From Candidatus Methylomirabilis lanthanidiphila (GTDB lineage: Bacteria; Methylomirabilota; Methylomirabilia; Methylomirabilales; Methylomirabilaceae): a DNA stretch of 64,000 nucleotides. Shown here one piece after another: positions 1 through 64,000 of the stretch. The position numbers were made by a program, and so were the translations under genes. The notes beneath the pieces were generated by a model. It did no database searches. It worked only from the letters and a program-made list of their open reading frames with translations, and had not been told where the DNA came from. The stretch covers positions 1 through 64,000 of the forward strand of contig CABIKM010000022.1 in the NCBI GenBank assembly GCA_902196205.1, read 5' to 3'. Positions within the stretch are counted from its first letter, which is position 1; every line of letters begins with the position of its first letter.

Positions 1-62
1 TCCGCTGCAGTCCGGTCGGATGTTATGAGGATCTCTGACGGTCTATCCTCGTCTGTGATCAC
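1..62 (-). CDS. Possible 5' end of an off-window gene
   Basis: An open frame starts at a GTG at about position 62 and runs off the left edge on the minus strand (about 20 codons visible). It lies just after the T-tract of the structured leader at 75-159, the same arrangement as the cytochrome c gene behind the second copy of that leader. A G-rich run sits almost against the GTG, so the start is uncertain. The fragment is too short to identify a family. Confidence 0.25.
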   Translation of the reverse strand, partial: MITDEDRPSEILITSDRTAA

Positions 63-74
63 TCCCCCGGTTTC

Positions 75-159
75 AATAAAAAAGCCGCCTCCGCGTAACG
101 CGGCTGGCGGCCCGACCACCCTCCATCCTCCGGAAATCGCTGGCCGTTATCCCCGGATC
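75..159 (-). ncRNA. Structured leader RNA candidate, copy 1
   Basis: This 85-base element reads on the minus strand and matches a second copy at 15916-16000 over its full length without gaps. It has a 5' hairpin opening with CCGG and closing with CCGGAGGA, a conserved linker GGGTGGTCGG, and a long GC-rich hairpin (GCCGCC with GGCGGC, inner CCGCG with CGCGG) followed by six T. The second hairpin looks like an intrinsic terminator in a 5' leader. Bases are conserved outside the pairing, as expected of a regulatory RNA. I could not match it to a known riboswitch class. It overlaps the end of the truncated sensor gene. Confidence 0.5.
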
Positions 160-1142
160 TTTTTGGACAACGCCTTGACAATTTTTATATCATGGAAATT
201 GGTTTCGTAACCAGCAAAAACCTTTACCATGTTGCACGGATTGGCGAGGACCGCGATGGCGCTGCACACATTTCGGATTTCATGCGAGACCGCCCCAACC
301 ACGACTCGCGACCCGGCTAGGAGGTGCTCAAAACTCGACTCTTCACGTTCCCTCAATTCCTCTGAAGCGTCGACAATCAAAGCAGCCAGGCGGGGACCTG
401 CCGCAGTCTTGTAGGTCGAGAAAAAGACACGGGCCGGGAAGATACTGCCGTCCTCTTTCGACCCACGGCATTGCATTTCGGTCCGAAAGGTCTGGCGGGT
501 GTTCTCAACAGACGGGACCGACGCCAGCGCGGCAACATAACGGCTGATATTTCTTCCAGGCAGTTCCCCATTCGGCGTCCCAAACAGGCGGTGCGCCGAC
601 GAATTTGCCTGAAGAATTGCGCCGTCGCCGGTCATGATAAGAATGGCGACGGGACTACTGTCGATGAGAAATGCCAACTGCTCCTCCGCCTGTCGCCGAG
701 CCACGACTTCCCGTTCGATCCGTTTGAGGTGCTCCATCCCCTCCTGGCGGCTTTTGATGACCTCATGGACGAACAACCCCGCCCCTGTCAATGCCGCGAA
801 ATCCGAAAGATCGCTGAGCAGCCCGACACTGAACGTAAAAGGAAAAGGGTCGAACAGATCGGCGAGCGCCATGCAAAGAGCTGCCGTCAACGCAATCGCC
901 CAGCGCGGCAACACACTGGCTGCCAGCATCACGGGAAATACATATAGAAACCCGAAGGAGATATCAACGGCCACACCCCAGTCGATGACAGCGATGGCTC
1001 CGATGAGAATGGCCGCACCGGTCAGTACGATCTCCCTTTTCACAACGAACGGCGGGAAAATCATGGCCCGGCCCACGTCGGCATACCTCCGCCGTATCTC
1101 AGCATCGAGTTTCTCTCTACTTGCGATCGCAACGTTCGCCAA
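147..1142 (-). pseudogene. Truncated PAS-domain sensor histidine kinase
   Basis: The product has several membrane segments in residues 35-125, a coiled linker, a PAS domain at about 150-265 and an H-box (AVSHEIRN) near residue 288. A normal kinase would continue through the dimerisation helices and an HATPase domain. Here similarity stops just after the H-box, and the last 29 codons (from about position 236) read like intergenic DNA running into the leader at 75-159. The ATP-binding domain is absent, so the protein cannot autophosphorylate as it stands. A deletion or rearrangement fused the gene body to the upstream region of the next gene. The start is uncertain: the frame opens at TTG with no clear ribosome binding site. 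Confidence 0.7.
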
Positions 1143-1525
1143 TGGGTCAACTGATCCGCCTGCTTCCCACGCGGCACCCGACCGTCCCCCCCTGGACGTG
1201 CCTCGTTCAGTCTACCGGAGCACGCTGGCCTTAACTATTCATGTAACACTTCCGACCTTCGCCCGCGAGCTATCTTTCGGCTCGCCGGACACTATCTTTC
1301 GGATGGGCTGAGACAGACACGAGGTGTGGCGGATAAGCCGATTCTCCTGGCACAGAAACCATCGCTTTTCGGGTGGCAGACCTTACGCGCCGCCGGGTAT
1401 CACGAGGGACCCTCGATAACGGGCACCACGGACCTGTTACGGTCTTCGCAGCCTGATCACTTCGTCTTCGCGGAACGCTTCAAGGACGGTGACACGAGCC
1501 ACATACGATCACGACTCCCGAAAGG
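1143..1525. other. Intergenic stretch, no gene recognised
   Basis: About 380 bases separate the start of the truncated sensor from the end of the BrkB-family gene. Frames crossing it have no recognisable protein and no convincing ribosome binding sites. A short motif CTATCTTTCGG occurs twice near 1270 and 1292. I see no tRNA-like fold, terminator or promoter that I can support. Confidence 0.5.
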
Positions 1526-2887
1526 CTACAGCTCCCGGGAGGTCCCAACCATGCCGGAGCGTCTGGCTACCGTCTCAGGCGTCCCGCCGGCGACCAGGGA
1601 ACGCAAGGTGACTCCTTTCAGGGCCGACTGTACCGCATCATCGCGCCGGCGCAGCAATGCCGGAATCTGGGCAGGCGTCACGGCGTCGGACGCCACGCCC
1701 CATCGGGAGGTTCGGACCAGCCTCAGGACTTCACAGACGGGCACATATTCCGGCGGGCGGCCCAATGTGAACCCTGGAGGGTCCTCCGTGCGAAGCAGCA
1801 GCCCGCAGCGCACAAATGTTTCGATCAGCTCATCGACGACCCCCAAGGGAAGATCCAGCGCGAGGACCAGCTCTGCCGTTCCGGCCGGCGGCTGCCCCGC
1901 CAGGTGGCGCCGCGTGATTTCAGTCAGTACCGTCAAAGCTGCTGATTCGCGAAACTCGTGCGTGTGCCGGCGCCGGAAGAGGTCCCTGCGGTAGACGTAT
2001 GGATGCTGATAGACATACGACACCTGTGCGCCGACCAGCACGATGATCCAGGTGATGTACAGCCAGAGCAGGAACAGGATCAGAATGGCAAAACCGGAAT
2101 AGATCGCGCTGTACTGCCCGGACCCGGCGACAAACGAGGTAAACGCTGTTCCGGCGAGTTGCCACAAACCGCCTGCCGCCAGCCCGCCGACCAGCGCTGA
2201 GCCGAATCTGACCTGGGTATTGGGGAGAAAGGCGTAAAAGAAACTGAACGCGCCGCATAACATCGCAAAGGGCAGAATCTTTGCACCGAGGATAATCACA
2301 TACCCGAACGGCTGAATCTCCAGCACGCGCTGAACCAGCCAGTGGCTCTGTGCCGAGGCGATCATCGTAAATGCGGCAAAGACGAGGACAGGCCCCACCA
2401 GTACGACACTGAGATAATCCCTGAACTTCCGGCCGATGGGACGGGACCGGCGTACCCGCCAGATCGCATTAAGGGCATCTTCGATCTGATGGATCGCCGA
2501 AAACGTCGTCCAGAATAACGTCGCCATGCCGACGGCTCCCAGTACGCCGACCTTGAGATTGTTGACAAAGCCGATGATCTGAACGGTAATCTCATGGCCC
2601 CGTTCCCCAAGCGGTTCCAGGGCCTGGGCCAAAAACGGCTCGATCTGCTGGTGTACGCCGAAGGCCTTCAGCACAGAGAACATGACGGCCAGAAAGGGTA
2701 CAAGCGAGAGAATTGTGGTATAGACCAAACCCGCAGCCCGGATGCTGAGCAGGTTCTCATGGAACTCCAACCCGGCCACAAGGATGATGCGGAGAAGGCG
2801 GATCCCTGCGCGCTTCCATGGCGCCAGGCGATCCAGATCGGATGTCCACAGGTCGCAGTGGAACAGTTTAGTCACTTTGTCCAGCAT
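1526..2887 (-). CDS. YihY/BrkB family inner-membrane protein with C-terminal winged-helix-like extension
   Basis: The first 300 residues follow the YihY/BrkB family (once mis-annotated as ribonuclease BN): an N-terminal amphipathic part, the AGLVYTTILSLVPFLAV segment, and about six membrane helices with conserved G/A-rich packing ending in YITWIIVLVGAQVSYVYQ. The remaining 150 residues are soluble and resemble a winged-helix regulator-like tail found in long members of the family. The biochemical role of the family is unsettled, and the old RNase BN assignment should not be used. The start has a GAGGTGG ribosome binding site. No operon partner is evident, since the next gene downstream is broken. 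Confidence 0.85.
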   Translation of the reverse strand: MLDKVTKLFHCDLWTSDLDRLAPWKRAGIRLLRIILVAGLEFHENLLSIRAAGLVYTTILSLVPFLAVMFSVLKAFGVHQQIEPFLAQALEPLGERGHEITVQIIGFVNNLKVGVLGAVGMATLFWTTFSAIHQIEDALNAIWRVRRSRPIGRKFRDYLSVVLVGPVLVFAAFTMIASAQSHWLVQRVLEIQPFGYVIILGAKILPFAMLCGAFSFFYAFLPNTQVRFGSALVGGLAAGGLWQLAGTAFTSFVAGSGQYSAIYSGFAILILFLLWLYITWIIVLVGAQVSYVYQHPYVYRRDLFRRRHTHEFRESAALTVLTEITRRHLAGQPPAGTAELVLALDLPLGVVDELIETFVRCGLLLRTEDPPGFTLGRPPEYVPVCEVLRLVRTSRWGVASDAVTPAQIPALLRRRDDAVQSALKGVTLRSLVAGGTPETVARRSGMVGTSREL

Positions 2888-2944
2888 GGAACCACCTCTG
2901 TACCGTACGTCAAGCCGTTCTTTGGAACGGCAGGCGCACGGACA

Positions 2945-3622
2945 TCACGGCGCGATCAACCTCCCCACTTCATGCCAGAGAAGATCGACCCTATCGATGG
3001 CGGCGGGGAGATTCCTGTCCATGTCACCTCCGGCCTTCCTGACGGCTTCTTGAAGCTCTTCGACAGCCTTTCTTTGATCGTCCCGCGTAATAGTCCGCGT
3101 CTTTTCAAAGACGTCGTTGATGAAGTCCATCTCGGTTTTGGCGGTCCCGACATTCTTGGATTTCAGCTCCATCTGGACCTTGGTCAGATGATCCCTGATG
3201 GTCGCCATTGCGACCTTGAATGCTACTGTCTCTACATTGGACCGAACCTCTCCAACGATCTTCTCCAGGCGTTCGATGTGGCGCCTCAAGGCCTCTTCAT
3301 TGGCGACCTTGTGTTGTTTCAGCTCTTCGACAACAGCAGACAGCTCCTTTTTATACGACTCTTCGAGCGCGGAGACCTTTGCCGACATTGTATTTATTGC
3401 CTTAATGATGCTTTTTGCGCCGGCATCGTCCGGCAATTGACCGGTCTTTTTTGCCGCTTCTTCCTCGCGAAGATACTGCTCGATATTGTCGAGCCTTTGC
3501 TGCAGATTACTCACGTCCGATTTCAGCCCTCTGCTTTCTTGCCGAATCAGAATAGGAAGGGCGACATAGCCTCCCACCGCAAGTACGACAATAACGACAA
3601 TGGTTGCAATAAGCGTCTTCAT
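2945..3622 (-). CDS. Membrane-anchored coiled-coil protein of unknown function
   Basis: One N-terminal hydrophobic helix (about residues 5-24) is followed by 200 charged, heptad-patterned residues rich in E, K, Q and L, predicted to be mainly coiled coil. No catalytic motif is visible. The topology suggests a single-pass inner-membrane protein with the coiled coil outside the cytoplasm. A GGAGG site precedes the ATG. It lies between the BrkB-family gene and the ABC importer operon with about 100 bases on its upstream side, so it may be its own unit. I do not recognise the family. Confidence 0.65.
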   Translation of the reverse strand: MKTLIATIVVIVVLAVGGYVALPILIRQESRGLKSDVSNLQQRLDNIEQYLREEEAAKKTGQLPDDAGAKSIIKAINTMSAKVSALEESYKKELSAVVEELKQHKVANEEALRRHIERLEKIVGEVRSNVETVAFKVAMATIRDHLTKVQMELKSKNVGTAKTEMDFINDVFEKTRTITRDDQRKAVEELQEAVRKAGGDMDRNLPAAIDRVDLLWHEVGRLIAP

Positions 3623-3722
3623 TCTGTCCTCCGCCCGGAATTCGTTGCGTGCTCAACGCGTCTGCGGTCAACTCCGGCTTGCACGGCATGTGACGTGACG
3701 TCCACCCCGCGACGTCATGTTG

Positions 3723-4778
3723 TCAGGGATCGTATTGGGTGCGGAAATGATGCGGTCTGTTTTCGGTTCTAAGTTCGGTCGCTCGATCGAAAAACCTCAG
3801 CGCGCTTTCCTCGATGGCGAATGTGTACGCCCGGCCCTGCACGAAGGGCATCGTCATATCCGGTGGCAGCCGCGCCGATATACGCGCGTTGCCGAACCGC
3901 TCCTCCAGGTGCCCGTACACGATACGTTCGGCCCCCAACTCCTCTACCCGCGTCACCGTAAGCTGGAAGAATACCGGATTGCCGTGTCTTCCGCATGCCT
4001 CCTTCGGCACACACTGCTCAGGGCGGAAGCCCAGGATGACTTCGCCGTGCGCAACCAGGTTCATGGGGGGCGAGCCCACAAACCCGGCCACGAAGGTGTC
4101 GGCCGGTTCATGATAGATCTCGTGAGGCGCACCGATCTGCCGCACTTGTCCGGCATCCATGACGGCGATCCGGTCCGCGAGCGCCATGGCCTCTGCCTGG
4201 TCGTGCGTGACATAGATCGTAGTCGTCCCGATCCGTCGTTGCAACTGTACAAGCTCATCCCTAGCCGAACTCCGAAGCCGCGCGTCGAGATTGGAGAGCG
4301 GCTCGTCAAGCAGAAATACCGCCGGCTCCCGGACCAACGCTCTCGCCAGGGCCACGCGCTGCCGCTCGCCACCCGAGAGCTGACGGGGCTTCCGATCCAG
4401 CAGCCGCTCGATCCCGAACATCGCCGCAGCCCGCTTGGCCTTCTCCTCGATCACCTCCCTTCTCATCCCCTGAACCTCGAGCGGAAAGGCGATGTTGTTG
4501 AAGACCGTCATATGGGGATAGAGCGCATAGCTCTGAAAGACCATGGCTACCTGCCTCGCCTGGGGTGGAAGATCGTTCACTATCCGACCTCCGATATGGA
4601 TCTCGCCGGCGGTGGGCGACTCGATGCCGGCGATCATGCGAAGCAGGGTGGACTTTCCGCACCCCGATGAGCCCAGCAGGACGAAGAATTCGCCCTCGTT
4701 GATGATAAGATCAACGCCGTTCACCGCTGTGACGTTTCCAAACTGCTTCGTCAATTTCCTGATCTCTACGATCGCCAT
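3723..4778 (-). CDS. Sugar ABC transporter ATP-binding protein (MalK/UgpC type)
   Basis: This ATPase would energise the importer encoded just upstream. Walker A GSSGCGKS is at residues 36-43, the Q-loop near 82, the signature LSGGERQ at 134-140, Walker B FLLDEP at 155-160 and the switch histidine at 192. Residues 235-351 form a C-terminal OB-fold/TOBE-like domain typical of MalK/UgpC proteins. Length (351 residues) is normal. It is the last gene of a four-gene set: binding protein, two permeases, ATPase. The substrate is probably a carbohydrate. Family membership is secure but the exact sugar is not. Confidence 0.93.
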   Translation of the reverse strand: MAIVEIRKLTKQFGNVTAVNGVDLIINEGEFFVLLGSSGCGKSTLLRMIAGIESPTAGEIHIGGRIVNDLPPQARQVAMVFQSYALYPHMTVFNNIAFPLEVQGMRREVIEEKAKRAAAMFGIERLLDRKPRQLSGGERQRVALARALVREPAVFLLDEPLSNLDARLRSSARDELVQLQRRIGTTTIYVTHDQAEAMALADRIAVMDAGQVRQIGAPHEIYHEPADTFVAGFVGSPPMNLVAHGEVILGFRPEQCVPKEACGRHGNPVFFQLTVTRVEELGAERIVYGHLEERFGNARISARLPPDMTMPFVQGRAYTFAIEESALRFFDRATELRTENRPHHFRTQYDP

Positions 4779-4796
4779 GGCTTCTGTCGCCGTATG

Positions 4797-5633
4797 CTAC
4801 CCTTTCACCGAACCGGCCGTCAGACCGGATACAATGTGGCGTTGAAAGAGGAGGACGAGGAGAATCAACGGCGCAGTCACCACGATCGTCGCAGCCGCTA
4901 TCTCTCCCCACGGGACCTCGTGCAGACCGGGAAAGAGGGCAATGGCCACGGGGATCGTCCGCATCGTCTCCTGTGAGGTGAAGGTCAGCGCGTAGAGGAA
5001 CTCATTCCACGCAAAGATGAACACCAGGATGGCGGCCGTCCCGATCCCCGGCGCCGCGAGAGGAAGGAAGATGCGAACGAAGACCTGAAGCGGCGTGCAG
5101 CCGTCCACAAGGGCCGCCAGATACAGTTCGTCGGGAATCTCCCTGAAGACGCTCCACAGAATCCAGATGGCAAGCGGGAGGGCAAAGGTGGTATAGGGAA
5201 CAACAAGGCCGATGTAGCTGTCCCGCCATCCAAAGGTTCGAATGAGCAGATACAGGGGACTCACGGTGGCAATAGGAGGAAACATGGAAATGGACAGGGC
5301 CAGAAAGAGCAGGAGGTTCCTGCCCCGGAACTGCAGCTTGGCCACGGCAAATGCCGCCAGGGAGCCGACGGAAAGACAGGAGACGGTCGTCAGGGAGGCG
5401 ACAATCACACTGTTCAGGATAAATCGACCGAACGGACGGCCTTGAAAGATGGCGACGTAATGATCGAGGACCGGCCTTGTCGGAAAGAGCGGCGGCAACG
5501 AGCCGAGGTCGGACGCGGGCTTCAGCGAGGTGACCAGTTGCCACAGGAAGGGCAACAGACAGAAGGCGGTCAGCCCCGTCAAGAGCGCCCAAAAGATGGA
5601 CCCTTCTGCGACCCGCCTGAGCCGACTACCCAC
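4797..5633 (-). CDS. Carbohydrate ABC transporter permease (MalG type)
   Basis: Six membrane helices and an EAA-like loop (AALVDGCTPLQVFVRIFLP, about residue 172 on) that docks the ATPase identify a MalG/UgpE-type permease. It overlaps the upstream MalF-type permease gene by eight bases, indicating translational coupling. Length (278 residues) is usual. It should pair with the MalF-type subunit to form the membrane channel of the importer. Confidence 0.92.
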   Translation of the reverse strand: MGSRLRRVAEGSIFWALLTGLTAFCLLPFLWQLVTSLKPASDLGSLPPLFPTRPVLDHYVAIFQGRPFGRFILNSVIVASLTTVSCLSVGSLAAFAVAKLQFRGRNLLLFLALSISMFPPIATVSPLYLLIRTFGWRDSYIGLVVPYTTFALPLAIWILWSVFREIPDELYLAALVDGCTPLQVFVRIFLPLAAPGIGTAAILVFIFAWNEFLYALTFTSQETMRTIPVAIALFPGLHEVPWGEIAAATIVVTAPLILLVLLFQRHIVSGLTAGSVKG

Positions 5634-6492
5634 CGGACTGCCTCCTTAGAAGGACGATGCATACGGCGCTGATGAGCAGGACGATGAGAAACGTGGCGAC
5701 CGCTACTGCCGAGCCGTAGCCGAACTGAAGGGTCTGAAACAGCAGTTTATAGGCGTAGATACTTAATGTCTCGGTCGTGTTGGCCGGCCCGCCTCCCGTC
5801 AGTACGTAGACCAGATCGAAGATCCGGAAGGCATCGAGCATCCTGAACAGCAGGGCGATCAGGATAAAGGGCAGCAGCAACGGAACGGTGATCCGCCGCA
5901 AGATCTGCCACCTGCCCGCGCCGTCCACCCGCGCCGCCTCATACAACTCCTCGGGGATCATCTGAAGGCCGGCCAGCAGGATGAGGGCCGCAAAGGGACT
6001 GGTCTTCCAGACGTCGGCCAGGATAAGCGCATGCATGGCAAAGACGCGATCCCCAAGCCAGTTCAGCGGCGAGGACAGCAGGCCGATCTGCTGCAACAGG
6101 TAATTCAGCAGTCCGGACTCAGGGTTGAAGATCCATTCCCACATCCGGGCCGAGACGACGGTGGGAATCGCCCATGGGATGAGCACGAGGGCCCTGAAGA
6201 GGCCCCGTCCCCGGAAAGCGCGGCTCAGGAGCAGGGCCAGGATCAGCCCGACGGCCAGCTCCAGCGAGACCGAGAGCAGGGAGAAGTAGGCGGTGTTCAG
6301 AAAGCTCTGCCAAAAGCGGGAATCGTGCAGGAGAAAACGGTAGTTGTCGACACCCACGAAGTAGGAAATGCCGAACACGGGCATTCGTCGATCGAGACTG
6401 ATCGTGAAGGCGTACACGATCGGGAAGACGGCCACGGCCCCGATCAACAGACAGGCCGGCAGGATCATCAGAAAGGCCCGATGCCCTCTCAT
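5626..6492 (-). CDS. Carbohydrate ABC transporter permease (MalF type)
   Basis: This is a 288-residue permease with six predicted membrane helices and the EAA loop (LYEAARVDGAGRWQILRRI, about residue 182 on). It lacks the large periplasmic loop of enterobacterial MalF, as is common in UgpA-like proteins. Its start overlaps the end of the binding-protein gene by four bases and its end overlaps the MalG-type gene. The substrate is inferred only from family and context. Confidence 0.92.
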   Translation of the reverse strand: MRGHRAFLMILPACLLIGAVAVFPIVYAFTISLDRRMPVFGISYFVGVDNYRFLLHDSRFWQSFLNTAYFSLLSVSLELAVGLILALLLSRAFRGRGLFRALVLIPWAIPTVVSARMWEWIFNPESGLLNYLLQQIGLLSSPLNWLGDRVFAMHALILADVWKTSPFAALILLAGLQMIPEELYEAARVDGAGRWQILRRITVPLLLPFILIALLFRMLDAFRIFDLVYVLTGGGPANTTETLSIYAYKLLFQTLQFGYGSAVAVATFLIVLLISAVCIVLLRRQSGG

Positions 6493-7778
6493 TCCATCTC
6501 CAGCTTCAGGATCTGCTCGATGTGCCGGGAGGCGTCTTCCATAGCCCGCTCGGGCGACTTGATCCCCATGACAGCCGCACTCAGCTCCGGCTGCAGCAGT
6601 TGGGAGATCATAAGGTAGAAAGGCGTCACCGGTCTGGGACGGGCCCGGCGCATCGCCTCATAGAGAGGCGGAATGGCGGGGTTCGCCTTTTTCAGCTCCG
6701 CATCCTGATAGAGGGCATGGCGTGCCGGCGGAAAGCCAAGCTTCATTGCCAGAACCTTTTGCGCCGATTGACCGGTCAGAAATTCAGCGAATTTCCCGGC
6801 CAGATCCGGATGGGCCGAGAAACGGTTGACGCCGAGCAACCAGCCCCCTAATGTCGGAGCCCCGTGAGACCCTTCAAGGGCAGGGAGCATCGCCACACCC
6901 ACCTTCCCCCGTACCTTCGAACCCTCCTGTTCATACAGCGCCATGGCGTACGGCCAGTTCCGCATAAAAATCGCCCGGCCCGCTCCGAAGACGTGGCGGG
7001 TGGCCTCCTCATCCGCCGACGTCACAAGCGGAGGCGACACCCTGCTGACGGCGATCAGGTCACGCATAAACCGAAGCGCGTCGACCGCTTTCTTGTCGCG
7101 AAGAGCCGACCGGCGGTCTTCTATCACCGCGCCTCCATTGCCGTGAATGAACTCCAGAGCGACACAGATCAATCCCTCGTATTGTTTCCCCTGCCAGACA
7201 AAGCCTTTGAGATCCGGATCCTGTTCCCCTTCCAGGATGATCGCCGCCTGTTGGGACAACTCCTCGAAGGTGCGGGGGGGCGCGAATCCGTACTCCGACA
7301 GCAGATCCTTTCTGTAGTAGAGGATTCCCGCATTCGCAAACCAGGGAATCGCATAGACGCGATCATTGCGGGTCGCAGCCTCAACAGGCCCCGGCAGAAA
7401 GTCCGCTAATCCATCGGCCACGAAGCTCGGGGTGAGATCCAGAAGCCAGCCCGCTCTGGCGAACTCCTGGATCCAGATAACGTCCAGTGCGAATACGTCA
7501 AAGGTTGCAGACCGGCCCTCGAGGGCCGTCACGTAGAATTGATGCTGCTGGTCCGTCGAGGTGGGCAGAACCTCCTCGATGACCGTAACGCCGGGGTGTT
7601 GCCGTTCGAACGCCTCAATCAACTCCGAAAGGACTTCAGGAGCGGGCACCTTGAAGTGCGCGAACACGAGCTTCGCTCTCCCTTGCTCATTGGTGACGCC
7701 CTCTTCTCTCGCGCATCCGACGGTGACGGCGAGCGCAATAACGACCAGCGATCCCACGAGACGCCGACGCACTCTCAT
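6489..7778 (-). CDS. Sugar-binding lipoprotein of ABC importer (family 1)
   Basis: This extracellular solute-binding protein (family 1) has the trehalose/maltose-binding type of fold. I place the start at 7778 because the protein then opens with a lipoprotein signal (MRVRRRLVG, hydrophobic core, VTVGC lipobox, Cys22). Longer versions would overlap the upstream channel gene and lack this logic. The mature protein carries family landmarks such as PWFANAGILYYRKDLL and LGGWLLGVNRFS. It is first in the importer set and just downstream of the osmolyte genes, so recapture of a leaked sugar osmolyte or uptake of trehalose-like sugars is plausible but unproven. Confidence 0.88.
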   Translation of the reverse strand: MRVRRRLVGSLVVIALAVTVGCAREEGVTNEQGRAKLVFAHFKVPAPEVLSELIEAFERQHPGVTVIEEVLPTSTDQQHQFYVTALEGRSATFDVFALDVIWIQEFARAGWLLDLTPSFVADGLADFLPGPVEAATRNDRVYAIPWFANAGILYYRKDLLSEYGFAPPRTFEELSQQAAIILEGEQDPDLKGFVWQGKQYEGLICVALEFIHGNGGAVIEDRRSALRDKKAVDALRFMRDLIAVSRVSPPLVTSADEEATRHVFGAGRAIFMRNWPYAMALYEQEGSKVRGKVGVAMLPALEGSHGAPTLGGWLLGVNRFSAHPDLAGKFAEFLTGQSAQKVLAMKLGFPPARHALYQDAELKKANPAIPPLYEAMRRARPRPVTPFYLMISQLLQPELSAAVMGIKSPERAMEDASRHIEQILKLEME

Positions 7779-7800
7779 CCAGGCACTCCGTCCCGAAACC

Positions 7801-8508
7801 CTATAAATGAGAGATCTCCTCCTTCTCATCATCCTCTTTCTCTCCGCGAAGGCGACGTTCGAGCAGCTCTCGGGCCAGATCCCGACCGCCAAGACCGAAG
7901 GCCAGCGCCAGGGCGAGAATGACGCCCCCGAACGTGATCGAGAAGGCCGCCACCACCATCTCTTTGGCGATCCCCAATTGGGTGAGGACAGTGGCTACTG
8001 TGAAGATCAGGATACTCCACCGAATCAAGATGGCGATGAGGTGTGCGCCCTGAAGCTGGGCATTGACCGCGGCGATCAGGGCTCCTTGAGCCAAGAAGAT
8101 CGCCAGCAGCCAGCCGGCCCACAGCAGGAGAACGGCGATCAGCAGTTGCGGCAGGAAGTCCAGAGCCGCCGCGGTGAGGCGAGTGGCCGTCGGCAGGTTC
8201 AAGGCGTCGATGCCCATGAAGGTAAATATCAGGAAGACCGCCCAGAAACTCAAGCGGCCGACGAGAGAGGAACACGACCGCCGGACCCCTGCCCTGGCCA
8301 GGGCCTGACTGAATCCCCATCGCTCACAGAGCGGATCGAACCGCAACGCCGACAGGATACGATGGAGGGCGCCCTTTACGATCCATCCTGCCACAAGGCC
8401 AATGACAACGAGGGTCATCATGGCCAGGAGATTTGGCAGAAACTGGGTCAACTGTTTGCCCGTATTTCGAATGGCATCGAGCATTGCCTCTTGCCACAGC
8501 TCATTCAT
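7801..8508 (-). CDS. Small mechanosensitive-channel-like membrane protein (CmpX/TM-helix family)
   Basis: At 235 residues this protein has about five hydrophobic helices and ends with the conserved block GGVILALALAFGLGGRDLARELLE, characteristic of the TM-helix/CmpX proteins related to MscS pore helices. It lacks the MscS beta and alpha/beta cytoplasmic domains. Its position, five bases after a glycosyltransferase gene and before the sugar importer in an osmolyte island, suggests a role in solute release under osmotic downshift. That role is inferred. Confidence 0.75.
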   Translation of the reverse strand: MNELWQEAMLDAIRNTGKQLTQFLPNLLAMMTLVVIGLVAGWIVKGALHRILSALRFDPLCERWGFSQALARAGVRRSCSSLVGRLSFWAVFLIFTFMGIDALNLPTATRLTAAALDFLPQLLIAVLLLWAGWLLAIFLAQGALIAAVNAQLQGAHLIAILIRWSILIFTVATVLTQLGIAKEMVVAAFSITFGGVILALALAFGLGGRDLARELLERRLRGEKEDDEKEEISHL

Positions 8509-8512
8509 GGTT

Positions 8513-9766
8513 TCACCTCCAACGCGCCACCAGGTACGGCTTCATCGCCTCAAACCGTTCCGCCACCGTCTCGATGACCTCCTCGACCTGCTGATGTCCG
8601 CTCTCTTGGGTCTCGAGGACAAAAGAGGCGGTTCTGCCCAGGTAGAGCGGCGTCAAGGCTTTCAGCAGATGCTCCAGGTGCAGGACCCGATGGTGGTAGG
8701 CCAGCGCAAAATCGTAGATGACAGAGATCCAGAGATCCATTGGAAACCGGAACTTCTCCGGGTCCGGCGGTGCGATGCGCCGCAGTTCGGCCAAGGTGTC
8801 CGAAGCGAGAATCGTCTCCCAGATCGGCAGCAGATCACGAATGCCCTGCTTGAAGGCGTCCACCATCCGTTCCACGTTCACTGAGACGTGTTCAACCTCC
8901 ACCTCCTGCAACGGTCCGACGATGGGGACCGGACTTGATGCTTGTGTGGTGTGCCATACGTTCGCATACTCCTCCATCAGGCTGAAAAGCGAGCCTACCA
9001 CCTGCACCAGCATCCCTGAGAGATGCAGCCCCGGGTCCTTGTGCTCGTGAACCTTGGCCCCAAGGAACGCCTGGCAGATCCGGTATCGCTCGGCCGCTGC
9101 GGTGATCGTCATCCAGATATCGATCCCGAACCGGGCCACATCGGTCTCCCAGACCGGCTTGGCGAGATACAGAGCGGCCAGTTTCCCTGAAAACCCAAAC
9201 TCGCCGCCGATGGGCTGGCGAATCTGTTGGCCGTACAGGGCCCTCGTCATGGGGTAGACGATACTGTTGGTGATGGTCCCGTCATATTTGTGACGGCGGT
9301 ACAGTGGCGCCACATAATCGAATCGTCCTTCATATACGGGTCGGATCAGCCGCTCCACCCATTCGGGGGTAATGGAGCGAAGATCCGCGTCGACAACGGC
9401 ACAGGCCTGCACCTGAAGCGCGTCAGCGATATTGAAGATTGTTCGAAAGGCGCTCCCCTTGCCCGGTATTCCATGGTAGGGGGTGATGATCTTGTAGATG
9501 GGCGGAACCGGATGCTGCACAAGCAGTGTGGACTCGTCTTCAAGCGCAGCCTGAACAACCTGAGGGGTTCCATCCTGAGAGCCTCCGTCCGAGTTGACGA
9601 TTACGGATTGGGCGCGCGGAAAAAATGTGGCGAGTCCGGAGGCGACGGTCTTGACGACGCCCCCGATTGTGCCGGCATTGTTGTAGCTAGGGATCCCGAT
9701 CAGGATGTCGGCCTTCCCGATCTCCTCCAGTCTCTCCAGAACAGGCTCATAAAGGAGCTGTTCCAC
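8513..9766 (-). CDS. Glycosyltransferase (GT-A fold) of the osmolyte island
   Basis: The N-terminal half is a GT-A domain: ADILIGIPSYNNAGTIGGV opens the nucleotide-binding fold, NSDGGSQDGT follows, and VVDADLR supplies the metal-binding D-x-D. The C-terminal half is helical. The gene overlaps the phosphatase gene upstream by 20 bases and abuts the channel gene, so it is co-translated with the glucosylglycerate pathway. Its substrate is not evident. It could add a second sugar to glucosylglycerate, giving for example mannosylglucosylglycerate, or act on a phosphorylated intermediate. It is distinct from the GpgS-like enzyme encoded at 10597-11805. Confidence 0.72.
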   Translation of the reverse strand: MEQLLYEPVLERLEEIGKADILIGIPSYNNAGTIGGVVKTVASGLATFFPRAQSVIVNSDGGSQDGTPQVVQAALEDESTLLVQHPVPPIYKIITPYHGIPGKGSAFRTIFNIADALQVQACAVVDADLRSITPEWVERLIRPVYEGRFDYVAPLYRRHKYDGTITNSIVYPMTRALYGQQIRQPIGGEFGFSGKLAALYLAKPVWETDVARFGIDIWMTITAAAERYRICQAFLGAKVHEHKDPGLHLSGMLVQVVGSLFSLMEEYANVWHTTQASSPVPIVGPLQEVEVEHVSVNVERMVDAFKQGIRDLLPIWETILASDTLAELRRIAPPDPEKFRFPMDLWISVIYDFALAYHHRVLHLEHLLKALTPLYLGRTASFVLETQESGHQQVEEVIETVAERFEAMKPYLVARWR

Positions 9767-10613
9767 CGTCTTCAGTCCTGGCGGATAGAAGGTCCAGGAT
9801 GGCCTTGCACCATCCCTGCGGCCCGATGCCGCCGGCGCGGATCAGGTGCGGCACTTTGACCGTGGGGTCGTATTTCCCGTCGATTCGCTGGACGAGGATG
9901 GGGACGTCGACGGCCCACAACATCGGAAGGTCGTTCTGGCTGTCCCCGATCCCGACAGTCCGCACCTGACCGCACGCCCTCTCGAACAGTCGCGCCACAT
10001 CAGCAACCGCTTTGCCCTTGTCATTGGATCCTGTGAGATGATGGAACCTCCCGCCTCGCGTACACCGGAACCCTCTCCGTCGGAACAGTGTGTTCACGCA
10101 GTTCAACTCTCCGGGAGGACCCTTGACGAAAAATGGCTCATCGTACTCCCGAACCTTTGCGAGACGAGCCTCCTCCACCGGGAGTCCCGTCAGCGCCGCA
10201 ACCTGCTCCGCATTCAGATCCGAAAAGCCCCCAATCTTAACTCCGCTTTCGGCTCTCACCGCTTGCAATATCTCCACCAACCTGGGGTAGGGGGTACCGT
10301 ACTCGATGACGTGGTAGCCGTCCACATCACGCTGGTACGGATAGGCGAAAGAAAAATAGTCCACGGGAATAAATGCGGCGCCTCCGTTCTCCACGACAAA
10401 GGGATCATGGTTATTGAGGAGTTGTCGATACCGCTCCACCTCAGCTCTGGTCTTGCTGGTGCAGAGAACGAGAGGGATCCCTCTCCGCTCGACCTCGTTC
10501 AGAGCTTCCCGGGCCGGCTCGCAACTGTACGTATCATGATCCAGCAACGTCCCATCCAGATCTGTAAAGATGAGCAGGCTGGCGCTGTGCCTTGGGCTAT
10601 GCGTTGTCGGCAT
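9747..10613 (-). CDS. HAD-IIB phosphatase, glucosyl/mannosyl-3-phosphoglycerate phosphatase type
   Basis: HAD motif I is FTDLDGTLLD at about residues 16-25 with the nucleophile Asp, motif II is LCTSKT, and motif IV is GIGDSQNDLPML. The cap contains NDKGKAV just before motif III, as in the mannosyl-3-phosphoglycerate phosphatase family (MpgP, related to GpgP). It would remove phosphate from the product of the neighbouring synthase to give glucosylglycerate. Its start overlaps the end of gpgS by 17 bases. Whether glucosyl or mannosyl substrate is used follows from the partner synthase, which looks like GpgS. Confidence 0.85.
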   Translation of the reverse strand: MPTTHSPRHSASLLIFTDLDGTLLDHDTYSCEPAREALNEVERRGIPLVLCTSKTRAEVERYRQLLNNHDPFVVENGGAAFIPVDYFSFAYPYQRDVDGYHVIEYGTPYPRLVEILQAVRAESGVKIGGFSDLNAEQVAALTGLPVEEARLAKVREYDEPFFVKGPPGELNCVNTLFRRRGFRCTRGGRFHHLTGSNDKGKAVADVARLFERACGQVRTVGIGDSQNDLPMLWAVDVPILVQRIDGKYDPTVKVPHLIRAGGIGPQGWCKAILDLLSARTEDGGTAPL

Positions 10614-11805
10614 CTACTGCCTCGCGAAGCCGGGTCAAGAAGTCCGGGATCGCGGCCAGGACGCGGTTCCAGTTTGGGATCAACGGAACACCCAACGGGT
10701 CGGCCAGGAACCCCTCAATCGCCGACTGGATGGCTCTCGCAAATGCCTCTACGGCCTGCCCCTCCTGATGTTGGTCATACACAAGCCGGTTGATATACGC
10801 GTCGTTCTGGTACCGGCTCAGCATGTCGCGGGCCGTTCTGATATAGGTGATCGGCAACGTCTTTAAGAGCCCATCAGAAAGTACGGTCCCCTCTTCCGCC
10901 AACGTCCGCAGGATGCTCTTGGTGATGTCGACGGCCATTCGTGTGAGCCCCTTGGTCGGATCGGTCGCAGAGAGGTCCTGATGCTTGTGTTCATAGGTAT
11001 CGGCAAGGTCGACCTGACAGACCCGTCCCACGGCACAGTTCCGATAGACCTGCGCCAACACCCCGACCTCCAGCCCCCAATCCCACGGAATCCTGTTCAC
11101 CCGGGCCAGATCGGCGACCATGGCAAATTCGCCGGCTAATGGGTATCTGAAGCTGTCCAGGTACGTCAGGAACGGTTGCTGGTCCAGGATCCGCTGGAGG
11201 GCCCGGATGAGGGGGACCACCAGGAGCCTGACGGCTCTGCCGTGGAGTCGATCCGTTACCCGGCTGTAATAGCCTTTCGCAAACTCAAACGCCAACCGCG
11301 GATTCGCCACCGGATAACAGAGTCGCGCAAGCAGCTCTCGATGATAGGTCAAAACATCGCAATCGTGCAGCGCGATGACATCGCTTTGGCCGCGGGCCAG
11401 GACGTAGCCAAACATCATCCACGCCGACCGCCCCTTGCCGTCAGGTCCTGCCGAGATCCCACGTTCCTCCAGTTCACGGTAGAGCGCCTGGATCCTCGGA
11501 CCGTCGTTCCAAATCAGGAGAGGCGCCTGGGGAAGACCCGCAAAGAACGTCCTGGCCCTCCTGAACTCCTCTTCGCCGGCCCGTCCCAGGCCGACGACAA
11601 TCTCCCGCAGATATCGAACCTGAGCCAGTTCGTCGACAATCCGGGGCAGCGCCTCCCCCTCCAGTTCCGAGTACAGACACGGCAGCACCAACGCGATGGG
11701 CCGATACAGCAACGTTTCTTCCAATTCCTTCTCAAGCTGGTCGAGGTTCGGCTTTCCCAGCCGATGAAGCGTCGTGATCACGCCTGTCTGATGGAAATCA
11801 CTCAT
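10597..11805 (-). CDS. gpgS: Glucosyl-3-phosphoglycerate synthase
   Basis: This enzyme transfers glucose from NDP-glucose to 3-phosphoglycerate, the first step of glucosylglycerate synthesis. The chosen start (ATG at 11805) gives MSDFHQTGVITTLHRLG, has GGAGG upstream and matches known GpgS N-termini. Key blocks are YRPIALVLPCLYSELE, LLIWNDGP, GKGRSAWMMFGYVLA, the metal site IALHDCDVLTY, LDSFRYPLAGEFAM and WDWGLEVGVL. Length is 402 residues, normal for the Persephonella/Methanococcoides-type enzyme. It precedes the matching phosphatase in a tight operon. I am confident of GpgS over MpgS from the LDSFRYPLAGEF and HDCD blocks. Confidence 0.88.
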   Translation of the reverse strand: MSDFHQTGVITTLHRLGKPNLDQLEKELEETLLYRPIALVLPCLYSELEGEALPRIVDELAQVRYLREIVVGLGRAGEEEFRRARTFFAGLPQAPLLIWNDGPRIQALYRELEERGISAGPDGKGRSAWMMFGYVLARGQSDVIALHDCDVLTYHRELLARLCYPVANPRLAFEFAKGYYSRVTDRLHGRAVRLLVVPLIRALQRILDQQPFLTYLDSFRYPLAGEFAMVADLARVNRIPWDWGLEVGVLAQVYRNCAVGRVCQVDLADTYEHKHQDLSATDPTKGLTRMAVDITKSILRTLAEEGTVLSDGLLKTLPITYIRTARDMLSRYQNDAYINRLVYDQHQEGQAVEAFARAIQSAIEGFLADPLGVPLIPNWNRVLAAIPDFLTRLREAVDADNA

Positions 11806-11830
11806 CCGACTCCCTCCAATTAAACAATCG

Positions 11831-12226
11831 CTATGCTTCGCCGATCTTCTGCTCGATCGCCTTCTTGACCATCTGGACAAGGACCGACATGCCGAACGGC
11901 TTCGCCAGATAGGCTGTCGCCCCTTTCCCCATCGCCTCCATACACGTCTCCCGGTCGCCGAAGGCCGTAATGAGGATAATCTGAGCGTCCGGTTGGAGGC
12001 GCTTGACCTCCGGAAGAATCTCCATCCCACTCAGATCAGTCATGATCTTATCAAGGACAATGACCTGATATGGCCCCTCCTGAACCTTGAGGAGCGCCTC
12101 CGATCCATTTGCCGCCTGGATAACATGGAACCCTTCGCGGGTCAGGACATCGTCCAGGAGTTGACGCATCTCGCCATCATCATCAACAACCAGGATCTTC
12201 GGTACGTACAATTCATACAGGTCCAT
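11831..12226 (-). CDS. Single-domain response regulator (CheY-like)
   Basis: A receiver domain with the acidic pair in ILVVDDDGEM, the phosphorylation site in VIVLDKIMTD, the conserved T of ILITAF and the K of YLAKPFG. There is no output domain. The ATG at 12226 gives a short lead-in to strand 1. It lies between the glycerate kinase gene and gpgS, and a histidine kinase gene begins the same block, so it may receive phosphate from that kinase. How it would act without a DNA-binding domain is not shown. Confidence 0.9.
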   Translation of the reverse strand: MDLYELYVPKILVVDDDGEMRQLLDDVLTREGFHVIQAANGSEALLKVQEGPYQVIVLDKIMTDLSGMEILPEVKRLQPDAQIILITAFGDRETCMEAMGKGATAYLAKPFGMSVLVQMVKKAIEQKIGEA

Positions 12227-12309
12227 TGACCGAACCCCCTTTGTACAATGGCCATTCACGTTCCGTCCCTACACTCAGACGCGCGTCTTCATTCACCTTC
12301 CTCGACGTA

Positions 12310-13605
12310 TCACCACGCCAGGACAACCCTGAGATCCCGAACATTAATGCCGGTTGGTCCTGTGACAATTGTATCTCCAAGCCGATCGAAGAATCCATGT
12401 GAATCGGATGCTTCGCGCACCGTCGCCACACCCAGGCCGGCCGCCCGTGCTCTTGCGAGTGTCCTGCCGTCGGCGACAGCCCCCGCCGCCCTTGAGTTCC
12501 CGTCGATCCCGTCGGTCCCAACACTGAGTACCGATACCCGTTTGCCTGCAATGAGCTCGGCACATTCAAGGGCGAATGCCTGATTTCGACCCCCTCGTCC
12601 CCTGCCCAGCACCGGAGAGACCAGTTCACCGCCGGATATCACCGCAACAGGCTGTCCATTAAGGCCCCTGATTTCGTCCTCAGCTCGCCGGATCAGAATC
12701 CTGGCCGCATCACGAGCCGAGATATTGTCCGCGATCTCAGCAACGACAGGCTTCCACCCGGACTGTTCAGCAAAGCCGACTGCCGCTCTGACGGCATCAT
12801 CATTGTCCAGAAGCTTGAACCAACGTGCGGTACGGAAGGCCGGATGTTCAGATTTCGGTGTTTCGGGTACGACGCCACGACGAATGAGCGCTTTAATAGA
12901 GTTCGGGAATACTGACGTCAGCCTGTGTCTCCGGATGAGCGTATCCATTTCCTGAACGGTAGAATCATCCGGCATCGACGGCCCCGACGCCACAAACGAA
13001 GGATAACCGCGGGGTACATCGGAGATGTACAGCGTCAGTTGCTGTGCCGGCGCGGCAGTGACAGCGAGCCGTCCGCCCTTTACTTTTGACAGATGCTTCC
13101 TGATCGTGTTGGTCTCGACGATAGTCAGCTCCCTGGAGATCACTAAACGGTTCATCTCCACAAGGTCCGCCAGTGTGATCGTCTCGTGGATCGGTAGTTC
13201 GAAGCAGGCCGACCCGCCGCCCGACACCAGGTAGATCACCAAATCCTGATCGGTCATGCCGCGTATCATAGATAAGGCCGTCGTCGCGGCGTCCATGCTC
13301 TCCTTGTTCGGCATGGGGTGCCCCCCCTCGAAGGTCCGAACACGAGGATGGCTCCAGTCCCCGACTGCCGGACCGGCCACCACGCCGGCCGTCGGCGTCA
13401 TGCCTGATCGCCTGATGAGTTGGTCTGTCATACCGGTTGCGCTCTTACCTATCGCCACAACATAGGTATGTCCTCTGGTCCGACGGATAACATCCAACAC
13501 CTCCTCCAGTGGACCGCGCTCGAACGCGCGACCGATACTACAGGACTCCAACACGGATCGGAACTGCTCACGCAGCATGCGCTTGGCCGTCACGCAATCC
13601 ATCAA
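12310..13605 (-). CDS. Glycerate 2-kinase (GckA/MOFRL family)
   Basis: The protein is a type II glycerate kinase that phosphorylates D-glycerate to 2-phosphoglycerate. It shows the N-terminal DUF4147-type block (VVAIGKSATGMTDQ, VSGGGSACFELP) and the C-terminal MOFRL domain (VSPVLGRGRGGRNQAFAL, LSVGTDGIDGNSRAAGAV). Length is normal at 431 residues. The gene starts one base after the end of the kinase gene at 13606. In a methylotroph-like organism it could belong to glycerate assimilation. In this operon it also stands next to the enzymes that consume phosphoglycerate to make glucosylglycerate, or it may recover glycerate from degraded osmolyte. Confidence 0.92.
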   Translation of the reverse strand: MMDCVTAKRMLREQFRSVLESCSIGRAFERGPLEEVLDVIRRTRGHTYVVAIGKSATGMTDQLIRRSGMTPTAGVVAGPAVGDWSHPRVRTFEGGHPMPNKESMDAATTALSMIRGMTDQDLVIYLVSGGGSACFELPIHETITLADLVEMNRLVISRELTIVETNTIRKHLSKVKGGRLAVTAAPAQQLTLYISDVPRGYPSFVASGPSMPDDSTVQEMDTLIRRHRLTSVFPNSIKALIRRGVVPETPKSEHPAFRTARWFKLLDNDDAVRAAVGFAEQSGWKPVVAEIADNISARDAARILIRRAEDEIRGLNGQPVAVISGGELVSPVLGRGRGGRNQAFALECAELIAGKRVSVLSVGTDGIDGNSRAAGAVADGRTLARARAAGLGVATVREASDSHGFFDRLGDTIVTGPTGINVRDLRVVLAW

Positions 13606-15102
13606 TCATCTCCTCGCGACGGAAGCCGGCTGTACGGGCTGGGATCGGTGAACGGGAAAGGTGATCAAAAAGGTCGTCCCCTCGTCCGGCTCGCTCTTTA
13701 CCTCGATGGTTCCCCCATGATCCTTGACGATGCCGTAGACCACTGAGAGCCCCAAGCCGGTCCCTTCCCCCACCTTCTTCGTCGTAAAGAAAGGATCGAA
13801 GATTCTGGGGAGACTTTCTGGAGGAATGCCGCATCCGGTGTCCGCGACGCTCACCTCAATCCAATCCCGCTTTGCCTCGGCTGCGACGCGAACCTGCCCG
13901 CCTTCCGGCATCGCATCGAGGGCATTGAGCAGGAGATTGACAAACACCTGCTCAAGGAGGTATGGATCGGCAGCCAGCTTGGGAAGCGTATCGGGGATTC
14001 GCGATGTCACACGTATGCTCCGCTGTGTCAGTTCGTGGTCCAGCAGCGACAGGACGTTCGAAAACACCTCCGACAGGGACGTCGGCGCGATATGGGGCGG
14101 GGTCACCCTCGCGTAGCCGAGGAGTTGCTCGATAATCCGCCTGATCCGCGCGATCTGTTCCACAATGATCCGAAGACTCTGCGCGCTCGGATGGCTCTCG
14201 GAGAGCGCCGGAAGCAGATACTCCGCCCTTCCTGAGATGATGTTGAGGGGGGTCCCGATCTCGTGAGCCAGACCCGCCGCAAGCCGGCCAACCGCCGCCA
14301 GTTTCTCCGAATGCTGGAGCTGCCGCTCCAGTTCCACTTTTTTGATGGTCTCCTCAAGAATCTGCTCTCTGGCCTGCTTCAATCTTTCCGTCATCCGATT
14401 GAACTCGGCAGCTAGCCGGCCCAGTTCATCTCTCCGCGCAATCGGTATCTGCCGATCCAACTCACCAGCCCCAATGGCGGCGGCTCCCTCAATAAGCGCG
14501 TGAATCGGTTTCGAGATGTTGCGTTTTGTCAGGTACCAGAACGCCATGGCAATCGCCGCCATGATGGCCACTCCAGCTAAGATGATCTCGTCACGGCGGC
14601 GAAGATAGGCGCTCTCGATCTGTGATGTCCGGTAGGCAATTTCGAGGAGAGCGGGACCTCTGTTGATCAGCCGGATGGGGCGCAGATAGTGAAGGACCTG
14701 CTCCCCGTTCAACGTGTGAGAGAAGCTCATCGATTGCTTCCGCTTAATGGCCTCCCGGAACTCCTCTCTGCCCGGCGTAATCTCGACTCCTTCCTGATCT
14801 CCCCCAACAAGAGGTGTCCCGTCCGCGTGAAAAAGTGTGACGCGAGCAACTCCGGCGTAGCCCTTCGCCTCCTCGAAGAGCTCTTGAACATCCTCCCACT
14901 GGTCGCGGCGCACGGCGTTCCGGACCGCCACCTCCAGCGTCCTGGCCATCACGCGAATCTCTCGCTCACGCTGCTCGAGCAGCGCCTGCCGTTCCGCGCT
15001 CAACTGCTGATACAGATAGAGGCCTGTCACGATCGCCACCGCGATCGTCAGGGACACGACGAGCCGAGTTCCAATCTTTACCGAGACCCCCTCCAGCTTC
15101 AT
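13606..15102 (-). CDS. Membrane sensor histidine kinase (HAMP, HisKA, HATPase)
   Basis: Two membrane helices (about residues 12-30 and 175-195) bracket an extracytoplasmic sensor region, followed by a HAMP domain (ISKPIHALIEGAAAIGAGEL), a coiled linker, the H-box LAAGLAHEIGTPLN, N-box FVNLLLNALDAM, G1 DTGCGIP, F-box FDPFFTTK and G2 GTGLGLSVVYG. It is a complete NtrB-like kinase. I prefer the ATG at 15102 because it gives MKLEGVSVKIGTRLVV directly before the first helix. It is the first gene of the osmolyte block, touching the glycerate kinase gene, and the nearest regulator is the CheY-like protein at 11831. Confidence 0.9.
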   Translation of the reverse strand: MKLEGVSVKIGTRLVVSLTIAVAIVTGLYLYQQLSAERQALLEQREREIRVMARTLEVAVRNAVRRDQWEDVQELFEEAKGYAGVARVTLFHADGTPLVGGDQEGVEITPGREEFREAIKRKQSMSFSHTLNGEQVLHYLRPIRLINRGPALLEIAYRTSQIESAYLRRRDEIILAGVAIMAAIAMAFWYLTKRNISKPIHALIEGAAAIGAGELDRQIPIARRDELGRLAAEFNRMTERLKQAREQILEETIKKVELERQLQHSEKLAAVGRLAAGLAHEIGTPLNIISGRAEYLLPALSESHPSAQSLRIIVEQIARIRRIIEQLLGYARVTPPHIAPTSLSEVFSNVLSLLDHELTQRSIRVTSRIPDTLPKLAADPYLLEQVFVNLLLNALDAMPEGGQVRVAAEAKRDWIEVSVADTGCGIPPESLPRIFDPFFTTKKVGEGTGLGLSVVYGIVKDHGGTIEVKSEPDEGTTFLITFPVHRSQPVQPASVARR

Positions 15103-15177
15103 CTCTACCCCACTAATACGGGAACGCAATGATAGAGCCGCTCACCACATGCACGACGCCGGCGGCGATCCTATAGC

Positions 15178-15906
15178 TCAATGCTGATGTCCACCCTCGG
15201 TCAAGCTCTTCAGATAGGCCACCAGATCGATGAGTTGCCGGACGGTCATTGAGTCGTTGTAGCTCGGCATCTTTGAGGTGCCGTCGGCGCCGAGATACCC
15301 TTTCGCTTCATCCTTATGGTGCTTGAGCCGCCAGGCTACGGAGGCGTTCGGATCGATGATTGTCTCGACGAAATACTCAGCAGGGTGCATCCCTCCCATC
15401 CCTGAAAGGGCCGGTCCCACATCCCCCTGCTCGGCTTCGGGTGCGGGAAAGTTCTCACCAACTACGTCATGACATTTGAAGCATTCAAAGTCGACAAAGA
15501 CCTGCCGTCCGGTGTGATGATCTCCGGCCGGCACAGCAAATCGCCACCGCGAGGGGATTGCGAGACGAGGCTGTGGCTTCACGGGAGCTCTCTGTGGCAT
15601 GAACTCCGGCGGGGGTCCCACCAGGCGATGACGGTGATGTCTGCCCTCCTTGGAAGGTTCATCACTCCATCCATTCAGGACTGAGACCAATAGAAGACCA
15701 CACATCAGAACCGCTGCACGAAGCAATACCCCACTCCAAAGAAAGGAATATCTTTGTGGCCTCGTCGTGGCCGCCTTGCGCCTTACCTCGCTCCTCGTGA
15801 TCCGCAATATGTCGCCCCTTTCTGTTCTCGACGATCTCTCCTCGTTGTTTCCAGCGTCCGTACGATCGGCTATCACACGGTCTCCGACCGTCATAACGCT
15901 TTTCAT
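15178..15906 (-). CDS. Monoheme c-type cytochrome
   Basis: One heme-binding motif, CFKCH, lies near residue 156. A distal ligand is probably the Met of SKMPSYNDSM near residue 218, followed by the helix LIDLVAYLKSL that ends many class I cytochromes c. A hydrophobic helix at about residues 58-80 can serve as signal or anchor. The 50 residues before it are charged and unlike a signal peptide, so the true start may be later than the ATG at 15906. Directly upstream lies the structured leader with a terminator hairpin, so expression is probably controlled by attenuation. Confidence 0.8.
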   Translation of the reverse strand: MKSVMTVGDRVIADRTDAGNNEERSSRTERGDILRITRSEVRRKAATTRPQRYSFLWSGVLLRAAVLMCGLLLVSVLNGWSDEPSKEGRHHRHRLVGPPPEFMPQRAPVKPQPRLAIPSRWRFAVPAGDHHTGRQVFVDFECFKCHDVVGENFPAPEAEQGDVGPALSGMGGMHPAEYFVETIIDPNASVAWRLKHHKDEAKGYLGADGTSKMPSYNDSMTVRQLIDLVAYLKSLTEGGHQH

Positions 15907-15915
15907 GTGTGGGGA

Positions 15916-16000
15916 AATAAAAAAGCCGCCTCCGCTTTACGCGGATGGCGGCCCGACCACCCCTTGTCCTCCGAAAATAGCTGAACGCTATCTCCGGACC
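15916..16000 (-). ncRNA. Structured leader RNA candidate, copy 2, upstream of cytochrome c
   Basis: The minus-strand element opens with TCCGGAGATAGC, forms a hairpin with GCTATTTTCGGA, continues with the linker GGGGTGGTCGG, and ends with the hairpin GCCGCC...GGCGGC and six T. The T-tract ends about ten bases before the ATG at 15906, so transcription would stop before the cytochrome gene unless the hairpin is prevented. It aligns gap-free to the copy at 75-159. The apical part of the terminator stem differs in compensating fashion, which supports the fold. Confidence 0.55.
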
Positions 16001-16348
16001 CCTCGGGAGAAATCCGTCACATTCTTGTGTTATCTGTTGACCATCATCATAACACGACCCAGCGACTGACCCTATCTAAGATTTTAGCCACGACTCCTCG
16101 GAGGTCAACGCGAAAAGCAGCTATCGAATTGATACAGTGAGACGATTGCTCCTGCCCGACGCAAGAATAGCATCGCAGGTCAGGGAGAACGCCTGGAGGG
16201 CTGCCTATGCGCCCGCTCGACGCTTGCGCGGGTCTATGCATCACATCATAAATAGACACGTGTGTGAATCCGAGATATGATTCAACAACGGGTGAACTGT
16301 TGGTATGCCCGCATCAAGGACGACACATCACGCGGGAGGCTATCTTAC

Positions 16349-16990
16349 GTGCTGCACAGATCCACGGTACGACTACTCTTCTTTGTCCTGTCCGTGTTGC
16401 TGCTTCCGACAGCCTCTTTGGAGGCGGATGAGGCCGCGACAGACGGGCTGACGGCCGGTGAATTAGCCGCGATCGATCAGGGCGGAGTCGTGATCAAGAC
16501 AGATACCTACCCGACCGGTAATGGCGCGCGCGGCGCCAGGGTCAACGGCTACTGCATCATCAATACGCTACCGGACGTCGCATGGTCGATCATGCTGGAC
16601 TACCATAAGTTCGACCAATTTATGCCGCGGCTCGAGAAGGTTGAGGTGCTGGAACAGACACCACGCACCATGAAGGTGACTGAAACGGTTCGCGTTCCAC
16701 TTGGCGTCATCAGTTATACGGTCGATCTGACGTTTAGACCCGAGCAGCGGACCGCGAGCTGGATGCTGGACAAGTCGCGAAAAAACGACCTGGCGGAGAC
16801 CTTCGGCAGTTGGGAGTTCCTCCCGTACGGCCAGGGCAAAACTCTGCTTCGATACACCACGACCTTGGACAGCGGCTTCTTTGTTCCCAGATTCCTGGAA
16901 GAACTTCTGCTCAGGAGCAATCTCTCGGATGCGCTGTTGAGCCTGAAGCGGCGCGCCGAATCCAACGGGACGTGGACAAAGACAGAGTAG
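16349..16990 (+). CDS. Secreted SRPBCC/START-like domain protein
   Basis: A signal peptide (VLHRSTVRLLFFVLSVLLL, cleavage near SLEA) precedes a START/SRPBCC-type domain with the pattern ARVNGYCIINTLPDVAWSIM, DYHKFDQFMPRLEKVEVLE and a C-terminal helix. Such domains bind hydrophobic ligands, and related proteins are annotated as polyketide cyclase/COQ10-like. I use the GTG at 16349, with GGGAGG nine bases upstream, because it places the signal at the N-terminus. An in-frame ATG at 16277 lacks a good ribosome binding site. No ligand can be named. Confidence 0.7.
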   Translation: MLHRSTVRLLFFVLSVLLLPTASLEADEAATDGLTAGELAAIDQGGVVIKTDTYPTGNGARGARVNGYCIINTLPDVAWSIMLDYHKFDQFMPRLEKVEVLEQTPRTMKVTETVRVPLGVISYTVDLTFRPEQRTASWMLDKSRKNDLAETFGSWEFLPYGQGKTLLRYTTTLDSGFFVPRFLEELLLRSNLSDALLSLKRRAESNGTWTKTE

Positions 16991-16996
16991 ACGCCA

Positions 16997-17611
16997 TCAT
17001 CTTATGTTTCCGGGACACGTTATATCCCCAATATTTAGATTCGATTCCGGGCTATGCCTTCCCACGCACTCCTTCGCGCGGTACACCGCCCCAACGACGA
17101 CACCGTAGACCAGGTGAGCCATCAAACTCATCCCCGCCATGAGCAATGCACTGGGCGCGATCGCCGCATCCGGCATCACCGCCGCACACGGGTTCGTGGC
17201 GATTATCGGGGCACATGGATTCACGGCGACTACCGCGCCGCATGGATTCATGGCCGGTGTAACGGCGGACCCAGCTAAAAGGGAATGCAGCATCGCCATG
17301 GCCGGCGCCAGCGCTACCATCGCGAAGATCCAGGGAAGGATAGAGTACAGGGCGCCTTTGAGGGGTCGTGGGCCCGGAAGCCACGTGGCGAACGCCACGG
17401 CATAGATGATCGCGAGAACGACCCCATTGAACAGGTGAACCAGGCTTCCTGTGAGGTAGGTCGGCAGGCCGATGGGCAGCGCTTGCCCCAGGGCCCCGAT
17501 CAGGTCCATCTTGGGGAGTCCCATAAGCGGGGCCATATACATCAGGGCCGTCATCGCAAGCGTGCCCAGGATCCCCGCCATTACCGCTGAACCGATGCTG
17601 AACCGTTTCAT
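16997..17611 (-). CDS. Integral membrane protein with three NPC repeats
   Basis: Four to five hydrophobic segments (about residues 10-30, 50-75, 90-112, 155-178) resemble the DUF6789/YagU-like group of small membrane proteins. Between the third and fourth lies an insert with NPC at residues 122-124, 131-133 and 140-142, a nine-residue period encoded by a 27-base repeat. The regularly spaced cysteines could bind metal or crosslink. The gene converges on the SRPBCC gene with a six-base gap. No function is known to me. Confidence 0.65.
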   Translation of the reverse strand: MKRFSIGSAVMAGILGTLAMTALMYMAPLMGLPKMDLIGALGQALPIGLPTYLTGSLVHLFNGVVLAIIYAVAFATWLPGPRPLKGALYSILPWIFAMVALAPAMAMLHSLLAGSAVTPAMNPCGAVVAVNPCAPIIATNPCAAVMPDAAIAPSALLMAGMSLMAHLVYGVVVGAVYRAKECVGRHSPESNLNIGDITCPGNIR

Positions 17612-17688
17612 TGCTGTTCTCCTCTCTTGCTGTGCACGTGGGTCTTGACTGACCCAGTCTTCGTAAATTTCCTCGGTAGCTCTATTTC

Positions 17689-17901
17689 TCAGTGATGCCG
17701 CGGGCGGAGTTGCCGGCGTATTTCTTCTCCGTCTTTTAGATGCAGGCGCAGCCCGGAGGATTCACGGTCGCGCGGTCTTGTGGCTACGACGATAGCACTC
17801 TGCAGACGTAAGAGTTCGCACACAAAGAGGTACGCGCCCGTCGGCGTGGCATGCCAACCGCTCTCGACTGCCTGCGGGTGAACACTACCGGTCCATGGCA
17901 T
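17689..17901 (-). CDS. Possible small hypothetical protein
   Basis: A 70-residue frame starts at ATG 17901 with GAGGTGA four bases upstream and lies in the same direction as the membrane protein gene at 16997. It has a short hydrophobic stretch (GAYLFVCELLRLQSAIVVA) and a basic C-terminus. I recognise no family, and chance coding is possible in this GC-rich spacer. Confidence 0.3.
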   Translation of the reverse strand: MPWTGSVHPQAVESGWHATPTGAYLFVCELLRLQSAIVVATRPRDRESSGLRLHLKDGEEIRRQLRPRHH

Positions 17902-17933
17902 TGTCACCTCTGTCCTTGGGATAAACGAATGGT

Positions 17934-17962
17934 TTGACACAGGACTTCACGTGGTGTACTCT
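17934..17962 (+). promoter_or_regulatory. Candidate promoter of the mercury operon
   Basis: TTGACA at 17934-17939 and TACTCT at 17957-17962 are separated by 17 bases. The -35 is perfect and the -10 moderate. It is the only good promoter in the gap before the ArsR-type gene, and the dyad at 17962-17983 begins at its -10. Confidence 0.55.
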
Positions 17963-17983
17963 ATATACGCTGATTCGTATATA
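17962..17983 (+). promoter_or_regulatory. Candidate ArsR-type operator
   Basis: A perfect inverted repeat, TATATACG-N6-CGTATATA, overlaps the -10/start region of the candidate promoter, 30 bases before the regulator's GTG. ArsR-family repressors bind AT-rich dyads of this size at this place, so autoregulation of the operon is the natural reading. Confidence 0.65.
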
Positions 17984-18012
17984 TGGATATAACATTATTC
18001 AAAGGAGGGGGC

Positions 18013-18393
18013 GTGAGTGCGCTGCGGAAGTTGGTGCCTGAGCGAGAATTTGCCGTGCTGGAACTGTCGGCGAAGTTTTTTCGGGGCTTGGGGGACCCGA
18101 CTCGACTGAAGATCCTGGACATCCTCCTTGACGGTGACAAAAGCGTCTCCGACCTCGTTCGTTTACTTGGCATCCAACAAGGTCGCGTGTCCAACCACCT
18201 CGCCTGCCTCAAATGGTGTGGCTATGTCACGACCACCACCAAGGGGCGGTACACGGTGTACTGCATCGCTGACAAGCGGGTGAAGCAAATCCTTCGGCTT
18301 TCGCGAGAGATGGTCGCCAAGAACGCCGAGCATCTCTGGGCCTGTACGCGCATCGCGGAAACCCAGAAACCACTGGCCACCACGGGTAAGTAA
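18013..18393 (+). CDS. ArsR-family transcriptional regulator of the mercury operon
   Basis: A winged helix-turn-helix protein: FRGLGDPTRLKILDILLDG, recognition helix QQGRVSNHLACLKWCGYV, and wing TTKGRYTVYCIAD. The cysteines C in HLACLKWCG and the later YC and AC are candidate metal ligands. I choose GTG at 18013 because AGGAGG precedes it by five bases. An upstream ATG at 17983 lies in the operator dyad. The gene ends two bases before merB, so it is the first gene of the operon, taking the place of the usual MerR. Confidence 0.88.
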   Translation: MSALRKLVPEREFAVLELSAKFFRGLGDPTRLKILDILLDGDKSVSDLVRLLGIQQGRVSNHLACLKWCGYVTTTTKGRYTVYCIADKRVKQILRLSREMVAKNAEHLWACTRIAETQKPLATTGK

Positions 18394-18395
18394 CA

Positions 18396-19013
18396 ATGTG
18401 GGGACAATTAACTGCAAATGAACGCCGTGCCCGGAAGGCGCTTCTGGATCTGATACTCACGACTGGTCGGGGTCCCAGTCTGAAGGCGCTCGCCTCACGC
18501 CTTGAGGTGTCCGAATCCGAGGCGGCCGAGCTTCTTTCTGCCCTTGAGCGGAAAGGATGCCTGGTTCGAGGCCAGCGTTCCAACATGATCAAGGCCGCCT
18601 ATCCGCTTTCGACCCGCCCAACTCAGCATTGCGTGGCACTGAATGGCACGGACCAGCAGTGCTACGCCCTGTGCGCCATTGACGCGCTGGGTGTCGCTCC
18701 GCTATTCGGCGTACCCGTCACGGTGAGCACAGCTTGCCAACAGTGTGGAAGGCCCATCAGTATCGTTCTGCGCCCTGGGGGGATCGTTTCTTGTGACCCA
18801 TCGACCACGGCGGTCTATGACAGCCTTCCCCAGCCGCTGACCAGGCGGTCGGTCGAGCTCAATCTCGCCAAGGTCCACTGACCATCAACCAACTTCTTCT
18901 GTACTGAAGAAGATGCGTATGAGTGGGGCAGGAAATATGGAAAGCTGGAGGGCAATGTCCTTTCAATGAGGGAGGCCTGGTTGAGGGCTCTTGAGATCTT
19001 TGGGCAATTCTAA
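18396..19013 (+). CDS. merB: Organomercurial lyase MerB with selenocysteine at the catalytic position (UGA at 18879-18881)
   Basis: MerB cleaves the carbon-mercury bond of organomercurials and releases Hg(II). The N-terminal third is a winged-helix-like domain. The core has AAYPLSTRPTQH, Cys93 and Asp96 in YALCAIDALGV (matching C96/D99 of the R831b enzyme) and VSTACQQCGRPI. At codon 162 the frame meets TGA and then continues for 43 codons (NFFCTEEDAYEW..., GKLEGNVLSMREAW) with the typical MerB C-terminus to TAA at 19011. Counting back from the conserved FF, the TGA aligns with catalytic Cys159. A seven-base-pair hairpin follows at SECIS distance. With Sec the protein has 205 residues, close to the usual 212. 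The alternative, a nonsense mutation, would remove an essential residue. Confidence 0.85.
18893..18912 (+). promoter_or_regulatory. Candidate SECIS hairpin for merB Sec162
   Basis: CTTCTTC and GAAGAAG pair perfectly (seven base pairs) around the loop TGTACT. The loop begins 19 bases after the TGA and has G at its second position, as described for bacterial SECIS elements. Confidence 0.7.
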
Positions 19014-19109
19014 GACAGGGGAGAGAGGAAGTGATGCCGGAGCCCTCTATCTGGGCCTGAAATGGCTTGGAAAGGAGAAGGTAAATGAAACCTAAGGAGG
19101 TGCTCTAAT

Positions 19110-19387
19110 ATGAAGTGTTGCGAGACCAACAAGGGGAAGGTCACCCAAGAAGAAAGGCGGACGAAGCTCTCGGGGTTGGCGGGGCTCGGCATTGTTGGGA
19201 CCATTCTGACCTGCGTGGCCTGCTTTACCCCGCTAGCGGTTACCCTGCTCGGGGTGATCGGGCTGGCGGATGGGCCGGGTATCTTGACTACGCGCTCTTC
19301 CCAGTCCTGGCCGTGTGTGTCGGGCTGGTGCTGCTCGGACTTGCCCGCCGCAGATCAGATGATGGCAAGCTGAAAGGAGAAGGCTGA
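19110..19387 (+). CDS. merF: Mercury transporter MerF-like, needs a -1 frameshift
   Basis: MerF is a small two-helix inner-membrane Hg(II) importer. A perfect AAGGAGG precedes ATG 19110. The first frame gives MKCCETNKGK, the helix with TCVACFTPLAVTLLGVIG and ADGPG. At about 19277 the meaningful reading moves back one base and continues YLDYALFPVLAVCVGLVLL to TGA 19385. This is the complete MerF plan, including the TC/AC cysteines of helix 1. The break lies in a GGGCCGGG run, so one missing G in the assembly, a true mutation or ribosomal slippage are all possible. The stop overlaps the next start (TGATG). Confidence 0.75.
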
Positions 19388-19623
19388 TGGCCAAAGAGCT
19401 CATCGTGTACAGTCAACCGGGGTGAGGGGCATGCCACCAGGAGAAAGAGTTTCTTTCTCAAAAGGCAGTTGCGTTCATCGATAAGAACATCCAGGAGGAC
19501 CACACGGCGCTGGAGGAGCTTCTAAAACTCGGCTACCGGGCCACACCCGTGACGGTGATCGACGGCGAAGTCGTTGTCGGTTTCGACCGCGGGAAGCTCG
19601 AACGGCTGCTCGGGTTGAGTTAA
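19387..19623 (+). CDS. Glutaredoxin-like selenoprotein, UxxC (UGA at 19423-19425)
   Basis: The 78-residue product opens with [21 protein letters not shown], where U is an in-frame TGA at codon 13. The glutaredoxin/NrdH redox motif CxxC is thus UxxC with Cys16. The cis-proline motif TPVTVI and [13 protein letters not shown] complete the thioredoxin fold. The frame is clean up to TAA 19621. The start overlaps the merF stop, so translation is coupled. A hairpin of SECIS geometry follows. A selenol at this site would have very high affinity for Hg(II), or could serve in reduction of Se-Hg-S adducts. The cellular role is inferred from the operon. Confidence 0.85.
19441..19459 (+). promoter_or_regulatory. 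Candidate SECIS hairpin for glutaredoxin Sec13
   Basis: GAGAAAG and CTTTCTC form seven base pairs around the loop AGTTT. The loop begins 23 bases after the TGA and has G at its second position. Confidence 0.65.
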
Positions 19624-19652
19624 GGCCATTGCGGTACGGTCTCGGAGGTGGA

Positions 19653-19937
19653 ATGGTCAAGGTCCATTGCAGTGGGTGCGGGCAGGAGATCGAGCTACCG
19701 ATGGAGACGCGCTCAGGCGACATCATAGCCTGCCCCAACTGAGCGGGTCTCTCGCTCCGGGTGGGCGAGGAGGAGGGCAACTGGTCAGCCGTGGTCCTCA
19801 AGACCGCAAGCTGCGCCGTGGGTGACGAGGTCGTCATCCTCCCAGATGACGTCAAACCCGGTAACCTCGTTGAGTGCCATGGTATCCAGCAACGGGTCAC
19901 CTATGAATACGGCGCATACGCGCTCGAGAAGGTGTGA
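19653..19937 (+). CDS. Zinc-ribbon-like selenoprotein, CPNU (UGA at 19740-19742)
   Basis: GGAGGTGGA directly precedes ATG 19653. The product begins MVKVHCSGCGQEIELP and continues to IIACPN-U-AGLSLRV, with TGA at codon 30 where a CPNC knuckle would be expected (CxxC...CxxU). A second part has KTASCAVGDEVVILPDD, NLVECHG and YEYGAYALEKV. Total length is 94 residues with no other stop. Replacing one of four metal ligands by Sec is unusual and suggests a mercury chaperone or sensor and not a structural zinc site. The exact function is unknown to me. The following gene begins 12 bases later. Confidence 0.75.
19751..19769 (+). promoter_or_regulatory. Candidate SECIS hairpin for zinc-ribbon Sec30
   Basis: CTCGCTC pairs with GGGCGAG (seven pairs, one G-U) around the loop CGGGT. 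The loop starts 16 bases after the TGA and carries G at its second position. Confidence 0.6.
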
Positions 19938-19949
19938 GGGGCCAAGTAC

Positions 19950-20381
19950 ATGAGTGTATCAGATGTGAAGCCCGGATTCTTGGGTGTCGTGGCGGCAGGC
20001 GTTTCGTCTTTGTGCTGCCTCCTGCCGCTCATGGTCATTGTTTTAGGGCTCGGTAGCGGCGCATTCATGATGACCACTATGCAGTACCGGGCGATCTTCA
20101 TCCCGGCGGGGATCGTCGGGGTGGCCATCGGTTGGCTCCTATATCTTCGCGAGCGCAAACGCTGCAGTTCCCTTGCTTGCCGGGTGGTGGGTGGAACACT
20201 GAACCTCTCCCTCCTCCTGCTCGCGACGGTCCTGGTTGCTGCGGCGGTCGCCCTCGACCAATTCCCCAACGTCACAGCCGACCTGCTGATGCGCGCCACA
20301 TCCGGCACCTCGGATACGGCGCCGGCGTCTGCTTCCACAGCCGATCACTCGGCCATGGGACACGAAGGAGACATGAAATGA
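19950..20381 (+). CDS. merT: MerT-like mercuric ion transporter
   Basis: Three hydrophobic helices, an adjacent cysteine pair in the first (GVSSLCCLLPLMVIVLGLGSG) and a second cysteine pair in the cytoplasmic loop (RKRCSSLACR) reproduce the MerT plan, in which Hg(II) passes from helix-1 cysteines to the loop cysteines. The C-terminus is extended and ends in a His/Met-rich tail (DHSAMGHEGDMK) that may bind metal. Cysteines are standard here, with no UGA. The end overlaps the start of the MerP-like gene by four bases. Confidence 0.78.
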   Translation: MSVSDVKPGFLGVVAAGVSSLCCLLPLMVIVLGLGSGAFMMTTMQYRAIFIPAGIVGVAIGWLLYLRERKRCSSLACRVVGGTLNLSLLLLATVLVAAAVALDQFPNVTADLLMRATSGTSDTAPASASTADHSAMGHEGDMK

Positions 20382-20686
20382 GGGCAAGGCTTCAGTGGGA
20401 TCGCCGCACCTTCCTTACATGGGGAATAGGCGCATCGCTCCTCCTGGCTTTCAGGCAAACCGCCGCCTCACGCACCGCTGTTGCTTTTCTGCAGATTGAC
20501 GGCATGACGTGAGGAACCTGACCCCTTGTGGTCAAGAAGGCCCTGGAGGGGCTGACGGCCGTCAAGAGCGCCGAGGTGAGTTTCAAGGAGAAACTCGCCC
20601 GCGTAACCTACGAGATGGGCGTCGTGACGATCGAGCAGATGATCGAGGCCGTGAAGGGTGTGGGGTTTCGCGCCACGCCCCAATGA
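20378..20686 (+). CDS. merP: MerP-like periplasmic heavy-metal-binding diselenide protein, UxxU (UGA at 20510-20512 and 20519-20521)
   Basis: The 102-residue product begins with a twin-arginine-like signal (WDRRTFLTW, hydrophobic ASLLLAF, cleavage near TAAS) followed by one HMA domain: AFLQIDGMT-U-GT-U-PLVVKKALEGL, VKSAEVSFKEKLARVTYE, TIEQMIEAVKGVGF. Both cysteines of the canonical GMTCxxC site are TGA (codons 45 and 48). Both hydrophobic and glycine landmarks of HMA domains are intact up to the TGA stop at 20684. Two successive small hairpins follow. Export of a Sec protein by the Tat route would fit cofactor-like handling, but it could also be a Sec-pathway signal. Confidence 0.82.
20525..20536 (+). 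promoter_or_regulatory. Candidate SECIS hairpin for merP Sec45
   Basis: CTTG and CAAG pair around TGGT, with the loop starting 17 bases after the first TGA and G at the second position. A competing pairing is TGACC with GGTCA (20519-20534). The stem is short, so support is weaker than for the other genes. Confidence 0.45.
20539..20553 (+). promoter_or_regulatory. Candidate SECIS hairpin for merP Sec48
   Basis: GGCCC and GGGCT pair around TGGAG, with the loop starting 23 bases after the second TGA and G at the second position. Confidence 0.45.
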
Positions 20687-20699
20687 AAAGGAGGAAATA

Positions 20700-21209
20700 A
20701 TGGCTCCGACAGCAAAGCTTCCGCTCCTGCCGACCACCGTGGTCGGCTCGTATTCGGTCCCGGACTGGTATCCGGTGTTGCAAGAGGGGGTGCAACGCGG
20801 CGCGTTGGCTCCCTCGGCCTTTGGTGATGCGAAGGAGGTCGCCGCCCTGGGCGCCATCAAGGATCAAGAGACGGCTGACATCGACCTCATCAGCGACGGG
20901 GAGCTGTTCCGTCGCGACAACAACCGCTTCGGCCCTCCCAATGCGATGATTAACTACTTCTCGGCGAGAATCCCGGGTTTTTCGTCTGAGCTTCGGGACC
21001 GAAGCGGCATTACGCCCCTAGACCCCTCGGCGTCGCTACCGGCGCCAGTGGCGACAGGGCCGCTCCGCCCAGCGCCGCTGGGTCTGGTCGAGGAGCTGCG
21101 ATTCCTCCGCCGGTACAGCTTCGGCCCGGTCAAGATCGCCATGACCGAGCCCCACATGTTTGCCAGGATCGTGTGGGATGAGCAGTACGGCAGCCGGCGG
21201 GTAAACTGA
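20700..21209 (+). pseudogene. MetE-like methyltransferase, 5' fragment
   Basis: AAAGGAGG precedes ATG 20700. The product matches the N-terminal half of short cobalamin-independent methionine synthase II-like proteins: LLPTTVVGSYSVPDWYPVL, DLISDGELFRRDN and FGPVKIAMTEPHMFARIVWDEQYGSRR. Similarity ends at about 21195, where a decayed transaldolase fragment on the other strand begins, so only about 168 of an expected 370 residues remain. The gene follows merP by 13 bases and was probably the last gene of the operon before a deletion. The catalytic zinc-binding C-terminal part is missing. Confidence 0.7.
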
Positions 21210-21385
21210 GCGGCTTGCTAGACCCGTAACCGCTCGTCGATGCGGACCCGGTGGACCCCAAGGTTCAAGCGCTCTGGCCAACGCCACCTCTGCCCCTTCT
21301 AATCCCTCCTCAAGGCTGGCTCGGACCCGCCCATAGTGGCGGAAGGCGCTGAGGGTTGCAGGGGGCATGGTGTTGACCGTGTCTT
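21200..21385 (-). pseudogene. Transaldolase C-terminal fragment
   Basis: Minus-strand reading gives DTVNTMPPATLSAFRHYGRV and SLEEGLEGAEVALAR, which align with DTVNTMPPATLDAFRDHGQL and SLTEGQLKAAAALDR in the intact transaldolase at 33274-34386. A frameshift follows and similarity fades at about 21200, next to the truncated metE-like gene. The N-terminal three quarters are absent. It is fused without a gap to the glucokinase fragment. Confidence 0.75.
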
Positions 21386-21604
21386 GTCGGCGAAGGCGCG
21401 CAGGAAGGTGCCGTCTTGGAGCTTAGGTAGGATCTTTGGCGCGATCCCGCCCCCGATATAGAGACCCCGATCGCCAGCGCCTTCAACGCAAGATTGCCCG
21501 CCTCCGCCCCATAGATCGAGCAGAACAGATCGAGCGCTTGAGTGCCGAGCGGATGCGCCCCGGCAAGTCCAAGCTGAGACCGCTACGCTTGGGTCGCCCT
21601 CCAC
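21386..21604 (-). pseudogene. Glucokinase C-terminal fragment
   Basis: Immediately after the pgl stop, three minus-strand frames in turn give VEGDPSVAVSA, TQALDLFCSIYGAEAGNLAL and LYIGGGIAPKILPKLQDGTF, which together form the C-terminal third of a bacterial glucokinase (Glk). At least two frameshifts and loss of the N-terminus, including the ATP site, make it inactive. It joins the transaldolase fragment at about 21386. Confidence 0.75.
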
Positions 21605-21610
21605 GATCCG

Positions 21611-22390
21611 TTATGGTGTCTTGCTGAGCTGGCCTGCGGCGGCCCGATCCACCAACCACAGCAGGTGGCCCTCCCTTGGCCGGATGAGCTGGGCCGGCAG
21701 CCGCTCGGGATCGGCCGGTCCTTCGAGCACCTCCCGCAAGACGGGTGCCTTGTCGGCCCCGGCCACGAGGAACAGGATCATCGCACCCCGGTTAAGAATC
21801 GGCGCGGTCAGCGTCAGGCGCACCGTCGCCCACTGCGGAACGGCGTTGGCCACGACCCAACGCCTCGTCTCTCGAAGCGCCTGGCTGTGCGGGAACAGCG
21901 AGGCGGTATGCCCGTCCGTCCCTAGCCCCAGCAGGATGAGGTCGAATGCAGGCGGCTTACCGGTTGGCTGCACGGCAAAGCGCCTGGCGATCTCAGCCTC
22001 ATATTCGCAGGCCGCGGCATCTAGGTCTGCACGCTCCGCCGGCATCCGGTATATCTGCTCAGGCGGTATCGGCACGTGACCGAGGAGCGTGGCCATGGCC
22101 ATAGCGAAGTTCGAATCCGTGTGATCCGGCGGCACCGTCCGCTCGTCTCCCCAGAAGACGTGCGTCTGCGGCCATGGCACACGAGTGCGATACGGCTCGG
22201 TGGTGAGGAGCGCGTAAAGGGGCTTTGGGGTCGAGCCGCCTGCAAGGGCAATGGTGAAGCGGCCGACTCGGGTCATCGCCTGTTGAGCGGCCACAACCAA
22301 TCGCTCGGCGGCCTCCCTGGCGAGCACAGCCTGATCCTCTCCCACGAGGACGCGACAGGCGCTATGACTGAGCGGTTGTACGATCCTCAC
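21611..22390 (-). CDS. pgl: 6-phosphogluconolactonase
   Basis: This enzyme hydrolyses 6-phosphogluconolactone in the oxidative pentose phosphate pathway. The family blocks are IALAGGSTPKPLYALL, VFWGDERTVPPDHTDSN, LILLGLGTDGHTASLFP and RLTLTAPILN. Length (259 residues) is normal. It lies 59 bases after gnd in the same direction, with the glk fragment right behind it. Confidence 0.92.
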   Translation of the reverse strand: MRIVQPLSHSACRVLVGEDQAVLAREAAERLVVAAQQAMTRVGRFTIALAGGSTPKPLYALLTTEPYRTRVPWPQTHVFWGDERTVPPDHTDSNFAMAMATLLGHVPIPPEQIYRMPAERADLDAAACEYEAEIARRFAVQPTGKPPAFDLILLGLGTDGHTASLFPHSQALRETRRWVVANAVPQWATVRLTLTAPILNRGAMILFLVAGADKAPVLREVLEGPADPERLPAQLIRPREGHLLWLVDRAAAGQLSKTP

Positions 22391-22449
22391 ATGTCGGCCA
22401 TCCGTCCTCCCTGGTCATCTCGTCCGCGTGGGGGTGGTTGCTGTTACCC

Positions 22450-23427
22450 TCATGAGGGATGTTCAAGGTGCCCACCGAACCTCTGCCGCATCGCCGATAG
22501 GAGCTTCTCAGCAAAGGTGTGCCCCTGGCGTGACCGGAAGCGCGCGTAGAGCGAGGCGGAAAGCACCTCGGCCGGCACGGCCTCTTCAATCGCGGCCATG
22601 ATGGTCCAGCGTCCTTCGCCTGAATCATGGACGAAACCGGTGTAGTTCGACAGCGTCGGGTCCTCCGCCAGCGCCATCGCCGTCAGGTCAAGCAGCCACG
22701 ACCCGATAACGCTGCCACGTCGCCATACCTCCGCAATGTCGGCAACGTTGAGGTCGTAGCGGTGGCCCTCATGAAGCGCCGTCGAGTCGGCATTGCGCAG
22801 GATATCGAAACCCTCCGCATAGGCCTGCATCAGGCCGTATTCGATCCCATTATGGATCATCTTCACGAAATGCCCGGCGCCCGGCGGACCGCAGTGCAGG
22901 TACCCCTCCTCGGCGGTGCTGATGCGCTGCTCGCGTCCAGGCATGCGCGGGATGTTGCCATGCCCCGGCGCGAGCGTTTTGAAGATCGGTTCCAGATGGC
23001 TGACCGCCCCTCGCTCCCCGCCAATCATCAAACAGTAGCCGCGCTCCACGCCCCAGATGCCGCCGCTCGTGCCGACGTCCACATAGTGAATGCCCCGCCC
23101 CTGCATCGCCGTCGCACGACGCACGTCATCTTTGTAGTAGGAGTTGCCGCCATCGATGATGATGTCGCCTGATCCCATCTGCCCTGCCAGCGCCATGACG
23201 GTCTGCTCCGTAGGGGGCCCTGCCGGCAGCATCACCCAGGCAGCTCGCGGTGTGCGTAGCGTGCTGACGAACTCCTCTAGCGATGCGGTGCCTGTTGCCC
23301 CTTCACCGGTCAACTGTCTTACGGGGTCTGGACTCAGGTCGAACACGACACACTGGTGCCCCCCTCGAAGTAAGCGGCGCACCATGCCGGCACCCATTCG
23401 TCCGAGCCCGATCATACCCAGTTGCAT
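22450..23427 (-). CDS. gnd: 6-phosphogluconate dehydrogenase (decarboxylating), short form
   Basis: The NADP-binding motif is [16 protein letters not shown] at the N-terminus. The substrate site includes [11 protein letters not shown], the catalytic lysine in [14 protein letters not shown] and HDSGEGRWT. At 325 residues it is the short GndA/YqeC type that often uses NAD. A fragment of a divergent paralogue lies at 32979-33230. It is likely transcribed with pgl. Confidence 0.93.
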
Positions 23428-23557
23428 CGTGTCTGCTCCTTCCTCACAACGCCATCTCCCCTCTCATTTCGTACAGTGACATCGTCTTCACCATAAGGCA
23501 AGATCGAGACTACAGCTATCAGCATTCCACATCGTGAATCCCCTCCACTCTTCTTGC

Positions 23558-24976
23558 TTACGCAAAGCGCATGAGGAACTGGAGGATCCCCTTGAGCGGC
23601 CCCTTGAAGAGCTTTTCCCGATAGTAAAGATCGGCGGCCCGGCGGACGCCTTCAGCCAGCGTGGGATACACATGGATGGTCTGAGAGAGCGCACCGACTG
23701 GGAGCCCCTTCCGCATCGCAAGGACCACCTCCTGGATGAGATCACCGGCCTGCGGACCCATGATGTGAGCCCCCACGATCTTCCCCTTCGGCGTGCACAC
23801 CAGCTTCGTCAGGCCCACCGCCTCCCCATCGCAGAGCGCCCGATCCAAATCTCCGAAGCTGTGCCGATAGACCTTCACGTGTCCGAACTGTTCTCTGGCG
23901 TCGACCTCGGTTAACCCGACCCTGGCCACTTCGGGATCGGTGAAAGTGCACCAGGGGACCACTCGGTAGTTCGCCTTGCTTGTCAACGGGAACAACGCAT
24001 TGCGGACGACCAGACGCGCCTGGTATTCGGCCACGTGGGTGAAGAGGAGCTTCCCCGTGACGTCGCCACTAGCCCAGATGTTACGAGCCGTGGTCCGCAA
24101 GGTATCGTCCACGACAACCCCCTTGCCGTCATACCTCACCCCTGCCGCCTCGAGATTCAACCCCTCCACATTTGGCCGCCTGCCGGTCGCCAGGAAGATT
24201 TCCTCGGCCCGGAACGTCTTCGCTGTACCGGTGCACTCCCCGTGGACGATCTTCTCGGCCCCGTCCTTCTCAATGCGGAATGCCTTGGTGCATGTGTGGA
24301 TGTCGATCCCTTCGGCCCGAAAGATGGCCTCCAGAGACTGAGCGATCTCCTGGTCCTCCCGGGGCAGAATCTGCCCGACCACCTCCAACACGGTGACCCG
24401 GACGCCGAAGCGGGCGAAGAGTTGAGCGAACTCGAGCCCGATGGGCCCTCCCCCTAAGATCACGACCGATCGAGGGAGACGGGAAAGCGCTAAGGCGCTC
24501 ACGTGATCAAGGAAGCCAGTTTGCTCCAAGCCCTCGATCGGGGGAACAGCCGTCCTGGAGCCGGTGGCGATGACGACCTTCTTCACCTTGATCCGCTGCG
24601 CCCCAACCTGTAGCTCCGTCGGGGAGAGGAAGCTCGCCTGGTTGGAAAAGAGGGTGACGCCTAGCCCCCTGAACCGCTCAGGGGAGTCATGCTTCCCCAC
24701 CTGCTGCTGAACCAGTCGCATCCGGTCCATGACCTTTGCAAAGTCAAAAGAGACCTCGGGCGTATTCAGACCAAAATCGGCCGCGCGGCGTAAGAGATGC
24801 AGGACCTTCGCAGAGCGGATGAGGGCCTTGGACGGCACGCAGCCGGTGTAGAGGCACTCTCCCCCAAGACGGTCCCGCTCGATTAGGGCCACTTTCGCTC
24901 CAAGGGAGGCAGCGCCGGCAGAGGTTACAAGCCCGGCCGTGCCACCGCCTATCACGGCGAGATCAAAGGTGTCCAT
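23558..24976 (-). CDS. FAD-dependent disulfide oxidoreductase, mercuric-reductase-like, of the arsenosugar cluster
   Basis: The FAD motif is LAVIGGGTAGLVTSAGAASLG, the redox disulfide is Cys41/Cys46 in GGECLYTGCVPSKA, the NAD(P) motif is VVILGGGPIGLEFAQL, and the second FAD motif is IWASGDVTG. The C-terminal base is in TIHVYPTLAEGV. It lacks both the N-terminal HMA domain and the C-terminal vicinal cysteines of true MerA, so mercuric reduction is doubtful. Similar proteins are last in arsenosugar gene sets. It begins four bases after the glycosyltransferase gene. Confidence 0.85.
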   Translation of the reverse strand: MDTFDLAVIGGGTAGLVTSAGAASLGAKVALIERDRLGGECLYTGCVPSKALIRSAKVLHLLRRAADFGLNTPEVSFDFAKVMDRMRLVQQQVGKHDSPERFRGLGVTLFSNQASFLSPTELQVGAQRIKVKKVVIATGSRTAVPPIEGLEQTGFLDHVSALALSRLPRSVVILGGGPIGLEFAQLFARFGVRVTVLEVVGQILPREDQEIAQSLEAIFRAEGIDIHTCTKAFRIEKDGAEKIVHGECTGTAKTFRAEEIFLATGRRPNVEGLNLEAAGVRYDGKGVVVDDTLRTTARNIWASGDVTGKLLFTHVAEYQARLVVRNALFPLTSKANYRVVPWCTFTDPEVARVGLTEVDAREQFGHVKVYRHSFGDLDRALCDGEAVGLTKLVCTPKGKIVGAHIMGPQAGDLIQEVVLAMRKGLPVGALSQTIHVYPTLAEGVRRAADLYYREKLFKGPLKGILQFLMRFA

Positions 24977-24980
24977 GCCT

Positions 24981-25730
24981 TTATCCTCTCTTTACGTCAG
25001 GAGTTGATAGCTCAGCGCGCATGGCTTCACTTTCCCCTCGATCGGGGCTCGCAAGAGATGGGTAGTACCACCGGTGCACCTGCTCCGGCCTCACACCGAC
25101 AAAGTAGCAGAATCGGAGCATCCACATGAGCAGGACGACCCGGAGAACGCCCCCCTGCTCCCATTTCCGAGCCGACGTGGTCACCTTCAGGCGGAGGCAG
25201 CTCATTGCTCCTTTTCGCTTCAGTCGCTTCGCAAACTCCACATCTTCCATCAAAGGGATGTCAGGATACCCTCCCAACTCCTCGAATGTCCTCCGCCTCA
25301 CAAAGAGCGCCTGGTCGCCGGTGCAAATCTTCGTGACACGAGATCGGAGGTTGATGAAGAAGGCGATGACCTTGAAGACCGGGCGGAGATTATCGAACCT
25401 GACGTCGAAGCGTCCCGCCACAATATCTGGAGAGCTAACGGCTTCAAGAATCGCCGCTTCTGCCCCCGCAGGCAGGAGCGTATCAGCATGGAGGAAGAGC
25501 AGGCACTCTCCGTTCGCCACCTTCGCGCCCGCGTTCATCTGCCTGGCCCTCCCCCGCTCGCTTGAGAGGAGCCTCACACGGGGAAACCGGCGCACAACCG
25601 CGCTGGTCTTATCCTCGCTTCCTCCATCCACGACAATGACCTCGGCCTCTGGACAGGTGACGCACAGGTGCGGAAGCAGGCGCTCAAGATTCTCTGCCTC
25701 ATTGAGGACCGGAATGATCACGCTTAGCAT
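24981..25730 (-). CDS. Arsenosugar-associated family 2 glycosyltransferase (TIGR04283 type)
   Basis: The GT2 fold opens with MLSVIIPVLNEAENLERLLP, continues with VIVVDGGSEDKT, RARQMNAGA and LLFLHADTLLP (the DxD-like HAD), and has DQALFVRRRTFEELGGYPDIPLMEDVEF near the C-terminal half. This pattern is that of the glycosyltransferase that accompanies ArsM and ArsS and is proposed to act in arsenosugar synthesis. It sits between the DUF3047 gene and the flavoprotein gene. Confidence 0.88.
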   Translation of the reverse strand: MLSVIIPVLNEAENLERLLPHLCVTCPEAEVIVVDGGSEDKTSAVVRRFPRVRLLSSERGRARQMNAGAKVANGECLLFLHADTLLPAGAEAAILEAVSSPDIVAGRFDVRFDNLRPVFKVIAFFINLRSRVTKICTGDQALFVRRRTFEELGGYPDIPLMEDVEFAKRLKRKGAMSCLRLKVTTSARKWEQGGVLRVVLLMWMLRFCYFVGVRPEQVHRWYYPSLASPDRGESEAMRAELSTPDVKRG

Positions 25731-25742
25731 CTCTCCTGCCTC

Positions 25743-26507
25743 CTAACGGCCCCCGCCCTCCACCGACCGGAGCACAATGTCGTCATAGTACGCCACAGCG
25801 GACTCGCCGGTATTGTCGGTGTCGGTCATAAGCGCGATACCGGCGATCCGAGGAGGTTCTGCGCCGAAGAGGCGCTTGTAATCGGCATAGAGGTTTCGGT
25901 CCTCGAGCACCCACCGCCCCACGTGTTCCGCCCCACTCTCCACAGCGATCATCTTCGCCCGATCGGTGTAGGCGTTATCGATGGCCGTCCCCTTGGGGAG
26001 TCGGTTGTCCCAGATGTAGTTGAGGACATGCCTTGGCGGGTACTCGCCATAGATGAGCTTGTAAGCCCCATAGCTGGTTCTCTCCCAGAGTGTGGCGTTT
26101 CGAGCGTCATACTGGAAGGCCACGTACACGCGAGCCGGGTAGTCGTCGCCTTCTTTTCGGCGGGCATCTCCCTTGGCAAGGATATTGTCCACCTTCCACC
26201 GCCAGGAGATGATCTGGTAGACCTTTGGATCGAGGTCCAGCGCTTTGTACAGGCCAGAAGCCGAACCATGACTTTCAGCTTTCACGATGTAGTTGTTACC
26301 CTCCTGGATCACGGTGTAACGGGTCTTCGCAGGGATCTTCCGGAATGTCAGCGATGTCCAGCCGTGGGGTAGGCCCCCTGGATCGGTTGGAGGGCCGAAT
26401 CGGTCCACGAGCAACAGCTCCCCGCCAAGGCCCCAGGCGACCGCACAGAGCGAGAGTACGGCGACAAAGGCAACGGTGTAGATGATGCTCCGTTCATTTC
26501 TTCTCAT
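25743..26507 (-). CDS. DUF3047 family protein
   Basis: An N-terminal signal/anchor helix (IIYTVAFVAVLSLCAVAWG) precedes a beta-rich domain with LPHGWTSLTFRKI, ISWRWKVDNIL, ARVYVAFQYD, HVLNYIWDN and GIALMTDTDNTGESAVAYYDDI, the DUF3047 signature. It is probably periplasmic. The function is unknown. The family often accompanies the glycosyltransferase encoded next door, eight bases after its own gene ends. Confidence 0.82.
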   Translation of the reverse strand: MRRNERSIIYTVAFVAVLSLCAVAWGLGGELLLVDRFGPPTDPGGLPHGWTSLTFRKIPAKTRYTVIQEGNNYIVKAESHGSASGLYKALDLDPKVYQIISWRWKVDNILAKGDARRKEGDDYPARVYVAFQYDARNATLWERTSYGAYKLIYGEYPPRHVLNYIWDNRLPKGTAIDNAYTDRAKMIAVESGAEHVGRWVLEDRNLYADYKRLFGAEPPRIAGIALMTDTDNTGESAVAYYDDIVLRSVEGGGR

Positions 26508-26514
26508 CGCCGGT

Positions 26515-27225
26515 TCACCGCAACAGGTCGTCCGTGGCTGGGCTGGTTTTGTTCAGCCATCGGGGAATAAGCGTCACCAAGACCAGCAAGGCCCCCGCAA
26601 TCCCCAGGTAAAGTAAAGTCCGTTGTATGTCCCCGCCCCCTTCTGAGAGGGCGCCACCGGCGAAGGTGTAGGCCGCTGTCCCAGGCAGCATGCAGGGCCA
26701 GGAGGTCAGGAGATAGCTCCAGAAGCTGATCCGCGTCAGGCCGTAGGCGTAGTTTTGGAGGTTAAAGGGGAATAGAGGGACGAGACGGGTGATCATGACA
26801 ATCTGCCAGCCGTGCCGGGCCACCGCCTGGTCGATCTTCGCGAGCCTGGGGCTCTCCGCCATCCACCGCTCCACCAATCCCCTCGCGCCATAGCGGGCGA
26901 CGAGGAAGGCGAGTGCCACACCGATGGTAGAGGCGATGGAGACATAGACAGTTCCCCAGAGCGGGCCGAACGCGACGCCGCCCAAGACCGTGATCGGGAG
27001 GCCGGGAACGAAGAAGATGACCGCCAAGATGTAGCCCGTGATAAAGACGAGGGGAGCCAACGGTCCAAAACTGTCGATCCACGCCTTCAGATGAGCAAGA
27101 TTTTTCAGGCTGAGGATCTCCTGAAGGCCGAAGGCCCTGGCCAGGAACGCCCCTGCCAGGACGATCCCCGCCAGCAGGAGCAGTCGTCCCCACGCTCTTT
27201 TTGACCTTTGCGCGACTTCACTCAA
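26515..27225 (-). CDS. TVP38/TMEM64 (DedA-like, VTT domain) membrane protein
   Basis: The VTT core reads GYILAVIFFVPGLPITVLGG, AFGPLWGTVYVSIAST, and RLVPLFPFNLQNYAYGLT. I place the start at TTG 27225, seven bases after GGAGGAGG, which overlaps the end of the selenoprotein gene by eight bases. A longer reading would run through that gene. Family members act on membranes or transport, and no substrate is known. A second TVP38 gene starts the same cluster at 31089. Confidence 0.82.
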   Translation of the reverse strand: MSEVAQRSKRAWGRLLLLAGIVLAGAFLARAFGLQEILSLKNLAHLKAWIDSFGPLAPLVFITGYILAVIFFVPGLPITVLGGVAFGPLWGTVYVSIASTIGVALAFLVARYGARGLVERWMAESPRLAKIDQAVARHGWQIVMITRLVPLFPFNLQNYAYGLTRISFWSYLLTSWPCMLPGTAAYTFAGGALSEGGGDIQRTLLYLGIAGALLVLVTLIPRWLNKTSPATDDLLR

Positions 27226-28015
27226 AGCGATGCCTCCTCCACAAATACCCCGGCTCCATGATGGTCCCCGGTTCCGTGATGGTCTCCAGGGCCTGCAGCG
27301 CATCGAGCAGGATCGTCCGCTGCTGCTTCACCTGGAAGGCTTCGCCGAGGGGATGGCCGAAGGGATAGTGAAGGTAAAGGGCGCGCGGCGGCTTCACCTT
27401 CTTCGTCACCTCTTTCTGGATCGTGATCCCGATAGTTGGAATGCCTGCTGCCTCGATGGCACGCTGGAGCAGGCCCACGGCCTGATTGCAGAGGCCTCAG
27501 GCCGGAGTGAGGACGGCAGCCTCCGCGCCATCGCGCGTGAGAAGGGCAGCCACCTCGGGCGCCGTCTGCTTTACCAGGGTGTCCACGTGGGGGCCGTCGA
27601 TATGTCCCATGAAGCCATAGATAAAGGGGGCGATCTCTCTTATAAGCCCCTTGCTCTTGATCTCCTTGAGCCGGTCCAAAGGCAGGACCACATTGAGATC
27701 CTTGTCTGCCGCTGAGTGATCATAGTAGTTGTGGGTGATGACCAGCTCTTCCTTCTTGATGTACGCCGGGATGACCCGAAAGCTGGGATCGCCATTCGGA
27801 TCGTCCATATCGAAGGGGGGTTGGGTCTTCAAGTGGACCCCGGCAGTGGTGACGAGGGCGATCACTGTCTCTCGAAGCGGCTTCCTCAAGGGCGCCCAGG
27901 GGATTCCTTCTCCCTCCACAAAGCGATGACGCCTTGCCCAGCGCTCGGAAAGCCATGGCACATGTTTGTAGAGCTGCACGACAAGCGCATTGGTCAGATT
28001 GTAAAGGCGTCCCAT
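27218..28015 (-). CDS. Selenoprotein B-like protein (glycine/betaine/sarcosine/proline reductase family) with UxxC (UGA at 27497-27499)
   Basis: The first 172 residues include ETVIALVTTAGVHLKTQPPF, ITHNYYDHSAADKDLNVVLP and APFIYGFMGH, then VLTPA-TGA-GLCNQAVGLLQRAIEAAG continues in the same frame for 92 further codons (GIPTIGITI, LYLHYPFGHPLG). This is the arrangement of GrdB/PrdB-type selenoproteins, where UxxC is catalytic. A six-base-pair hairpin follows the UGA. The gene lies between arsS and the TVP38 gene, in a cluster where a reductase of this type is often found. Its substrate there is unknown. Confidence 0.9.
27470..27484 (-). promoter_or_regulatory. Candidate SECIS hairpin for the selenoprotein B-like gene
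   Basis: CAGGCC and GGCCTG pair (six GC-rich pairs) around GTG on the minus strand. The loop starts 19 bases after the UGA and begins with G. Confidence 0.7.
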
Positions 28016-28024
28016 AGGTCTACC

Positions 28025-28987
28025 TTATGAGATTACCACCCCACTGCAACTGCTGCCGGTCCCGGCGGTGCAGGCATAGCAGTGGTTCCCGACCAAGATC
28101 TGGCGCCCCTCGACCACATTGGCAGCAAGCTCCCAGATTTTCAGCGGCCTTCCTTTTTGATCTCTCAGCGGCATCTCGAGCATCTGGTTGAAGTCACAAT
28201 CGTACACCGACCCTTCCCATCCCACACTCAACAGATTTTTGCACATCACGTAGTCTAAGGTCGCCGCGTTGAAAGTGGACTCCAGGAGGTCCATGTAGCG
28301 ATCGTACTCACCGCGGCGCTTGAGGAACTTTTCAAAGCGTGTGATCGGTGCGTTGGTGAGGCAGTACAGGCGGGTAAACACAATGCCGTGTTTCTCCTGA
28401 AGGACCCGTTTGTACTCTTGTTCGAGTGTGTCCTGTGGCGGCGGCAGGTACGCGCCGAATGGATTGTAAACCAAGTGAAGCGTCAATCCTGTGTCCGGCA
28501 CGCCATAGCCCAACTGGTTCAATATCTGAAGGGCCCGGATGCTCAGCTCAAACGTCCCGTCTCCTCGCTGACGATCCACATTCTCCTCCAGATAGCAGGG
28601 AAGCGAACAGATCAGCTCGACCCGATTCTCTCTAAAGAATTCCGGCAGGTAGTCCTTCCCCGGCTCAAAGACCACGGTGAGGTTGCACCGATCGATGACA
28701 TGACGCTTCAGGCGAACGCACGACTTCACGAGATACTCAAAGTTCGGATTCAGCTCCGGGGCTCCACCCGTGATATCTACCGTGGGGATCGCCGAGCCTT
28801 CTAAGAACCGGAGTACGGCCTGCACCGTTTCGCGTCCCATGATCTCCTTGCGTCCAGGCCCGGCCTCAACATGACAGTGGAGGCAAGCCTGGTTGCAATA
28901 TCTGCCCATGTTCACCTGGAGCACGTCGATCTTACGCTTGCGAAAACCGTCTCCGTTCTGCTTCATCCTTTGAGCAAAGGGACGCAT
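28025..28987 (-). CDS. arsS: Arsenosugar biosynthesis radical SAM protein ArsS
   Basis: A radical SAM enzyme with CNQACLHCH as the cluster-binding motif, DITGGAPELNPNFEYLV, LTLHLVYNPFGAYLPP, CDFNQML and the C-terminal HCYACTAGTGSSCSG. It is proposed to couple a deoxyadenosyl group to methylated arsenic. Some homologues carry Sec in the last motif, but this one has Cys. The start at ATG 28987 leaves 16 bases after the arsM-like gene and removes a non-homologous leader. Confidence 0.9.
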   Translation of the reverse strand: MRPFAQRMKQNGDGFRKRKIDVLQVNMGRYCNQACLHCHVEAGPGRKEIMGRETVQAVLRFLEGSAIPTVDITGGAPELNPNFEYLVKSCVRLKRHVIDRCNLTVVFEPGKDYLPEFFRENRVELICSLPCYLEENVDRQRGDGTFELSIRALQILNQLGYGVPDTGLTLHLVYNPFGAYLPPPQDTLEQEYKRVLQEKHGIVFTRLYCLTNAPITRFEKFLKRRGEYDRYMDLLESTFNAATLDYVMCKNLLSVGWEGSVYDCDFNQMLEMPLRDQKGRPLKIWELAANVVEGRQILVGNHCYACTAGTGSSCSGVVIS

Positions 28988-29003
28988 GGGATTCCCCTTC
29001 ACC

Positions 29004-30212
29004 TTACGGGCAGCATGCGGTTCCAGGTCCGCAGAGATTAGGTGAGGTCTCCGTAGCCTTGTAGTCCATTCCCTTGGTCTCGCGGGGATGGCGGCGCTCA
29101 GTACGCGCGCAATCAAACACGCCTGCCTCCTCCAGCGGGATCTCATCCCTGGGCGGGACGAGCATGAACTGATCCTGATACGGCGCTTTGGAATAGAGCT
29201 GGTAGGTCTTGTCGCAGACCGCGACCCGCGCCCCACGCGGCAGGACGTGGTTGTCGTCGTCCACCACCTGTTTCCACGGGCCTCGATAGATCACCGCCTG
29301 GTTTCGCTCGATGCAGGGGCCTTCCTTCCCCTTATAGGCCGTCATCGTGATCGAGCGAAACTCGATCCCTTCGATCGTCTGATACGGCTCTGTTCTCATC
29401 TCCTCGATATGTATCCCGTAGAACTTGGCCTCTTCAAATGCATGAAGCAATTCCTCCTCTTGAAAGGCCCCGGAGACGCAGCCGCTCCACAGCTCCGGAT
29501 CGCGTTGCAGGTGGGCCGGTACCGGTTCATCGCTTACGATGTCAGAGATGGCGACCCTTCCGCCTCGCTTGAGGACACGATACATCTCCGAAAATAGCTC
29601 CCGTTTCTCCTCAGGTCGGACCAGATTCAGGACGCAGTTGGAGACGATCACATCGATCGAGTCATCCGCGATCAAGGGTCGCTCATGCGAGATTCTCTCC
29701 TCGAACTCGCGCAGCCTAAAGAGATCGAAGACGGACCGGATAGGGTGACGCGCCAGATATTGATCCAGAAGATCCAAGTTCATCTTGAGATTCTGAATCT
29801 TGCCGCGGCGAAACTCCACATTGTGATAGCCGAGCCGCTTGCCTATAGGGTCCTGATACTTCCGGGCCAGGGCAAGCATCTCTTCATTGAAGTCGACGCC
29901 GATGACCTTGCCGTTCGGCCCGACGATCTGGCAGATAATGTAACAGGCCTTCCCGCCCCCGGAACCGAGATCGAGGACCGTCTCCCCTTTCCTCACGTAC
30001 CGTGACGGGTCTCCACACCCGTAGTCCTTTTTGACGATCTCTTCGGGGATCACCTCCAGGAGGGATCGGTCGTAGCTGACAGGGACACATAATCCTACCT
30101 CGACCTCTCGGGCGGCCCTCTCATAGCGCTCCAGCACCGCCTCTTCAATAGTTGCCCTTCGAGCATGACCGTTGTTCGTTCCGTTATTAACTACGTGCCT
30201 CTCGTCGCCCAT
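29004..30212 (-). CDS. arsM: Arsenite methyltransferase-like protein of the arsenosugar cluster
   Basis: A SAM-dependent methyltransferase with motif I VLDLGSGGGKACYIICQIVG, VIGVDFNEEML, VIVSNCVLNLV and VAISDIVSDEPVP. Cysteines in YGCGDPS, SNCVLN and SGCVSGAF match the arsenic-binding cysteines of ArsM. The C-terminal 100 residues form an extension ending in CGPGTACCP that may bind metal. The ATG at 30212 has GAGGAG upstream and agrees with the family N-terminus. Confidence 0.87.
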   Translation of the reverse strand: MGDERHVVNNGTNNGHARRATIEEAVLERYERAAREVEVGLCVPVSYDRSLLEVIPEEIVKKDYGCGDPSRYVRKGETVLDLGSGGGKACYIICQIVGPNGKVIGVDFNEEMLALARKYQDPIGKRLGYHNVEFRRGKIQNLKMNLDLLDQYLARHPIRSVFDLFRLREFEERISHERPLIADDSIDVIVSNCVLNLVRPEEKRELFSEMYRVLKRGGRVAISDIVSDEPVPAHLQRDPELWSGCVSGAFQEEELLHAFEEAKFYGIHIEEMRTEPYQTIEGIEFRSITMTAYKGKEGPCIERNQAVIYRGPWKQVVDDDNHVLPRGARVAVCDKTYQLYSKAPYQDQFMLVPPRDEIPLEEAGVFDCARTERRHPRETKGMDYKATETSPNLCGPGTACCP

Positions 30213-30405
30213 AAGCGTGTGTCTCCTCACGTGCACCTTCCGTAAAACACTTTTGACGTTCTCCCCCTCAGCCTCCAGGTGATATTCAGAAGATGGGATG
30301 CGAGGTCCCCATCTCCAACCGATGATTAGATGACCATAGCAATGAAAAGGATTCGCGTCGAGAAGGAATGCATGGAGCGAACATCTGCGATTCTTCCATG
30401 TCTCC

Positions 30406-31089
30406 TCAGTGATGAGCAGCGAAGCGCCGTCTGAAGAAGGGGACGAGGAGGGGGAGGATGAGTGTCCCCGCAAAGAGGGAGGTGAGGATGAAGAAGGCCG
30501 CCCGAAGCGATCTCCCCGCCCGGTGGCCCAGGTAACTGTAAAAGAGGGTAGCGGGAAGCTGACCAAGACCAGTCATGCTCCAGAAGCCCCAGAATCCCAT
30601 CATGGTCAATCCCGCCCCGTAGCTCACAAGATCAAAGGAGATCCAGGGAAGCAGACGAGCCACAAGGATGGTGCGCTTGCCATAGTTGGCAAAGAAGGCG
30701 TCGGTCCAGGTGAGCGCAGAAGGGCGCACCAGTTTTTCCATCAAGCGGCGACCGAAGAGCCGGCTGAGGCCGAAACAGAGGGCTGCCCCCACCATGGCGC
30801 TTCCCCAGGACAGCACCACCCCCCAGAGGGGGCCGAAGAGGAGGCCGTTGGTGAGGGTAAGAACAAAAGCGGGGAGGGGGGCGATGAGGGACTGGAGGAC
30901 CATGAGCAGGAACGAGATGACTGGCGCCCACACCCCGAAGGACAGGAGAAACGCCTTGAGCGCCTCAACATCCCCCTGGCTAAGGAGGCGAACCGCTTGA
31001 TAAAGAAATACTCGGCCGGAGGGAAGGAGTAGATACAGCCCCCAGGCGAAGCTCGCTCCTACAAGAAGTATGAAAAGTGTTTTTCTCAG
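30406..31089 (-). CDS. TVP38/TMEM64 membrane protein, likely CTG start
   Basis: The VTT core is LQSLIAPLPAFVLTLTNGLL, FGPLWGVVLSWGSAMVG and RLLPWISFDLVSYGAGLTMM. The usual N-terminal helix is encoded upstream of the first GTG (30933): LRKTLFILLVGASFAWGLYL, then VEALKAFLLSFGVWAPV. That stretch has no ATG, GTG or TTG, but a CTG at 31089 follows AGGAG by six bases and a TAG stop lies three codons earlier. Either CTG is used or the normal start was mutated. It is the first gene of the arsenosugar set. Confidence 0.75.
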   Translation of the reverse strand: MRKTLFILLVGASFAWGLYLLLPSGRVFLYQAVRLLSQGDVEALKAFLLSFGVWAPVISFLLMVLQSLIAPLPAFVLTLTNGLLFGPLWGVVLSWGSAMVGAALCFGLSRLFGRRLMEKLVRPSALTWTDAFFANYGKRTILVARLLPWISFDLVSYGAGLTMMGFWGFWSMTGLGQLPATLFYSYLGHRAGRSLRAAFFILTSLFAGTLILPLLVPFFRRRFAAHH

Positions 31090-31098
31090 GTTGGACTC

Positions 31099-31416
31099 CT
31101 ATAACCCTCTTCCCAGGTTCTGGCGTTCCTCACCGCGTCGCCGAAGGAACTGTTCGATCTGAGGAGCGTCAGTCGTCTCCGGAGTCATTTTCACCTCAGG
31201 TGGAGCCATCCCTCTCTCGGGAACGCTCGCTGAGCACCCGGCCAGTGACTGGCGATCATCAGGATTCCGTAGGGAGATTATATCATGCCGAGCTGCCCAT
31301 TCACGGGGCCGGAGGCCAAAGCGCACCCGGTAATATAGCCGGATGAATCGCTGAAGCCGCCGGCCGTCGCCGCCGGCGAGGGTGACCCCCCACAGATGAT
31401 CACTCGTTCCAGACAT
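31099..31416 (-). pseudogene. Sugar-nucleotidyltransferase N-terminal fragment
   Basis: From ATG 31416 the reading MSGTSDHLWGVTLAGGDGRR, then LQRFIR, matches the nucleotide-binding N-terminus of mannose-1-phosphate guanylyltransferase-like proteins. After about residue 27 similarity is lost and the rest of the frame is not recognisable. It starts 96 bases after zwf. The catalytic and C-terminal parts are gone, so it is a remnant. Confidence 0.6.
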
Positions 31417-31511
31417 CTCTTTCTCCTTTCCCTTTCCGGGAGCGTTCTTCCCGCCTCGTCTCGGTTGGAAGCTTCCACTCCTCGTCACCGACCACGCGCC
31501 TCTTGCCCTGC

Positions 31512-32978
31512 TCACGCGACCGCCCCCCATGATCCTCTCATATCACCGAGAAGGTGCTCCGCCGCCGGCGGTCCCCAGGTACCCGCCGCATACGGATAGG
31601 CGGGAAGTCGATGTTCCAGGAGCGGGGTATAGAGCCGCCAAGCGGCCTCCACCTCATCGGCGTGCACAAAGAGGGTCTGGTCGCCGGTGATGATGTCGAG
31701 CAGCAGGGTCTCGTACGCATCCGGCAGGCGGCCAAACGCCTCGCTATAGCGGAAGTGTAGACGGTGCGTCTGGAGGCTAAAGGGCTGACCGGGCGCCTTC
31801 ACCTCAAAGCAAAGGTCGAAACCCTCATCCGGCTGCAGCGTGATAACCACCACGTTGGAGTCGATCTCACAGCGGAAAAAGGGGCGAAAGACCGACACCG
31901 GCGGGCAGCGGAAGGCGACCACGATCTGGGTGAGGCGACGGGGCAGCCGCTTGCCGGCGCAGAGGTAGAAGGGGACGCCTTGCCAGCGCCAGTTGGTAAC
32001 CTCCAGGCGGAGAGCCACGAACGTCTCCGTCGTCGAACCCGGCGCCACCCCCGGCTCGTCCCTGTAGCCCGGGACCTCTTGGCCGTCGATCCTCCCCCCG
32101 ATGTACTGACCGAAGACCACATGCTCCCGATCGAGCGGCTCAATCTGCCGCAACACCTTGATCTTCTCGCGTCGGATGGCCTCGCCATCGAAGGCTTCGG
32201 GGACCTCCATCGCCGCGAGCGTGAGTAACTGCATCAGATGATTCTGGACCATGTCGCGTATGGCCCCGGTCTGGTCGTAGTAGCCCGCTCGCCCCTCGAC
32301 CCCCAACTCTTCGGCAACCATAATCCGGATGTGCTTGACGCGATCCCGATTCCAGACCGACTCGAAGAGGGCATTGGCGAACCGGAAGACCAGGAGGTTC
32401 TGGACTGTCTCCTTGCCCAGGTAGTGGTCGATCCGGTAGATCTGCGATTCATCAAAGTAGCGGTGGAGCAGACGATTGAGGTCCTGAGCTGATGTCAGGT
32501 CACGGCCGAACGGTTTTTCAATCACGAGCCTGCTCCAGCCTGGGCTCCGGTGTAACCCCGCCTCGCCAAGCCCCACGATGGTCGAGGGAAAGGCGGCTGG
32601 CGGCAATGCGAGGTAGAAGACCCGGTTACCGGGCAGATGGTGGGCCTGTTCCAACTTCGCGATGCGAGCCGCCAAGGCCTGGTAGTCCTCCGCCTCGCCC
32701 AGGCCGATGGGCTGGTAAAACAGGCACTCGTCGCACCAGCGCCCCACCAGGTCGTCTGCCGAGAAGCCGTCGGCCGCAAGCGCTTCGCGGGCCTGGGCTC
32801 GAAACCCGGCATCGTCCAGGTCCGTCTTGCGGGCGGCCCCAAGGATCAGCGCTGCCCCCTTCAGCAGACCCTGGGCGGCCAAGTGAAACAGGGCCGGGAG
32901 GAGTTTACGGCGCATCAGGTCGCCTGTGGCGCCCAGGACAACGAAGAGGTGCGGTGCTACTCGGTTGTTGCTGGTCAT
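31512..32978 (-). CDS. zwf: Glucose-6-phosphate 1-dehydrogenase
   Basis: This enzyme oxidises glucose 6-phosphate to the lactone with NADP. NADP motif LFVVLGATGDLMRRKLLPAL is at the N-terminus, and the substrate site YRIDHYLGKETVQN carries the catalytic Asp-His. LPRRLTQIVVAFR and ITGDQTLFVHADEVEAAW are C-terminal landmarks. ATG 32978 follows GGGAG. Upstream in-frame codons belong to a decayed gnd. With pgl and gnd at 21.6-23.4 kb the oxidative branch is complete. Confidence 0.94.
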   Translation of the reverse strand: MTSNNRVAPHLFVVLGATGDLMRRKLLPALFHLAAQGLLKGAALILGAARKTDLDDAGFRAQAREALAADGFSADDLVGRWCDECLFYQPIGLGEAEDYQALAARIAKLEQAHHLPGNRVFYLALPPAAFPSTIVGLGEAGLHRSPGWSRLVIEKPFGRDLTSAQDLNRLLHRYFDESQIYRIDHYLGKETVQNLLVFRFANALFESVWNRDRVKHIRIMVAEELGVEGRAGYYDQTGAIRDMVQNHLMQLLTLAAMEVPEAFDGEAIRREKIKVLRQIEPLDREHVVFGQYIGGRIDGQEVPGYRDEPGVAPGSTTETFVALRLEVTNWRWQGVPFYLCAGKRLPRRLTQIVVAFRCPPVSVFRPFFRCEIDSNVVVITLQPDEGFDLCFEVKAPGQPFSLQTHRLHFRYSEAFGRLPDAYETLLLDIITGDQTLFVHADEVEAAWRLYTPLLEHRLPAYPYAAGTWGPPAAEHLLGDMRGSWGAVA

Positions 32979-33230
32979 ACTTGCTTCTCCCTCCCGCGTC
33001 ACCGCCAGCAGCCTGTCAGCGAAGGATGCCTGGTCGCGGGTGCCGGCACATCCAGATCGATCGCCTCGAAGACCGTCCACTACCCCTCACCCGAGTCGGC
33101 CACATAGGGTTTGATGCCCGGCAGATCGCGTTGTTTAGTGAACGCCTCGGCGATCAGGTCTAAGAGCCAAAAGAAGCGGACGACACCAATTCCATTGGTG
33201 ATCCCTCCTCAACGTCCGCTCACGGTCACC
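32979..33230 (-). pseudogene. 6-phosphogluconate dehydrogenase C-terminal fragment
   Basis: Minus-strand frames read FFWLLDLIAEAFTKQRDLPG, YVADSGEG-TAG-WTVFEAIDLDVPAP, then after a frameshift DQASFADRLLAVTREG up to the zwf start. These match the C-terminal third of a Gnd enzyme but are clearly divergent from the intact gnd at 22450. An in-frame TAG, a frameshift and loss of the NADP domain make it non-functional. It shows that gnd once lay between tal and zwf. Confidence 0.75.
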
Positions 33231-33273
33231 GCAACCCGCTCGAATCTCTGAGTCGCGTCGCTTCCATATCTAT

Positions 33274-34386
33274 CTATCCGGAGCATAGGCCGGCCTCAAG
33301 GGCGGATCGCTTCTCGTGCAAGGCGGCCAACAGTTGGTCGTAGGACTTGGCGAAGGCGGCCACGCCCTCATGCTGGAGCTGCTCGGTGATGCGCATGAGG
33401 TCGACGTTGAGCTCGCCCAAACGGTCCAGGGCGGCCGCTGCCTTGAGCTGTCCCTCTGTGAGGCTGGTCCGTAGTTGCCCATGGTCACGGAAGGCGTCCA
33501 GGGTGGCTGGGGGCATGGTGTTGACGGTGTCCGGTCCGATGAGTTCCGCAACATAGAGCACATCGGGGTAGGCCGGGTTCTTGGTCCCGGTACTGGCCCA
33601 AAGAGGGCGCTGGATGCGAGCGCCACGTTTCGACAGGCCCTCCCACCGCTCGCCGCTGAAGAACTCCTGGAAACGCCGATAGGCCATCTTGGCATTCGCG
33701 ATGGCGATCTTACCCCGCAGGGCCAGAGCCTCCGGCGTTCCGATCGCCTCCAACGCGCGATTCACGGCCGCATCGACCCGGCTCACGAAGAATGAGGCGA
33801 CCGAGGCGACACGACGGGGGTCCGGATGCCGCGCTACTCCACGAAGGTAGGCATGGGCGACAGCCTCATAGTGGTCCAAAGAGAAGATCAAGGTGACGTT
33901 GATGTTAAGCCCCTCGGTGATGAGGGCCTCGATGGCCGGGATCCCCTCCGGCGTGGCCGGCACCTTGACCATCAGGTTGGGGCGGTCCACCACCTGCCAC
34001 AGACGCCTGGCTTCAGCAATCGTTCGCGCCGTATCGCGGGCTAGATGGGGAGAGACCTCCAAGCTCACGAAGCCGTCGGCCCCATCGGTCTCATCGTGGA
34101 CAGGACGCAGGATGTCGGCCGCCATGCGGATATCCTCGATGGCCAACGCCTCGTAGACCATACGGACGTCAACACAAGGGTGAGATGCCAGGATGCCGCG
34201 CAAGGCCTCGTCGTAATCTGGGCTATCGGCGATGGCCTTCTCAAAGATGGTCGGGTTACTGGTCACGCCGCGCAAGCCGTCCTCCTCGACCAGACGCGTG
34301 AGCTCCCCACTACTCATCAGATGGCGGTGAATGTAGTCCAACCACACCGATTGACCGTACTGCTGTAATCCCTTCAGCGGATTCAT
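33274..34386 (-). CDS. tal: Transaldolase (long form)
   Basis: Transaldolase moves a dihydroxyacetone unit between sugar phosphates. The Schiff-base lysine is in PNLMVKVPATPEGIPAIEAL. Other landmarks are SVWLDYIHRHLMSSGEL, GVTSNPTIFEKAI, INVTLIFSLDHYEAVA, FFVSRVDAAVN and ASTGTKNPAYPDVLYVAELI. ATG 34386 has GGAGGACGC upstream and gives the normal N-terminus and a length of 370 residues. It heads the tal-(gnd)-zwf set. Confidence 0.93.
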   Translation of the reverse strand: MNPLKGLQQYGQSVWLDYIHRHLMSSGELTRLVEEDGLRGVTSNPTIFEKAIADSPDYDEALRGILASHPCVDVRMVYEALAIEDIRMAADILRPVHDETDGADGFVSLEVSPHLARDTARTIAEARRLWQVVDRPNLMVKVPATPEGIPAIEALITEGLNINVTLIFSLDHYEAVAHAYLRGVARHPDPRRVASVASFFVSRVDAAVNRALEAIGTPEALALRGKIAIANAKMAYRRFQEFFSGERWEGLSKRGARIQRPLWASTGTKNPAYPDVLYVAELIGPDTVNTMPPATLDAFRDHGQLRTSLTEGQLKAAAALDRLGELNVDLMRITEQLQHEGVAAFAKSYDQLLAALHEKRSALEAGLCSG

Positions 34387-34447
34387 GCGTCCTCCTGTGA
34401 AAACGGCATCACTCTCTGTCTGAGCGGCCACGCAGGGCTGGCCGCCC

Positions 34448-34916
34448 CTACTCTCGCACAACTACCTCGTGGTCGCGGCCCTCCCAACGATCCTTCCCCG
34501 TCCAGAATAGGGCAAAACGGATCGGGGCCTGCTGGGCAGGATGGATCGGTATGTCCACAAACGCAATGTCAAGGGCCGTGAGAACCGAGGGGGTATTCTC
34601 GACCGTCTGCCAGTCATCCCGCGACCAGTGGAGCCGGAAGGGAGCCGGAGCCTGAATCCGAAGGGTCCATCCCCTCTTCACAGTTTGGATCTGACGGTTC
34701 GGCTTCCAGATCTCCAGGGGCTTGCACAGTCTCTTGTTGGACATGGGCCCACATCAGGGGCATGGCCGAGCCGGTCGGCCGCCCCAGAGTGAACCAGATC
34801 CGACTGGAAGCGGCATAGGCGGTTCCCACCCCCTCTTTGTTCCCATGGGTCCATCGCGGCTCGATGCCAAGTCGCCCGAAGGCCTCGCGTTCACCACGAA
34901 ACAGCGCCATGTTCAT
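34448..34916 (-). pseudogene. GH15 glucoamylase-like gene with a large internal deletion
   Basis: The start (ATG 34916) reads MNMALFRGEREAFGRLGIEP and then GVGTAYAASSRIWFTLG, the N-terminus of glucan 1,4-alpha-glucosidase-like GH15 proteins. It passes directly into GRPTGSAMPLMWAH and, after a frameshift, CKPLEIWKPNRQIQTVKRGW and APAPFRLHWSRDDW, the C-terminal accessory domain. Several hundred residues with the catalytic barrel are missing. The remnant is 62 bases upstream of tal. Confidence 0.75.
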
Positions 34917-34922
34917 TCCTCC

Positions 34923-35069
34923 TTAAAAGCTCGTAGCAGACCCATATCGGCGCCGCCTTTGGTATTTCATGAGCACATACCCCAGTGCACCGAGTAGTAC
35001 GGTAAGCAGGATAAAGCCATAGTACCAGAGGAGCAGGGGCGCTAAGTTCCTGATCTTGTGGCGCTTCAT
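34923..35069 (-). CDS. Small single-pass membrane protein (48 residues)
   Basis: GGAGGGAAGGCAG precedes an ATG that encodes MKRHKIRNLAPLLLWYYGFI and a second half LLTVLLGALGYVLMKYQRRR with a basic tail. One long membrane helix is flanked by arginines. It has a good ribosome binding site and lies seven bases before the glucoamylase remnant. I recognise no family. Confidence 0.5.
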   Translation of the reverse strand: MKRHKIRNLAPLLLWYYGFILLTVLLGALGYVLMKYQRRRRYGSATSF

Positions 35070-35291
35070 CTGCCTTCCCTCCATCCAGCCCACCGTTCTA
35101 CCTACTCTGTTACGCTATCTTTATAGATGAGGCCAGAGGCGGAAAGGATTCGCCGGTCTTTTCCTGAAGGCCGATGATCAGCATCGGCCTTGGCAAGCGG
35201 GCGATGAGAGGGCTCGATTGAATACCAGGGAGGGACTACAGAGGTAGAAGCGGGAAAGGACAGACATGGTGTGAAAGCTGGGAGGTGACGC

Positions 35292-35609
35292 TTACGGGTG
35301 AGATCCGCCTCTATTCTCCTCGCGAATCTTCGCCTTGAGGAAGTTCGCCAATCGGGTTTGCAACTCCTCGGGCATCTCTTCGTAGGTAATCTCCCTGACC
35401 CAGGCATTCGTCGCCTTATAGGTCGTGACAAAGTTTAGGCACTCCGGACATCCCTCTAAATGCTGCTCCAGTGCACGCGCGGTCTCGGGATGAAGCGTCC
35501 CATCAAGGTAATCAGCGAGGAGGTCAACCTGCTCCTGGCAGGTCAGCATAGCCGGTCCGCCTCGGAAGAGCCGTTGAACCCTGCGCATGAAGGCTTTCAG
35601 GAATGTCAT
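35292..35609 (-). CDS. Anti-sigma factor with zinc-finger (zf-HC2/ChrR-like ZAS) domain
   Basis: The ZAS motif is ALEQHLEGCPECLNFV (H-x3-C-x2-C), preceded by LTCQEQVDLLADYLDGTL. There is no membrane helix, so it is a soluble anti-sigma factor of 105 residues. Its start overlaps the end of the sigma factor gene by four bases, the usual arrangement of a co-translated sigma/anti-sigma pair. Confidence 0.85.
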   Translation of the reverse strand: MTFLKAFMRRVQRLFRGGPAMLTCQEQVDLLADYLDGTLHPETARALEQHLEGCPECLNFVTTYKATNAWVREITYEEMPEELQTRLANFLKAKIREENRGGSHP

Positions 35610-36199
35610 TGCCGTGTCCTCGGTTCTGTCATGTACTGTTCCAGTTTCCCACGAAGGACGAGGCGGGCTCGATGCAGCCGGGCTTTGACCGCCAACACGC
35701 TGGCGCCTATGACCTCCGCCACCTCTTCGTTCGAGAGTCCTTCGAGGTCCCTCAGAACGAGAACGACCTTGTAGTCAGGCGGAAGGGCCTCGATGACCTC
35801 CCGAACGACCTGCTCTCGCTCCTTTCGGAGGAGCTGTTTCTCCGGCCCCTGCGTGAAGTCCACGACCATGCGGGCATGCCGTCCATCCCTGGTGAACTGG
35901 GGCAGGTACTCGTCGATCGACTCCTGAACAGGTCCCCGGCCTCGAAGCTTCATCAGGGCGGTATTGACGGTGATCCGGTAGAGCCATGTGCTGAAGGCCG
36001 ATCGGTGCTCGAAACTGGCAATCTTCCGATAGATGGTCAGAAAGACGTCCTGGAGGACCTCCTCCGCATCCGCCGGGTTCCTGGTGAACGATATGACGAG
36101 CCGATACACTCTGTCCCGATAGCGCTCCAGGAGCGCCTCGAAGGCCGCATCGTCTCCGGCCTTGATCTGCTCGACGAGGTCCTGATCCGAGAGGTCCAT
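35606..36199 (-). CDS. ECF-type RNA polymerase sigma factor
   Basis: Region 2 is ALLERYRDRVYRLVISFTRN followed by DAEEVLQDVFLTIYRKI and STWLYRITVNTAL. Region 4 is IEALPPDYKVVLVLRDLEGL, then SNEEVAEVIGASVLAVKARL. ATG 36199 gives the normal length of 197 residues. Co-encoded with a zinc-finger anti-sigma factor that should hold it inactive until a redox or metal signal. Confidence 0.92.
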   Translation of the reverse strand: MDLSDQDLVEQIKAGDDAAFEALLERYRDRVYRLVISFTRNPADAEEVLQDVFLTIYRKIASFEHRSAFSTWLYRITVNTALMKLRGRGPVQESIDEYLPQFTRDGRHARMVVDFTQGPEKQLLRKEREQVVREVIEALPPDYKVVLVLRDLEGLSNEEVAEVIGASVLAVKARLHRARLVLRGKLEQYMTEPRTRQ

Positions 36200-36326
36200 C
36201 TGGTCCCTCGATATACTGTCAGATGCCCCGATGTTGCAAAGGGATTCGGAACGAGAAGCCCCGCACGGGAGAAGCGTGCTTAGACAATCGACGGCTGCCC
36301 ACACGAAGACGATAAGACAGGCGTCG

Positions 36327-37538
36327 CTACTCGACGTAGACGATAAGCTGCACGCCCATGAGGATCACGAAGAGGGCCGGCACCAACCCCCACCACCGCT
36401 GCTTCATAATCCCCAGGCTGCCCAGCAGGTAGGTCATCCCGGCAAGGATCGCGGTGATCCCCTCGGTCGTGTGAGGCGAATTGGCGCGTCCAAGGTAGTT
36501 GAAGTTACTGATCGGATGCAGATGAAACAACAGGGTCACTCCCCCCATAATGGCCAGCCAGGGAAAGATCATGCCCCACAGCCAGTGGCTGAAGGTACCG
36601 CGCGCCCGCAGCCATTCCACGGATCCCATGGCGAGGACGATGACGCCGGACAGCTTATGCTCGATAGCCTCCCGATCGCCCAGGAGTTCGGTCAGTGTGC
36701 GCGGGCCGAACGGCCAATACTCCGGGTCGCTGCGGTAGAGGATAAATAGCGCCACCCCCAGCGTCAGCAACGGCCACAGATGGGCGAACCTGGATTCCCG
36801 ACTTCCCCACAGGGCGGCGCCTGTCATCGCCATACCCATGACGAGCACCAGCCATCCCGAAAAGTGATGGTTGAAGTTCGAGAACTCGGTATGCGCTTTC
36901 CATGTCTCCCAGCTTCCCGCTTCATCCGGGGGAATCGTGTGATCATCGAACGGCGCCAGCAGGGGGTTCATGCTTGCGAACAGTCCGTACGGATTCGGAT
37001 ACCAGATCCAGAGACTGATCGCCCACGTATCCGGATGCCACGCGGTGAACGCGCTCTGTGTTTCAGGGTGAACCTGAGGGCAGCCTTCGCGGGACGGCGA
37101 TCGATACTCCTGCCAGTCCGCATACCGACAGATTGCCAGATTCCGTTCCCACTCGATGCCCTGAAAGGGGCTCTCGGCCGGACGGACTCCGGTGGCGGTG
37201 TACTTCAGGGCGACCAGTTGCCAATGTCCCTCTCGTTGGGTGTACAGCAGCGTCGGGGGGTGCGTATGGTCAAACGGTGTGATCGCCGCCTTATGAAAGT
37301 TATAGCCTTCCAACGGCACATTTCCCGAGATCTGCACGTATCCATCCGCCTTAGCCTGCTCCAGGTCCTGATACTTTTGAGTAGCCGACCGAATATCGGC
37401 GATGAGCCTCGCGAGGGCGAAATCTTTTTCCGGCTCCTTCGCATACCAGTGATCGTGACTCATATACCACTCGGATGCCAACGCCAGTCCTGCGGCCAGC
37501 CCTGTGACCACCACAAACGCGATAACCTGCCTTTTCAC
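36327..37538 (-). CDS. Polytopic membrane protein of unknown function
   Basis: A signal/anchor helix at the N-terminus is followed by about 200 extracytoplasmic residues containing FDHTHPPTLLYTQREG, ICRYADWQEY and FTAWHPDTWAISLWIWYPNP, then five to six membrane helices from about residue 230 with scattered histidines (HKLSGVIVLAMGS, FHLHPISNF). The histidine-rich plan recalls copper-resistance-type membrane proteins, but I cannot assign it. Its start overlaps the end of hpnR by four bases, so it is co-translated with the hopanoid methylase. Confidence 0.6.
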   Translation of the reverse strand: MKRQVIAFVVVTGLAAGLALASEWYMSHDHWYAKEPEKDFALARLIADIRSATQKYQDLEQAKADGYVQISGNVPLEGYNFHKAAITPFDHTHPPTLLYTQREGHWQLVALKYTATGVRPAESPFQGIEWERNLAICRYADWQEYRSPSREGCPQVHPETQSAFTAWHPDTWAISLWIWYPNPYGLFASMNPLLAPFDDHTIPPDEAGSWETWKAHTEFSNFNHHFSGWLVLVMGMAMTGAALWGSRESRFAHLWPLLTLGVALFILYRSDPEYWPFGPRTLTELLGDREAIEHKLSGVIVLAMGSVEWLRARGTFSHWLWGMIFPWLAIMGGVTLLFHLHPISNFNYLGRANSPHTTEGITAILAGMTYLLGSLGIMKQRWWGLVPALFVILMGVQLIVYVE

Positions 37539-39073
37539 TGCGCTTTCTCCTCTTTAGCCTGTTGAAACATCGCGACATCGGCTATGGCCGCTCGCTGCAC
37601 GGCCGCTGCCGGCGCATGAACGAAGAGCTTGACCGGTGTCGGTTTTGCCTCCTGTTTCTCCGGGGGCGGGCTCAGGGTGTATTTCACCTCTTTCAAGTGG
37701 TCGCCATATTGCCGATCCGGATTATACACCTGCGAAAACTTCCAGAGCATCCGAACGAAGTTGGTCTGACCCTGCAGGAGCAGCCGGGATGCGGTGGCAA
37801 AGGTCCCGCGGACCGCGGCCCACCCCAGGTGCTTGCGATTCAGGACCGCCTGGGTCTTGACCAGCTCTTCATAGAACCGCTTGAGCGGAAGCGTGGTCGG
37901 CAGGACGGCATGCTGCACGTCGAAGAGGCGGTAGTCGAGTGAGGTCAACCGTCTCGCCTCGGTCAGCCATGTCTCTGTCCCAGGATACGGCGTGTTCACA
38001 GTCAGATGGACGATCTCTGGAACGCCGGAGGCCCACTCACGGATGACTCGGAACCTGTCCTCGTCCCAGTCCGAATCGGCGATGATGTTGAGGGCGACCG
38101 TGAATCCCATCGTCCGCGCCACCTCCAGAGCCTTGAAGTTGTCGCTGGGTGTGACCCGCTTCCGGATGCGCTTCAGACCTTCCTCGTCAAGGGCTTCGAG
38201 GCCGAGGAACATATACCGGAGTCCGAGTCGCTTCCAGTAGGCAAAGACCTCTTGATTGCGGAGCAACACATCACACCGGGTTTCCAGGTAATATTGCTTG
38301 CGGATTCCCCGACGCTCGATTTCGCGCCCGATCGCCATCCCGTCCTCGGGATGAATGAAGGCGACGTCGTCCACAATGAAGGCATTGGGTTCCTGGATCC
38401 TGGCCAGATCCTCCCCAATAACCTCCGGAGAGATCTTCCGGTAGCTTCGACCGTAGAACGTCCATGCGCTGCAAAATGAGCAGTCCCACGGACAGCCGCG
38501 GGTAAACTCGATCGACGCGCAGGGATCCAGGACCCCGATGAAATACTTATGACGCCGACGCGCAAGGTCCCTGGCCGGCAGTGTACGGTCCAGGTCGTGC
38601 AGCATCAGTGGCGGGGGGCCCGCACCGGCAGCCGTCACGATACCGGGAAGCGTTTCGATCCCCCCATCCTGGATCGCCTCCAGAAGGGGCGGCGTAATCG
38701 GTTCTCCTTCTCCGCGAACAATGCAGTCGATGGCGCCCTGTGCATGTTCCAGAAGCTCCTGCGGGACAAACGAGGCGCTGTGGCCCCCGACAAAGACAAA
38801 ACACGTGGGCAGGAGACGCTTGGTCTCCTTCGCCAGTTCCAGCACCTCCGGGACATTGGCTAAGAAGTTGAGGGAAAAGCCGACGGTCTGAGGGCGAAAC
38901 TCCTGGAGTTCTCGCAGGTAGTCCTGACGGTCACACACCTGCAGGTCAAAAAGCCTGACCTCGTGGCCCGCCAACCGGGCGGCTTGAGCCACCCGCTCCA
39001 ACCCCAGCGGCTCCAACCGAAGGAACAGTTCAGAGTACATCAGACAACTTGGGTGTACCAGTAAGACCTTCAC
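37535..39073 (-). CDS. hpnR: Hopanoid C-3 methylase (B12-binding radical SAM)
   Basis: HpnR methylates hopanoids at C-3. The N-terminal B12-binding-like domain opens with VKVLLVHPSCLMYSELFLRL and LGLERVAQAARLAGHEV. The radical SAM motif is RGCPWDCSFCSAWTFYGRSY, and IVDDVAFIHPEDGM and YLETRCDVLLRN follow. The C-terminal region LSPPPEKQEAKPTPVKLFVH is typical of the family. I choose GTG 39073, preceded by GGAGA. A longer reading would pass through the dispersed repeat at 39117-39182. No other hopanoid genes are in the window. Confidence 0.85.
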   Translation of the reverse strand: MKVLLVHPSCLMYSELFLRLEPLGLERVAQAARLAGHEVRLFDLQVCDRQDYLRELQEFRPQTVGFSLNFLANVPEVLELAKETKRLLPTCFVFVGGHSASFVPQELLEHAQGAIDCIVRGEGEPITPPLLEAIQDGGIETLPGIVTAAGAGPPPLMLHDLDRTLPARDLARRRHKYFIGVLDPCASIEFTRGCPWDCSFCSAWTFYGRSYRKISPEVIGEDLARIQEPNAFIVDDVAFIHPEDGMAIGREIERRGIRKQYYLETRCDVLLRNQEVFAYWKRLGLRYMFLGLEALDEEGLKRIRKRVTPSDNFKALEVARTMGFTVALNIIADSDWDEDRFRVIREWASGVPEIVHLTVNTPYPGTETWLTEARRLTSLDYRLFDVQHAVLPTTLPLKRFYEELVKTQAVLNRKHLGWAAVRGTFATASRLLLQGQTNFVRMLWKFSQVYNPDRQYGDHLKEVKYTLSPPPEKQEAKPTPVKLFVHAPAAAVQRAAIADVAMFQQAKEEKAQ

Positions 39074-39116
39074 TGCACGTCTCCGTCTATTATACGTAAC
39101 GACATAAGTCTGGTTC

Positions 39117-39182
39117 GTCATTCCGGGCTTGACCCGGAATCCAGTGCATTTCTGGATTCCCGCTGTTGCGGGAATGACGTCC
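39117..39182. repeat. 66-bp dispersed palindromic repeat, copy 1
   Basis: The element starts GTCATTCCGGGCTTGACCC, has GGAATCCAGTGCATTTCTGG in the centre and ends GCGGGAATGACGTCC. Its ends are complementary (GTCATTCC with GGAATGAC). Copy 2 is at 59780-59845 with the same length. No transposase is nearby. It lies between hpnR and the cytochrome gene. Confidence 0.75.
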
Positions 39183-39244
39183 ATTGTTGCGACTTACAGC
39201 ACTATGCACAGCTACTCGCTATCAGCTCGAAGCTATTCACGGCC

Positions 39245-40579
39245 TCACGAGACAGTCACGTTTTCCGTGAAGAGGGGAAAGGACCGCGCTCGCCCCTCAC
39301 GGGCGGCCTGCTCAAGCAGAGCCCTCCCCTCGTTTGTTTTGGCTTTCGGCGCCGTCGCCTCAAAAAACTGGATATAGAAATCATCCGGCGCAACTACGAC
39401 CGACGCGCGCAGCGTAAGCCCCGTTCGATCGATGGCCCTGACATAGCGGACCGTTCGGCTCTGGCCGGACGCAATTCGAGTATCAAATAATTCGTGCATC
39501 AGATCCAGCGTGACCTCCCGCCCGATCCGTTCCTCTTGCGCACTTTTCTCCACCAGCTTGCCGTCCGCATCCACCAGTTCGAACCTGACAACGATCTTCG
39601 GCGTCACGTAGGTCGGGACATCATGTCCGACCCCGGTATTGGTCAGCGTGATCTCGGCGCGGAGCTGCTCGCCAACCTGATACCGCTTCTTATCCAGCAA
39701 AAGGCGGACTGAAACCCCTTGCTTGACCATCTCGGGATCATGGATGCCTCGCCACAAGTGTCGCCGCCCCGGCATGTGGCAGCTCTGGCAGCTTTTCCCC
39801 GCCCGCGCATACGGTCCCTCTTTCCATTCATTATAGGTATTTTCGAGCAGCTTGCCGTTCAGCGCATACCCGTCCGGCTCAAACTGATGGCACCCTTTGC
39901 AGAACTCAGCCCGTTCAAAGGCCGCCGTTCTGACGGCGCCCCCGTGTGGGAGTTGCGCGGCGGTGGCGGAATTCTCGATCGAGCCGTCCCGCTTCGGCGG
40001 CCCAAAACGCTGGTGTCTCCGCACATGGCACCCTGCACAGCTCAAGCCCTTTTGCTGGAGCGAGGCCGAAAACGCCTGGTTGGTCTTCAACTTCGATACG
40101 ACGTTCCCCCTACCGTCTGAACTGCTCGACGACGATCCGGCAACCCGATGCTTCTTTTTCACTCGAGACGATGCGGCCTCCTTCTTTTCAGTCTTCTCCT
40201 GCTGCTCGCTGAGAGGGGCATGGCAACTGTAACACAGGATCGCCATCTTGGGATTGTCCTGGATCAACTCCATAGTCTGGCCTCTCACCCCGGGCCCCAT
40301 ACTTTTACTATGGAGGCTGCCGATCCAGTCCTCGTACTGGGGTCGATGACAGGCGCCGCAACTTTCCGGATCAAGCGACCGCTCGATCGACGGAAGATGC
40401 GCCGGCGCCTTACCTTGAGGCGGGATAGGTGTCTGCCAATGGCCCTTGAGAAACTCGATGTGGGCATGCTCATCGGCCGTCGCCGCCGGATTGCCGACCG
40501 CCCCTGCTCCAACCGCAGGTCCCAGGCACACACCTATCGCGATCGTGTGCAGGAGCAGCCGCGTTGTCTTCAGGAGCAT
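39245..40579 (-). CDS. Pentaheme c-type cytochrome
   Basis: Five heme motifs occur in order: CGACH, CYSCH, CAGCH, CKGCH and CQSCH. A Ser/Lys-rich linker (EKKEAASSRVKKKH, then six serines) lies between hemes 2 and 3, and a C-terminal beta-domain (LRAEITLTNTGVGHDVPTYV) follows the hemes, as in multiheme electron-transfer proteins of the cytochrome c-554 group. ATG 40579 begins a signal peptide (TTRLLLHTIAIGVCLGPAVG). Periplasmic electron transfer is inferred, with no partner gene adjacent. Confidence 0.82.
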   Translation of the reverse strand: MLLKTTRLLLHTIAIGVCLGPAVGAGAVGNPAATADEHAHIEFLKGHWQTPIPPQGKAPAHLPSIERSLDPESCGACHRPQYEDWIGSLHSKSMGPGVRGQTMELIQDNPKMAILCYSCHAPLSEQQEKTEKKEAASSRVKKKHRVAGSSSSSSDGRGNVVSKLKTNQAFSASLQQKGLSCAGCHVRRHQRFGPPKRDGSIENSATAAQLPHGGAVRTAAFERAEFCKGCHQFEPDGYALNGKLLENTYNEWKEGPYARAGKSCQSCHMPGRRHLWRGIHDPEMVKQGVSVRLLLDKKRYQVGEQLRAEITLTNTGVGHDVPTYVTPKIVVRFELVDADGKLVEKSAQEERIGREVTLDLMHELFDTRIASGQSRTVRYVRAIDRTGLTLRASVVVAPDDFYIQFFEATAPKAKTNEGRALLEQAAREGRARSFPLFTENVTVS

Positions 40580-40615
40580 CGGGCGCTGACACAGCGATCG
40601 CGTATAGATCTCGCT

Positions 40616-40740
40616 ATCCATAGAGATCGGAAGATGGCCTGCGCTTTTGGAGGGTGAAGGTTCAAGGTTCAAGGTTCAAGGTTCAAGGTTCAAGGTTCAA
40701 GAATCCATAGAGATCGACAGATAGCCTGTGCTTTTGGAGA
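40616..40740. repeat. Heptanucleotide array flanked by a 38-bp direct repeat
   Basis: About six copies of GGTTCAA (40657-40701) are flanked by two near-identical 38-base segments, 40616-40653 and 40703-40740, each beginning ATCCATAGAGATCG and ending with GCTTTTGGAG. The arrangement looks like a slipped or unequal recombination product at a heptad array. It covers the upstream region of the pentaheme cytochrome gene. Confidence 0.8.
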
Positions 40741-40786
40741 GAGGCACGGGGACAAAGCCATACCGTCACCAGGATCATGTATCACC

Positions 40787-40951
40787 TCAGCTCTTACGTG
40801 AGGTTTTAGCAAAAAAGGTTGAGAAGATCGCCTCCGGTTTTCCGGCTCCACATTTCGGACATTTCAGTCGCTTCGTTTCCCGCTCCTTGATTCCCATGGT
40901 CAGCGAGAATTTCTTGCGACACTCCACACACCTGAAATCGTAGCTCGGCAT
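40787..40951 (-). CDS. FmdB-type zinc-ribbon protein
   Basis: The 54-residue product begins MPSYDFRCVECRKKFSLTM and has a second knuckle LKCPKCGAGKPE, giving a CxxC...CxxC zinc ribbon as in FmdB-family regulatory proteins. It ends with FSTFFAKTSRKS, a variant of the family's serine-rich tail. A GGGAGGAG site lies upstream. Function of the family is poorly defined. Confidence 0.75.
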   Translation of the reverse strand: MPSYDFRCVECRKKFSLTMGIKERETKRLKCPKCGAGKPEAIFSTFFAKTSRKS

Positions 40952-41169
40952 CAGTCTGCTCCTCCCTTCACACGATTCTCATCCATATGACCCTGCTGCG
41001 GACACCGGACTGCACAACTCCGACAGGTTGGTCGCTGAAGGGTCGTGCTTCAGCGCCGACTCTCAAGGTTGGATTGTGATGACAAACGCAGATATTATAT
41101 GGCCGAGAGCGCGAAGAAATCAATGCGGAAAGAGTCCCCTGTAAAGTCTCAGGCGCCCGGTCCCGCCGA

Positions 41170-41550
41170 TCAGCTCATAACCCGCGATACAAGTCCGGCG
41201 ACGGTCTGAAGAAAAAGGGGCATATCGAGGGGCTTGGTAAGAAACTCGTTACAGCCGGCCTCCACAGCCTGCATCCGGTCTTCACGCCTGCTAAATGCGC
41301 TGGTCACCAGGATGGGGATTGCCCGTGTCTCGGCATCGTTCTTCAGCTCTCGCGTCAGGGTAAAGCCATCGATTTGCGGAAGCTGCAGGTCCATGATGAT
41401 GAGAGCTGGACGCTCGGCCTTCACCCGATCGAGAAGCCCAAACCCATCCTCCGCCTCAAGAACACGGTATCCGACCGCCGTCAGCGTAATCGCCACCAAC
41501 TCGCGATTCATCAGGTTGTCCTCTACGATAAGAATCTTTTCTCCTGCCAT
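41170..41550 (-). CDS. Response regulator receiver protein
   Basis: A CheY-like domain only: ILIVEDNLMNRELVAITLTA, phosphorylation Asp in LIIMDLQLPQIDGF, ILVTSAFSRRED and FLTKPLDMPLF. It begins 17 bases after the CHASE8 kinase gene, its probable partner. Confidence 0.92.
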   Translation of the reverse strand: MAGEKILIVEDNLMNRELVAITLTAVGYRVLEAEDGFGLLDRVKAERPALIIMDLQLPQIDGFTLTRELKNDAETRAIPILVTSAFSRREDRMQAVEAGCNEFLTKPLDMPLFLQTVAGLVSRVMS

Positions 41551-41567
41551 CTCACTGGTCCCTTTCT

Positions 41568-43130
41568 TCAGGCGCTTGGGGGGCCCAGCGGCAACCGGAC
41601 CGTAAAGGTGCTCCCATGGCCTTCTCCTGCTGATGTCGCCCAGATCGATCCCCCATGCAACTCAACAAGTTGCTTCGTCAACGCAAGACCCAGTCCCGCG
41701 CCCTGAAACTGTTTCGTAAGCGCGGGCTCGAGTTGCGTAAACATCCGGAAGAGTTTGGCGAGGTCTTCAGCCTTGATCCCGATCCCGGTATCCGCTACAG
41801 CGATATCGACGAAATCATCAGGGTGAACCGTGGAGGGTGAAGCGTGGAGGGAATCTGCGCTCGACGCTCGACGCTCGACGCTCGACGCTCGTCTGACGGT
41901 AACGCTGATCCGCCCCTCTGTCGGCGTAAACTTGACGGCATTTGAAAGCAGATTGTAGAGGATCTGCTTGAAGCGTGTGGGATCGGCTTTGATGATCGGC
42001 ATATCTTGGTCCATTGAGACTTCGAGCGCCTGCTGCTTCTGCTCGGCCTGCGGACGGACAGCGTACACAGCGGCCTCGATGGCCTCACGGAGAGGGAACG
42101 GTTGGAGTTGAAGCTCGACCTTACCCGCCTCAACCTTGGTAAGATCGAGAAGATCGTTGATCAGTGAGAGGAGGTGCTGTCCACTTGTAATAATATTCCG
42201 CGTAAATCGTGTCTGCATCTCGTTTAAGGAACCGACGGAAGCCTCTTGAAGCAGCCACGCAAAGCCGATGACTGAGTTCAACGGCGTTCGAAGTTCGTGT
42301 GACATATTGGAGAGGAATAACGACTTATGACGAGAGGCCTCCTCAGTCTGCTCAAGCGCCGCCTGCAGTTGCCGCGTGCGCTGCTCAACTGTGGCCTCGA
42401 GGTGATCCTGCGCTTCTTGCAGGGCTGTATCGCGACGCTGGATCTGGGTCAACATCTCGTTGAACCCGGCGATCAATTGGCCCAATTCATCCCGATACGT
42501 TCCGGGAACTCGGACGGAATAGTCTTGTTTCTCTGAGACCATTGCCACGCTATGCGCGAGGCTGACAATCGGCTCGGAGATCACACCCTCAAGCCTTGAA
42601 GCCAGCATCAATGCGACCAGAGAAGAGGCCAGCAACACACCAAGAACGATCAGCGCGCCGACCTGCAGCCGAGTATACACCTCTCGCGTGTCCGCCTGGA
42701 TATACAGCGTCCCGATCCTCTCCCGATCAAGGACGATCTGGTGAAATACGACGAAGCGACCACGCTCTAATCGACTGCCGTCCGCCCCCGGTCCGACCGG
42801 AATCGCGTCGTTCTCTTGATGCTGCGGGCGGTACGCGGTAAAGATGGACCCCGATTTTGTGTAGATGGCCGCCGACAGAATCCGCGAGTCCTGCCGCAAT
42901 GCGGAAAGTGTCTCGTTTGCTGCCTTCGGATCATTGAACGCCAGAGCGGCTGCGCTATTCGCGCCGATGACGTCGGCCAGACTCATCAGTTCACGGGTCG
43001 TGACCGAGCGGTAGACCACCAGCCCATAGATGACAAGGGTGATGCCGGTCAGCGAGAGCGCGACACTCGTGGTGAGCATCGTGATGCGCCTCAGTTTCTT
43101 TTGAATCGGGACGTCCCGGAACAGACTCAT
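41568..43130 (-). CDS. CHASE8-type sensor histidine kinase
   Basis: An N-terminal helix, a CHASE8-like extracytoplasmic domain (ELMSLADVIGANSAAALAFN), a second helix, HAMP, coiled coil, H-box FLSNMSHELRTPLNSVIGFA, N-box LYNLLSNAVKFTP, G1 VADTGIGI and G2 GAGLGLALTKQL make a complete kinase. The HATPase domain carries an in-frame insert of about 28 residues (RRASSVERRASSADS..., then TVHPDDF) encoded by a heptanucleotide repeat and flanking repeats. The gene adjoins yfiR-like and TonB-receptor genes, a recurrent grouping in which YfiR-type proteins regulate the membrane sensor. Confidence 0.9.
   Translation of the reverse strand: MSLFRDVPIQKKLRRITMLTTSVALSLTGITLVIYGLVVYRSVTTRELMSLADVIGANSAAALAFNDPKAANETLSALRQDSRILSAAIYTKSGSIFTAYRPQHQENDAIPVGPGADGSRLERGRFVVFHQIVLDRERIGTLYIQADTREVYTRLQVGALIVLGVLLASSLVALMLASRLEGVISEPIVSLAHSVAMVSEKQDYSVRVPGTYRDELGQLIAGFNEMLTQIQRRDTALQEAQDHLEATVEQRTRQLQAALEQTEEASRHKSLFLSNMSHELRTPLNSVIGFAWLLQEASVGSLNEMQTRFTRNIITSGQHLLSLINDLLDLTKVEAGKVELQLQPFPLREAIEAAVYAVRPQAEQKQQALEVSMDQDMPIIKADPTRFKQILYNLLSNAVKFTPTEGRISVTVRRASSVERRASSADSLHASPSTVHPDDFVDIAVADTGIGIKAEDLAKLFRMFTQLEPALTKQFQGAGLGLALTKQLVELHGGSIWATSAGEGHGSTFTVRLPLGPPSA
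41859..41892. repeat. Heptanucleotide GCTCGAC array inside a kinase gene
   Basis: Nearly five tandem copies of GCTCGAC lie within the ATP-binding domain coding region, and two imperfect copies of a GTGGAGGGTGAA motif lie just before it. The length keeps the reading frame. Confidence 0.85.
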
Positions 43131-43131
43131 A

Positions 43132-43701
43132 TCATCGTTCCTCCGGCACGATCCGCGCCAACCTGAGCAGATGCGAGCTGATCTGCAGGTTCGCCCTCTC
43201 AGCAGTACCTACATTGATTTCAAACTGAATCTTGTCCTCAACGGTGATGAGTGTAATCATCCCACCGCGCCGCGCAAACCCGCTGATATCGCTGACCGTT
43301 AATGTGCTGGTCCCTTTGAGCCGCTCCAGAATCGCCGCCAGGCGGCTTTCCATGGTAGGGCTGATATACAGGATATGGCAGAACTCTAACTCCTCCGGCG
43401 TCTTAAACCGTTTGACTGCTACCCGGCGGCCCTTCGTCTCTTTGCCCTCGATCGATTGGACCGCACTGACCATGGGACCGCCGTCGACCACTCCAATACA
43501 GATCGTGTATTGGTTATTATGGAAGGCCTGCGGCGGCCACTCGACGAACTTGGAGAACTGATAGAGAACTGCGGCCTTGACCTGATATTCCAGGGACGGC
43601 GACTGCGCATAGGCGCTATGAGAATAGAGCCCGTCTACGCCACCTGTCATCGACAGCAGGCAGACCACAATCACGCATATATGAACACGCCGCCCGATCA
43701 A
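43132..43701 (-). CDS. YfiR family (DUF4154) periplasmic protein
   Basis: A signal peptide (ICVIVVCLLSMTGGVDG) precedes the YfiR core: EYQVKAAVLYQFSKFVEWPP, ICIGVVDGGP, CHILYISPTMESR and VSDISGFARRGGMITLI. YfiR proteins restrain a partner membrane sensor from the periplasm. Here the partner is probably the CHASE8 kinase, whose gene begins one base downstream. Confidence 0.88.
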   Translation of the reverse strand: MIGRRVHICVIVVCLLSMTGGVDGLYSHSAYAQSPSLEYQVKAAVLYQFSKFVEWPPQAFHNNQYTICIGVVDGGPMVSAVQSIEGKETKGRRVAVKRFKTPEELEFCHILYISPTMESRLAAILERLKGTSTLTVSDISGFARRGGMITLITVEDKIQFEINVGTAERANLQISSHLLRLARIVPEER

Positions 43702-43704
43702 CGG

Positions 43705-45813
43705 TCAGAACCGCCAGGAGGCCTGCACGTAGGCGCTGCGCTGCACCTCCAGAGGCTTGACAGGCACGCCGAAGATGCTGCCCCACTCCGGGTGGCGATT
43801 ATCCAGGAGGTTCTGACCGACCAGACTCAGATCGAATGCCGGAGTCGGCCGCCACCCCAGACGAAGATCGAGCCGCACATAACTCGGGACCGAGGGGACC
43901 AGATTCGGCAATCGATCAACAAAGAAGGCCGCCGCATCCAACTGGAGGTGCCAGGGCAGGTCCAGAAGGGAGCGTACCTGCACCTGATGACGAGGCGAAC
44001 GTCGTTCGTCGGCTATCGGTTCGACGCTGGTCCGATCTGGGTGAAGCTCGATTTTCAGATAGGAGTAGTTGAGGTGCAGTCGCCAGACGCTTAACGGCTG
44101 CCACGTGCTGGCGATCTCCACACCATACGTGTTTCCGGACATCCGATTATCGAATCGAAATGGCAGTACGATGTACGGGGGGCTCGCGCCCAGAGCGGGA
44201 ATGGGCGTCCCCGGTTCGGCCGTCCTCAGGTTGTCATAGATCGTATAGAAGCCGGCCAGATCGACCGAGAGCCATTCGACCGGCTGCACGCGATACCCCA
44301 GCTCAAACGCCAGCAACTCCTCAGAGGTAAAGTCGGAATTGCCAGAGGTTTGGACGAGCATTGTCGCGTCAATCGGTCCGACGGAGCCAGGAAACGCGGC
44401 TGTGTTGTTTCGAACATCCCGCTCGAATCTGGCGGGCGTCCTAACCGCCCGCGAGACGGCCGCCCATACCCGATTCCAGGTATTCGGCGAGTAGACCAGT
44501 CGAGCGTTCGGCTGTACCTCGAAGCCGGAGTACGAGTTATGCTCAAACTTTGACCCGAGGGTCAGCGTCAGTCGATCGGGCATCAAGGTGACCTGGTCCT
44601 GAATAAAGCCGCTCACCAGATGATCGGTCCTGCGGCGGGGCGTGAAGGCCAACGAGGGGCTATCTATGTCATCCAGGTCATCGATCGTCACACGTGTTCC
44701 CACGCCCCACATGAGATCATGGCGCGTCCCGACAGGAAAGCGGTATTGAAACTCAAGGTCGACCGTATCCCTCGTCTCGCCAAACAGGAGTTCATCCCGA
44801 TGAGTCCTGTCGTAGTAAAACTGGAGGCTGGTCTCTCTCCGATCGGCCGTCCGATGTCTCCAGCGTGTGAGGAGATTGCCCCCCGCAAAGTCGTCCCGGC
44901 TGTCGAGGGCGGCTGAGAACGGGGGGAGGAGCGAGGGCACCGTCAGCGTCTGGCCGAAGTCGCCCTTGTACAGATCACCCTGGACCGTCACCGTATCACG
45001 GGTGGACGGCTCCCAGTCGAGTCGGAAGCCCCCGCGGTATGTTCGCCAATCATCGATCCCCTCACGGCCGGTAGCGCTGACCAGGTTATCGCGATTTGCA
45101 TACTTGAAGTAGCCACGATAGAAGAGATTCTCTCCGACCCGTCCCCCGTAGCGCGTCCCCACGAATCCGCGCTCCTCGCTCCCTCCTCCGACCTCGATGT
45201 AGCCTCCCTGGGTCGCCTTCGCCTGTTTGGTAATGACGTTGATCACGCCATTGACCGCGTTCGCGCCCCAGAGGGTCCCGCCGGGACCGCGGACGACCTC
45301 GATCCGGTCGATATCCTCGAGGAGGGTGTCCTGCGCGTCCCAGAAAACCCCGGCAAACAGCGGCGTGTAGACGCTCCGTCCATCGATGAGGACTAGGAGC
45401 TTGTTTGAAAAAGTCGCATTAAAGCCGCGCGCCGAGATCGCCCATCGATTTGCGCCGAACTGGGCTACCTCGACGCCGGGCGCCAGACGCAGCGCCTCCG
45501 GGATACTCTTCATACCCGCGCGGCGGATATCCTCTCCGGTGATGACAAAGACAGCCGCAGCGCTGTCCCACAGCGGCTCCTCCTTCTTGGAGGCCGATGT
45601 AATCTCGATGGTCATCAACTGTTCGAGCGTCAGTTCCGTGAGATCCGGCGGGTGATTGATGGCCGCGCCGACGGTGGGAGCCCACTTGATGATCAGGAAC
45701 GTCGTCAGCGCCAGAGTCCAGGCGGCGCCGACCATACGCTGAATCCATGGACCGATCCAACGCCTGGCTCGCTCCTGCGGTATTCGTCTATACCCGGTCA
45801 TGCGCACCTCCAA
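43705..45813 (-). CDS. TonB-dependent outer-membrane receptor
   Basis: The plug domain has ITSASKKEEPLWDSAAAVFV, IPEALRLAPGVEVAQFGANR, FNATFSNKLLVLIDGRSVYT and VIRGPGG-like VVRGPGGTLWGANAVNGVIN. The rest is a 22-strand-type barrel ending in a final strand with terminal Phe (QASWRF). Length is 702 residues. The ligand is unknown. It is first in a four-gene block with yfiR, the kinase and the response regulator. Confidence 0.9.
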   Translation of the reverse strand: MEVRMTGYRRIPQERARRWIGPWIQRMVGAAWTLALTTFLIIKWAPTVGAAINHPPDLTELTLEQLMTIEITSASKKEEPLWDSAAAVFVITGEDIRRAGMKSIPEALRLAPGVEVAQFGANRWAISARGFNATFSNKLLVLIDGRSVYTPLFAGVFWDAQDTLLEDIDRIEVVRGPGGTLWGANAVNGVINVITKQAKATQGGYIEVGGGSEERGFVGTRYGGRVGENLFYRGYFKYANRDNLVSATGREGIDDWRTYRGGFRLDWEPSTRDTVTVQGDLYKGDFGQTLTVPSLLPPFSAALDSRDDFAGGNLLTRWRHRTADRRETSLQFYYDRTHRDELLFGETRDTVDLEFQYRFPVGTRHDLMWGVGTRVTIDDLDDIDSPSLAFTPRRRTDHLVSGFIQDQVTLMPDRLTLTLGSKFEHNSYSGFEVQPNARLVYSPNTWNRVWAAVSRAVRTPARFERDVRNNTAAFPGSVGPIDATMLVQTSGNSDFTSEELLAFELGYRVQPVEWLSVDLAGFYTIYDNLRTAEPGTPIPALGASPPYIVLPFRFDNRMSGNTYGVEIASTWQPLSVWRLHLNYSYLKIELHPDRTSVEPIADERRSPRHQVQVRSLLDLPWHLQLDAAAFFVDRLPNLVPSVPSYVRLDLRLGWRPTPAFDLSLVGQNLLDNRHPEWGSIFGVPVKPLEVQRSAYVQASWRF

Positions 45814-45940
45814 TAGCCGCGACAGCGTCTCATTGTGAGATCGGCCTCAGCGCCCTCCTTCGATCAATATTCTGCACAATCCGGAGTGCGGGAGCAATCG
45901 GTATGCTCTTCTCTGTGCCGTCACCATTAACAAGGAGAAA

Positions 45941-45993
45941 TAAGACAATAGGGTGTTCATACCTACGATGTCAAATATTTTCTAATTGTCTTA
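45941..45993 (-). promoter_or_regulatory. Candidate promoter with flanking inverted repeat for the TonB-receptor block
   Basis: On the minus strand TTGACA (45974-45969) and TATTGT (45950-45945) are 18 bases apart. A perfect nine-base inverted repeat, TAAGACAAT at 45941-45949 and ATTGTCTTA at 45985-45993, brackets them, so one arm covers the -10 and the other lies upstream of the -35. This may be a looping operator. The rest of the 328-base gap (45814-46141) holds nothing else I recognise. Confidence 0.5.
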
Positions 45994-46141
45994 TACGGTC
46001 CACAATCGTGGCTTGATCTGCAATATTGACATGGTCGGCGCACAGGATGCGATGCCTGGACGGTCGGCGCGCTACGTCAGAATGAGGCGGATTCGGATAG
46101 CTTGTCGGCAGGCGGATTGGCTGTTGCGGGCGGCGCTCAGG

Positions 46142-46522
46142 TCAGCGGCGCGTCTCGTTCTGATGCGTCACGGTAATCATCGTGTGGATGCCGCCGCGGA
46201 CGTAGAAGTCGGCGACGAGCTTCATGAAGCGAGGGCGGCAGGCCTTGACGAGGTCGTCCATGATCCGGTTTGTGACGGCCTCGTGAAAGTGACCTTCATT
46301 TCGGAAGGACCAGAGGTAGAGCTTCAGCGACTTCAACTCAATGCACAATCGGTCCGGGACATAGCTGAGCGTCAGGGTTGCGAAATCGGGCTGGCCGGTC
46401 TTCGGGCAGAGACAGGTAAACTCGGGGCAGGTCATCTGAATCTCGTAATCGCGCCCCGGTTCAGGATTGGGAAACGTCTCAAGCGCTTTCGACGGTTGCG
46501 TGGGCATGGTTGTTACCCGCAA
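46142..46522 (-). CDS. queF: NADPH-dependent 7-cyano-7-deazaguanine reductase (unimodular QueF)
   Basis: QueF reduces preQ0 to preQ1 in queuosine synthesis. The motif [17 protein letters not shown] contains the catalytic cysteine and the Asp, and [18 protein letters not shown] contains the NADPH/substrate residues. Length of 126 residues fits the short type I enzyme. No other queuosine genes or preQ1 riboswitch are visible nearby. Confidence 0.93.
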
Positions 46523-46589
46523 TTATAGAAAGATCCTGCGCCGTAGCAAGGTATTTTGTCGGTCCTCATGCGCCGCACCTCGCACCTTA

Positions 46590-46640
46590 CCCCCAAATCT
46601 CCCCAACCCCCCTTTGATAAAGGGGGGCGAGGGGGGATTT
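46590..46640. repeat. Dispersed C-run/G-run palindrome, copy 1
   Basis: CCCCCC-TTTGATAAA-GGGGGG forms the core, with CCCAAATCTCCCC on one side and GGGGGGATTT on the other. A second copy lies inverted at 52360-52401. It could also fold as a bidirectional hairpin between queF and the zinc-ribbon regulator gene. Confidence 0.7.
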
Positions 46641-46920
46641 ACTCTATTCGGAAACGCTGGGGGAGGAGATGCTCGTTCTTGCATTGCGGGCACCGCGACG
46701 GATCGCTGAACCTTGCGCGCCCTTTGAAGCGATAGCCACAATGATCACAGGTCGGGGGATAGATGACTAGACGGGATGGTGGCGCTACAGAGCGGGTGAT
46801 ATGTTCGAGGTCATCGATGATAATTTTCCTGGGCACCACAAAGTTTCTCGCCAACTCATCCAGCGTCCACTCGCCGTCTCGAAGCATTGCCATGATCTCC
46901 TGCCGCCGCGTCATTTCCAT
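46639..46920 (-). CDS. HTH/zinc-ribbon transcriptional regulator
   Basis: A short winged-helix part (EIMAMLRDGEWTLDELARNF, then VPRKIIIDDLEHI) is followed by a zinc ribbon with CDHCGYRF and CPQCKNE. Such ArsR-like HTH plus ribbon proteins occur in bacteria and archaea, with unknown targets. ATG 46920 gives a 93-residue protein starting MEMTRRQEIM. Confidence 0.78.
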   Translation of the reverse strand: MEMTRRQEIMAMLRDGEWTLDELARNFVVPRKIIIDDLEHITRSVAPPSRLVIYPPTCDHCGYRFKGRARFSDPSRCPQCKNEHLLPQRFRIE

Positions 46921-46991
46921 CGCACGCACTCCCCAAGGACAGGGTATAGGGTATGGGGTAAAGGATTGAACCTTGAACCTTGCACGTTGCA

Positions 46992-49900
46992 CTACCTATC
47001 TTCGGATGGCGTCCGCCCATTGCCGACCTTTGAAAACCCGGGCGCCGGCTTCGGCCGCCGCCACGCCCACAGACGAAACTCGTACAACCTCGAAATCGCT
47101 CTGAGGCCGCGGAGATCGTCGAAGTAGGAGTAGATGACCGGTGTCACCAGCAGCGTGATCACGAGGCACAGCGTCTGTCCGCCGACGACCGCCGTGGCGA
47201 GTGACGCCCTGGTAGCGGCACCGTCGCCTTTGCCTAAGGCGACCGGCAACATCCCCGCAATGATGGCAAGCGTCGTCATCAGAATCGGCCGAAACCGCGC
47301 CCGGTCGGCCTCCAGTTGCGCCTCGTAGCGCGGCATTCCTCTCCCCCGCAGCACATTCGTAAAATCGACCTGGAGGATCGCATTCTTTTTGACCACCCCC
47401 ATAAGGAGGAACAGCCCCATAACGGCGTAGATATTCAGCGTCTGGCCCGCGGCCAGGAGACTGACGAGACCGAAGGGAATCGACAGGAACATCGAGACCA
47501 TAATGGTGATCGGATGGATGAAACTCTCGAATTGCGCTGCGAGAACCATGTAGATGAACACAATAGAGAGGACAAAGGCAATAGCAAAGTTGTAGAACGC
47601 CTCGGCCATCAACTTGCCGCGGCCAAGATATGCGGTCGAATAGCCGGCAGGCATCCCGATCGCGTTGACAGCCGCATCCGCCTGGGAGGTCGCCTCCCCG
47701 AGAGCCATCTGATAGAGATTCGCCTGAACCGTGATCTGTCGCTCTTGAGCATAGCGGTCGATCTGGGCCGGCGCCCGCCCCGCATTGAGCGTCACAATAT
47801 TGTTCAGCTTGACCAGCCGGCCGGCGGCAGTCGGTACCGTCAGATCCGAAATGACAGAGGCGTCTTTCCGATAGTCGTCCTTCAGCCGCAGACGGACGTC
47901 ATACTGCTCACCGCCTTCCCGGTAGAAACCGACCTTTTCCCCGCCTACCATTGTTCGGAGCGTCAGCGCGATATCCTCCGCCCTGATCCCAAGATCCGAC
48001 GCCTTCTGCCGGTCGATGCGGACCTGGACCTCTGGCCGTCGCTGGGCCTGGCCCGTATCCACATCCACAAATCCAGGGATCGCCGTCAGGCGCTTGATAA
48101 GGAGTTGCGCGTAGTGATCGAGCTGTTGCAGGTCCGGGCCGCGCAACACGAGGTTAAACGGCGTCTGCTTGAAACCGCCGCCCGAGATCAGGTTAATCTG
48201 CTGTACGCTGATTCTCAGGTCCGGGTAGCTGGCAAACATTCGGCGGACCTCCTGCATGATCGTCTGCTGCGACCGTGTCCGCTGTCGCAGGTGGGTAATT
48301 CCCACATAAATCGAGGCATCGGTGATATTCGCCCGATCCTTCCCTCGTACGCCGATGGTGGTGAACAGATGCTCTACCTCTGGAATAGTCCCCAGATCCG
48401 CCTCCAGCCGACGGAGGATGGCGTCACTCCGGTCGAGCGAGGAGCCCGGCGGCGTCTCCACAGTTACCTCGAATTCGCTCATGTCGTCGTCGACGACGAA
48501 ATCGGGCTTCATCTGTCTGCCGATCAGGACGGTTGAGAATAAGAGCGCGCCGGCCAGCAGCAAGACCGCCGCCCGGTGGTTCAGACACCAGACGAGCAGC
48601 CAATCGTAGTAGCGCTCCAGCACGGCATAGAGGTGCGTCACCTTCGATCCCTGATCGCGTTGTGGATGTCCGGTACGGCTGTCGCCCGTCTCTTCCGGCG
48701 GTTCGATGACACTCACCGCAGACTGAAGCATCCGGGCCGACAGCATCGGCGTGAGGGTAAACGCCACCAGCAGCGAGACCAGGATGGCAAAGGTGGCCGT
48801 CAGTCCAAAACTGTTCCAAAATCGCCCTACGAGCCCACCCATGAACGCCACAGGCAGGAAGATCACCACCAGCGAGAGGGTCGTGGCCATGACCGCCAGA
48901 ACGATCTCCTTCGCGCCGGTCACTGCCGCCTCCATGGGCGGACGCCGTTCCTCTTCCATATGGCGGAAAATGTTCTCCAGCACGATGATAGCGTCATCGA
49001 TCACGATCCCGGTGGACAGGGACAGGCCCAGCATCGTGAGATTGTTCAGGGTAAATCCGGCGATCCGCATGATGGTAAAGGTGGCAATGATCGAGGCGGG
49101 AATCGAGATGGCGGCGATAAACGCCGGCCGCAGGCGCGGGACGAAGACAAAGAGGACCAGGGTGACGGCGATCGACCCGACCACAACCGTCAGCAACAGA
49201 TCGGGATCGCCGTAAAAGAACGCCGCGGCCAGTACGGCCAACAGCCCGCCCAAGGCGGCCTGTTCCCGCCGCGCCAGACGCCCGATGAAAAAGGCCACGA
49301 TCAGGCTCGCCAGCAGCCCGCCCAACAGCAGGTGCTCCTCGACCTCTGCAATCGAACGCTTGATGAACCGCGACGTATCACGCACCACCTGGAACGTGAC
49401 ATCCGGCGGGAGCGTCTGTGTAATCTCGTGCAGCTTGGCCTTGACCCGCTCAACCACAGCCACCGTATTGGTTCCGGACTGCTTCTGAATCAGGAGGGAG
49501 ACGGCGTTTTGGCCGTCGAGTCGAGACAGGGTTCTGGGCTCCTCTTCGCCGTCCAACGCAGCGCCGATGTCCTGAATCCGGACGGGGGCGCCCTTGTAAT
49601 CGGCCACGATCAGGTCGCTGAAGTCGGCGGGCCGCTCGATTCGACCCAGCGTTCGGAGTCCCTGCTCCCGCGTTTGCCAGGTAATGTTGCCTCCGGGGAC
49701 CTCGACGTTCTGGCGCTGAACCGCTGCCTTGATCTGTTGAATTGACAGGTTGTAGGCCTCCAGACGATTGGGATCCGCAACAACTTGAATCTCCCGCTTC
49801 CGGTCGCCGACAAGGGTCACCGCCCCAATATCCTTCACGGATTCAAGTTGCCGCTTGATCCGCTTGTCGGCCAGCTCGGTAATTTCTCGAGCGGAGCGCT

Positions 49901-50336
49901 TGCCGGAGACCACAATCGCCATGATCGGGGAAGAGTCGGGATCGAACTTCTCGATGGCCGGCGCTTCCGTGCCCTGTGGGAACAAGGAGACGACCGTTCC
50001 TACCTTCTCCCGGACATCGTTAGCGGCCTCATCGATCTTCCGCTCCAGGACAAACGTCACAAAGATCTGGGACTGCCCCTCGATGGTGGTCGAGCGCAAC
50101 TCGTCGATCCCATTGATCGTATTGACAGCCTCCTCGATCCGCTTGGTAATGTTGCTCTCGATCTCCTCGGGACTCGCGCCTTCCAGTCTTGTCGTGATCG
50201 TGATGGTAGGCATATCAACCTTCGGAAACACATCGAGCCCCAACTCTCGAAACGATGCCAGTCCCATGACGACGAGAGAGACGATCAGCATCGTGGCGAA
50301 AACAGGCCGTCGAACGCAGATATCAATCAGTGACAT
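46992..50336 (-). CDS. RND efflux transporter permease (AcrB/MdtB, HAE1 family)
   Basis: Twelve membrane helices and two large periplasmic loops in the standard RND order. Landmarks are MSLIDICVRRPVFATMLIVS at the N-terminus, GASPEEIESNITKRIEEAVN, GIVIDDAIIVLENIFRH with the proton-relay aspartates, and GVVKKNAILQVDF in the second half. At 1114 residues it is longer than AcrB, because after helix 2 (about residues 350-405) an extra hydrophobic segment is inserted. The gene follows the adaptor gene with a heptad array in between. Substrates are unknown. Confidence 0.93.
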   Translation of the reverse strand: MSLIDICVRRPVFATMLIVSLVVMGLASFRELGLDVFPKVDMPTITITTRLEGASPEEIESNITKRIEEAVNTINGIDELRSTTIEGQSQIFVTFVLERKIDEAANDVREKVGTVVSLFPQGTEAPAIEKFDPDSSPIMAIVVSGKRSAREITELADKRIKRQLESVKDIGAVTLVGDRKREIQVVADPNRLEAYNLSIQQIKAAVQRQNVEVPGGNITWQTREQGLRTLGRIERPADFSDLIVADYKGAPVRIQDIGAALDGEEEPRTLSRLDGQNAVSLLIQKQSGTNTVAVVERVKAKLHEITQTLPPDVTFQVVRDTSRFIKRSIAEVEEHLLLGGLLASLIVAFFIGRLARREQAALGGLLAVLAAAFFYGDPDLLLTVVVGSIAVTLVLFVFVPRLRPAFIAAISIPASIIATFTIMRIAGFTLNNLTMLGLSLSTGIVIDDAIIVLENIFRHMEEERRPPMEAAVTGAKEIVLAVMATTLSLVVIFLPVAFMGGLVGRFWNSFGLTATFAILVSLLVAFTLTPMLSARMLQSAVSVIEPPEETGDSRTGHPQRDQGSKVTHLYAVLERYYDWLLVWCLNHRAAVLLLAGALLFSTVLIGRQMKPDFVVDDDMSEFEVTVETPPGSSLDRSDAILRRLEADLGTIPEVEHLFTTIGVRGKDRANITDASIYVGITHLRQRTRSQQTIMQEVRRMFASYPDLRISVQQINLISGGGFKQTPFNLVLRGPDLQQLDHYAQLLIKRLTAIPGFVDVDTGQAQRRPEVQVRIDRQKASDLGIRAEDIALTLRTMVGGEKVGFYREGGEQYDVRLRLKDDYRKDASVISDLTVPTAAGRLVKLNNIVTLNAGRAPAQIDRYAQERQITVQANLYQMALGEATSQADAAVNAIGMPAGYSTAYLGRGKLMAEAFYNFAIAFVLSIVFIYMVLAAQFESFIHPITIMVSMFLSIPFGLVSLLAAGQTLNIYAVMGLFLLMGVVKKNAILQVDFTNVLRGRGMPRYEAQLEADRARFRPILMTTLAIIAGMLPVALGKGDGAATRASLATAVVGGQTLCLVITLLVTPVIYSYFDDLRGLRAISRLYEFRLWAWRRPKPAPGFSKVGNGRTPSEDR

Positions 50337-50343
50337 GGCTTAC

Positions 50344-50486
50344 CGTTCAAGGTTCAAGGTTCAAAAGTTCAATGTGCAAAGTTCAATGTGCAAAGTTCAA
50401 TGTTCAAGGTTCGAGGTTCAAGGTTCGAGGTTCAATGTTCAAGGTTCGAGGTTCAAGGTTCGAGGTTCAAGGTTCGAGGTTCAAGG
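50344..50486. repeat. Long degenerate heptanucleotide array
   Basis: About 20 units of GGTTCAA and variants (GGTTCGA, TGTTCAA, AGTTCAA, TGTGCAA) fill nearly the whole spacer between the adaptor and permease genes. The adaptor stop codon lies in the first unit. Frames across the array encode repeating V-Q-G-S-R-F-type peptides and are not genes. Confidence 0.9.
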
Positions 50487-51725
50487 GTTGGGGGGCGAGT
50501 CGTCTGGCGTTGCGTTTACCTGGACGGGGGCGCCGTTGGACAGTTGACTGAGACGCGACGTGGCCACTTGCTCCCCCGGCTTCAACCCCTCAACGATCTC
50601 AACCAGTCCATCCTGGCGCTCGCCGACCGTGATCTGTCGTTCCTCGACGATGCCGTCCTTTACCACGAACGCCTTCGTGATCCCCACAAAGTAGTAGACC
50701 GCTTCTTCCGGGACAAATGGAACCCCGTGATCCACCCGGATTTGCAGCCGCGCCTTGCCGAAGGAGCCCGGCTTCAGCAGCCCTTCACGATTGGGCACCC
50801 TGGCCTCGATCGGAAATGTCCGCGTGTCGGTAAAGACGGCCGGACCGACCCGCTGTACTGATCCCCTGAACTCGCGGCCAGGATAGGCCTCGACCTGCAC
50901 CTTCACCTCCTGCCCGGCCCGGATCTGTCCCTGGAACCGCTCCGGCACGGACGCCTTCAGCTTCAAGGGATTATCGCGGATGAGGGTCAGCAGTTTGGTG
51001 TTTTGCATGCTGCCGCCGGCGATATATTGGCCGACGGACACATCCCGTTGTTTGATGGAACCATCGATGGGCGCCAGGATCACCGTGTACTGGAGGTTCC
51101 GACGAGCGAGCTCTAACGCCGCCGCCTGCTCCCGGAGCTGATCCCGAAGCGCCCGTACCTGGTCCAGGGCATTATCAAGCGCTGCCTTCAAGGCATCGCG
51201 TTTCGCCATCGCCGTATCAACGTCGTTGCGCGACACGGCCCCTTCCTTGTATAGGCCCTGCATCCGCTCATACCATAAGGCGGCGTCATCATAGTTGGCC
51301 TTGGCCTGGCGGACCATCGACTGACGATCATCGGACAGTATTTCTCCGCCGTTCAGCGCCCCCAGCCGTGTCCGCGTCTGCTGCAGGATGGCCTCAGCCT
51401 TCTGAACCTGCAACTGAAAGTCGGCCTGATTAATCTGGAGCAGCGGCTGCCCAACCTTCACTCGGTCCCCCAGATCGACCATGATCTTCCCCAGATATCC
51501 CGAGACCTGAGCGTACACGACAACCTCTTCGTCCGCTTCGAGGGTCCCGACCGCTTCCACACGCCGCTGGAGATCTCGAGCCTCGACAGGGCTTACGGTG
51601 ATCGCGATGCTCTGATCTTTCGCCGTAGGCGCGCTGTTCGCGGCCTGCTCCCGCGAACACCCCAGGAGGGCCAGCAGCAGAAGCAGCGAAATCCCGGATA
51701 GTCGGGACAGGACGCAGCGCTTCAT
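50481..51725 (-). CDS. RND efflux periplasmic adaptor (membrane fusion protein)
   Basis: A lipoprotein signal (LLLLLALLGCSREQAA) begins the protein. The lipoyl-like halves include VEAVGTLEADEEVVVYAQVS and VSVGQYIAGGSMQNTKLLTL, the hairpin spans about residues 95-205, and a beta-barrel and membrane-proximal domain follow. It should link the permease to an outer-membrane channel, which is not encoded here. The start overlaps the end of the TetR gene by four bases. Confidence 0.92.
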   Translation of the reverse strand: MKRCVLSRLSGISLLLLLALLGCSREQAANSAPTAKDQSIAITVSPVEARDLQRRVEAVGTLEADEEVVVYAQVSGYLGKIMVDLGDRVKVGQPLLQINQADFQLQVQKAEAILQQTRTRLGALNGGEILSDDRQSMVRQAKANYDDAALWYERMQGLYKEGAVSRNDVDTAMAKRDALKAALDNALDQVRALRDQLREQAAALELARRNLQYTVILAPIDGSIKQRDVSVGQYIAGGSMQNTKLLTLIRDNPLKLKASVPERFQGQIRAGQEVKVQVEAYPGREFRGSVQRVGPAVFTDTRTFPIEARVPNREGLLKPGSFGKARLQIRVDHGVPFVPEEAVYYFVGITKAFVVKDGIVEERQITVGERQDGLVEIVEGLKPGEQVATSRLSQLSNGAPVQVNATPDDSPPNP

Positions 51726-52324
51726 CGCTCAATCCCCTTTAGAAAGATCGAGACAAACTGCTCGACCACCTCTTCCGGTGAAGAACGGGCGGGTCGCTTG
51801 ACCCCGAACAGTTCATGGATCAACAGGTAATGCACGATCATCCCGATAAACCCTCGCGCGGCAACCAGCGGATTCATCGATCGAAATCGCCCCTCCTTGA
51901 TCCCTTTACGAATGTAGTTGCCCAGAAACTCATGCAGCCGCTTCACGCGAGACTCGAAGAAGATGTCGGACAGCTCGTGCCCTTCGAGGGCGCTGAACAG
52001 CAGCAGCCGCATGAGGCTCGGGTCGGATTCGGTCTGCTCAATCATCTTCAGCCCTACCGCTCGAAGCACGCCGGCATCATCTCTTGTTCGCGCCACGATC
52101 GCCGCGCTTGCCAGCAACTCCTCCGTTGCGGACTTTGTCTCGATAATCGCGAAGTACAGCTCGCGCTTCGTGGCAAAGTGCCTGAAGACCATCGCCTCGC
52201 TGATGCCGGCGGCCGCTGCAATCTCGCGCGTCCTGGTCCCCCTGAACCCCTTTCGCGAGAACAAATCCACCGCCGCCTCGACAATCTGCCGCCGCCGCTC
52301 TTCGGCGCTCAGACGTGCTTTCAT
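51722..52324 (-). CDS. TetR/AcrR family regulator of the RND pump
   Basis: The N-terminal HTH is RQIVEAAVDLFSRKGFRGTR, then EIAAAAGISEAMVFRHFATK, followed by a helical ligand-binding domain that ends EVVEQFVSIFLKGI. ATG 52324 is used because the upstream frame runs through a dispersed repeat. It begins the pump operon and probably represses it through the dyad at 52453-52474. Confidence 0.92.
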   Translation of the reverse strand: MKARLSAEERRRQIVEAAVDLFSRKGFRGTRTREIAAAAGISEAMVFRHFATKRELYFAIIETKSATEELLASAAIVARTRDDAGVLRAVGLKMIEQTESDPSLMRLLLFSALEGHELSDIFFESRVKRLHEFLGNYIRKGIKEGRFRSMNPLVAARGFIGMIVHYLLIHELFGVKRPARSSPEEVVEQFVSIFLKGIER

Positions 52325-52359
52325 ACTTTCCCCTCTGACACTATCCTTACCCTCTGAAA

Positions 52360-52401
52360 CCCCCTCCGTCCCCCCTTTATAAAAGGGGGGTGCTGGGGGA
52401 T
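52360..52401. repeat. Dispersed C-run/G-run palindrome, copy 2
   Basis: The core is CCCCCC-TTTATAAAA-GGGGGG with a GCTGGGGGATTTGGG flank, the reverse complement of the element at 46590-46640. It sits between the TetR gene and its candidate operator, in the 5' leader. Confidence 0.7.
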
Positions 52402-52452
52402 TTGGGATGGGGAGATTTCGGTCACGCCAGGTCCCTGCCATAACATTAAAAC

Positions 52453-52474
52453 AAGTAAGCACTTACATACTTAC
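52453..52474 (-). promoter_or_regulatory. Candidate TetR operator
   Basis: The perfect dyad GTAAG-CA-CTTAC is at 52455-52466, followed by another ACTTAC half-site at 52469-52474. It lies about 130 bases upstream of the TetR-family gene in an AT-rich stretch, where such repressors usually bind. Confidence 0.5.
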
Positions 52475-52617
52475 GCGAACCAATAGAAATGTCAACTCTT
52501 TTGCGAGAGACTGAACGCTGAATCACGAGAGGAGGCAGACCGGTTACCACGCGCACCATCAACAGCGGAACGACGCGCGCGTAACGGGGGGCTATTGCAG
52601 ACTGGCGCGGTCGTCCC

Positions 52618-52875
52618 CTACTCGGTCACCTTCAAGACCTGGTCGTGCTGGCGGACACGCTCGCGGACCTTGATCCCGATCAACTGGCCAGACTCCGCTC
52701 GCTGGAGGGACTGGTGTTCGAGCTGGATCGAGTCCACCCGCTGGGTCAGTTCGGTCGTGTGACCCTTGATATGAATGGTATCCCCCACCGTTAACTGGCC
52801 TTCGGTGATCTCGATGGCGGCGACCCCCACCTTCGCGAAATAGTCTTTGACGTAACCTATACGTACCTCGGCCAT
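52618..52875 (-). CDS. EF-Tu domain-2-like small protein
   Basis: The whole 85-residue product is one beta-barrel similar to translation factor domain 2: IGYVKDYFAKVGVAAIEITE, LTVGDTIHIKGHTTELTQRV and AESGQLIGIKVRERVRQHDQ, then VLKV. There is no GTPase domain. Such stand-alone barrels are annotated as translation elongation factor-like, and their role is not known. A GGAGGAAAG site precedes the ATG. Confidence 0.82.
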   Translation of the reverse strand: MAEVRIGYVKDYFAKVGVAAIEITEGQLTVGDTIHIKGHTTELTQRVDSIQLEHQSLQRAESGQLIGIKVRERVRQHDQVLKVTE

Positions 52876-53100
52876 GGTCTTTCCTCCTTGCTATTGCACA
52901 ACACAGCGTGACCCTCGCTCTGATCCCCTATTTCAGTTGCGGAGAATGTTTACCTGTATAGAGCCGCTATAGAGCCGCACGCGGCCGCGGAGACTGTTTT
53001 ATCATATCGCGGCACATACGGAGAGTCAAACGCCCACGGGCCGGGACCGCTGATATTCGTCATCGCGCAAGACGTCGTGTCAAAAGCCTAACGAAATTGC

Positions 53101-53129
53101 TTGACCCAGCATCCTGGAGAGCGTAATTT
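53101..53129 (+). promoter_or_regulatory. Candidate promoter for the glucan phosphorylase gene
   Basis: TTGACC at 53101-53106 and TAATTT at 53124-53129 are 17 bases apart, about 120 bases before the ATG. The remaining gap 52876-53250 shows nothing else recognisable. Confidence 0.45.
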
Positions 53130-53250
53130 CATGCGAAATGGAGTAGATGAATGAACACCCGCGTAACGCCCTCACCGAAGCAATGACGTTACGAGGCAAT
53201 GGTCGTACTCTACTGCACTTTTGGACGGTAAGGAGGGGAACAACAGATTT

Positions 53251-54954
53251 ATGAAGATTGAGAGGCCTGCGCCGCAAACGATCGCTTACTTCTCCATGGA
53301 GGTCGCCCTTGAAAGCCCTCTGCCCACCTACAGCGGAGGGCTTGGTGTATTGGCGGGTGATATGCTGCGCAGCGCGGCAGACATGAGACTATCCATGGTT
53401 GGTGTGACCCTGCTGCATCGAAAGGGCTACTTTCTTCAACGGCTCGATGATGAGGGACGCCAGTCCGAGGAGCCGGCAGCGTGGCCGGTAGACCAATTCC
53501 TCCAGCTTACGGATAGTACGTGCCAGGTGGAGATCGAGGGACGGCAGGTCACTGTACGCGCGTGGCAGTACCTGATCACCGGTGCGTCAGGCGCCGTCGT
53601 CCCAGTGTTCCTGTTGGATACTGATCTGCCCTCTAACGATCCGTATGATCGCACGCTGACCGACTACTTGTACGGCGGCGACCAGCGGTATCGCCTGTGC
53701 CAGGAGGTCATTCTCGGGGTGGGCGGCGTGCGCGTGCTGCGGGCGATGGGGTACACCCGGGTCTTCAGGTTCCATATGAACGAAGGTCATGCGGCTCTCC
53801 TCGCGCTGGAGTTGTTTGCCGAGGAGTTCAAGCAGATGCCGCAGCGACGCGAGGATGCCGTTGATGCGGTGAAGCGCCTCTGCGTCTTCACCACTCATAC
53901 GCCGCTTCCCGCCGGCCACGATCAGTTTTCCCTCGATCTGACCGAACACGTCTTAAGCGGGAACCAGTGGGAAGCGTTACAAGCCCTCGGCTGTTGCAAC
54001 GGCTCGCTCAACATGACACGTGTGGGACTCCGTTTAAGCAATTACGTGAACGGGGTGACCAAACGGCACAGTGAGGTGTCACGCACCTTATTTCCGGATC
54101 TCGCCATCGGCTCCATCACCAACGGCGTACATTCCGCCACCTGGGCCGCCCCGGCATTTCGCGCCCTCTATGATCGATACACCCCGGCTTGGCGAGAGGA
54201 CAGCCTCCTCTTGCGGTACGCCCTTGGCATTCCCCTGGACGCCATTCGGCAGGCCCATGACGACGCCAAGCAGTTGCTGATCAAAGAGGTCAACAGAACG
54301 GCAAGCGCGCCCTTCGATCCCCATGCCTTTACCATTGGCTTCGCAAGGCGGGCGACGTCGTACAAGCGCCCGGATCTCCTTTTTTACGATTCAGAGCGGC
54401 TCAGACGCATTTCGGTCCAACACGGCCCGCTGCAGGTCATCTTTTCCGGAAAAGCCCATCCCAGGGATGAAGAAGGTAAGGCGCTCATTCAACACATATT
54501 CCGTCGGGCGAAGGAACTGGCGCCAGAGGTCAAGGTCGCCTACTTACCGAATTACGATATGGATCTGGGTCTGCTGCTCACCTCAGGCGCAGATCTATGG
54601 CTCAACACACCACAGCCGCCGTATGAAGCATCCGGCACCAGCGGGATGAAGGCGGCCCACAACGGCGTACCGAGCCTCAGCGTGCTCGACGGCTGGTGGC
54701 TGGAAGTGCCTGTGGAAGGGGTGACAGGCTGGAGTATCGGTTCCCGTGACAATGGAACGGTATTCGAGAGGCGGGACGACAGAGATGCAGAGGAACTCTA
54801 CTGGAAGCTGGAGGGCACAATCCTCCCCCTCTACTACGGCGATCCCCTCAAATGGGCAGAGTTGATGCGATTCACGATCGCGCTTAACGCCTCCTTCTTC
54901 AATACCGATAGGATGATCCACGAGTACGTCACGCACGCCTACCGAGATCGATAG
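53251..54954 (+). CDS. glgP: Alpha-glucan phosphorylase (short form)
   Basis: It releases glucose 1-phosphate from glycogen-like glucans. Landmarks are IAYFSMEVALESPLPTYSGG, FRFHMNEGHAALLALELFAE, FTTHTPLPAGHDQF, GFARRATSYKRPDLLF and the PLP-binding lysine in EASGTSGMKAAHNGVPSLSV, followed by DGWWLE. At 567 residues it is the compact bacterial/archaeal form. ATG 53251 is used, with AGGAGGGG about 13 bases upstream. It agrees with the glucoamylase remnant in showing a glucan store. Confidence 0.92.
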   Translation: MKIERPAPQTIAYFSMEVALESPLPTYSGGLGVLAGDMLRSAADMRLSMVGVTLLHRKGYFLQRLDDEGRQSEEPAAWPVDQFLQLTDSTCQVEIEGRQVTVRAWQYLITGASGAVVPVFLLDTDLPSNDPYDRTLTDYLYGGDQRYRLCQEVILGVGGVRVLRAMGYTRVFRFHMNEGHAALLALELFAEEFKQMPQRREDAVDAVKRLCVFTTHTPLPAGHDQFSLDLTEHVLSGNQWEALQALGCCNGSLNMTRVGLRLSNYVNGVTKRHSEVSRTLFPDLAIGSITNGVHSATWAAPAFRALYDRYTPAWREDSLLLRYALGIPLDAIRQAHDDAKQLLIKEVNRTASAPFDPHAFTIGFARRATSYKRPDLLFYDSERLRRISVQHGPLQVIFSGKAHPRDEEGKALIQHIFRRAKELAPEVKVAYLPNYDMDLGLLLTSGADLWLNTPQPPYEASGTSGMKAAHNGVPSLSVLDGWWLEVPVEGVTGWSIGSRDNGTVFERRDDRDAEELYWKLEGTILPLYYGDPLKWAELMRFTIALNASFFNTDRMIHEYVTHAYRDR

Positions 54955-55018
54955 CCGTCAGGCTGCCTGCCGCCGGTTCCAGTTGCCCGCCCGTCACACT
55001 TGCTCTATAATGCCTGCG

Positions 55019-56251
55019 ATGATCTCCGCTAACGAGACGAAGATGCCGGTAACCCATAATGCTCCATTGCTGCGCGACACTATGGCCCGGTCGCTTCAGC
55101 GGGAGCTGGACAGCCTGAAGGCCGAGGGCCTGCATCGAAGGCTCAGACAGGTTGATGGTCCACAAGGCCCACGGATTTCCGTGGACGGCACAGAGGCGAT
55201 TCACTTCGCCGGAAGCGACTATCTCGGCTTGGCCTGCCATCCGCGACTGAAGCAGGCCGCCTGTCAGGCTACTATGCGGTATGGCTGCGGCGTCGCCTCA
55301 GCCCGTCTGATATCGGGTAACCACGATCTCTACCCTCAATTGGAGGAACGGCTTGCCTGCTTCAAGCAGGCTGAGGCGGCCCTCCTGTTCAGCACCGGGT
55401 ACCAGGCCAACCTGGGCGTGCTCTCCGCCCTGGTAGGCTCACAGGACGTGGTGTTCAGCGATGCGCTGAACCATGCCAGCATCGTTGATGGCTGCCGACT
55501 GTCGCGAGCCCAAGTCCGGATCGTCCCGCATAACGACCTCGCCGCCCTGGAGCGTCTGTTGGAACGAGAGCGCTCCGCCCGGCGACGCCTCGTCGTCGTC
55601 GACAGCCTTTACAGCATGGATGGGGACGTGGCGCCCCTGGCGCAGATCGTCGAACTGGCGGAGCGCTATGACTGCGTGACGATGGTAGACGATTCCCATG
55701 GCACCGGCGTACTGGGTAAGACCGGGCGAGGCGCCGCCGAGGCCGCGGGCGTACTCGGCCGGATCGATATTGAGACCGGAAGCCTTGCCAAAGCGCTCGG
55801 CGGATTTGGCGGGTATGTCGTCGCAAGCCGTACCGTCATCGAATACCTGATCAACCGGGCCAGACCCTTCATCTTTACGTGCGCGTTGCCGTCCGCGGTC
55901 GTGGCAACCGTGCTCGAGGCGCTTGCCGTCATGGAAGACGAGCCCGAGCGGCGACAGCGGCTGTGGGACAATACCCGATACATGAGGATTCGCCTGCGCG
56001 AGATCGGATTTGACGTCAACCCGAACGGGACCCAGATCATTCCGCTGGTGGCAGGAGAGCCTGAGCGGGCCATGCGTTTCTGCCAGGAGCTATTGAGCCG
56101 CGGGGTCTTTGCCCAAGGCATCCGTTACCCTTCTGTCCCTCGCGGAACGGAACGGATCCGCCTTACCGTGACCGCCTCCCACAACCGAGCCGATTTAGAT
56201 ATCGCACTGACAGCTTTGGCTGAGGCGGGGCGAGCCGTCCAACTCATCTAA
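55019..56251 (+). CDS. 8-amino-7-oxononanoate synthase-like alpha-oxoamine synthase
   Basis: A fold-type I PLP enzyme: IHFAGSDYLGLACHPRLKQA, SARLISGNHDLYPQLEERLA, FSDALNHASIVDGCRLS, MVDDSHGTGVLGKTGRG, the Schiff-base lysine in GSLAKALGGFGGYVVA, and IRYPSVPRGTERIRLTVTAS at the C-terminus. This is the BioF family. No other biotin genes lie here, so a different acyl-CoA/amino-acid condensation cannot be excluded. I chose ATG 55019. An upstream ATG at 54983 is also possible. Confidence 0.82.
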   Translation: MISANETKMPVTHNAPLLRDTMARSLQRELDSLKAEGLHRRLRQVDGPQGPRISVDGTEAIHFAGSDYLGLACHPRLKQAACQATMRYGCGVASARLISGNHDLYPQLEERLACFKQAEAALLFSTGYQANLGVLSALVGSQDVVFSDALNHASIVDGCRLSRAQVRIVPHNDLAALERLLERERSARRRLVVVDSLYSMDGDVAPLAQIVELAERYDCVTMVDDSHGTGVLGKTGRGAAEAAGVLGRIDIETGSLAKALGGFGGYVVASRTVIEYLINRARPFIFTCALPSAVVATVLEALAVMEDEPERRQRLWDNTRYMRIRLREIGFDVNPNGTQIIPLVAGEPERAMRFCQELLSRGVFAQGIRYPSVPRGTERIRLTVTASHNRADLDIALTALAEAGRAVQLI

Positions 56252-56275
56252 ATCATCCTCGGAAGGGGGGCAACG

Positions 56276-58990
56276 ATGGCGCAATACAATGACACCTCGG
56301 GTGATCTCAAGGGCAGGCAGATCGCCCTCCTGCTGCTCGTACTGGTTGTTTTTGCGGTTGGAAGTCAGACGGTCCCCCTCTACTCCGACTGGCTCTGGTT
56401 TGAGGAGGTGAAGCTTCCCAAGGTCTTTCTGACGGTCCTGACAACGCAACTGACGCTGGCTGTCGCATTCGGCCTGATCTTTGCGATTCTGGTGTACGTC
56501 AACCTGTACATGGCCAGTCGATTGACCACTACCGATGTCCTCCTTGAGGTGGAGGACAGGTTTGGGCTCCCCAGCCGCCTGGTGATCGAACCGTACTTTC
56601 GTCCGCTCTTGATCCCCGGCGCTTTCGGGCTCGGAGTCCTTTCGGCATTCCGGGCGTCAGCCGCGTGGGAGCATTACATTCGCTTTGCGAACGCGCAGCC
56701 CTTTGGTATTGCCGACCCCATCTTTCAGGAGGACGTCGGATTCTATGTCTTCAAGCTGCCCTTCCTCTCCTTCCTGTACAGTTGGCTGATCACCTCGGTT
56801 GTCCTGATCCTCCTGCTGACTGCCGTGACTTACCTCCTCTTCCGGGGTATACAGATCACAGCTCGAGGACCCATCATCGCCAGACCGGCAAGGACGCACC
56901 TGCTCGTGCTCGCCGCACTACTGTTCCTGATTAAGGCCGTCGGCTATCGGCTCGACACCTATCAACTCCTCTACGCTCCCGGCGGAATGGTCTTCGGCGC
57001 CGGCTATAGCGCCATCAACGCGAACCTCCCGGCCCTCAATTTTCTGACGACCTTGGCCATCTTTGTCGCCCTTCTCTGCCTGGCCCAGATCTTTTACCAC
57101 GGCTGGAAACTGGTTCTGGTCGGTCTCGGTATGCTGGTCGTGGGCAGCGTCATTGGCCTTGGACTCTATCCCGGCTTCATCCAGCGCTTTCGCGTCGTCC
57201 CGAATGAGATCGTTGCCGAGAGCCCCTACATCACCCACAACATCCAGTTTACCCGCCAGGCGTACGGCCTCGACCGGATCGAGGAGCGAGAGTTTCCGGC
57301 CGAGGAGACCTTGACCCGGGAGGAGCTGCGGCGCAATGATCTGACGATCAAGAACATCCGGCTTTGGGACCACCGTCCACTGCTGACTACGTACGGCCAG
57401 CTCCAGGAGATCCGGACCTACTATAAGTTCATGGACGTCGATAACGACCGGTACCTGATCGACGGCGAGTACCGACAGGTGATGCTCTCGGCCCGGGAGA
57501 TGTCGTACCAGCATCTGCCCGGTCGGAGTTGGATTAATGAGCATCTGATCTTTACCCACGGCTACGGGGTCGTCTTTGGACCGGTGAACCGGATTACCCC
57601 GGAAGGGCTGCCGGAGTTCCTGATCAAGGACATCCCGCCTGTCTCAACCACGCCGATTAAGGTCACGCGCCCGGAGATCTACTTCGGCGAGGTCGCGAAC
57701 GACTACGTCATCGTCAAGACGCAGGCCCAGGAGCTGGATTACCCATCGGGCGACAAGAATGTCTACAGCACCTATACCGGTGAGGGAGGCGTACCTCTCA
57801 CGTCGCTCGGGCGAAAGCTGCTGTTCGCCACCCGCTTCGGAACGCTCAAGTTCCTCCTCTCGAAAGACCTGACGTCGGACAGCAGGATCATGTATCACCG
57901 GCAGATCTCCGAGCGAGTCAAAAAGGCGGCGCCCTTTTTGACCTTCGATCGGGACGCGTATCTGGTCATCGCTCGGGACGGCCGCCTGTTCTGGATCATC
58001 GACGCCTACACGACCTCGGATATGTACCCGTACTCCGAACCGATCCGAGGCGTCGGCAACTATATCCGCAACTCGGTCAAGGCGGTGGTCGACGCCTACA
58101 ACGGGAGCGTCAGCTTCTACATGGCCGATCCCACCGATCCCGTGATCAAGGCCTACGACCGGGCCTTCCCCGGATTGTTTCAACCGCTCGAAGCCATGCC
58201 GGACGACCTGAAGGCCCATCTTCGCTATCCTCAGGGGATGTTCAATGTCCAGGCCAGGCTCTACAGCACCTATCACATGCGGGATCCCCAGGTCTTTTAT
58301 AACAAAGAAGATCTCTGGAGCATCCCGGCTGAGATGGAGCCGTACTATACGATCATGCGACTTCCGGACGAGACGAAGGAAGAGTTCATCCTCCTCCTGC
58401 CGTTCACGCCGAATAAGAAAGACAATATGATTGCCTGGCTCGCGGCCCGCAGCGACCCTCCGCACTACGGCAAGCTGACCGCCTTCAACTTCCCCAAGGC
58501 GAAGCTGGTCTACGGCCCGCGACAGATTAACGCCCGCATCGATCAGGATTCCTTTATCTCGCAGCAGCTCTCGCTCTGGAGTCAACGCGGCTCTACCGTG
58601 ATCCGGGGCAGCATGCTGGCTATTCCCATCGAGCGATCGCTCCTCTACGTCCAGCCGCTCTACCTCGCCGCTGAGAAGGGGTCGCTCCCCGAACTGAAGC
58701 GGATCATCGTCGCTCATGGCAATCAGATCGCCATGGAGGAGAACCTGGAGTCTGCTTTGGCTCGAGTCTTTGGCGGTGCGGTGAGGGGATCGGTCGAGGC
58801 AAGGATTCCGTCTGGCGCAGGCGCACCCCCAGCGATTGACAGCTCACTCAAGGCGCTGGCGGCCCGCGCCTCCGACCATTTCACGCGAGCGCAGGAACTC
58901 CTGCGACAGGGCAACTTCGCCGGCTACGGCGAAGAGGTCAAGCGCCTGGAGTCGGCGCTGAAGGAACTCCGCACGCGCGCCGCCAAGTAG
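56276..58990 (+). CDS. UPF0182 family membrane protein
   Basis: Seven membrane helices occupy the first 310 residues (ALLLLVLVVFAVGSQTVPLY, FRPLLIPGAFGLGVL, VVLILLLTAVTYLLF and so on), followed by a 590-residue extracytoplasmic part with NDLTIKNIRLWDHRPLLTTY, YTGEGGVPLTSLGRKLLFAT and RDGRLFWIIDAYTTSDMYPY. Length and layout match UPF0182 proteins of actinobacteria, cyanobacteria and others. The function is unknown. GGAAGGGGGG precedes the ATG, 25 bases after the BioF-like gene. Confidence 0.92.
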   Translation: MAQYNDTSGDLKGRQIALLLLVLVVFAVGSQTVPLYSDWLWFEEVKLPKVFLTVLTTQLTLAVAFGLIFAILVYVNLYMASRLTTTDVLLEVEDRFGLPSRLVIEPYFRPLLIPGAFGLGVLSAFRASAAWEHYIRFANAQPFGIADPIFQEDVGFYVFKLPFLSFLYSWLITSVVLILLLTAVTYLLFRGIQITARGPIIARPARTHLLVLAALLFLIKAVGYRLDTYQLLYAPGGMVFGAGYSAINANLPALNFLTTLAIFVALLCLAQIFYHGWKLVLVGLGMLVVGSVIGLGLYPGFIQRFRVVPNEIVAESPYITHNIQFTRQAYGLDRIEEREFPAEETLTREELRRNDLTIKNIRLWDHRPLLTTYGQLQEIRTYYKFMDVDNDRYLIDGEYRQVMLSAREMSYQHLPGRSWINEHLIFTHGYGVVFGPVNRITPEGLPEFLIKDIPPVSTTPIKVTRPEIYFGEVANDYVIVKTQAQELDYPSGDKNVYSTYTGEGGVPLTSLGRKLLFATRFGTLKFLLSKDLTSDSRIMYHRQISERVKKAAPFLTFDRDAYLVIARDGRLFWIIDAYTTSDMYPYSEPIRGVGNYIRNSVKAVVDAYNGSVSFYMADPTDPVIKAYDRAFPGLFQPLEAMPDDLKAHLRYPQGMFNVQARLYSTYHMRDPQVFYNKEDLWSIPAEMEPYYTIMRLPDETKEEFILLLPFTPNKKDNMIAWLAARSDPPHYGKLTAFNFPKAKLVYGPRQINARIDQDSFISQQLSLWSQRGSTVIRGSMLAIPIERSLLYVQPLYLAAEKGSLPELKRIIVAHGNQIAMEENLESALARVFGGAVRGSVEARIPSGAGAPPAIDSSLKALAARASDHFTRAQELLRQGNFAGYGEEVKRLESALKELRTRAAK

Positions 58991-58993
58991 TGC

Positions 58994-59023
58994 GTAGGTC
59001 GGGTTAGCGCAGCGTAACCCGAC
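58994..59023. repeat. REP palindrome, left of RAYT
   Basis: A 30-base element beginning GTAGGTCGGG and ending GTAACCCGAC. GTCGGGTTA and TAACCCGAC pair around GCGCAGCG. It is the exact reverse complement of 59580-59609. Confidence 0.9.
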
Positions 59024-59035
59024 AATCTGATTCCA

Positions 59036-59572
59036 TCACTCGCGCCCCACGCCCTCGAACTCCATCGCGCCCTGGCCCCAATCCGCTGGATATACCCCAG
59101 CTTCAACATACCGGCGAAAGCTGGAATACGGCCACTCCACCACTGAGGACACCAGCCCGTGTTTAACCGGGTTGAAATGCACGTACTCGACGTGCCGGAT
59201 AACATCGACTTCGTCCCGGAGCGCATGTTCCCAATAACGATGCTGCCATACGGCCTGTTCTTGATTCGCTGTCCGCACACGATTCGGCTCACTGCGTAAT
59301 GCCGGGTCACAGTGCTTGGTGAACCACGTCTTGATGAGCCGCCAGCGCGTCGTGAAGTCGGCGTCGCCCGGCGGCAGCGTCCAGATGCAATGCAGATGAT
59401 CGGGCAGCACCACCATTGCGTCCACCTCGAAATGGCGAGTTGCACGGACGGTGCGGAACGCCGTTCGCAAAATGTCAACCGCATCCGCTGACGCCAAGAG
59501 CGGTCGCCGTTGCTCCGTGACCACGGTGAAGAAAAACGAGCCGCCCGGAATGAAGGCGCGTCGGTATCGCAT
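59036..59572 (-). CDS. REP-associated tyrosine transposase (RAYT)
   Basis: A Y1/HUH-type single-strand transposase related to IS200/IS605. The HUH motif is HLHCIW (about residues 59-64), and the catalytic tyrosine region is VDVIRHVEYVHFNPVKHGLV. FIPGGSFFFTVVTEQRRPLL is the family N-terminus. Length of 178 residues is normal for RAYTs. The gene is bracketed by perfect inverted REP copies, 12 bases after its stop and 7 bases before its start, the expected REPtron arrangement. It seems intact. Confidence 0.92.
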   Translation of the reverse strand: MRYRRAFIPGGSFFFTVVTEQRRPLLASADAVDILRTAFRTVRATRHFEVDAMVVLPDHLHCIWTLPPGDADFTTRWRLIKTWFTKHCDPALRSEPNRVRTANQEQAVWQHRYWEHALRDEVDVIRHVEYVHFNPVKHGLVSSVVEWPYSSFRRYVEAGVYPADWGQGAMEFEGVGRE

Positions 59573-59579
59573 TGGCTCC

Positions 59580-59609
59580 GTCGGGTTACGCTGCGCTAAC
59601 CCGACCTAC
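59580..59609. repeat. REP palindrome, right of RAYT
   Basis: Begins GTCGGGTTACGC and ends CCCGACCTAC, the exact inverted copy of 58994-59023. Together they define the likely mobile unit 58994-59609. Confidence 0.9.
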
Positions 59610-59779
59610 TCCCTTGACATATCCGCGGCCAGTGTGGCCCGATTACATATCTCTCCCATTGGGTTCGTTGTCAATAAGAAAGTCAGGTTGGATAATTCGC
59701 CTTTACAACCTTTGGCCTGTTCAGTACTCTTTGGTTAGCAAGACTCGCAACCGAGTGGACAGTATGGTGCATCAGGTGT

Positions 59780-59845
59780 GTCATTCCGAGCTTGACCCGG
59801 AATCCAGTACTTTTCTGGATTCCCGCTTTCGCGGGAATGACGTCC
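59780..59845. repeat. 66-bp dispersed palindromic repeat, copy 2
   Basis: Begins GTCATTCCGAGCTTGACCC and ends GCGGGAATGACGTCC, gap-free against 39117-39182. It lies directly before the ribosome binding site of the fatty-acid oxidation operon. Confidence 0.75.
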
Positions 59846-59856
59846 TTGGAGGAAGG

Positions 59857-62265
59857 ATGTCATCAGAGATCAGGCGTGCGGCTGTGCTGGGTGCGGGGGT
59901 GATGGGGAGCGGGATCGCCGCCCACCTCGCTAATGTCGGGGTCCCGACCTACCTGCTCGACATAATTCCACCGGAGTTGACCGAGGAAGATCAGCGCAAA
60001 GGCCTCAGCAGAGAAAGCCCAGCGTTCCGCAATCGGCTCGCCGCGAAAGGTCTTGAAACCGCCATCAAGGCTTCTCCACCCGCCCTCTTCTCGACCAAAG
60101 ACACCCGCCTGATTACTATCGGGAATATCGAAGATCACATCGGATGGCTGTCGCAGGCCGATTGGATTATCGAGGCTGCGCCTGAGCGGCTTGAGATCAA
60201 GCAGGCGCTTTTGACACACGTTGACGCCCACCGCAGGCCGGGCACCCTTATCAGCAGCAACACCTCAGGGATCCCGATCCGGCTGCTGGCCGATGGGCGA
60301 TCTGTCGACTTCCGACAGCACTTTTTAGGCACACATTTCTTTAATCCCCCGCGGTATATGAGGCTCCTGGAGCTGATCCCAGGCCCCGATACGCTGCCGG
60401 AAGTCATGCAGCGGTTAGCCGGCTTCTCGGAACGGACGCTGGGTAAGGGAATCGTCTTCGCCAAGGACACCCCCAACTTCATCGCCAACCGGATTGCCGT
60501 CTTCGCTTTCTTCACCGCGATGCGACTCATGATTGATGGCGATTATTCGGTCGAAGAGGTGGATCGCCTCACCGGACCCGCCATCGGCCGCCCGAAGACC
60601 GCCACGTTTCGGACCGCCGACCTGGTCGGTCTTGATACGATCACCCATATTGCCGCCAATATCGCGGAGGCTCTTTCTGACCAACAGGAGCGGGCGGCCT
60701 ATACGATACCGCCTTTCCTTCTGGAACTGGTCAAACGCGGCTGGTTGGGCGAGAAGGCCGGGCAAGGGTTCTACAAGCGAGTCAAGGGGGTCGACGGGAG
60801 CGAGATACTCGTTCTCGACTTGAAGACGATGGAGTACCGTCCAAGGCGGCCGGTTGCCCTCCCCTCACTCGACATGACCCACGGCATCGAGGACCCTGTG
60901 GAGCGACTTCGAACCCTCGCCTATACCGATGACCGTGCCGGGCACTATGTGTGGCCGATCTTACGCGAGACACTGCTGTACGCCGCTCATCGGATCCCTG
61001 AGATCGCCGATGACATCGTCAGCGTAGACCGCGCCATGAAATGGGGCTTTGGCTGGGAACTGGGACCGTTCGAGCTGTGGGACGCGCTGGGGGTCGAGAA
61101 GGCGAGCGCCAGGATGGCGCAGGAAGGCAAGGCCATCCCCCCGCTGGTGACGGCGCTGCTTCAGAGCGGCGTACACAGCTTCTATCGTCGGGAGGCGGGG
61201 CGGCAGTACGTCTTTGACCTCGGCGCAGCCACACCACTCGAAATCCCGAAGCAACCAGGGACTATTCATCTTCGAACGCTGCACGAGCGGCAGCAGGTGG
61301 TCGACCGCAATCCCGGGGCGTCGCTCCTCGACTTGGGCGATGGGGTCGCATGTCTCCAGTTCCACTCCACGAATAATACCGTTGGCCATGATATCCTGCA
61401 GATGCTGCGAACCAGCCTGCAGCAGTGCGCTGAGCGGTTTGACGCCCTCGTAATCGGAAACCAGGGACGGCACTTTTGCGTCGGCGCGAACCTGATGCTC
61501 ATCCTCTTCGAGGCCCAGGAGGACAACTGGGACGACATCGATCTGATGGTACGGACCTTTCAGAACACCAACATGACGCTCAAGCTGTTCGAGAAGCCCG
61601 TCGTCGCAGCCCCATTCTCGATGACCCTCGGCGGCGGGTGCGAGATCTGCCTGCATACTGCCAGGGTGCGCGCTGCTGCCGAAACCTACATCGGACTCGT
61701 GGAGTCGGGTGTCGGCTTAATCCCGGCCGCCGGCGGCTGCAAAGAGATGATAGTCCGGAGTCTCGAGGGGATCCCGGAGGGTGTAGAAGTGGATCTGCTG
61801 CCATTCGTCCGCCACGCCTTTGAGACGATCGCCTTCGCCAAAGTGTCTACCAGTGCGAAGGATGCGCAGCGACTGGGCTATCTGAGACGAAGCGACAGCT
61901 TCACAATGAACCAGGATCGCCTGCTGCACGACGCCAAGCAGGTAGCTCTTGGTCTGGTTGCCGAAGGCTATACTCCCCCTCAGCCGAGAGATGACATCAC
62001 GGTTCTGGGGACGCGCGCTCTCGCCGTAGTCCGGACGCAGTTATATAATATGAAGTGTGGAGGGTACATCAGCGATCACGACGAACTGATTGCCGGAAAG
62101 TTAGCCGGCGTCCTGGCCGGCGGTGATGTGACACCCGGCACGATGGTCAGCGAGGCGCACCTTCTGGATCTGGAGCGCGAGGCCTTTCTGAGTCTGTGCG
62201 GCGAGCGAAAGTCTCAGGAGCGCATGGCGCATATGCTGAAGACCGGCAAGCCGCTGAGGAACTAA
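59857..62265 (+). CDS. 3-hydroxyacyl-CoA dehydrogenase / enoyl-CoA hydratase fusion
   Basis: The NAD domain begins [20 protein letters not shown], with [17 protein letters not shown] and [11 protein letters not shown] as dehydrogenase landmarks. The C-terminal crotonase-like part has [35 protein letters not shown] and [17 protein letters not shown]. The order dehydrogenase then hydratase is that of FadN-type proteins (about 800 residues). ATG 59857 follows GGAGGAAGG, and longer readings run through the repeat. First gene of a beta-oxidation operon with the thiolase and acyl-CoA dehydrogenase. Confidence 0.92.
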
Positions 62266-62302
62266 ACCCTATCCCCTATACCCTGTCCTTTGGAGTGAGC
62301 AG

Positions 62303-63487
62303 ATGCGAGAGGCAGTCATTGTAGCGGCAGCGAGAACGGCGGTGGGCAAGGCGCCGCGCGGGACGCTCTGCGCCACGCCTCCTACGGCAATGGCGGCGGC
62401 GGTCATCGCCGACCTGATGAAGCGTACGCCCGTTTTGGCGCCGGAAGAGGTCGAAGATGTCATCATCGGCTGCGCTTTTCCGGAGGCGGAACAGGGCATG
62501 AATATGGCGAGGGCGGCGGCGCTGCGGGCGGGGCTGCCGTATACGGTTCCGGGACAGACGGTCAACCGCTTCTGCTCCTCAGGGCTCCAGACTATCGCCA
62601 TAGCGGCTGAACAGATCATGGCCGGTTTTGCCGACGTGATCATCGCCGGCGGAGCCGAAAGTATGAGCCTGGTTCCAATGAGCGGGCATACCTACGCGCC
62701 CGATCCTCACCTCGCTGAGCACTACCCGGCCGTCTACATCTCGATGGGCAACAGCGCCGAACACCTTGTTCGGACGTACAACGTCAGTCGAGAGGAACAG
62801 GATGCCTTCGCGCTTCAGAGCCACCTCAAGGCTGCAGCCGCCATCCGAGCCGGACGTTTTAAAGATGAAATCGTCCCGCTCACCGTTGCGAGGAAATCAT
62901 TCCGGGGGGAGGGCCAGCCGCGCATCGTCACCGAGGAGCTGATTTTCGACACCGACGAGGGAGTTCGATTCGACACCTCCGCCGAGGCGCTGGCCAGGCT
63001 GTCGCCCGTCTTCCACAAGCGGGGTACCGTCACCGCCGGCAATTCGTCCCAGACCAGCGACGGCGCGGCCGCGGTGCTGGTCATGTCGGGGGAAAAGGCG
63101 CGGCAGTTGAATCTGAAGCCGCTTGCTCGGTTCCGAGCATTCGCCGTCGCGGGTGTGCCGCCGGATCTGATGGGAATCGGACCGGTCGAAGCGATCCCAA
63201 AGGCGCTCCGACTCGCAAGCCTTACCCTCGACCAGATTGATCTGATCGAGCTGAACGAGGCGTTTGCCGCTCAGGCGCTTGTCGTCATCCGCGAGGCGAA
63301 GCTGCCGATTGAGCGAGTGAATGTGAACGGCGGCGCTGTCGCGCTGGGTCATCCCCTCGGCTGCAGCGGCGCAAAACTGACGGCGGCGCTGCTGTATGAG
63401 ATGCAGCGTCGAGACGCTCGCTATGGCATGGTGACGATGTGTATCGGCGGGGGGATGGGGGCAGCGGGTATCTTTGAGAGGGTATAG
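62303..63487 (+). CDS. Acetyl-CoA C-acyltransferase (thiolase)
   Basis: The acyl-binding cysteine is in [20 protein letters not shown], the second site is [20 protein letters not shown] with the catalytic His, and the C-terminal Cys is in [13 protein letters not shown]. Length of 394 residues is normal. It should carry out the last step of beta-oxidation with its neighbours. The spacer upstream contains CCCTATCCCCTATACCC-type repeats. Confidence 0.94.
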
Positions 63488-63560
63488 GGTATAGAGGGTC
63501 TGGGGTTTGGCAACAACTTCACCGCGCTTTTTTACCCTACACCCTACACCCTAAACCCGG
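63481..63560. repeat. Heptamer-like inverted repeats in operon spacer
   Basis: GGTATAGGGTATAGAGGG after the thiolase stop and ACCCTACACCCTACACCC before the next gene are units of a GGGTATA/GGGTGTA heptad family in opposite orientations. They can pair, with six T between them, so the spacer may also attenuate transcription. Related units occur at 46930-46960 and 62266-62290. Confidence 0.6.
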
Positions 63561-63579
63561 TCTCTTATGGGAGGATCAG

Positions 63580-64000
63580 ATGACAACGGCACACGATGAG
63601 TGCGTTGCAGGCGGTAGCTTTCTCATTCGGGACGCGCCCGCACTGGAGGTCTTCACCCCAGAAGATCTGAGCGAGGAACAGCAGATGATGCGAAGGCTGA
63701 CTCACGAATTCATCGAAGCCGAGGTCAAGCCCCATGCTGAGCGGATCGAGCACCAGGATTGGGATCTCACGCTGACGCTCATCGGGAAAGCGGGAGAGCT
63801 GGGGCTGTTGTCGGTAGACATCCCGACCAGGTACGGGGGCCTGGGGCTGGATATGATTACCTCTACAGTCATTGCCGAACAGATGATTGAGGCCGGCTCG
63901 TTCGCCATCTCGCTGTTGGACCACTCCGGGATCGGGTCGCTTCCGATCGCCTGGTTCGGCAATGCGGAACAAAAGACCCGCTATCTGCCCCTGCTCGCTA
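63580..64000 (+). CDS. Acyl-CoA dehydrogenase, 5' part
   Basis: GGGAGGATC precedes ATG 63580. The visible 140 residues show the N-terminal helical domain of acyl-CoA dehydrogenases: FTPEDLSEEQQMMRRLTHEF, GELGLLSVDIPTRYGGLGLD, TVIAEQMIEAGSFAISLLDH and FGNAEQKTRYLPLLA. The FAD and catalytic regions lie beyond the window. Third gene of the beta-oxidation operon. Confidence 0.93.
   Translation, partial: MTTAHDECVAGGSFLIRDAPALEVFTPEDLSEEQQMMRRLTHEFIEAEVKPHAERIEHQDWDLTLTLIGKAGELGLLSVDIPTRYGGLGLDMITSTVIAEQMIEAGSFAISLLDHSGIGSLPIAWFGNAEQKTRYLPLLA

Follow-up and report, generated by a model that had tools for sequence, protein, structure and literature searches.

Mercury damage to selenoenzymes is usually explained by the affinity of selenium for this metal. 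A gene cluster of Candidatus Methylomirabilis lanthanidiphila raises the question of what in-frame TGA codons are doing in genes of the mercury-resistance type, and which metal the products of these genes would handle. The cluster lies in a 64,000-nucleotide stretch of contig CABIKM010000022.1 (assembly GCA_902196205.1), referred to below as the window. As read from the sequence, it is a mercury-handling cluster of the Methylomirabilis group, in which selenocysteine (Sec) replaces the mercury-gripping Cys in four of the six working proteins. With a probability of about 0.78, we regard it as an ArsR-regulated operon for organomercury, in which Sec has taken the place of metal-contacting Cys in four proteins and the metal would end in export or bound to selenium, without Hg(0) being formed.

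Positions 18013-20686 code, on the forward strand, for ArsR, MerB, MerF, a glutaredoxin, a LysW-like zinc ribbon, a MerT-like protein and a MerP-like protein, and a recheck of the open reading frames left the gene list and coordinates of the first-pass annotation unchanged. The first gene (18013-18393, GTG start) encodes an ArsR/SmtB-family metalloregulator (PF01022, 58 bits; NF033788, 77 bits, above the cut-off of 55). Upstream, at 17962-17983, lies an inverted repeat composed of TATATACG and CGTATATA with 6 nucleotides between them, probably the ArsR operator; similar boxes (ATACG...CGTAT) precede ArsR in relatives. The merF-like gene (19110-19387) is intact in three related loci (L041, L042 and L044) and is frameshifted in this assembly by a one-base deletion near 19264-19272. 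Behind the last mer-like gene, 20700-21209 (forward strand) holds a truncated gene resembling cobalamin-independent methionine synthase (metE), whose membership in the operon is uncertain and which is found at full length directly 3' of merP in L069 and L070. Given the merF frameshift and the truncated metE-like gene, this copy of the operon may have undergone partial decay or been assembled wrongly.

The putative lyase MerB (18396-19013) has a well-supported role in mercury or organomercury handling, because its match to PF03243 exceeds the Pfam cut-off (96.6 bits against 27), the positions of C96, D99 and C159 are kept, and its predicted fold is that of MerB. In the alignment to MerB from the PDB, C93, D96 and Sec162 fall on C96, D99 and C159, and the best fold matches are MerB and MerB2; the narrow models NF009710 and NF033555 score below their cut-offs. 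For the MerT-, MerF- and MerP-like proteins, a mercury role is more weakly supported, since their scores lie under the specific curated cut-offs. The MerT-like membrane protein (19950-20381), for instance, reaches 27.5 bits with PF02411 (cut-off 32.9) and 34 bits with NF010314 (cut-off 150). The MerP-like protein (20378-20686) has an N-terminal signal-like segment and an HMA domain with the motif GMT-Sec-x-x-Sec (PF00403, 52 bits, cut-off 24.8). Its score with NF041115, a model of UxxU (seleno)proteins, is 86.4 bits for the full protein and 73.3 in the six-frame search, against a cut-off of 95. According to their translations, both membrane proteins, MerT-like (with its Cys pair) and MerF-like, retain Cys. 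Thus, of the selenol-based mercury pathway proposed in the first-pass annotation, Sec insertion and the MerB role stand, whereas the part assigned to the MerT-, MerF- and MerP-like proteins is weakened by their sub-threshold scores.

No match to MerA above the curated cut-off was obtained in this genome, and only 2 genomes of the same order and class contain one. This absence, as well as the merF frameshift, had earlier been overlooked. The best MerA-like protein, a flavoprotein encoded at 23558-24976, was examined as a candidate for the absent reductase and rejected: it scores 410 bits with TIGR02053 (cut-off 454), its best family is a generic FAD oxidoreductase, and it has no C-terminal Cys pair. 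With no MerA above the cut-off in this genome or in almost any relative, the route is unlikely to finish in Hg(0).

The scores of the MerT-, MerF- and MerP-like proteins also leave room for a different soft metal, or an organometal, as the substrate. Under this alternative, the selenoproteins are real, and the MerB-fold lyase with its HMA- and MerT-like carriers serves mainly arsenic, tin, lead, copper or selenium species. It would fit the ArsR-type regulator, the sub-threshold scores, the missing MerA and the arsenic methylation genes that the window contains at a distance of about 8 kb, and the nearest precedent, the Sec-assisted organometallic (SAO) system, is described in PMC13188914 only as organometallic. 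We nevertheless consider it unlikely, as the lyase matches MerB above the cut-off, keeps the positions of C96, D99 and C159 and folds like MerB or MerB2, and as the company of MerB with MerF-, MerT- and MerP-like genes is the mer combination.

The second matter is the nature of the TGA codons. Five of them occur in frame across merB, the glutaredoxin gene, the zinc ribbon gene and merP, and homologue alignments place all five on columns of functional Cys, as had been claimed; likewise, each of the four genes reaches its natural end without an internal TAA or TAG. In merB, the codon at 18879-18881 (residue 162) corresponds to Cys159, and its column holds U in 25 homologues and C in 12. The glutaredoxin codon (19423-19425, Sec13) takes the first position of CxxC (U58/C12/G1), and that of the zinc ribbon (19740-19742, Sec30) takes the fourth ligand position of the first ribbon (U26/C12). 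The merP pair, starting at 20510 and 20519 (20510-20521), covers both Cys of GMTCxxC (U17/C10 and U20/C9). Some homologues have Sec at Cys9 of the zinc ribbon as well (U15/C23). Among 37 MerB, 75 glutaredoxin, 38 zinc ribbon and 29 MerP homologues, 161 in-frame TGAs are confined to six alignment columns of the four protein families. Cys is the near-exclusive alternative there (78 of 80 other residues, the remaining two being one Gly and one Pro), and Cys/Sec exchange is seen at every site. Such clustering on Cys columns is far beyond chance in these alignments. The predicted Sec sites are therefore Cys159 of MerB, the first Cys of the glutaredoxin CxxC, a zinc-ligand position of the LysW-like ribbon and both Cys of the MerP motif GMTCxxC.

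In each group, the U-containing homologues share a conserved hairpin downstream of the TGA sites, and no consensus structure was found in the Cys homologues of glutaredoxin, MerB (12 sequences), MerP and ribbon Cys9. The merB hairpin (18894-18911) has 97% of cells paired in the consensus fold of 23 U-containing sequences. In the glutaredoxin gene (19441-19459; 57 sequences) this value is 99%, with an AU/CG/UA exchange at one pair, and in the zinc ribbon gene (19751-19769; 26 sequences) it is 96%, with a GC/CG swap at a pair that joins two third codon positions. As in bSECIS elements, the hairpins lie downstream of the UGA and carry G within the first two loop positions. For merP, 96% of cells are paired for the second UGA (20539-20553; 18 sequences), and the consensus for the first is weak. 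The two UGAs are 9 nt apart, and the loop lies about 22-25 nt past the second, so that the first has such an element only through the shared hairpin. In other words, hairpins of the kind described in the first-pass annotation are present, whereas its assignment of one to every UGA does not hold for merP, where a single well-supported hairpin seems to serve both.

The genome carries selA, selB, selD and selC, the last encoding tRNA-Sec with a UCA anticodon, as a search suggested earlier was meant to establish. SelD is itself a selenoprotein with a GUACKI motif, and every one of the 25 genomes in which the MerB gene contains a TGA, that of the window among them, has selA. Taken together, this machinery, the Cys/Sec exchange, the bSECIS-like hairpins with some compensatory pairs and purifying selection downstream of the UGAs (dN/dS well below 1) strongly support UGA-directed Sec insertion in the four proteins.

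The cluster is, moreover, not confined to this genome. Versions of it occur in relatives and in a few other bacterial groups, which indicates a genuine system rather than a misreading. Linkage of two or more of its Sec genes is seen in 42 locus entries, from about 36 distinct contigs, and one genome (G007) has a complete twin operon with all five Sec. In another (G013), a P-type ATPase, a MerR-like regulator and an ArsP-like permease adjoin the operon; next to the window's operon, no export genes of this type were found. The G013 contig measures 11,080 bp, with the operon spanning both ends, and no terminal overlap was found when it was checked for circularity. It is very improbable that the TGAs are ordinary stops, due to pseudogenes or sequencing errors. 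Such an origin would suit two defects seen here, the frameshifted merF and the shortened metE-like gene, but identical TGA positions, on Cys columns only, recur in many genomes from separate assemblies, and the downstream selection, the hairpins and the full Sec machinery also contradict it, so that this reading is rejected on comparative data. Least probable of all, and rejected on comparative grounds too, is a genome-wide reassignment of TGA to a common amino acid (e.g., Trp, Gly or Cys), which would explain four adjacent genes open across in-frame TGAs but conflicts with ordinary TGA stops in the zinc ribbon (19935), MerT-like (20379) and merP (20684) genes, with TGA columns that are those of Cys, not Trp or Gly, and with the presence of tRNA-Sec, SelA, SelB and SelD.

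Two of the selenoproteins lie outside the usual mercury set. The glutaredoxin (19387-19623; PF00462, 45 bits, cut-off 22.9) is YruB-like with a Sec-x-x-Cys site, and scores 72 bits with TIGR02196, below the cut-off of 88.55. Its nearest solved sequences are 7c10 and 7c12, which we take to be a selenoprotein glutaredoxin of Clostridium/Alkaliphilus. The tandem LysW-like zinc ribbon (19653-19937) just passes PF21344 (27.1 bits, cut-off 27) and falls short of NF041070 (47 bits, cut-off 75); its model has a pLDDT of 92 and matches LysW (3vpb_E) best in the PDB.

In the organomercury operon proposed here, the UxxU site of the MerP-like protein would act outside the membrane, binding Hg(II) or organomercury and handing it to MerT/MerF. 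MerB would cleave the C-Hg bond through Cys96, Asp99 and Sec159, and the Sec glutaredoxin and Sec zinc ribbon would receive or buffer Hg(II); alternatively, these two may keep the lyase and the carriers reduced. Since MerA is missing, the metal would most likely be exported, or else locked up as mercury-selenolate or HgSe, rather than reduced to Hg(0). That the proteins form a relay at all is something we only infer, as are its order and end point. More tentatively, selenol chemistry may replace MerA reduction altogether: methylmercury would be taken up by MerP(UxxU)/MerT/MerF and cleaved by Sec MerB, and the Sec glutaredoxin and ribbon would carry Hg(II) either towards export or into inert Hg-Se.

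The SAO system, with SaoL and other components, reportedly goes back to Haft and Gwadz 2023. According to PMC13188914, SAO is a six-selenoprotein operon with a MerB-like lyase, SaoL, and a presumed role in organometal handling. Both operons thus contain several selenoproteins, including a MerB-like lyase. The claim that an operon so rich in Sec had no precedent was too strong, as SAO with SaoL and, separately, a UxxU metal-binding protein had already been described. However, the MerB found here scores 78.7 bits where SaoL requires 140, no match to SaoB, SaoC, SaoP, SaoT or SaoX was found among the eight proteins scanned, and transport is MerT/MerF/MerP-like here and by an ABC system in SAO. 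Membership in SAO was rejected, as no SAO family matched above its cut-off.

Operons of the classical mer type, merRTP(F)A(B), likewise group MerB together with MerP-, MerT- and MerF-like genes. Unlike them, this operon has an ArsR-type regulator in place of MerR, no MerA, Sec at metal-binding or catalytic Cys, and an additional glutaredoxin and LysW-like ribbon. The UxxU proteins of NF041115 share the HMA/MerP-like domain with UxxU. In NF045683, a Sec-containing MerT/CopZ fusion whose cut-off the MerP-like protein misses by far, the two parts are joined, whereas here two genes encode them and MerT retains Cys. A Sec glutaredoxin (UxxC) with the same active site and fold is already listed among selenoproteins in PMC13188914; here its gene belongs to a mer-like operon and its neighbours are conserved. 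LysW/ArgW carriers have the zinc ribbon fold in common with the ribbon protein, which differs in its two tandem ribbons and Sec ligand position. Apart from an FmdB-family entry, PMC13188914 names no LysW or ribbon selenoprotein, and a literature search, with Haft 2023 and Haft 2025 outside its scope, gave no account of the gene set or of a LysW-like selenoprotein. Within the literature searched, the tandem LysW-like zinc ribbon appears to be an undescribed selenoprotein family.

The conserved operon appears to exploit the Se-Hg affinity for detoxification, and to do so at several steps. Its natural Cys and Sec versions, found in the same operon context, form a series for gauging the effect of Sec on mercury binding and C-Hg cleavage. 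Additionally, MerB in genomes without MerA bears on the methylmercury balance of groundwater and sediment. Conventional annotation ends these genes at UGA, and the pathway will therefore escape notice in most metagenome-assembled genomes.

The operon occupies positions 18013-20686 (+) of the window, where an ArsR-type regulator precedes genes for MerB, MerF, a glutaredoxin (Grx), a zinc ribbon, a MerT-like and a MerP-like protein, with tight spacing or overlaps. Pfam and NCBIfam assigned these products to ArsR, MerB, MerF (weakly), YruB-type glutaredoxin, LysW-like ribbon, MerT (weakly) and HMA/MerP, respectively. An inverted repeat, TATATACG-6-CGTATATA, lies upstream of ArsR, and similar ATACG...CGTAT boxes are seen in relatives. 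A membrane-protein-like ORF at 16997-17611 (-) contains a repeated NPC-containing stretch (AMNPCGAVVAVNPCAPIIATNPCAAV) and is without an NCBIfam match.

In-frame TGA codons occur on the plus strand in merB (18879), grx (19423), the ribbon gene (19740) and merP (20510 and 20519). As the first-pass annotation had claimed, these four genes remain open to their natural ends when TGA is translated as a residue, and TAA and TAG are absent from them. A general reassignment of TGA is very unlikely, since the ribbon, MerT-like and merP genes themselves end at TGA, which is therefore still a stop codon in this genome. Sec insertion in merB, grx, the ribbon gene and merP is instead predicted about as firmly as sequence allows (probability about 0.97).

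Cys and Sec replace each other across homologues. MerB was found in 39 genomes in a search of 148 relatives, with an internal TGA in many and none in others. The glutaredoxin query identified 70 loci in named genomes, whose taxon names, as deposited MAG labels, include Methylomirabilota, Rokubacteria, a Nitrospirae MAG, Deltaproteobacteria, Myxococcales, Acidobacteria, Elusimicrobia and others. In-frame TGA was confined to six columns of the alignments (37 MerB, 75 Grx, 38 ribbon and 29 MerP sequences): MerB C159 (25 Sec, 12 Cys), the first Grx Cys (58 Sec, 12 Cys, one Gly), ribbon Cys9 (15 Sec, 23 Cys) and Cys30 (26 Sec, 12 Cys), and the first (17 Sec, 10 Cys, one Pro) and second (20 Sec, 9 Cys) MerP Cys. 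Cys is the alternative at all six, bar that single Gly and Pro. The four proteins switch independently, because MerB is in Cys form beside Sec forms of Grx and ribbon at two relatives' loci (L045, L046), while a Rokubacteria locus (L054) combines a Cys ribbon with Sec MerB, Grx and MerP. Ribbon homologues at L042:5377-5655, L046:8-289 and others carry Sec at both Cys9 and Cys30 positions, more than the window's ribbon. In the comparisons made, dN/dS 3' of the UGAs was roughly 0.05-0.33.

The genome (3.05 Mb, 99.98% complete) encodes all the Sec machinery sought: selA (516 bits), selB (377 bits), a tRNA-Sec with a UCA anticodon, called by both Rfam and ARAGORN, and selD, itself a selenoprotein gene (motif GAGUACKI). 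Counting this genome, selA is present in 25 of 25 genomes with a TGA-bearing MerB; a selA match is absent in three incomplete relatives (G031, G032 and G033; 68-85% complete) with ribbon-gene TGAs.

Downstream hairpins point in the same direction. The best simple hairpin score was 18.3 after Sec sites versus 13.8 at Cys sites (Mann-Whitney p about 2e-17), and a G lay within the first two loop positions at 87% versus 53% of sites (p about 4e-9), p-values that overstate the support because the sequences are related. RNAalifold folded each Sec group into one hairpin; pairing covered 96-100% of cells in the groups for Grx, MerB, the two ribbon sites and MerP's second site. Among the Cys groups, those of Grx, MerB, MerP and ribbon Cys9 yielded no structure, and the Cys30 group gave a long fold unlike the Sec-group hairpin. 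The ribbon hairpin includes a GC-to-CG swap at a pair linking two third codon positions. The earlier proposal of a hairpin after every UGA needs amending only for merP, whose two UGAs seem to have one in common, a separate hairpin after the first being weakly supported.

The gene set is conserved. Named relatives with the operon include Candidatus Methylomirabilis oxygeniifera as well as further Candidatus Methylomirabilota MAGs. G007, which like G013 belongs to the window's genus, matches the window's seven genes in content and order (L041/L075), keeps all five Sec and has an unbroken merF. In the region of the glutaredoxin, 42 locus entries (about 36 distinct contigs, as six entries are duplicates) contain at least two Sec genes of the set, and about 19 of these contigs contain at least three; all four are present in the window, G007 and L083. 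Sec glutaredoxins of this family also occur without mer-like neighbours at several of the loci L084-L092, mostly from Deltaproteobacteria MAGs.

The window's merF is one G short in a short G run (19264-19272) compared with L041, L069 and L070; the resulting frameshift could be either genuine or an error of assembly. Directly 3' of merP lies a gene resembling cobalamin-independent methionine synthase (metE), truncated in the window (20700-21209) and full length in L069 (7538-8632) and L070 (1533-2657); a methyl-transfer enzyme adjoining MerB is curious. Arsenic methylation genes lie about 8 kb from the operon, at 28025-30566 (-), encoding an ArsS radical SAM protein (TIGR04167, 435 bits, Cys form) beside an ArsM-like methyltransferase.

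The first-pass view that such an operon lacked precedent has to be narrowed. A 2026 review (PMC13188914) lists Sec-containing versions of glutaredoxin, of a metal-binding protein with UxxU, of a putative mercuric transporter, of the MerB-like SaoL and of HgcA/HgcB. It also describes the six-selenoprotein SAO operon and the Tso operon, and notes 63 selenoprotein genes predicted in one Methylomirabilota MAG; Sec MerP was listed in a 2008 ocean survey (PMC2398784). In a comparison that covered these two papers and not the Haft primary papers, no description was found of the present operon or of a LysW-like selenoprotein.

The catalytic residues of MerB are C96, D99 and C159. In alignment with PDB MerB, these correspond to C93, D96 and Sec162 of the window's protein, whose AlphaFold model (pLDDT 89) is closest to the structures of MerB and MerB2. 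For the ribbon, modelled at pLDDT 92, LysW is the top structural match, and the sequence reads as a tandem of two ribbons, the second having lost Cys in the window's lineage and kept four in Rokubacteria. The operon is likely to handle organomercury.

No MerA exceeded the cut-off in the window's genome, and four of 148 relatives exceeded it, two of them in the same order or class. The nearest match, at 23558-24976 (-), fits a generic FAD oxidoreductase best and lacks a C-terminal Cys pair. On the G013 contig that bears the operon (L147, C31, 11,080 bp) lie genes for a heavy-metal P-type ATPase, an ArsP-like permease, a MerR-like regulator and a further UxxU HMA protein. The operon there is split over both contig ends (MerB right, MerF left), as if circular; no overlap was found between these ends. 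The missing MerA and these export-type neighbours would make export or sequestration the more likely fate of the mercury. A relay among the proteins and such a MerA-free end point are together a hypothesis, rated somewhat less likely than not.

Follow-up and report, generated by a model that had tools for sequence, protein, structure and literature searches.

A predicted selenoprotein with tandem LysW-like zinc ribbons in a mer-type gene cluster of Candidatus Methylomirabilis lanthanidiphila

The gene described here (hereafter the ribbon gene) is located at 19653-19937 on the forward strand of the window, the 64,000-nt stretch of contig CABIKM010000022.1 of Candidatus Methylomirabilis lanthanidiphila that was analysed. 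Inspection of the frame placed its ATG at 19653, with GGAGG at 19644-19648 just 5' of it. The product has 94 residues (MVKVHCSGCGQEIELPMETRSGDIIACPNUAGLSLRVGEEEGNWSAVVLKTASCAVGDEVVILPDDVKPGNLVECHGIQQRVTYEYGAYALEKV), with a CxxC motif at residues 6-9 and CPN-UGA at codon 30 (UGA at 19740-19742), and another 64 codons precede an ordinary UGA stop. The reading frame was found as the original prediction had described it, with ATG, CxxC, CPNU and in-frame UGA all present. As annotated here, the protein consists of a ribbon 1 with the ligands C6, C9, C27 and U30 and a degenerate ribbon 2 in which C54 and C75 are left. Because standard gene calling stops at UGA, this gene is easily missed.

The gene order around it is ArsR, MerB-like, MerF (frameshifted), UxxC glutaredoxin, ribbon gene, MerT-like and UxxU MerP-like, all on the forward strand. 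The first gene of the cluster (17983-18393) encodes an ArsR/SmtB-family metalloregulator (NCBIfam NF033788: 76.5 bits, cut-off 55) and is found at the same place in relatives. It is followed by a gene (18396-18881) for a 161-aa MerB/SaoL-like organomercurial lyase homolog (Pfam MerB: 65.9 bits, cut-off 27; PDB MerB 1s6l: E = 1.4e-7), which keeps CAID/CxxD (MerB Cys96/Asp99) and ends before the C-terminal Cys159 segment. MerB-like proteins lacking this segment were common to the genus of the window (also L023, L033 and L035), whereas other families of the order keep it. The MerF-like transporter gene (19110-19387; Pfam MerF: 33.7 bits, cut-off 24.3) is interrupted near 19268 by a frameshift of one base; positions 4-32 of the MerF profile match one reading frame and positions 32-59 the following one. 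Since merF is in one frame in relatives (L023, L033, L035 and L036), this frameshift, seen in the window only, reflects an assembly error or a recent lesion. A glutaredoxin-like selenoprotein with a UxxC motif (19387-19623, UGA at 19423-19425; Pfam Glutaredoxin: 44.9 bits) comes next, and a strong hairpin follows its UGA (z −2.9).

Downstream of the ribbon gene, a MerT-like membrane protein (19950-20381) stayed below the cut-offs of both Pfam MerT (27.5 bits, cut-off 32.9) and NCBIfam MerT (34 bits), and its synteny is conserved. The MerP-like HMA-domain selenoprotein (20378-20686) has a UxxU motif with UGA at 20510-20512 and 20519-20521 (NF041115: 86.4 bits, cut-off 95; Pfam HMA: 52 bits, cut-off 24.8). 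In the nearly complete genome, no MerA was found above the cut-off (best: 410 bits vs 454), and the three best candidates have no C-terminal Cys pair. The best of them, a MerA-like flavoprotein, is encoded in the window on the reverse strand (23558-24976). Directly after merP, at 20700-21209, there is a truncated fragment (169 aa) of a MetE-like cobalamin-independent methionine synthase, and the same holds for L033 and L036; it might conceivably have to do with methyl groups derived from organomercury.

The alignment of 45 full-length relatives, in which the frame was kept far more than chance would allow, showed UGA at codon 30 in 32 and Cys in 13. Homologs with Cys at this position, whose absence was to have spoken against the original prediction, therefore exist. 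A second UGA was found at the ligand position Cys9 in 19 of the 45, so the earlier statement of one Sec ligand holds for the protein of the window and not for many of its relatives. At least nine changes among the combined Sec, Cys and ribbon-2 states were required by the family tree. Past UGA-30, dN/dS was 0.11-0.18 (window against six relatives), with the reverse pattern in the other frames, and the codons 3' of this UGA are under purifying selection. Additionally, the genome encodes the Sec machinery (SelA, SelB, SelD and tRNA-Sec, all four above cut-offs), and its SelD gene itself contains an in-frame UGA. General reassignment of UGA was ruled out, as this codon terminates the ribbon gene and its neighbours, and tRNA-Sec and SelB are present in the genome. 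Considering this machinery and the SECIS-type hairpin described below, we regard the gene as a genuine selenoprotein gene with predicted Sec insertion at codon 30. The adjoining merF, frameshifted by one base, indicates that the assembly or strain is not lesion-free, and the UGA might accordingly be read as a true stop or an assembly error in a pseudogene or a gene for a 29-residue peptide. However, this explanation is extremely improbable given the same-codon UGA across many independent assemblies, the Cys in the remaining relatives, a SECIS found mainly with UGA, the selection past the UGA and the full Sec machinery.

A bacterial SECIS-type hairpin was identified at 19750-19770 (forward strand), with a stem formed by 19750-19757 and 19763-19770 and the loop CGGGU at 19758-19762. 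The stem begins 7-8 nt after UGA-30 and the loop about 15-16 nt after it; the hairpin start previously given as 16 bases after the UGA thus fits the loop and not the stem. Folding of the window sequence alone after UGA-30 gave a free energy no better than that of shuffled sequences (z −0.13). Because single-sequence folding yielded no signal, Sec members were compared with Cys homologs in a fixed register, and the case for a SECIS rests on this comparison. A stem of at least 5 bp after codon 30 was present in 30 of 32 Sec members vs 2 of 13 Cys members (Fisher p = 5e-7). Across the family, the stem has 5-10 bp and closes a five-base loop, which is CGGGU or CGGGC in 27 Sec members; a G is present in the apical loop. 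Compensatory changes were seen at three stem pairs, for example, from G-C to C-G at columns 15/27. Double-changed cells numbered 16, compared with 5.7 in shuffles, and none of 500 shuffles reached as high a value, controls that leave shared ancestry and coding constraint in place. Sliding the register reduced both pairing and covariation.

A hairpin after UGA-9, with at least 6 bp and the loop GGYC, occurred in 14 of 19 U9 members and 1 of 25 C9 members, in a register chosen on the U9 set. The two Cys members with a 5-bp stem after codon 30, L019 and L078, branch within groups of Sec members in the tree, a position that suggests, without being proof, that they once had Sec there. Cys codons preceding SECIS-like hairpins inside Sec clades were observed at codon 9 of L017 and at codon 30 of L019 and L078, likely recent Sec-to-Cys changes with a relic SECIS.

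The two halves of the protein are homologous to each other (residues 50-94 against the first half by hhalign: 97% probability, E = 1e-11). Their closest solved relatives by sequence were LysW proteins, 5k2m for half 1 (E = 0.009) and 3vpb for half 2 (E = 6e-4), and a profile search with Sec treated as Cys, the check proposed at the outset, reached the Pfam LysW model (PF21344) at 27.0 bits, exactly at the cut-off of 27. AlphaFold2 modelled the Sec form (pLDDT 90.5) and a Cys form (pLDDT 89.3) as all-beta double ribbons, with no domain other than the two ribbons and no DNA-binding domain. In structure comparisons, the five best entries for the Sec-form model were all LysW (Z 6.0-7.6; next entry 3.7), and the Cys-form model gave a similar result (LysW Z 6.0-7.7 vs 4.0 for the next); Z values below 8 are modest, but the LysW entries are well separated from all others and fit what the sequences show. 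The family, which the original prediction could not name, can therefore be named by fold as a tandem LysW-like ribbon. FmdB, HypA, RPB12 and other ribbon families were ruled out, all being below cut-off in Pfam and NCBIfam, and the dual-CXXC family NF041197 gave no match. Among the NCBIfam models, none was passed by the ribbon protein.

Sec in ribbon 1 replaces the second Cys of CxxC, in one or both knuckles (C6-x2-C/U9 ... C27-x2-U30). By analogy with rubredoxin-type knuckles, the second Cys would be the more exposed position. All-Cys members have two complete four-ligand ribbons; in this Cys lineage, ribbon 2 has four ligands in the form CxxC...CC, or HC in place of CC in Tectomicrobia, whereas only C54 and C75 are left in the lineage of the window. 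This comparison indicates that the lineage of the window gained Sec in ribbon 1 and lost half of the ligands of ribbon 2. A protein of zinc-ribbon type whose fourth ligand position is taken by Sec had been expected, and this was borne out, with the additions that the ribbon is LysW-like and lies in a mer-type operon. The four-ligand ribbon is not kept throughout the family, since position 9 is Arg in one member (L050/L020).

The ribbon protein was found in 22 of 60 relatives searched and, by profile search, in 36 of 81 genomes of the phylum. A scan of GTDB genomes yielded 33 named loci, for the most part from Methylomirabilota/NC10 and Rokubacteria. The rest were single records labelled Deltaproteobacteria/Myxococcota, Elusimicrobia, Nitrospirae and Acidobacteria, and two from Tectomicrobia; some of these off-phylum records are metagenome bins, of which a few may be misbinned. 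L083, for example, carries an Elusimicrobia label and is nearly identical to L082 (Rokubacteria). No plasmid-borne copies of the gene were found by tblastn. Of 42 distinct loci, 40 encode a UxxC glutaredoxin no more than about 510 nt upstream of the ribbon gene. One or more MerB-, MerF-, MerT- or MerP-like genes lie within 5 kb in about 36 of the 42, and several of the exceptions are short contigs. The co-occurrence with merB that had been suggested as a check was also seen: a MerB-like gene was located just upstream in 20 of these loci. In the deepest Cys member, L084 (Tectomicrobia), a full-length MerB (110 bits, cut-off 27) and a regulator of the MerR family adjoin MerT, a Sec glutaredoxin, the all-Cys ribbon and a UxxU MerP. 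Among the most distant members, L081 lies near a MerR-family gene and L085 has no recognisable mer genes.

Each half of the protein has the same zinc-ribbon fold as the LysW/ArgW carrier (PF21344 and NF041070; PDB 3vpb, 3wwl and 5k2m), which differs in having one ribbon, not two in tandem, and no Sec at ligand positions. Against the NCBIfam LysW/ArgW model NF041070, the ribbon protein reached 47.2 bits, below the cut-off of 75. The EDWGE-type C-terminal glutamate tail, which we take to be the amino-acid-carrying part of LysW/ArgW, was absent from all 45 relatives, and the ribbon protein ends in GAYALEKV. Moreover, the genes around the ribbon gene in the window and in relatives are of mer type, not those of lysine/arginine biosynthesis (LysX/ArgX, LysZ and LysY). 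A LysW carrier function was ruled out by the missing tail and the wrong gene neighbours.

In structural zinc ribbons, ligands other than Cys and His are exceptional. Sec as a ribbon ligand is as unusual as was originally supposed, since the sole ribbon precedent found was a pair of marine GOS reads encoding an FmdB-family ribbon (TIGR02605) with predicted Sec at ligand cysteines (PMC2398784). This nearest precedent is likewise a small CxxC ribbon; it is, however, a single ribbon of a different family with a proposed redox role, and the ribbon protein scored 16.5 bits against TIGR02605 (cut-off 31.3). The UxxU MerP-like protein of NF041115, a neighbour in the same operon, likewise has Sec at metal-ligand positions, but on an HMA fold, not a zinc ribbon. 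A Sec-assisted organometallic (SAO) system, with several selenoproteins clustered around the MerB-like SaoL, is cited in a 2026 review (PMC13188914). The SaoL model NF040728 was the best NCBIfam match of the MerB-like protein of the window, at 79.8 bits and below the cut-off of 140. SaoC, SaoT, SaoP, SaoB and SaoX had no match among the genes near the ribbon gene. To our knowledge, and as far as the table of the review goes, the SAO system has no listed LysW-like member. Like the classical mer operon (MerR, MerT, MerP, MerF, MerB and MerA), the window clusters MerB-, MerF-, MerT- and MerP-like genes; unlike it, it has an ArsR-type regulator, a UxxU MerP, an added UxxC glutaredoxin and Sec ribbon, and no MerA above the cut-off. 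The deep-branching L084 shares the MerR-family regulator and the full MerB with the classical operon.

The 119 prokaryotic selenoprotein families and subfamilies of the review include none that is LysW-like (PMC13188914), and none of the papers searched pairs LysW with selenocysteine, or zinc ribbon with selenocysteine and selenoprotein. As UxxU MerP, Sec glutaredoxins and the MerB-like SaoL are already known kinds, the novelty is placed in the ribbon, which appears to be a new family of selenoproteins whose fold only very rarely carries Sec.

We favour, at a probability of roughly 0.55, the reading that the ribbon selenoprotein acts in the cytosol within a mer-type pathway, as a trap and relay for soft metals, and represents an apparently undescribed family. 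MerT/MerF and the UxxU MerP, rich in Sec, would admit Hg(II) or organomercury, which would then be bound by exposed selenolates of ribbon 1, either in place of zinc or in competition with it. From there, mercury would be exchanged with the UxxC glutaredoxin encoded next to the ribbon gene and with the MerB-like lyase, and the C54/C75 remnant of ribbon 2 could give a linear two-thiolate (two-coordinate) mercury site. Because the genome has no MerA above the cut-off, retention and transfer of mercury may be more important here than in other systems. Sequence evidence covers Sec insertion, family, fold, Sec at ligand positions and operon; from these, we infer the trap and relay role, and from the gene neighbours only, the specificity for mercury. 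As the MerT and UxxU MerP fell below strict model cut-offs, the pathway may instead act on a different soft metal or organometal. Beyond this, a new class of metal site may tentatively be envisaged, at somewhat less than even odds: a Sec-converted ribbon as a dedicated mercury trap that would pass mercury between a Sec glutaredoxin and an organomercurial lyase. Most soluble parts of such a mer pathway would be selenoproteins, and it could run without MerA.

The main rival to the trap and relay reading is that of a redox partner, in which the CxxU pairs (C27/U30; often C6/U9) would form selenenyl-sulfide bonds and pass electrons to or from the UxxC glutaredoxin, for example, freeing the glutaredoxin or MerB from mercury or repairing oxidised thiols; zinc, if bound, would be structural or released as part of the switch. 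CxxU is a common, classic motif of redox selenoproteins, and the ribbon gene is strictly adjacent to the glutaredoxin gene. Furthermore, the 2026 review considers most uncharacterised selenoproteins likely to be redox proteins (PMC13188914), and a redox role of CxxU was proposed for the FmdB reads (PMC2398784). The Sec positions, however, align with LysW zinc-ligand positions and not with a thioredoxin-type fold, the rest of the operon consists of metal transport and organomercury genes, and the complete ribbons of all-Cys members are as expected of metal sites. Ligand-position Sec and the operon favour metal, and the CxxU pairs and the glutaredoxin neighbour fit redox; both readings are compatible with this evidence, and we regard the redox role as the less likely of the two. 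A docking or regulatory module, which would join the MerB-like lyase and the glutaredoxin or sense metal for operon control with Sec tuning the sensing, appears improbable. LysW does act by docking to partner enzymes, regulators are common among small zinc ribbons and the gene order is conserved, yet the clusters have separate ArsR or MerR regulators and nothing is attached to the two ribbons, neither a DNA-binding nor any other domain.

The repeated, often double, occurrence of Sec among ribbon ligands beside mercury genes offers a natural test of direct selenium-mercury binding in the cell, and the Cys and Sec forms of the ribbon in the same operon provide a ready-made comparison. With the ribbon, glutaredoxin and MerP all predicted selenoproteins, the cluster suggests a mercury pathway rich in Sec in Methylomirabilota; among the members of this phylum are methane oxidisers and subsurface bacteria of relevance to methylmercury turnover.

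Some further candidate selenoprotein genes were noted. A second, different UxxU MerP-like selenoprotein is encoded near the cluster in several relatives (L022:10905-11210, L033:3901-4203 and L043:4801-5091), and in-frame UGA occurs in the MerT-like proteins of L040, L043 and L082, possibly representing a Sec MerT. In the same genome outside the window, a glutaredoxin-like gene (G000:C29:59655-59873, L031) contains two in-frame TGA codons and resembles the GUXX-star domain.
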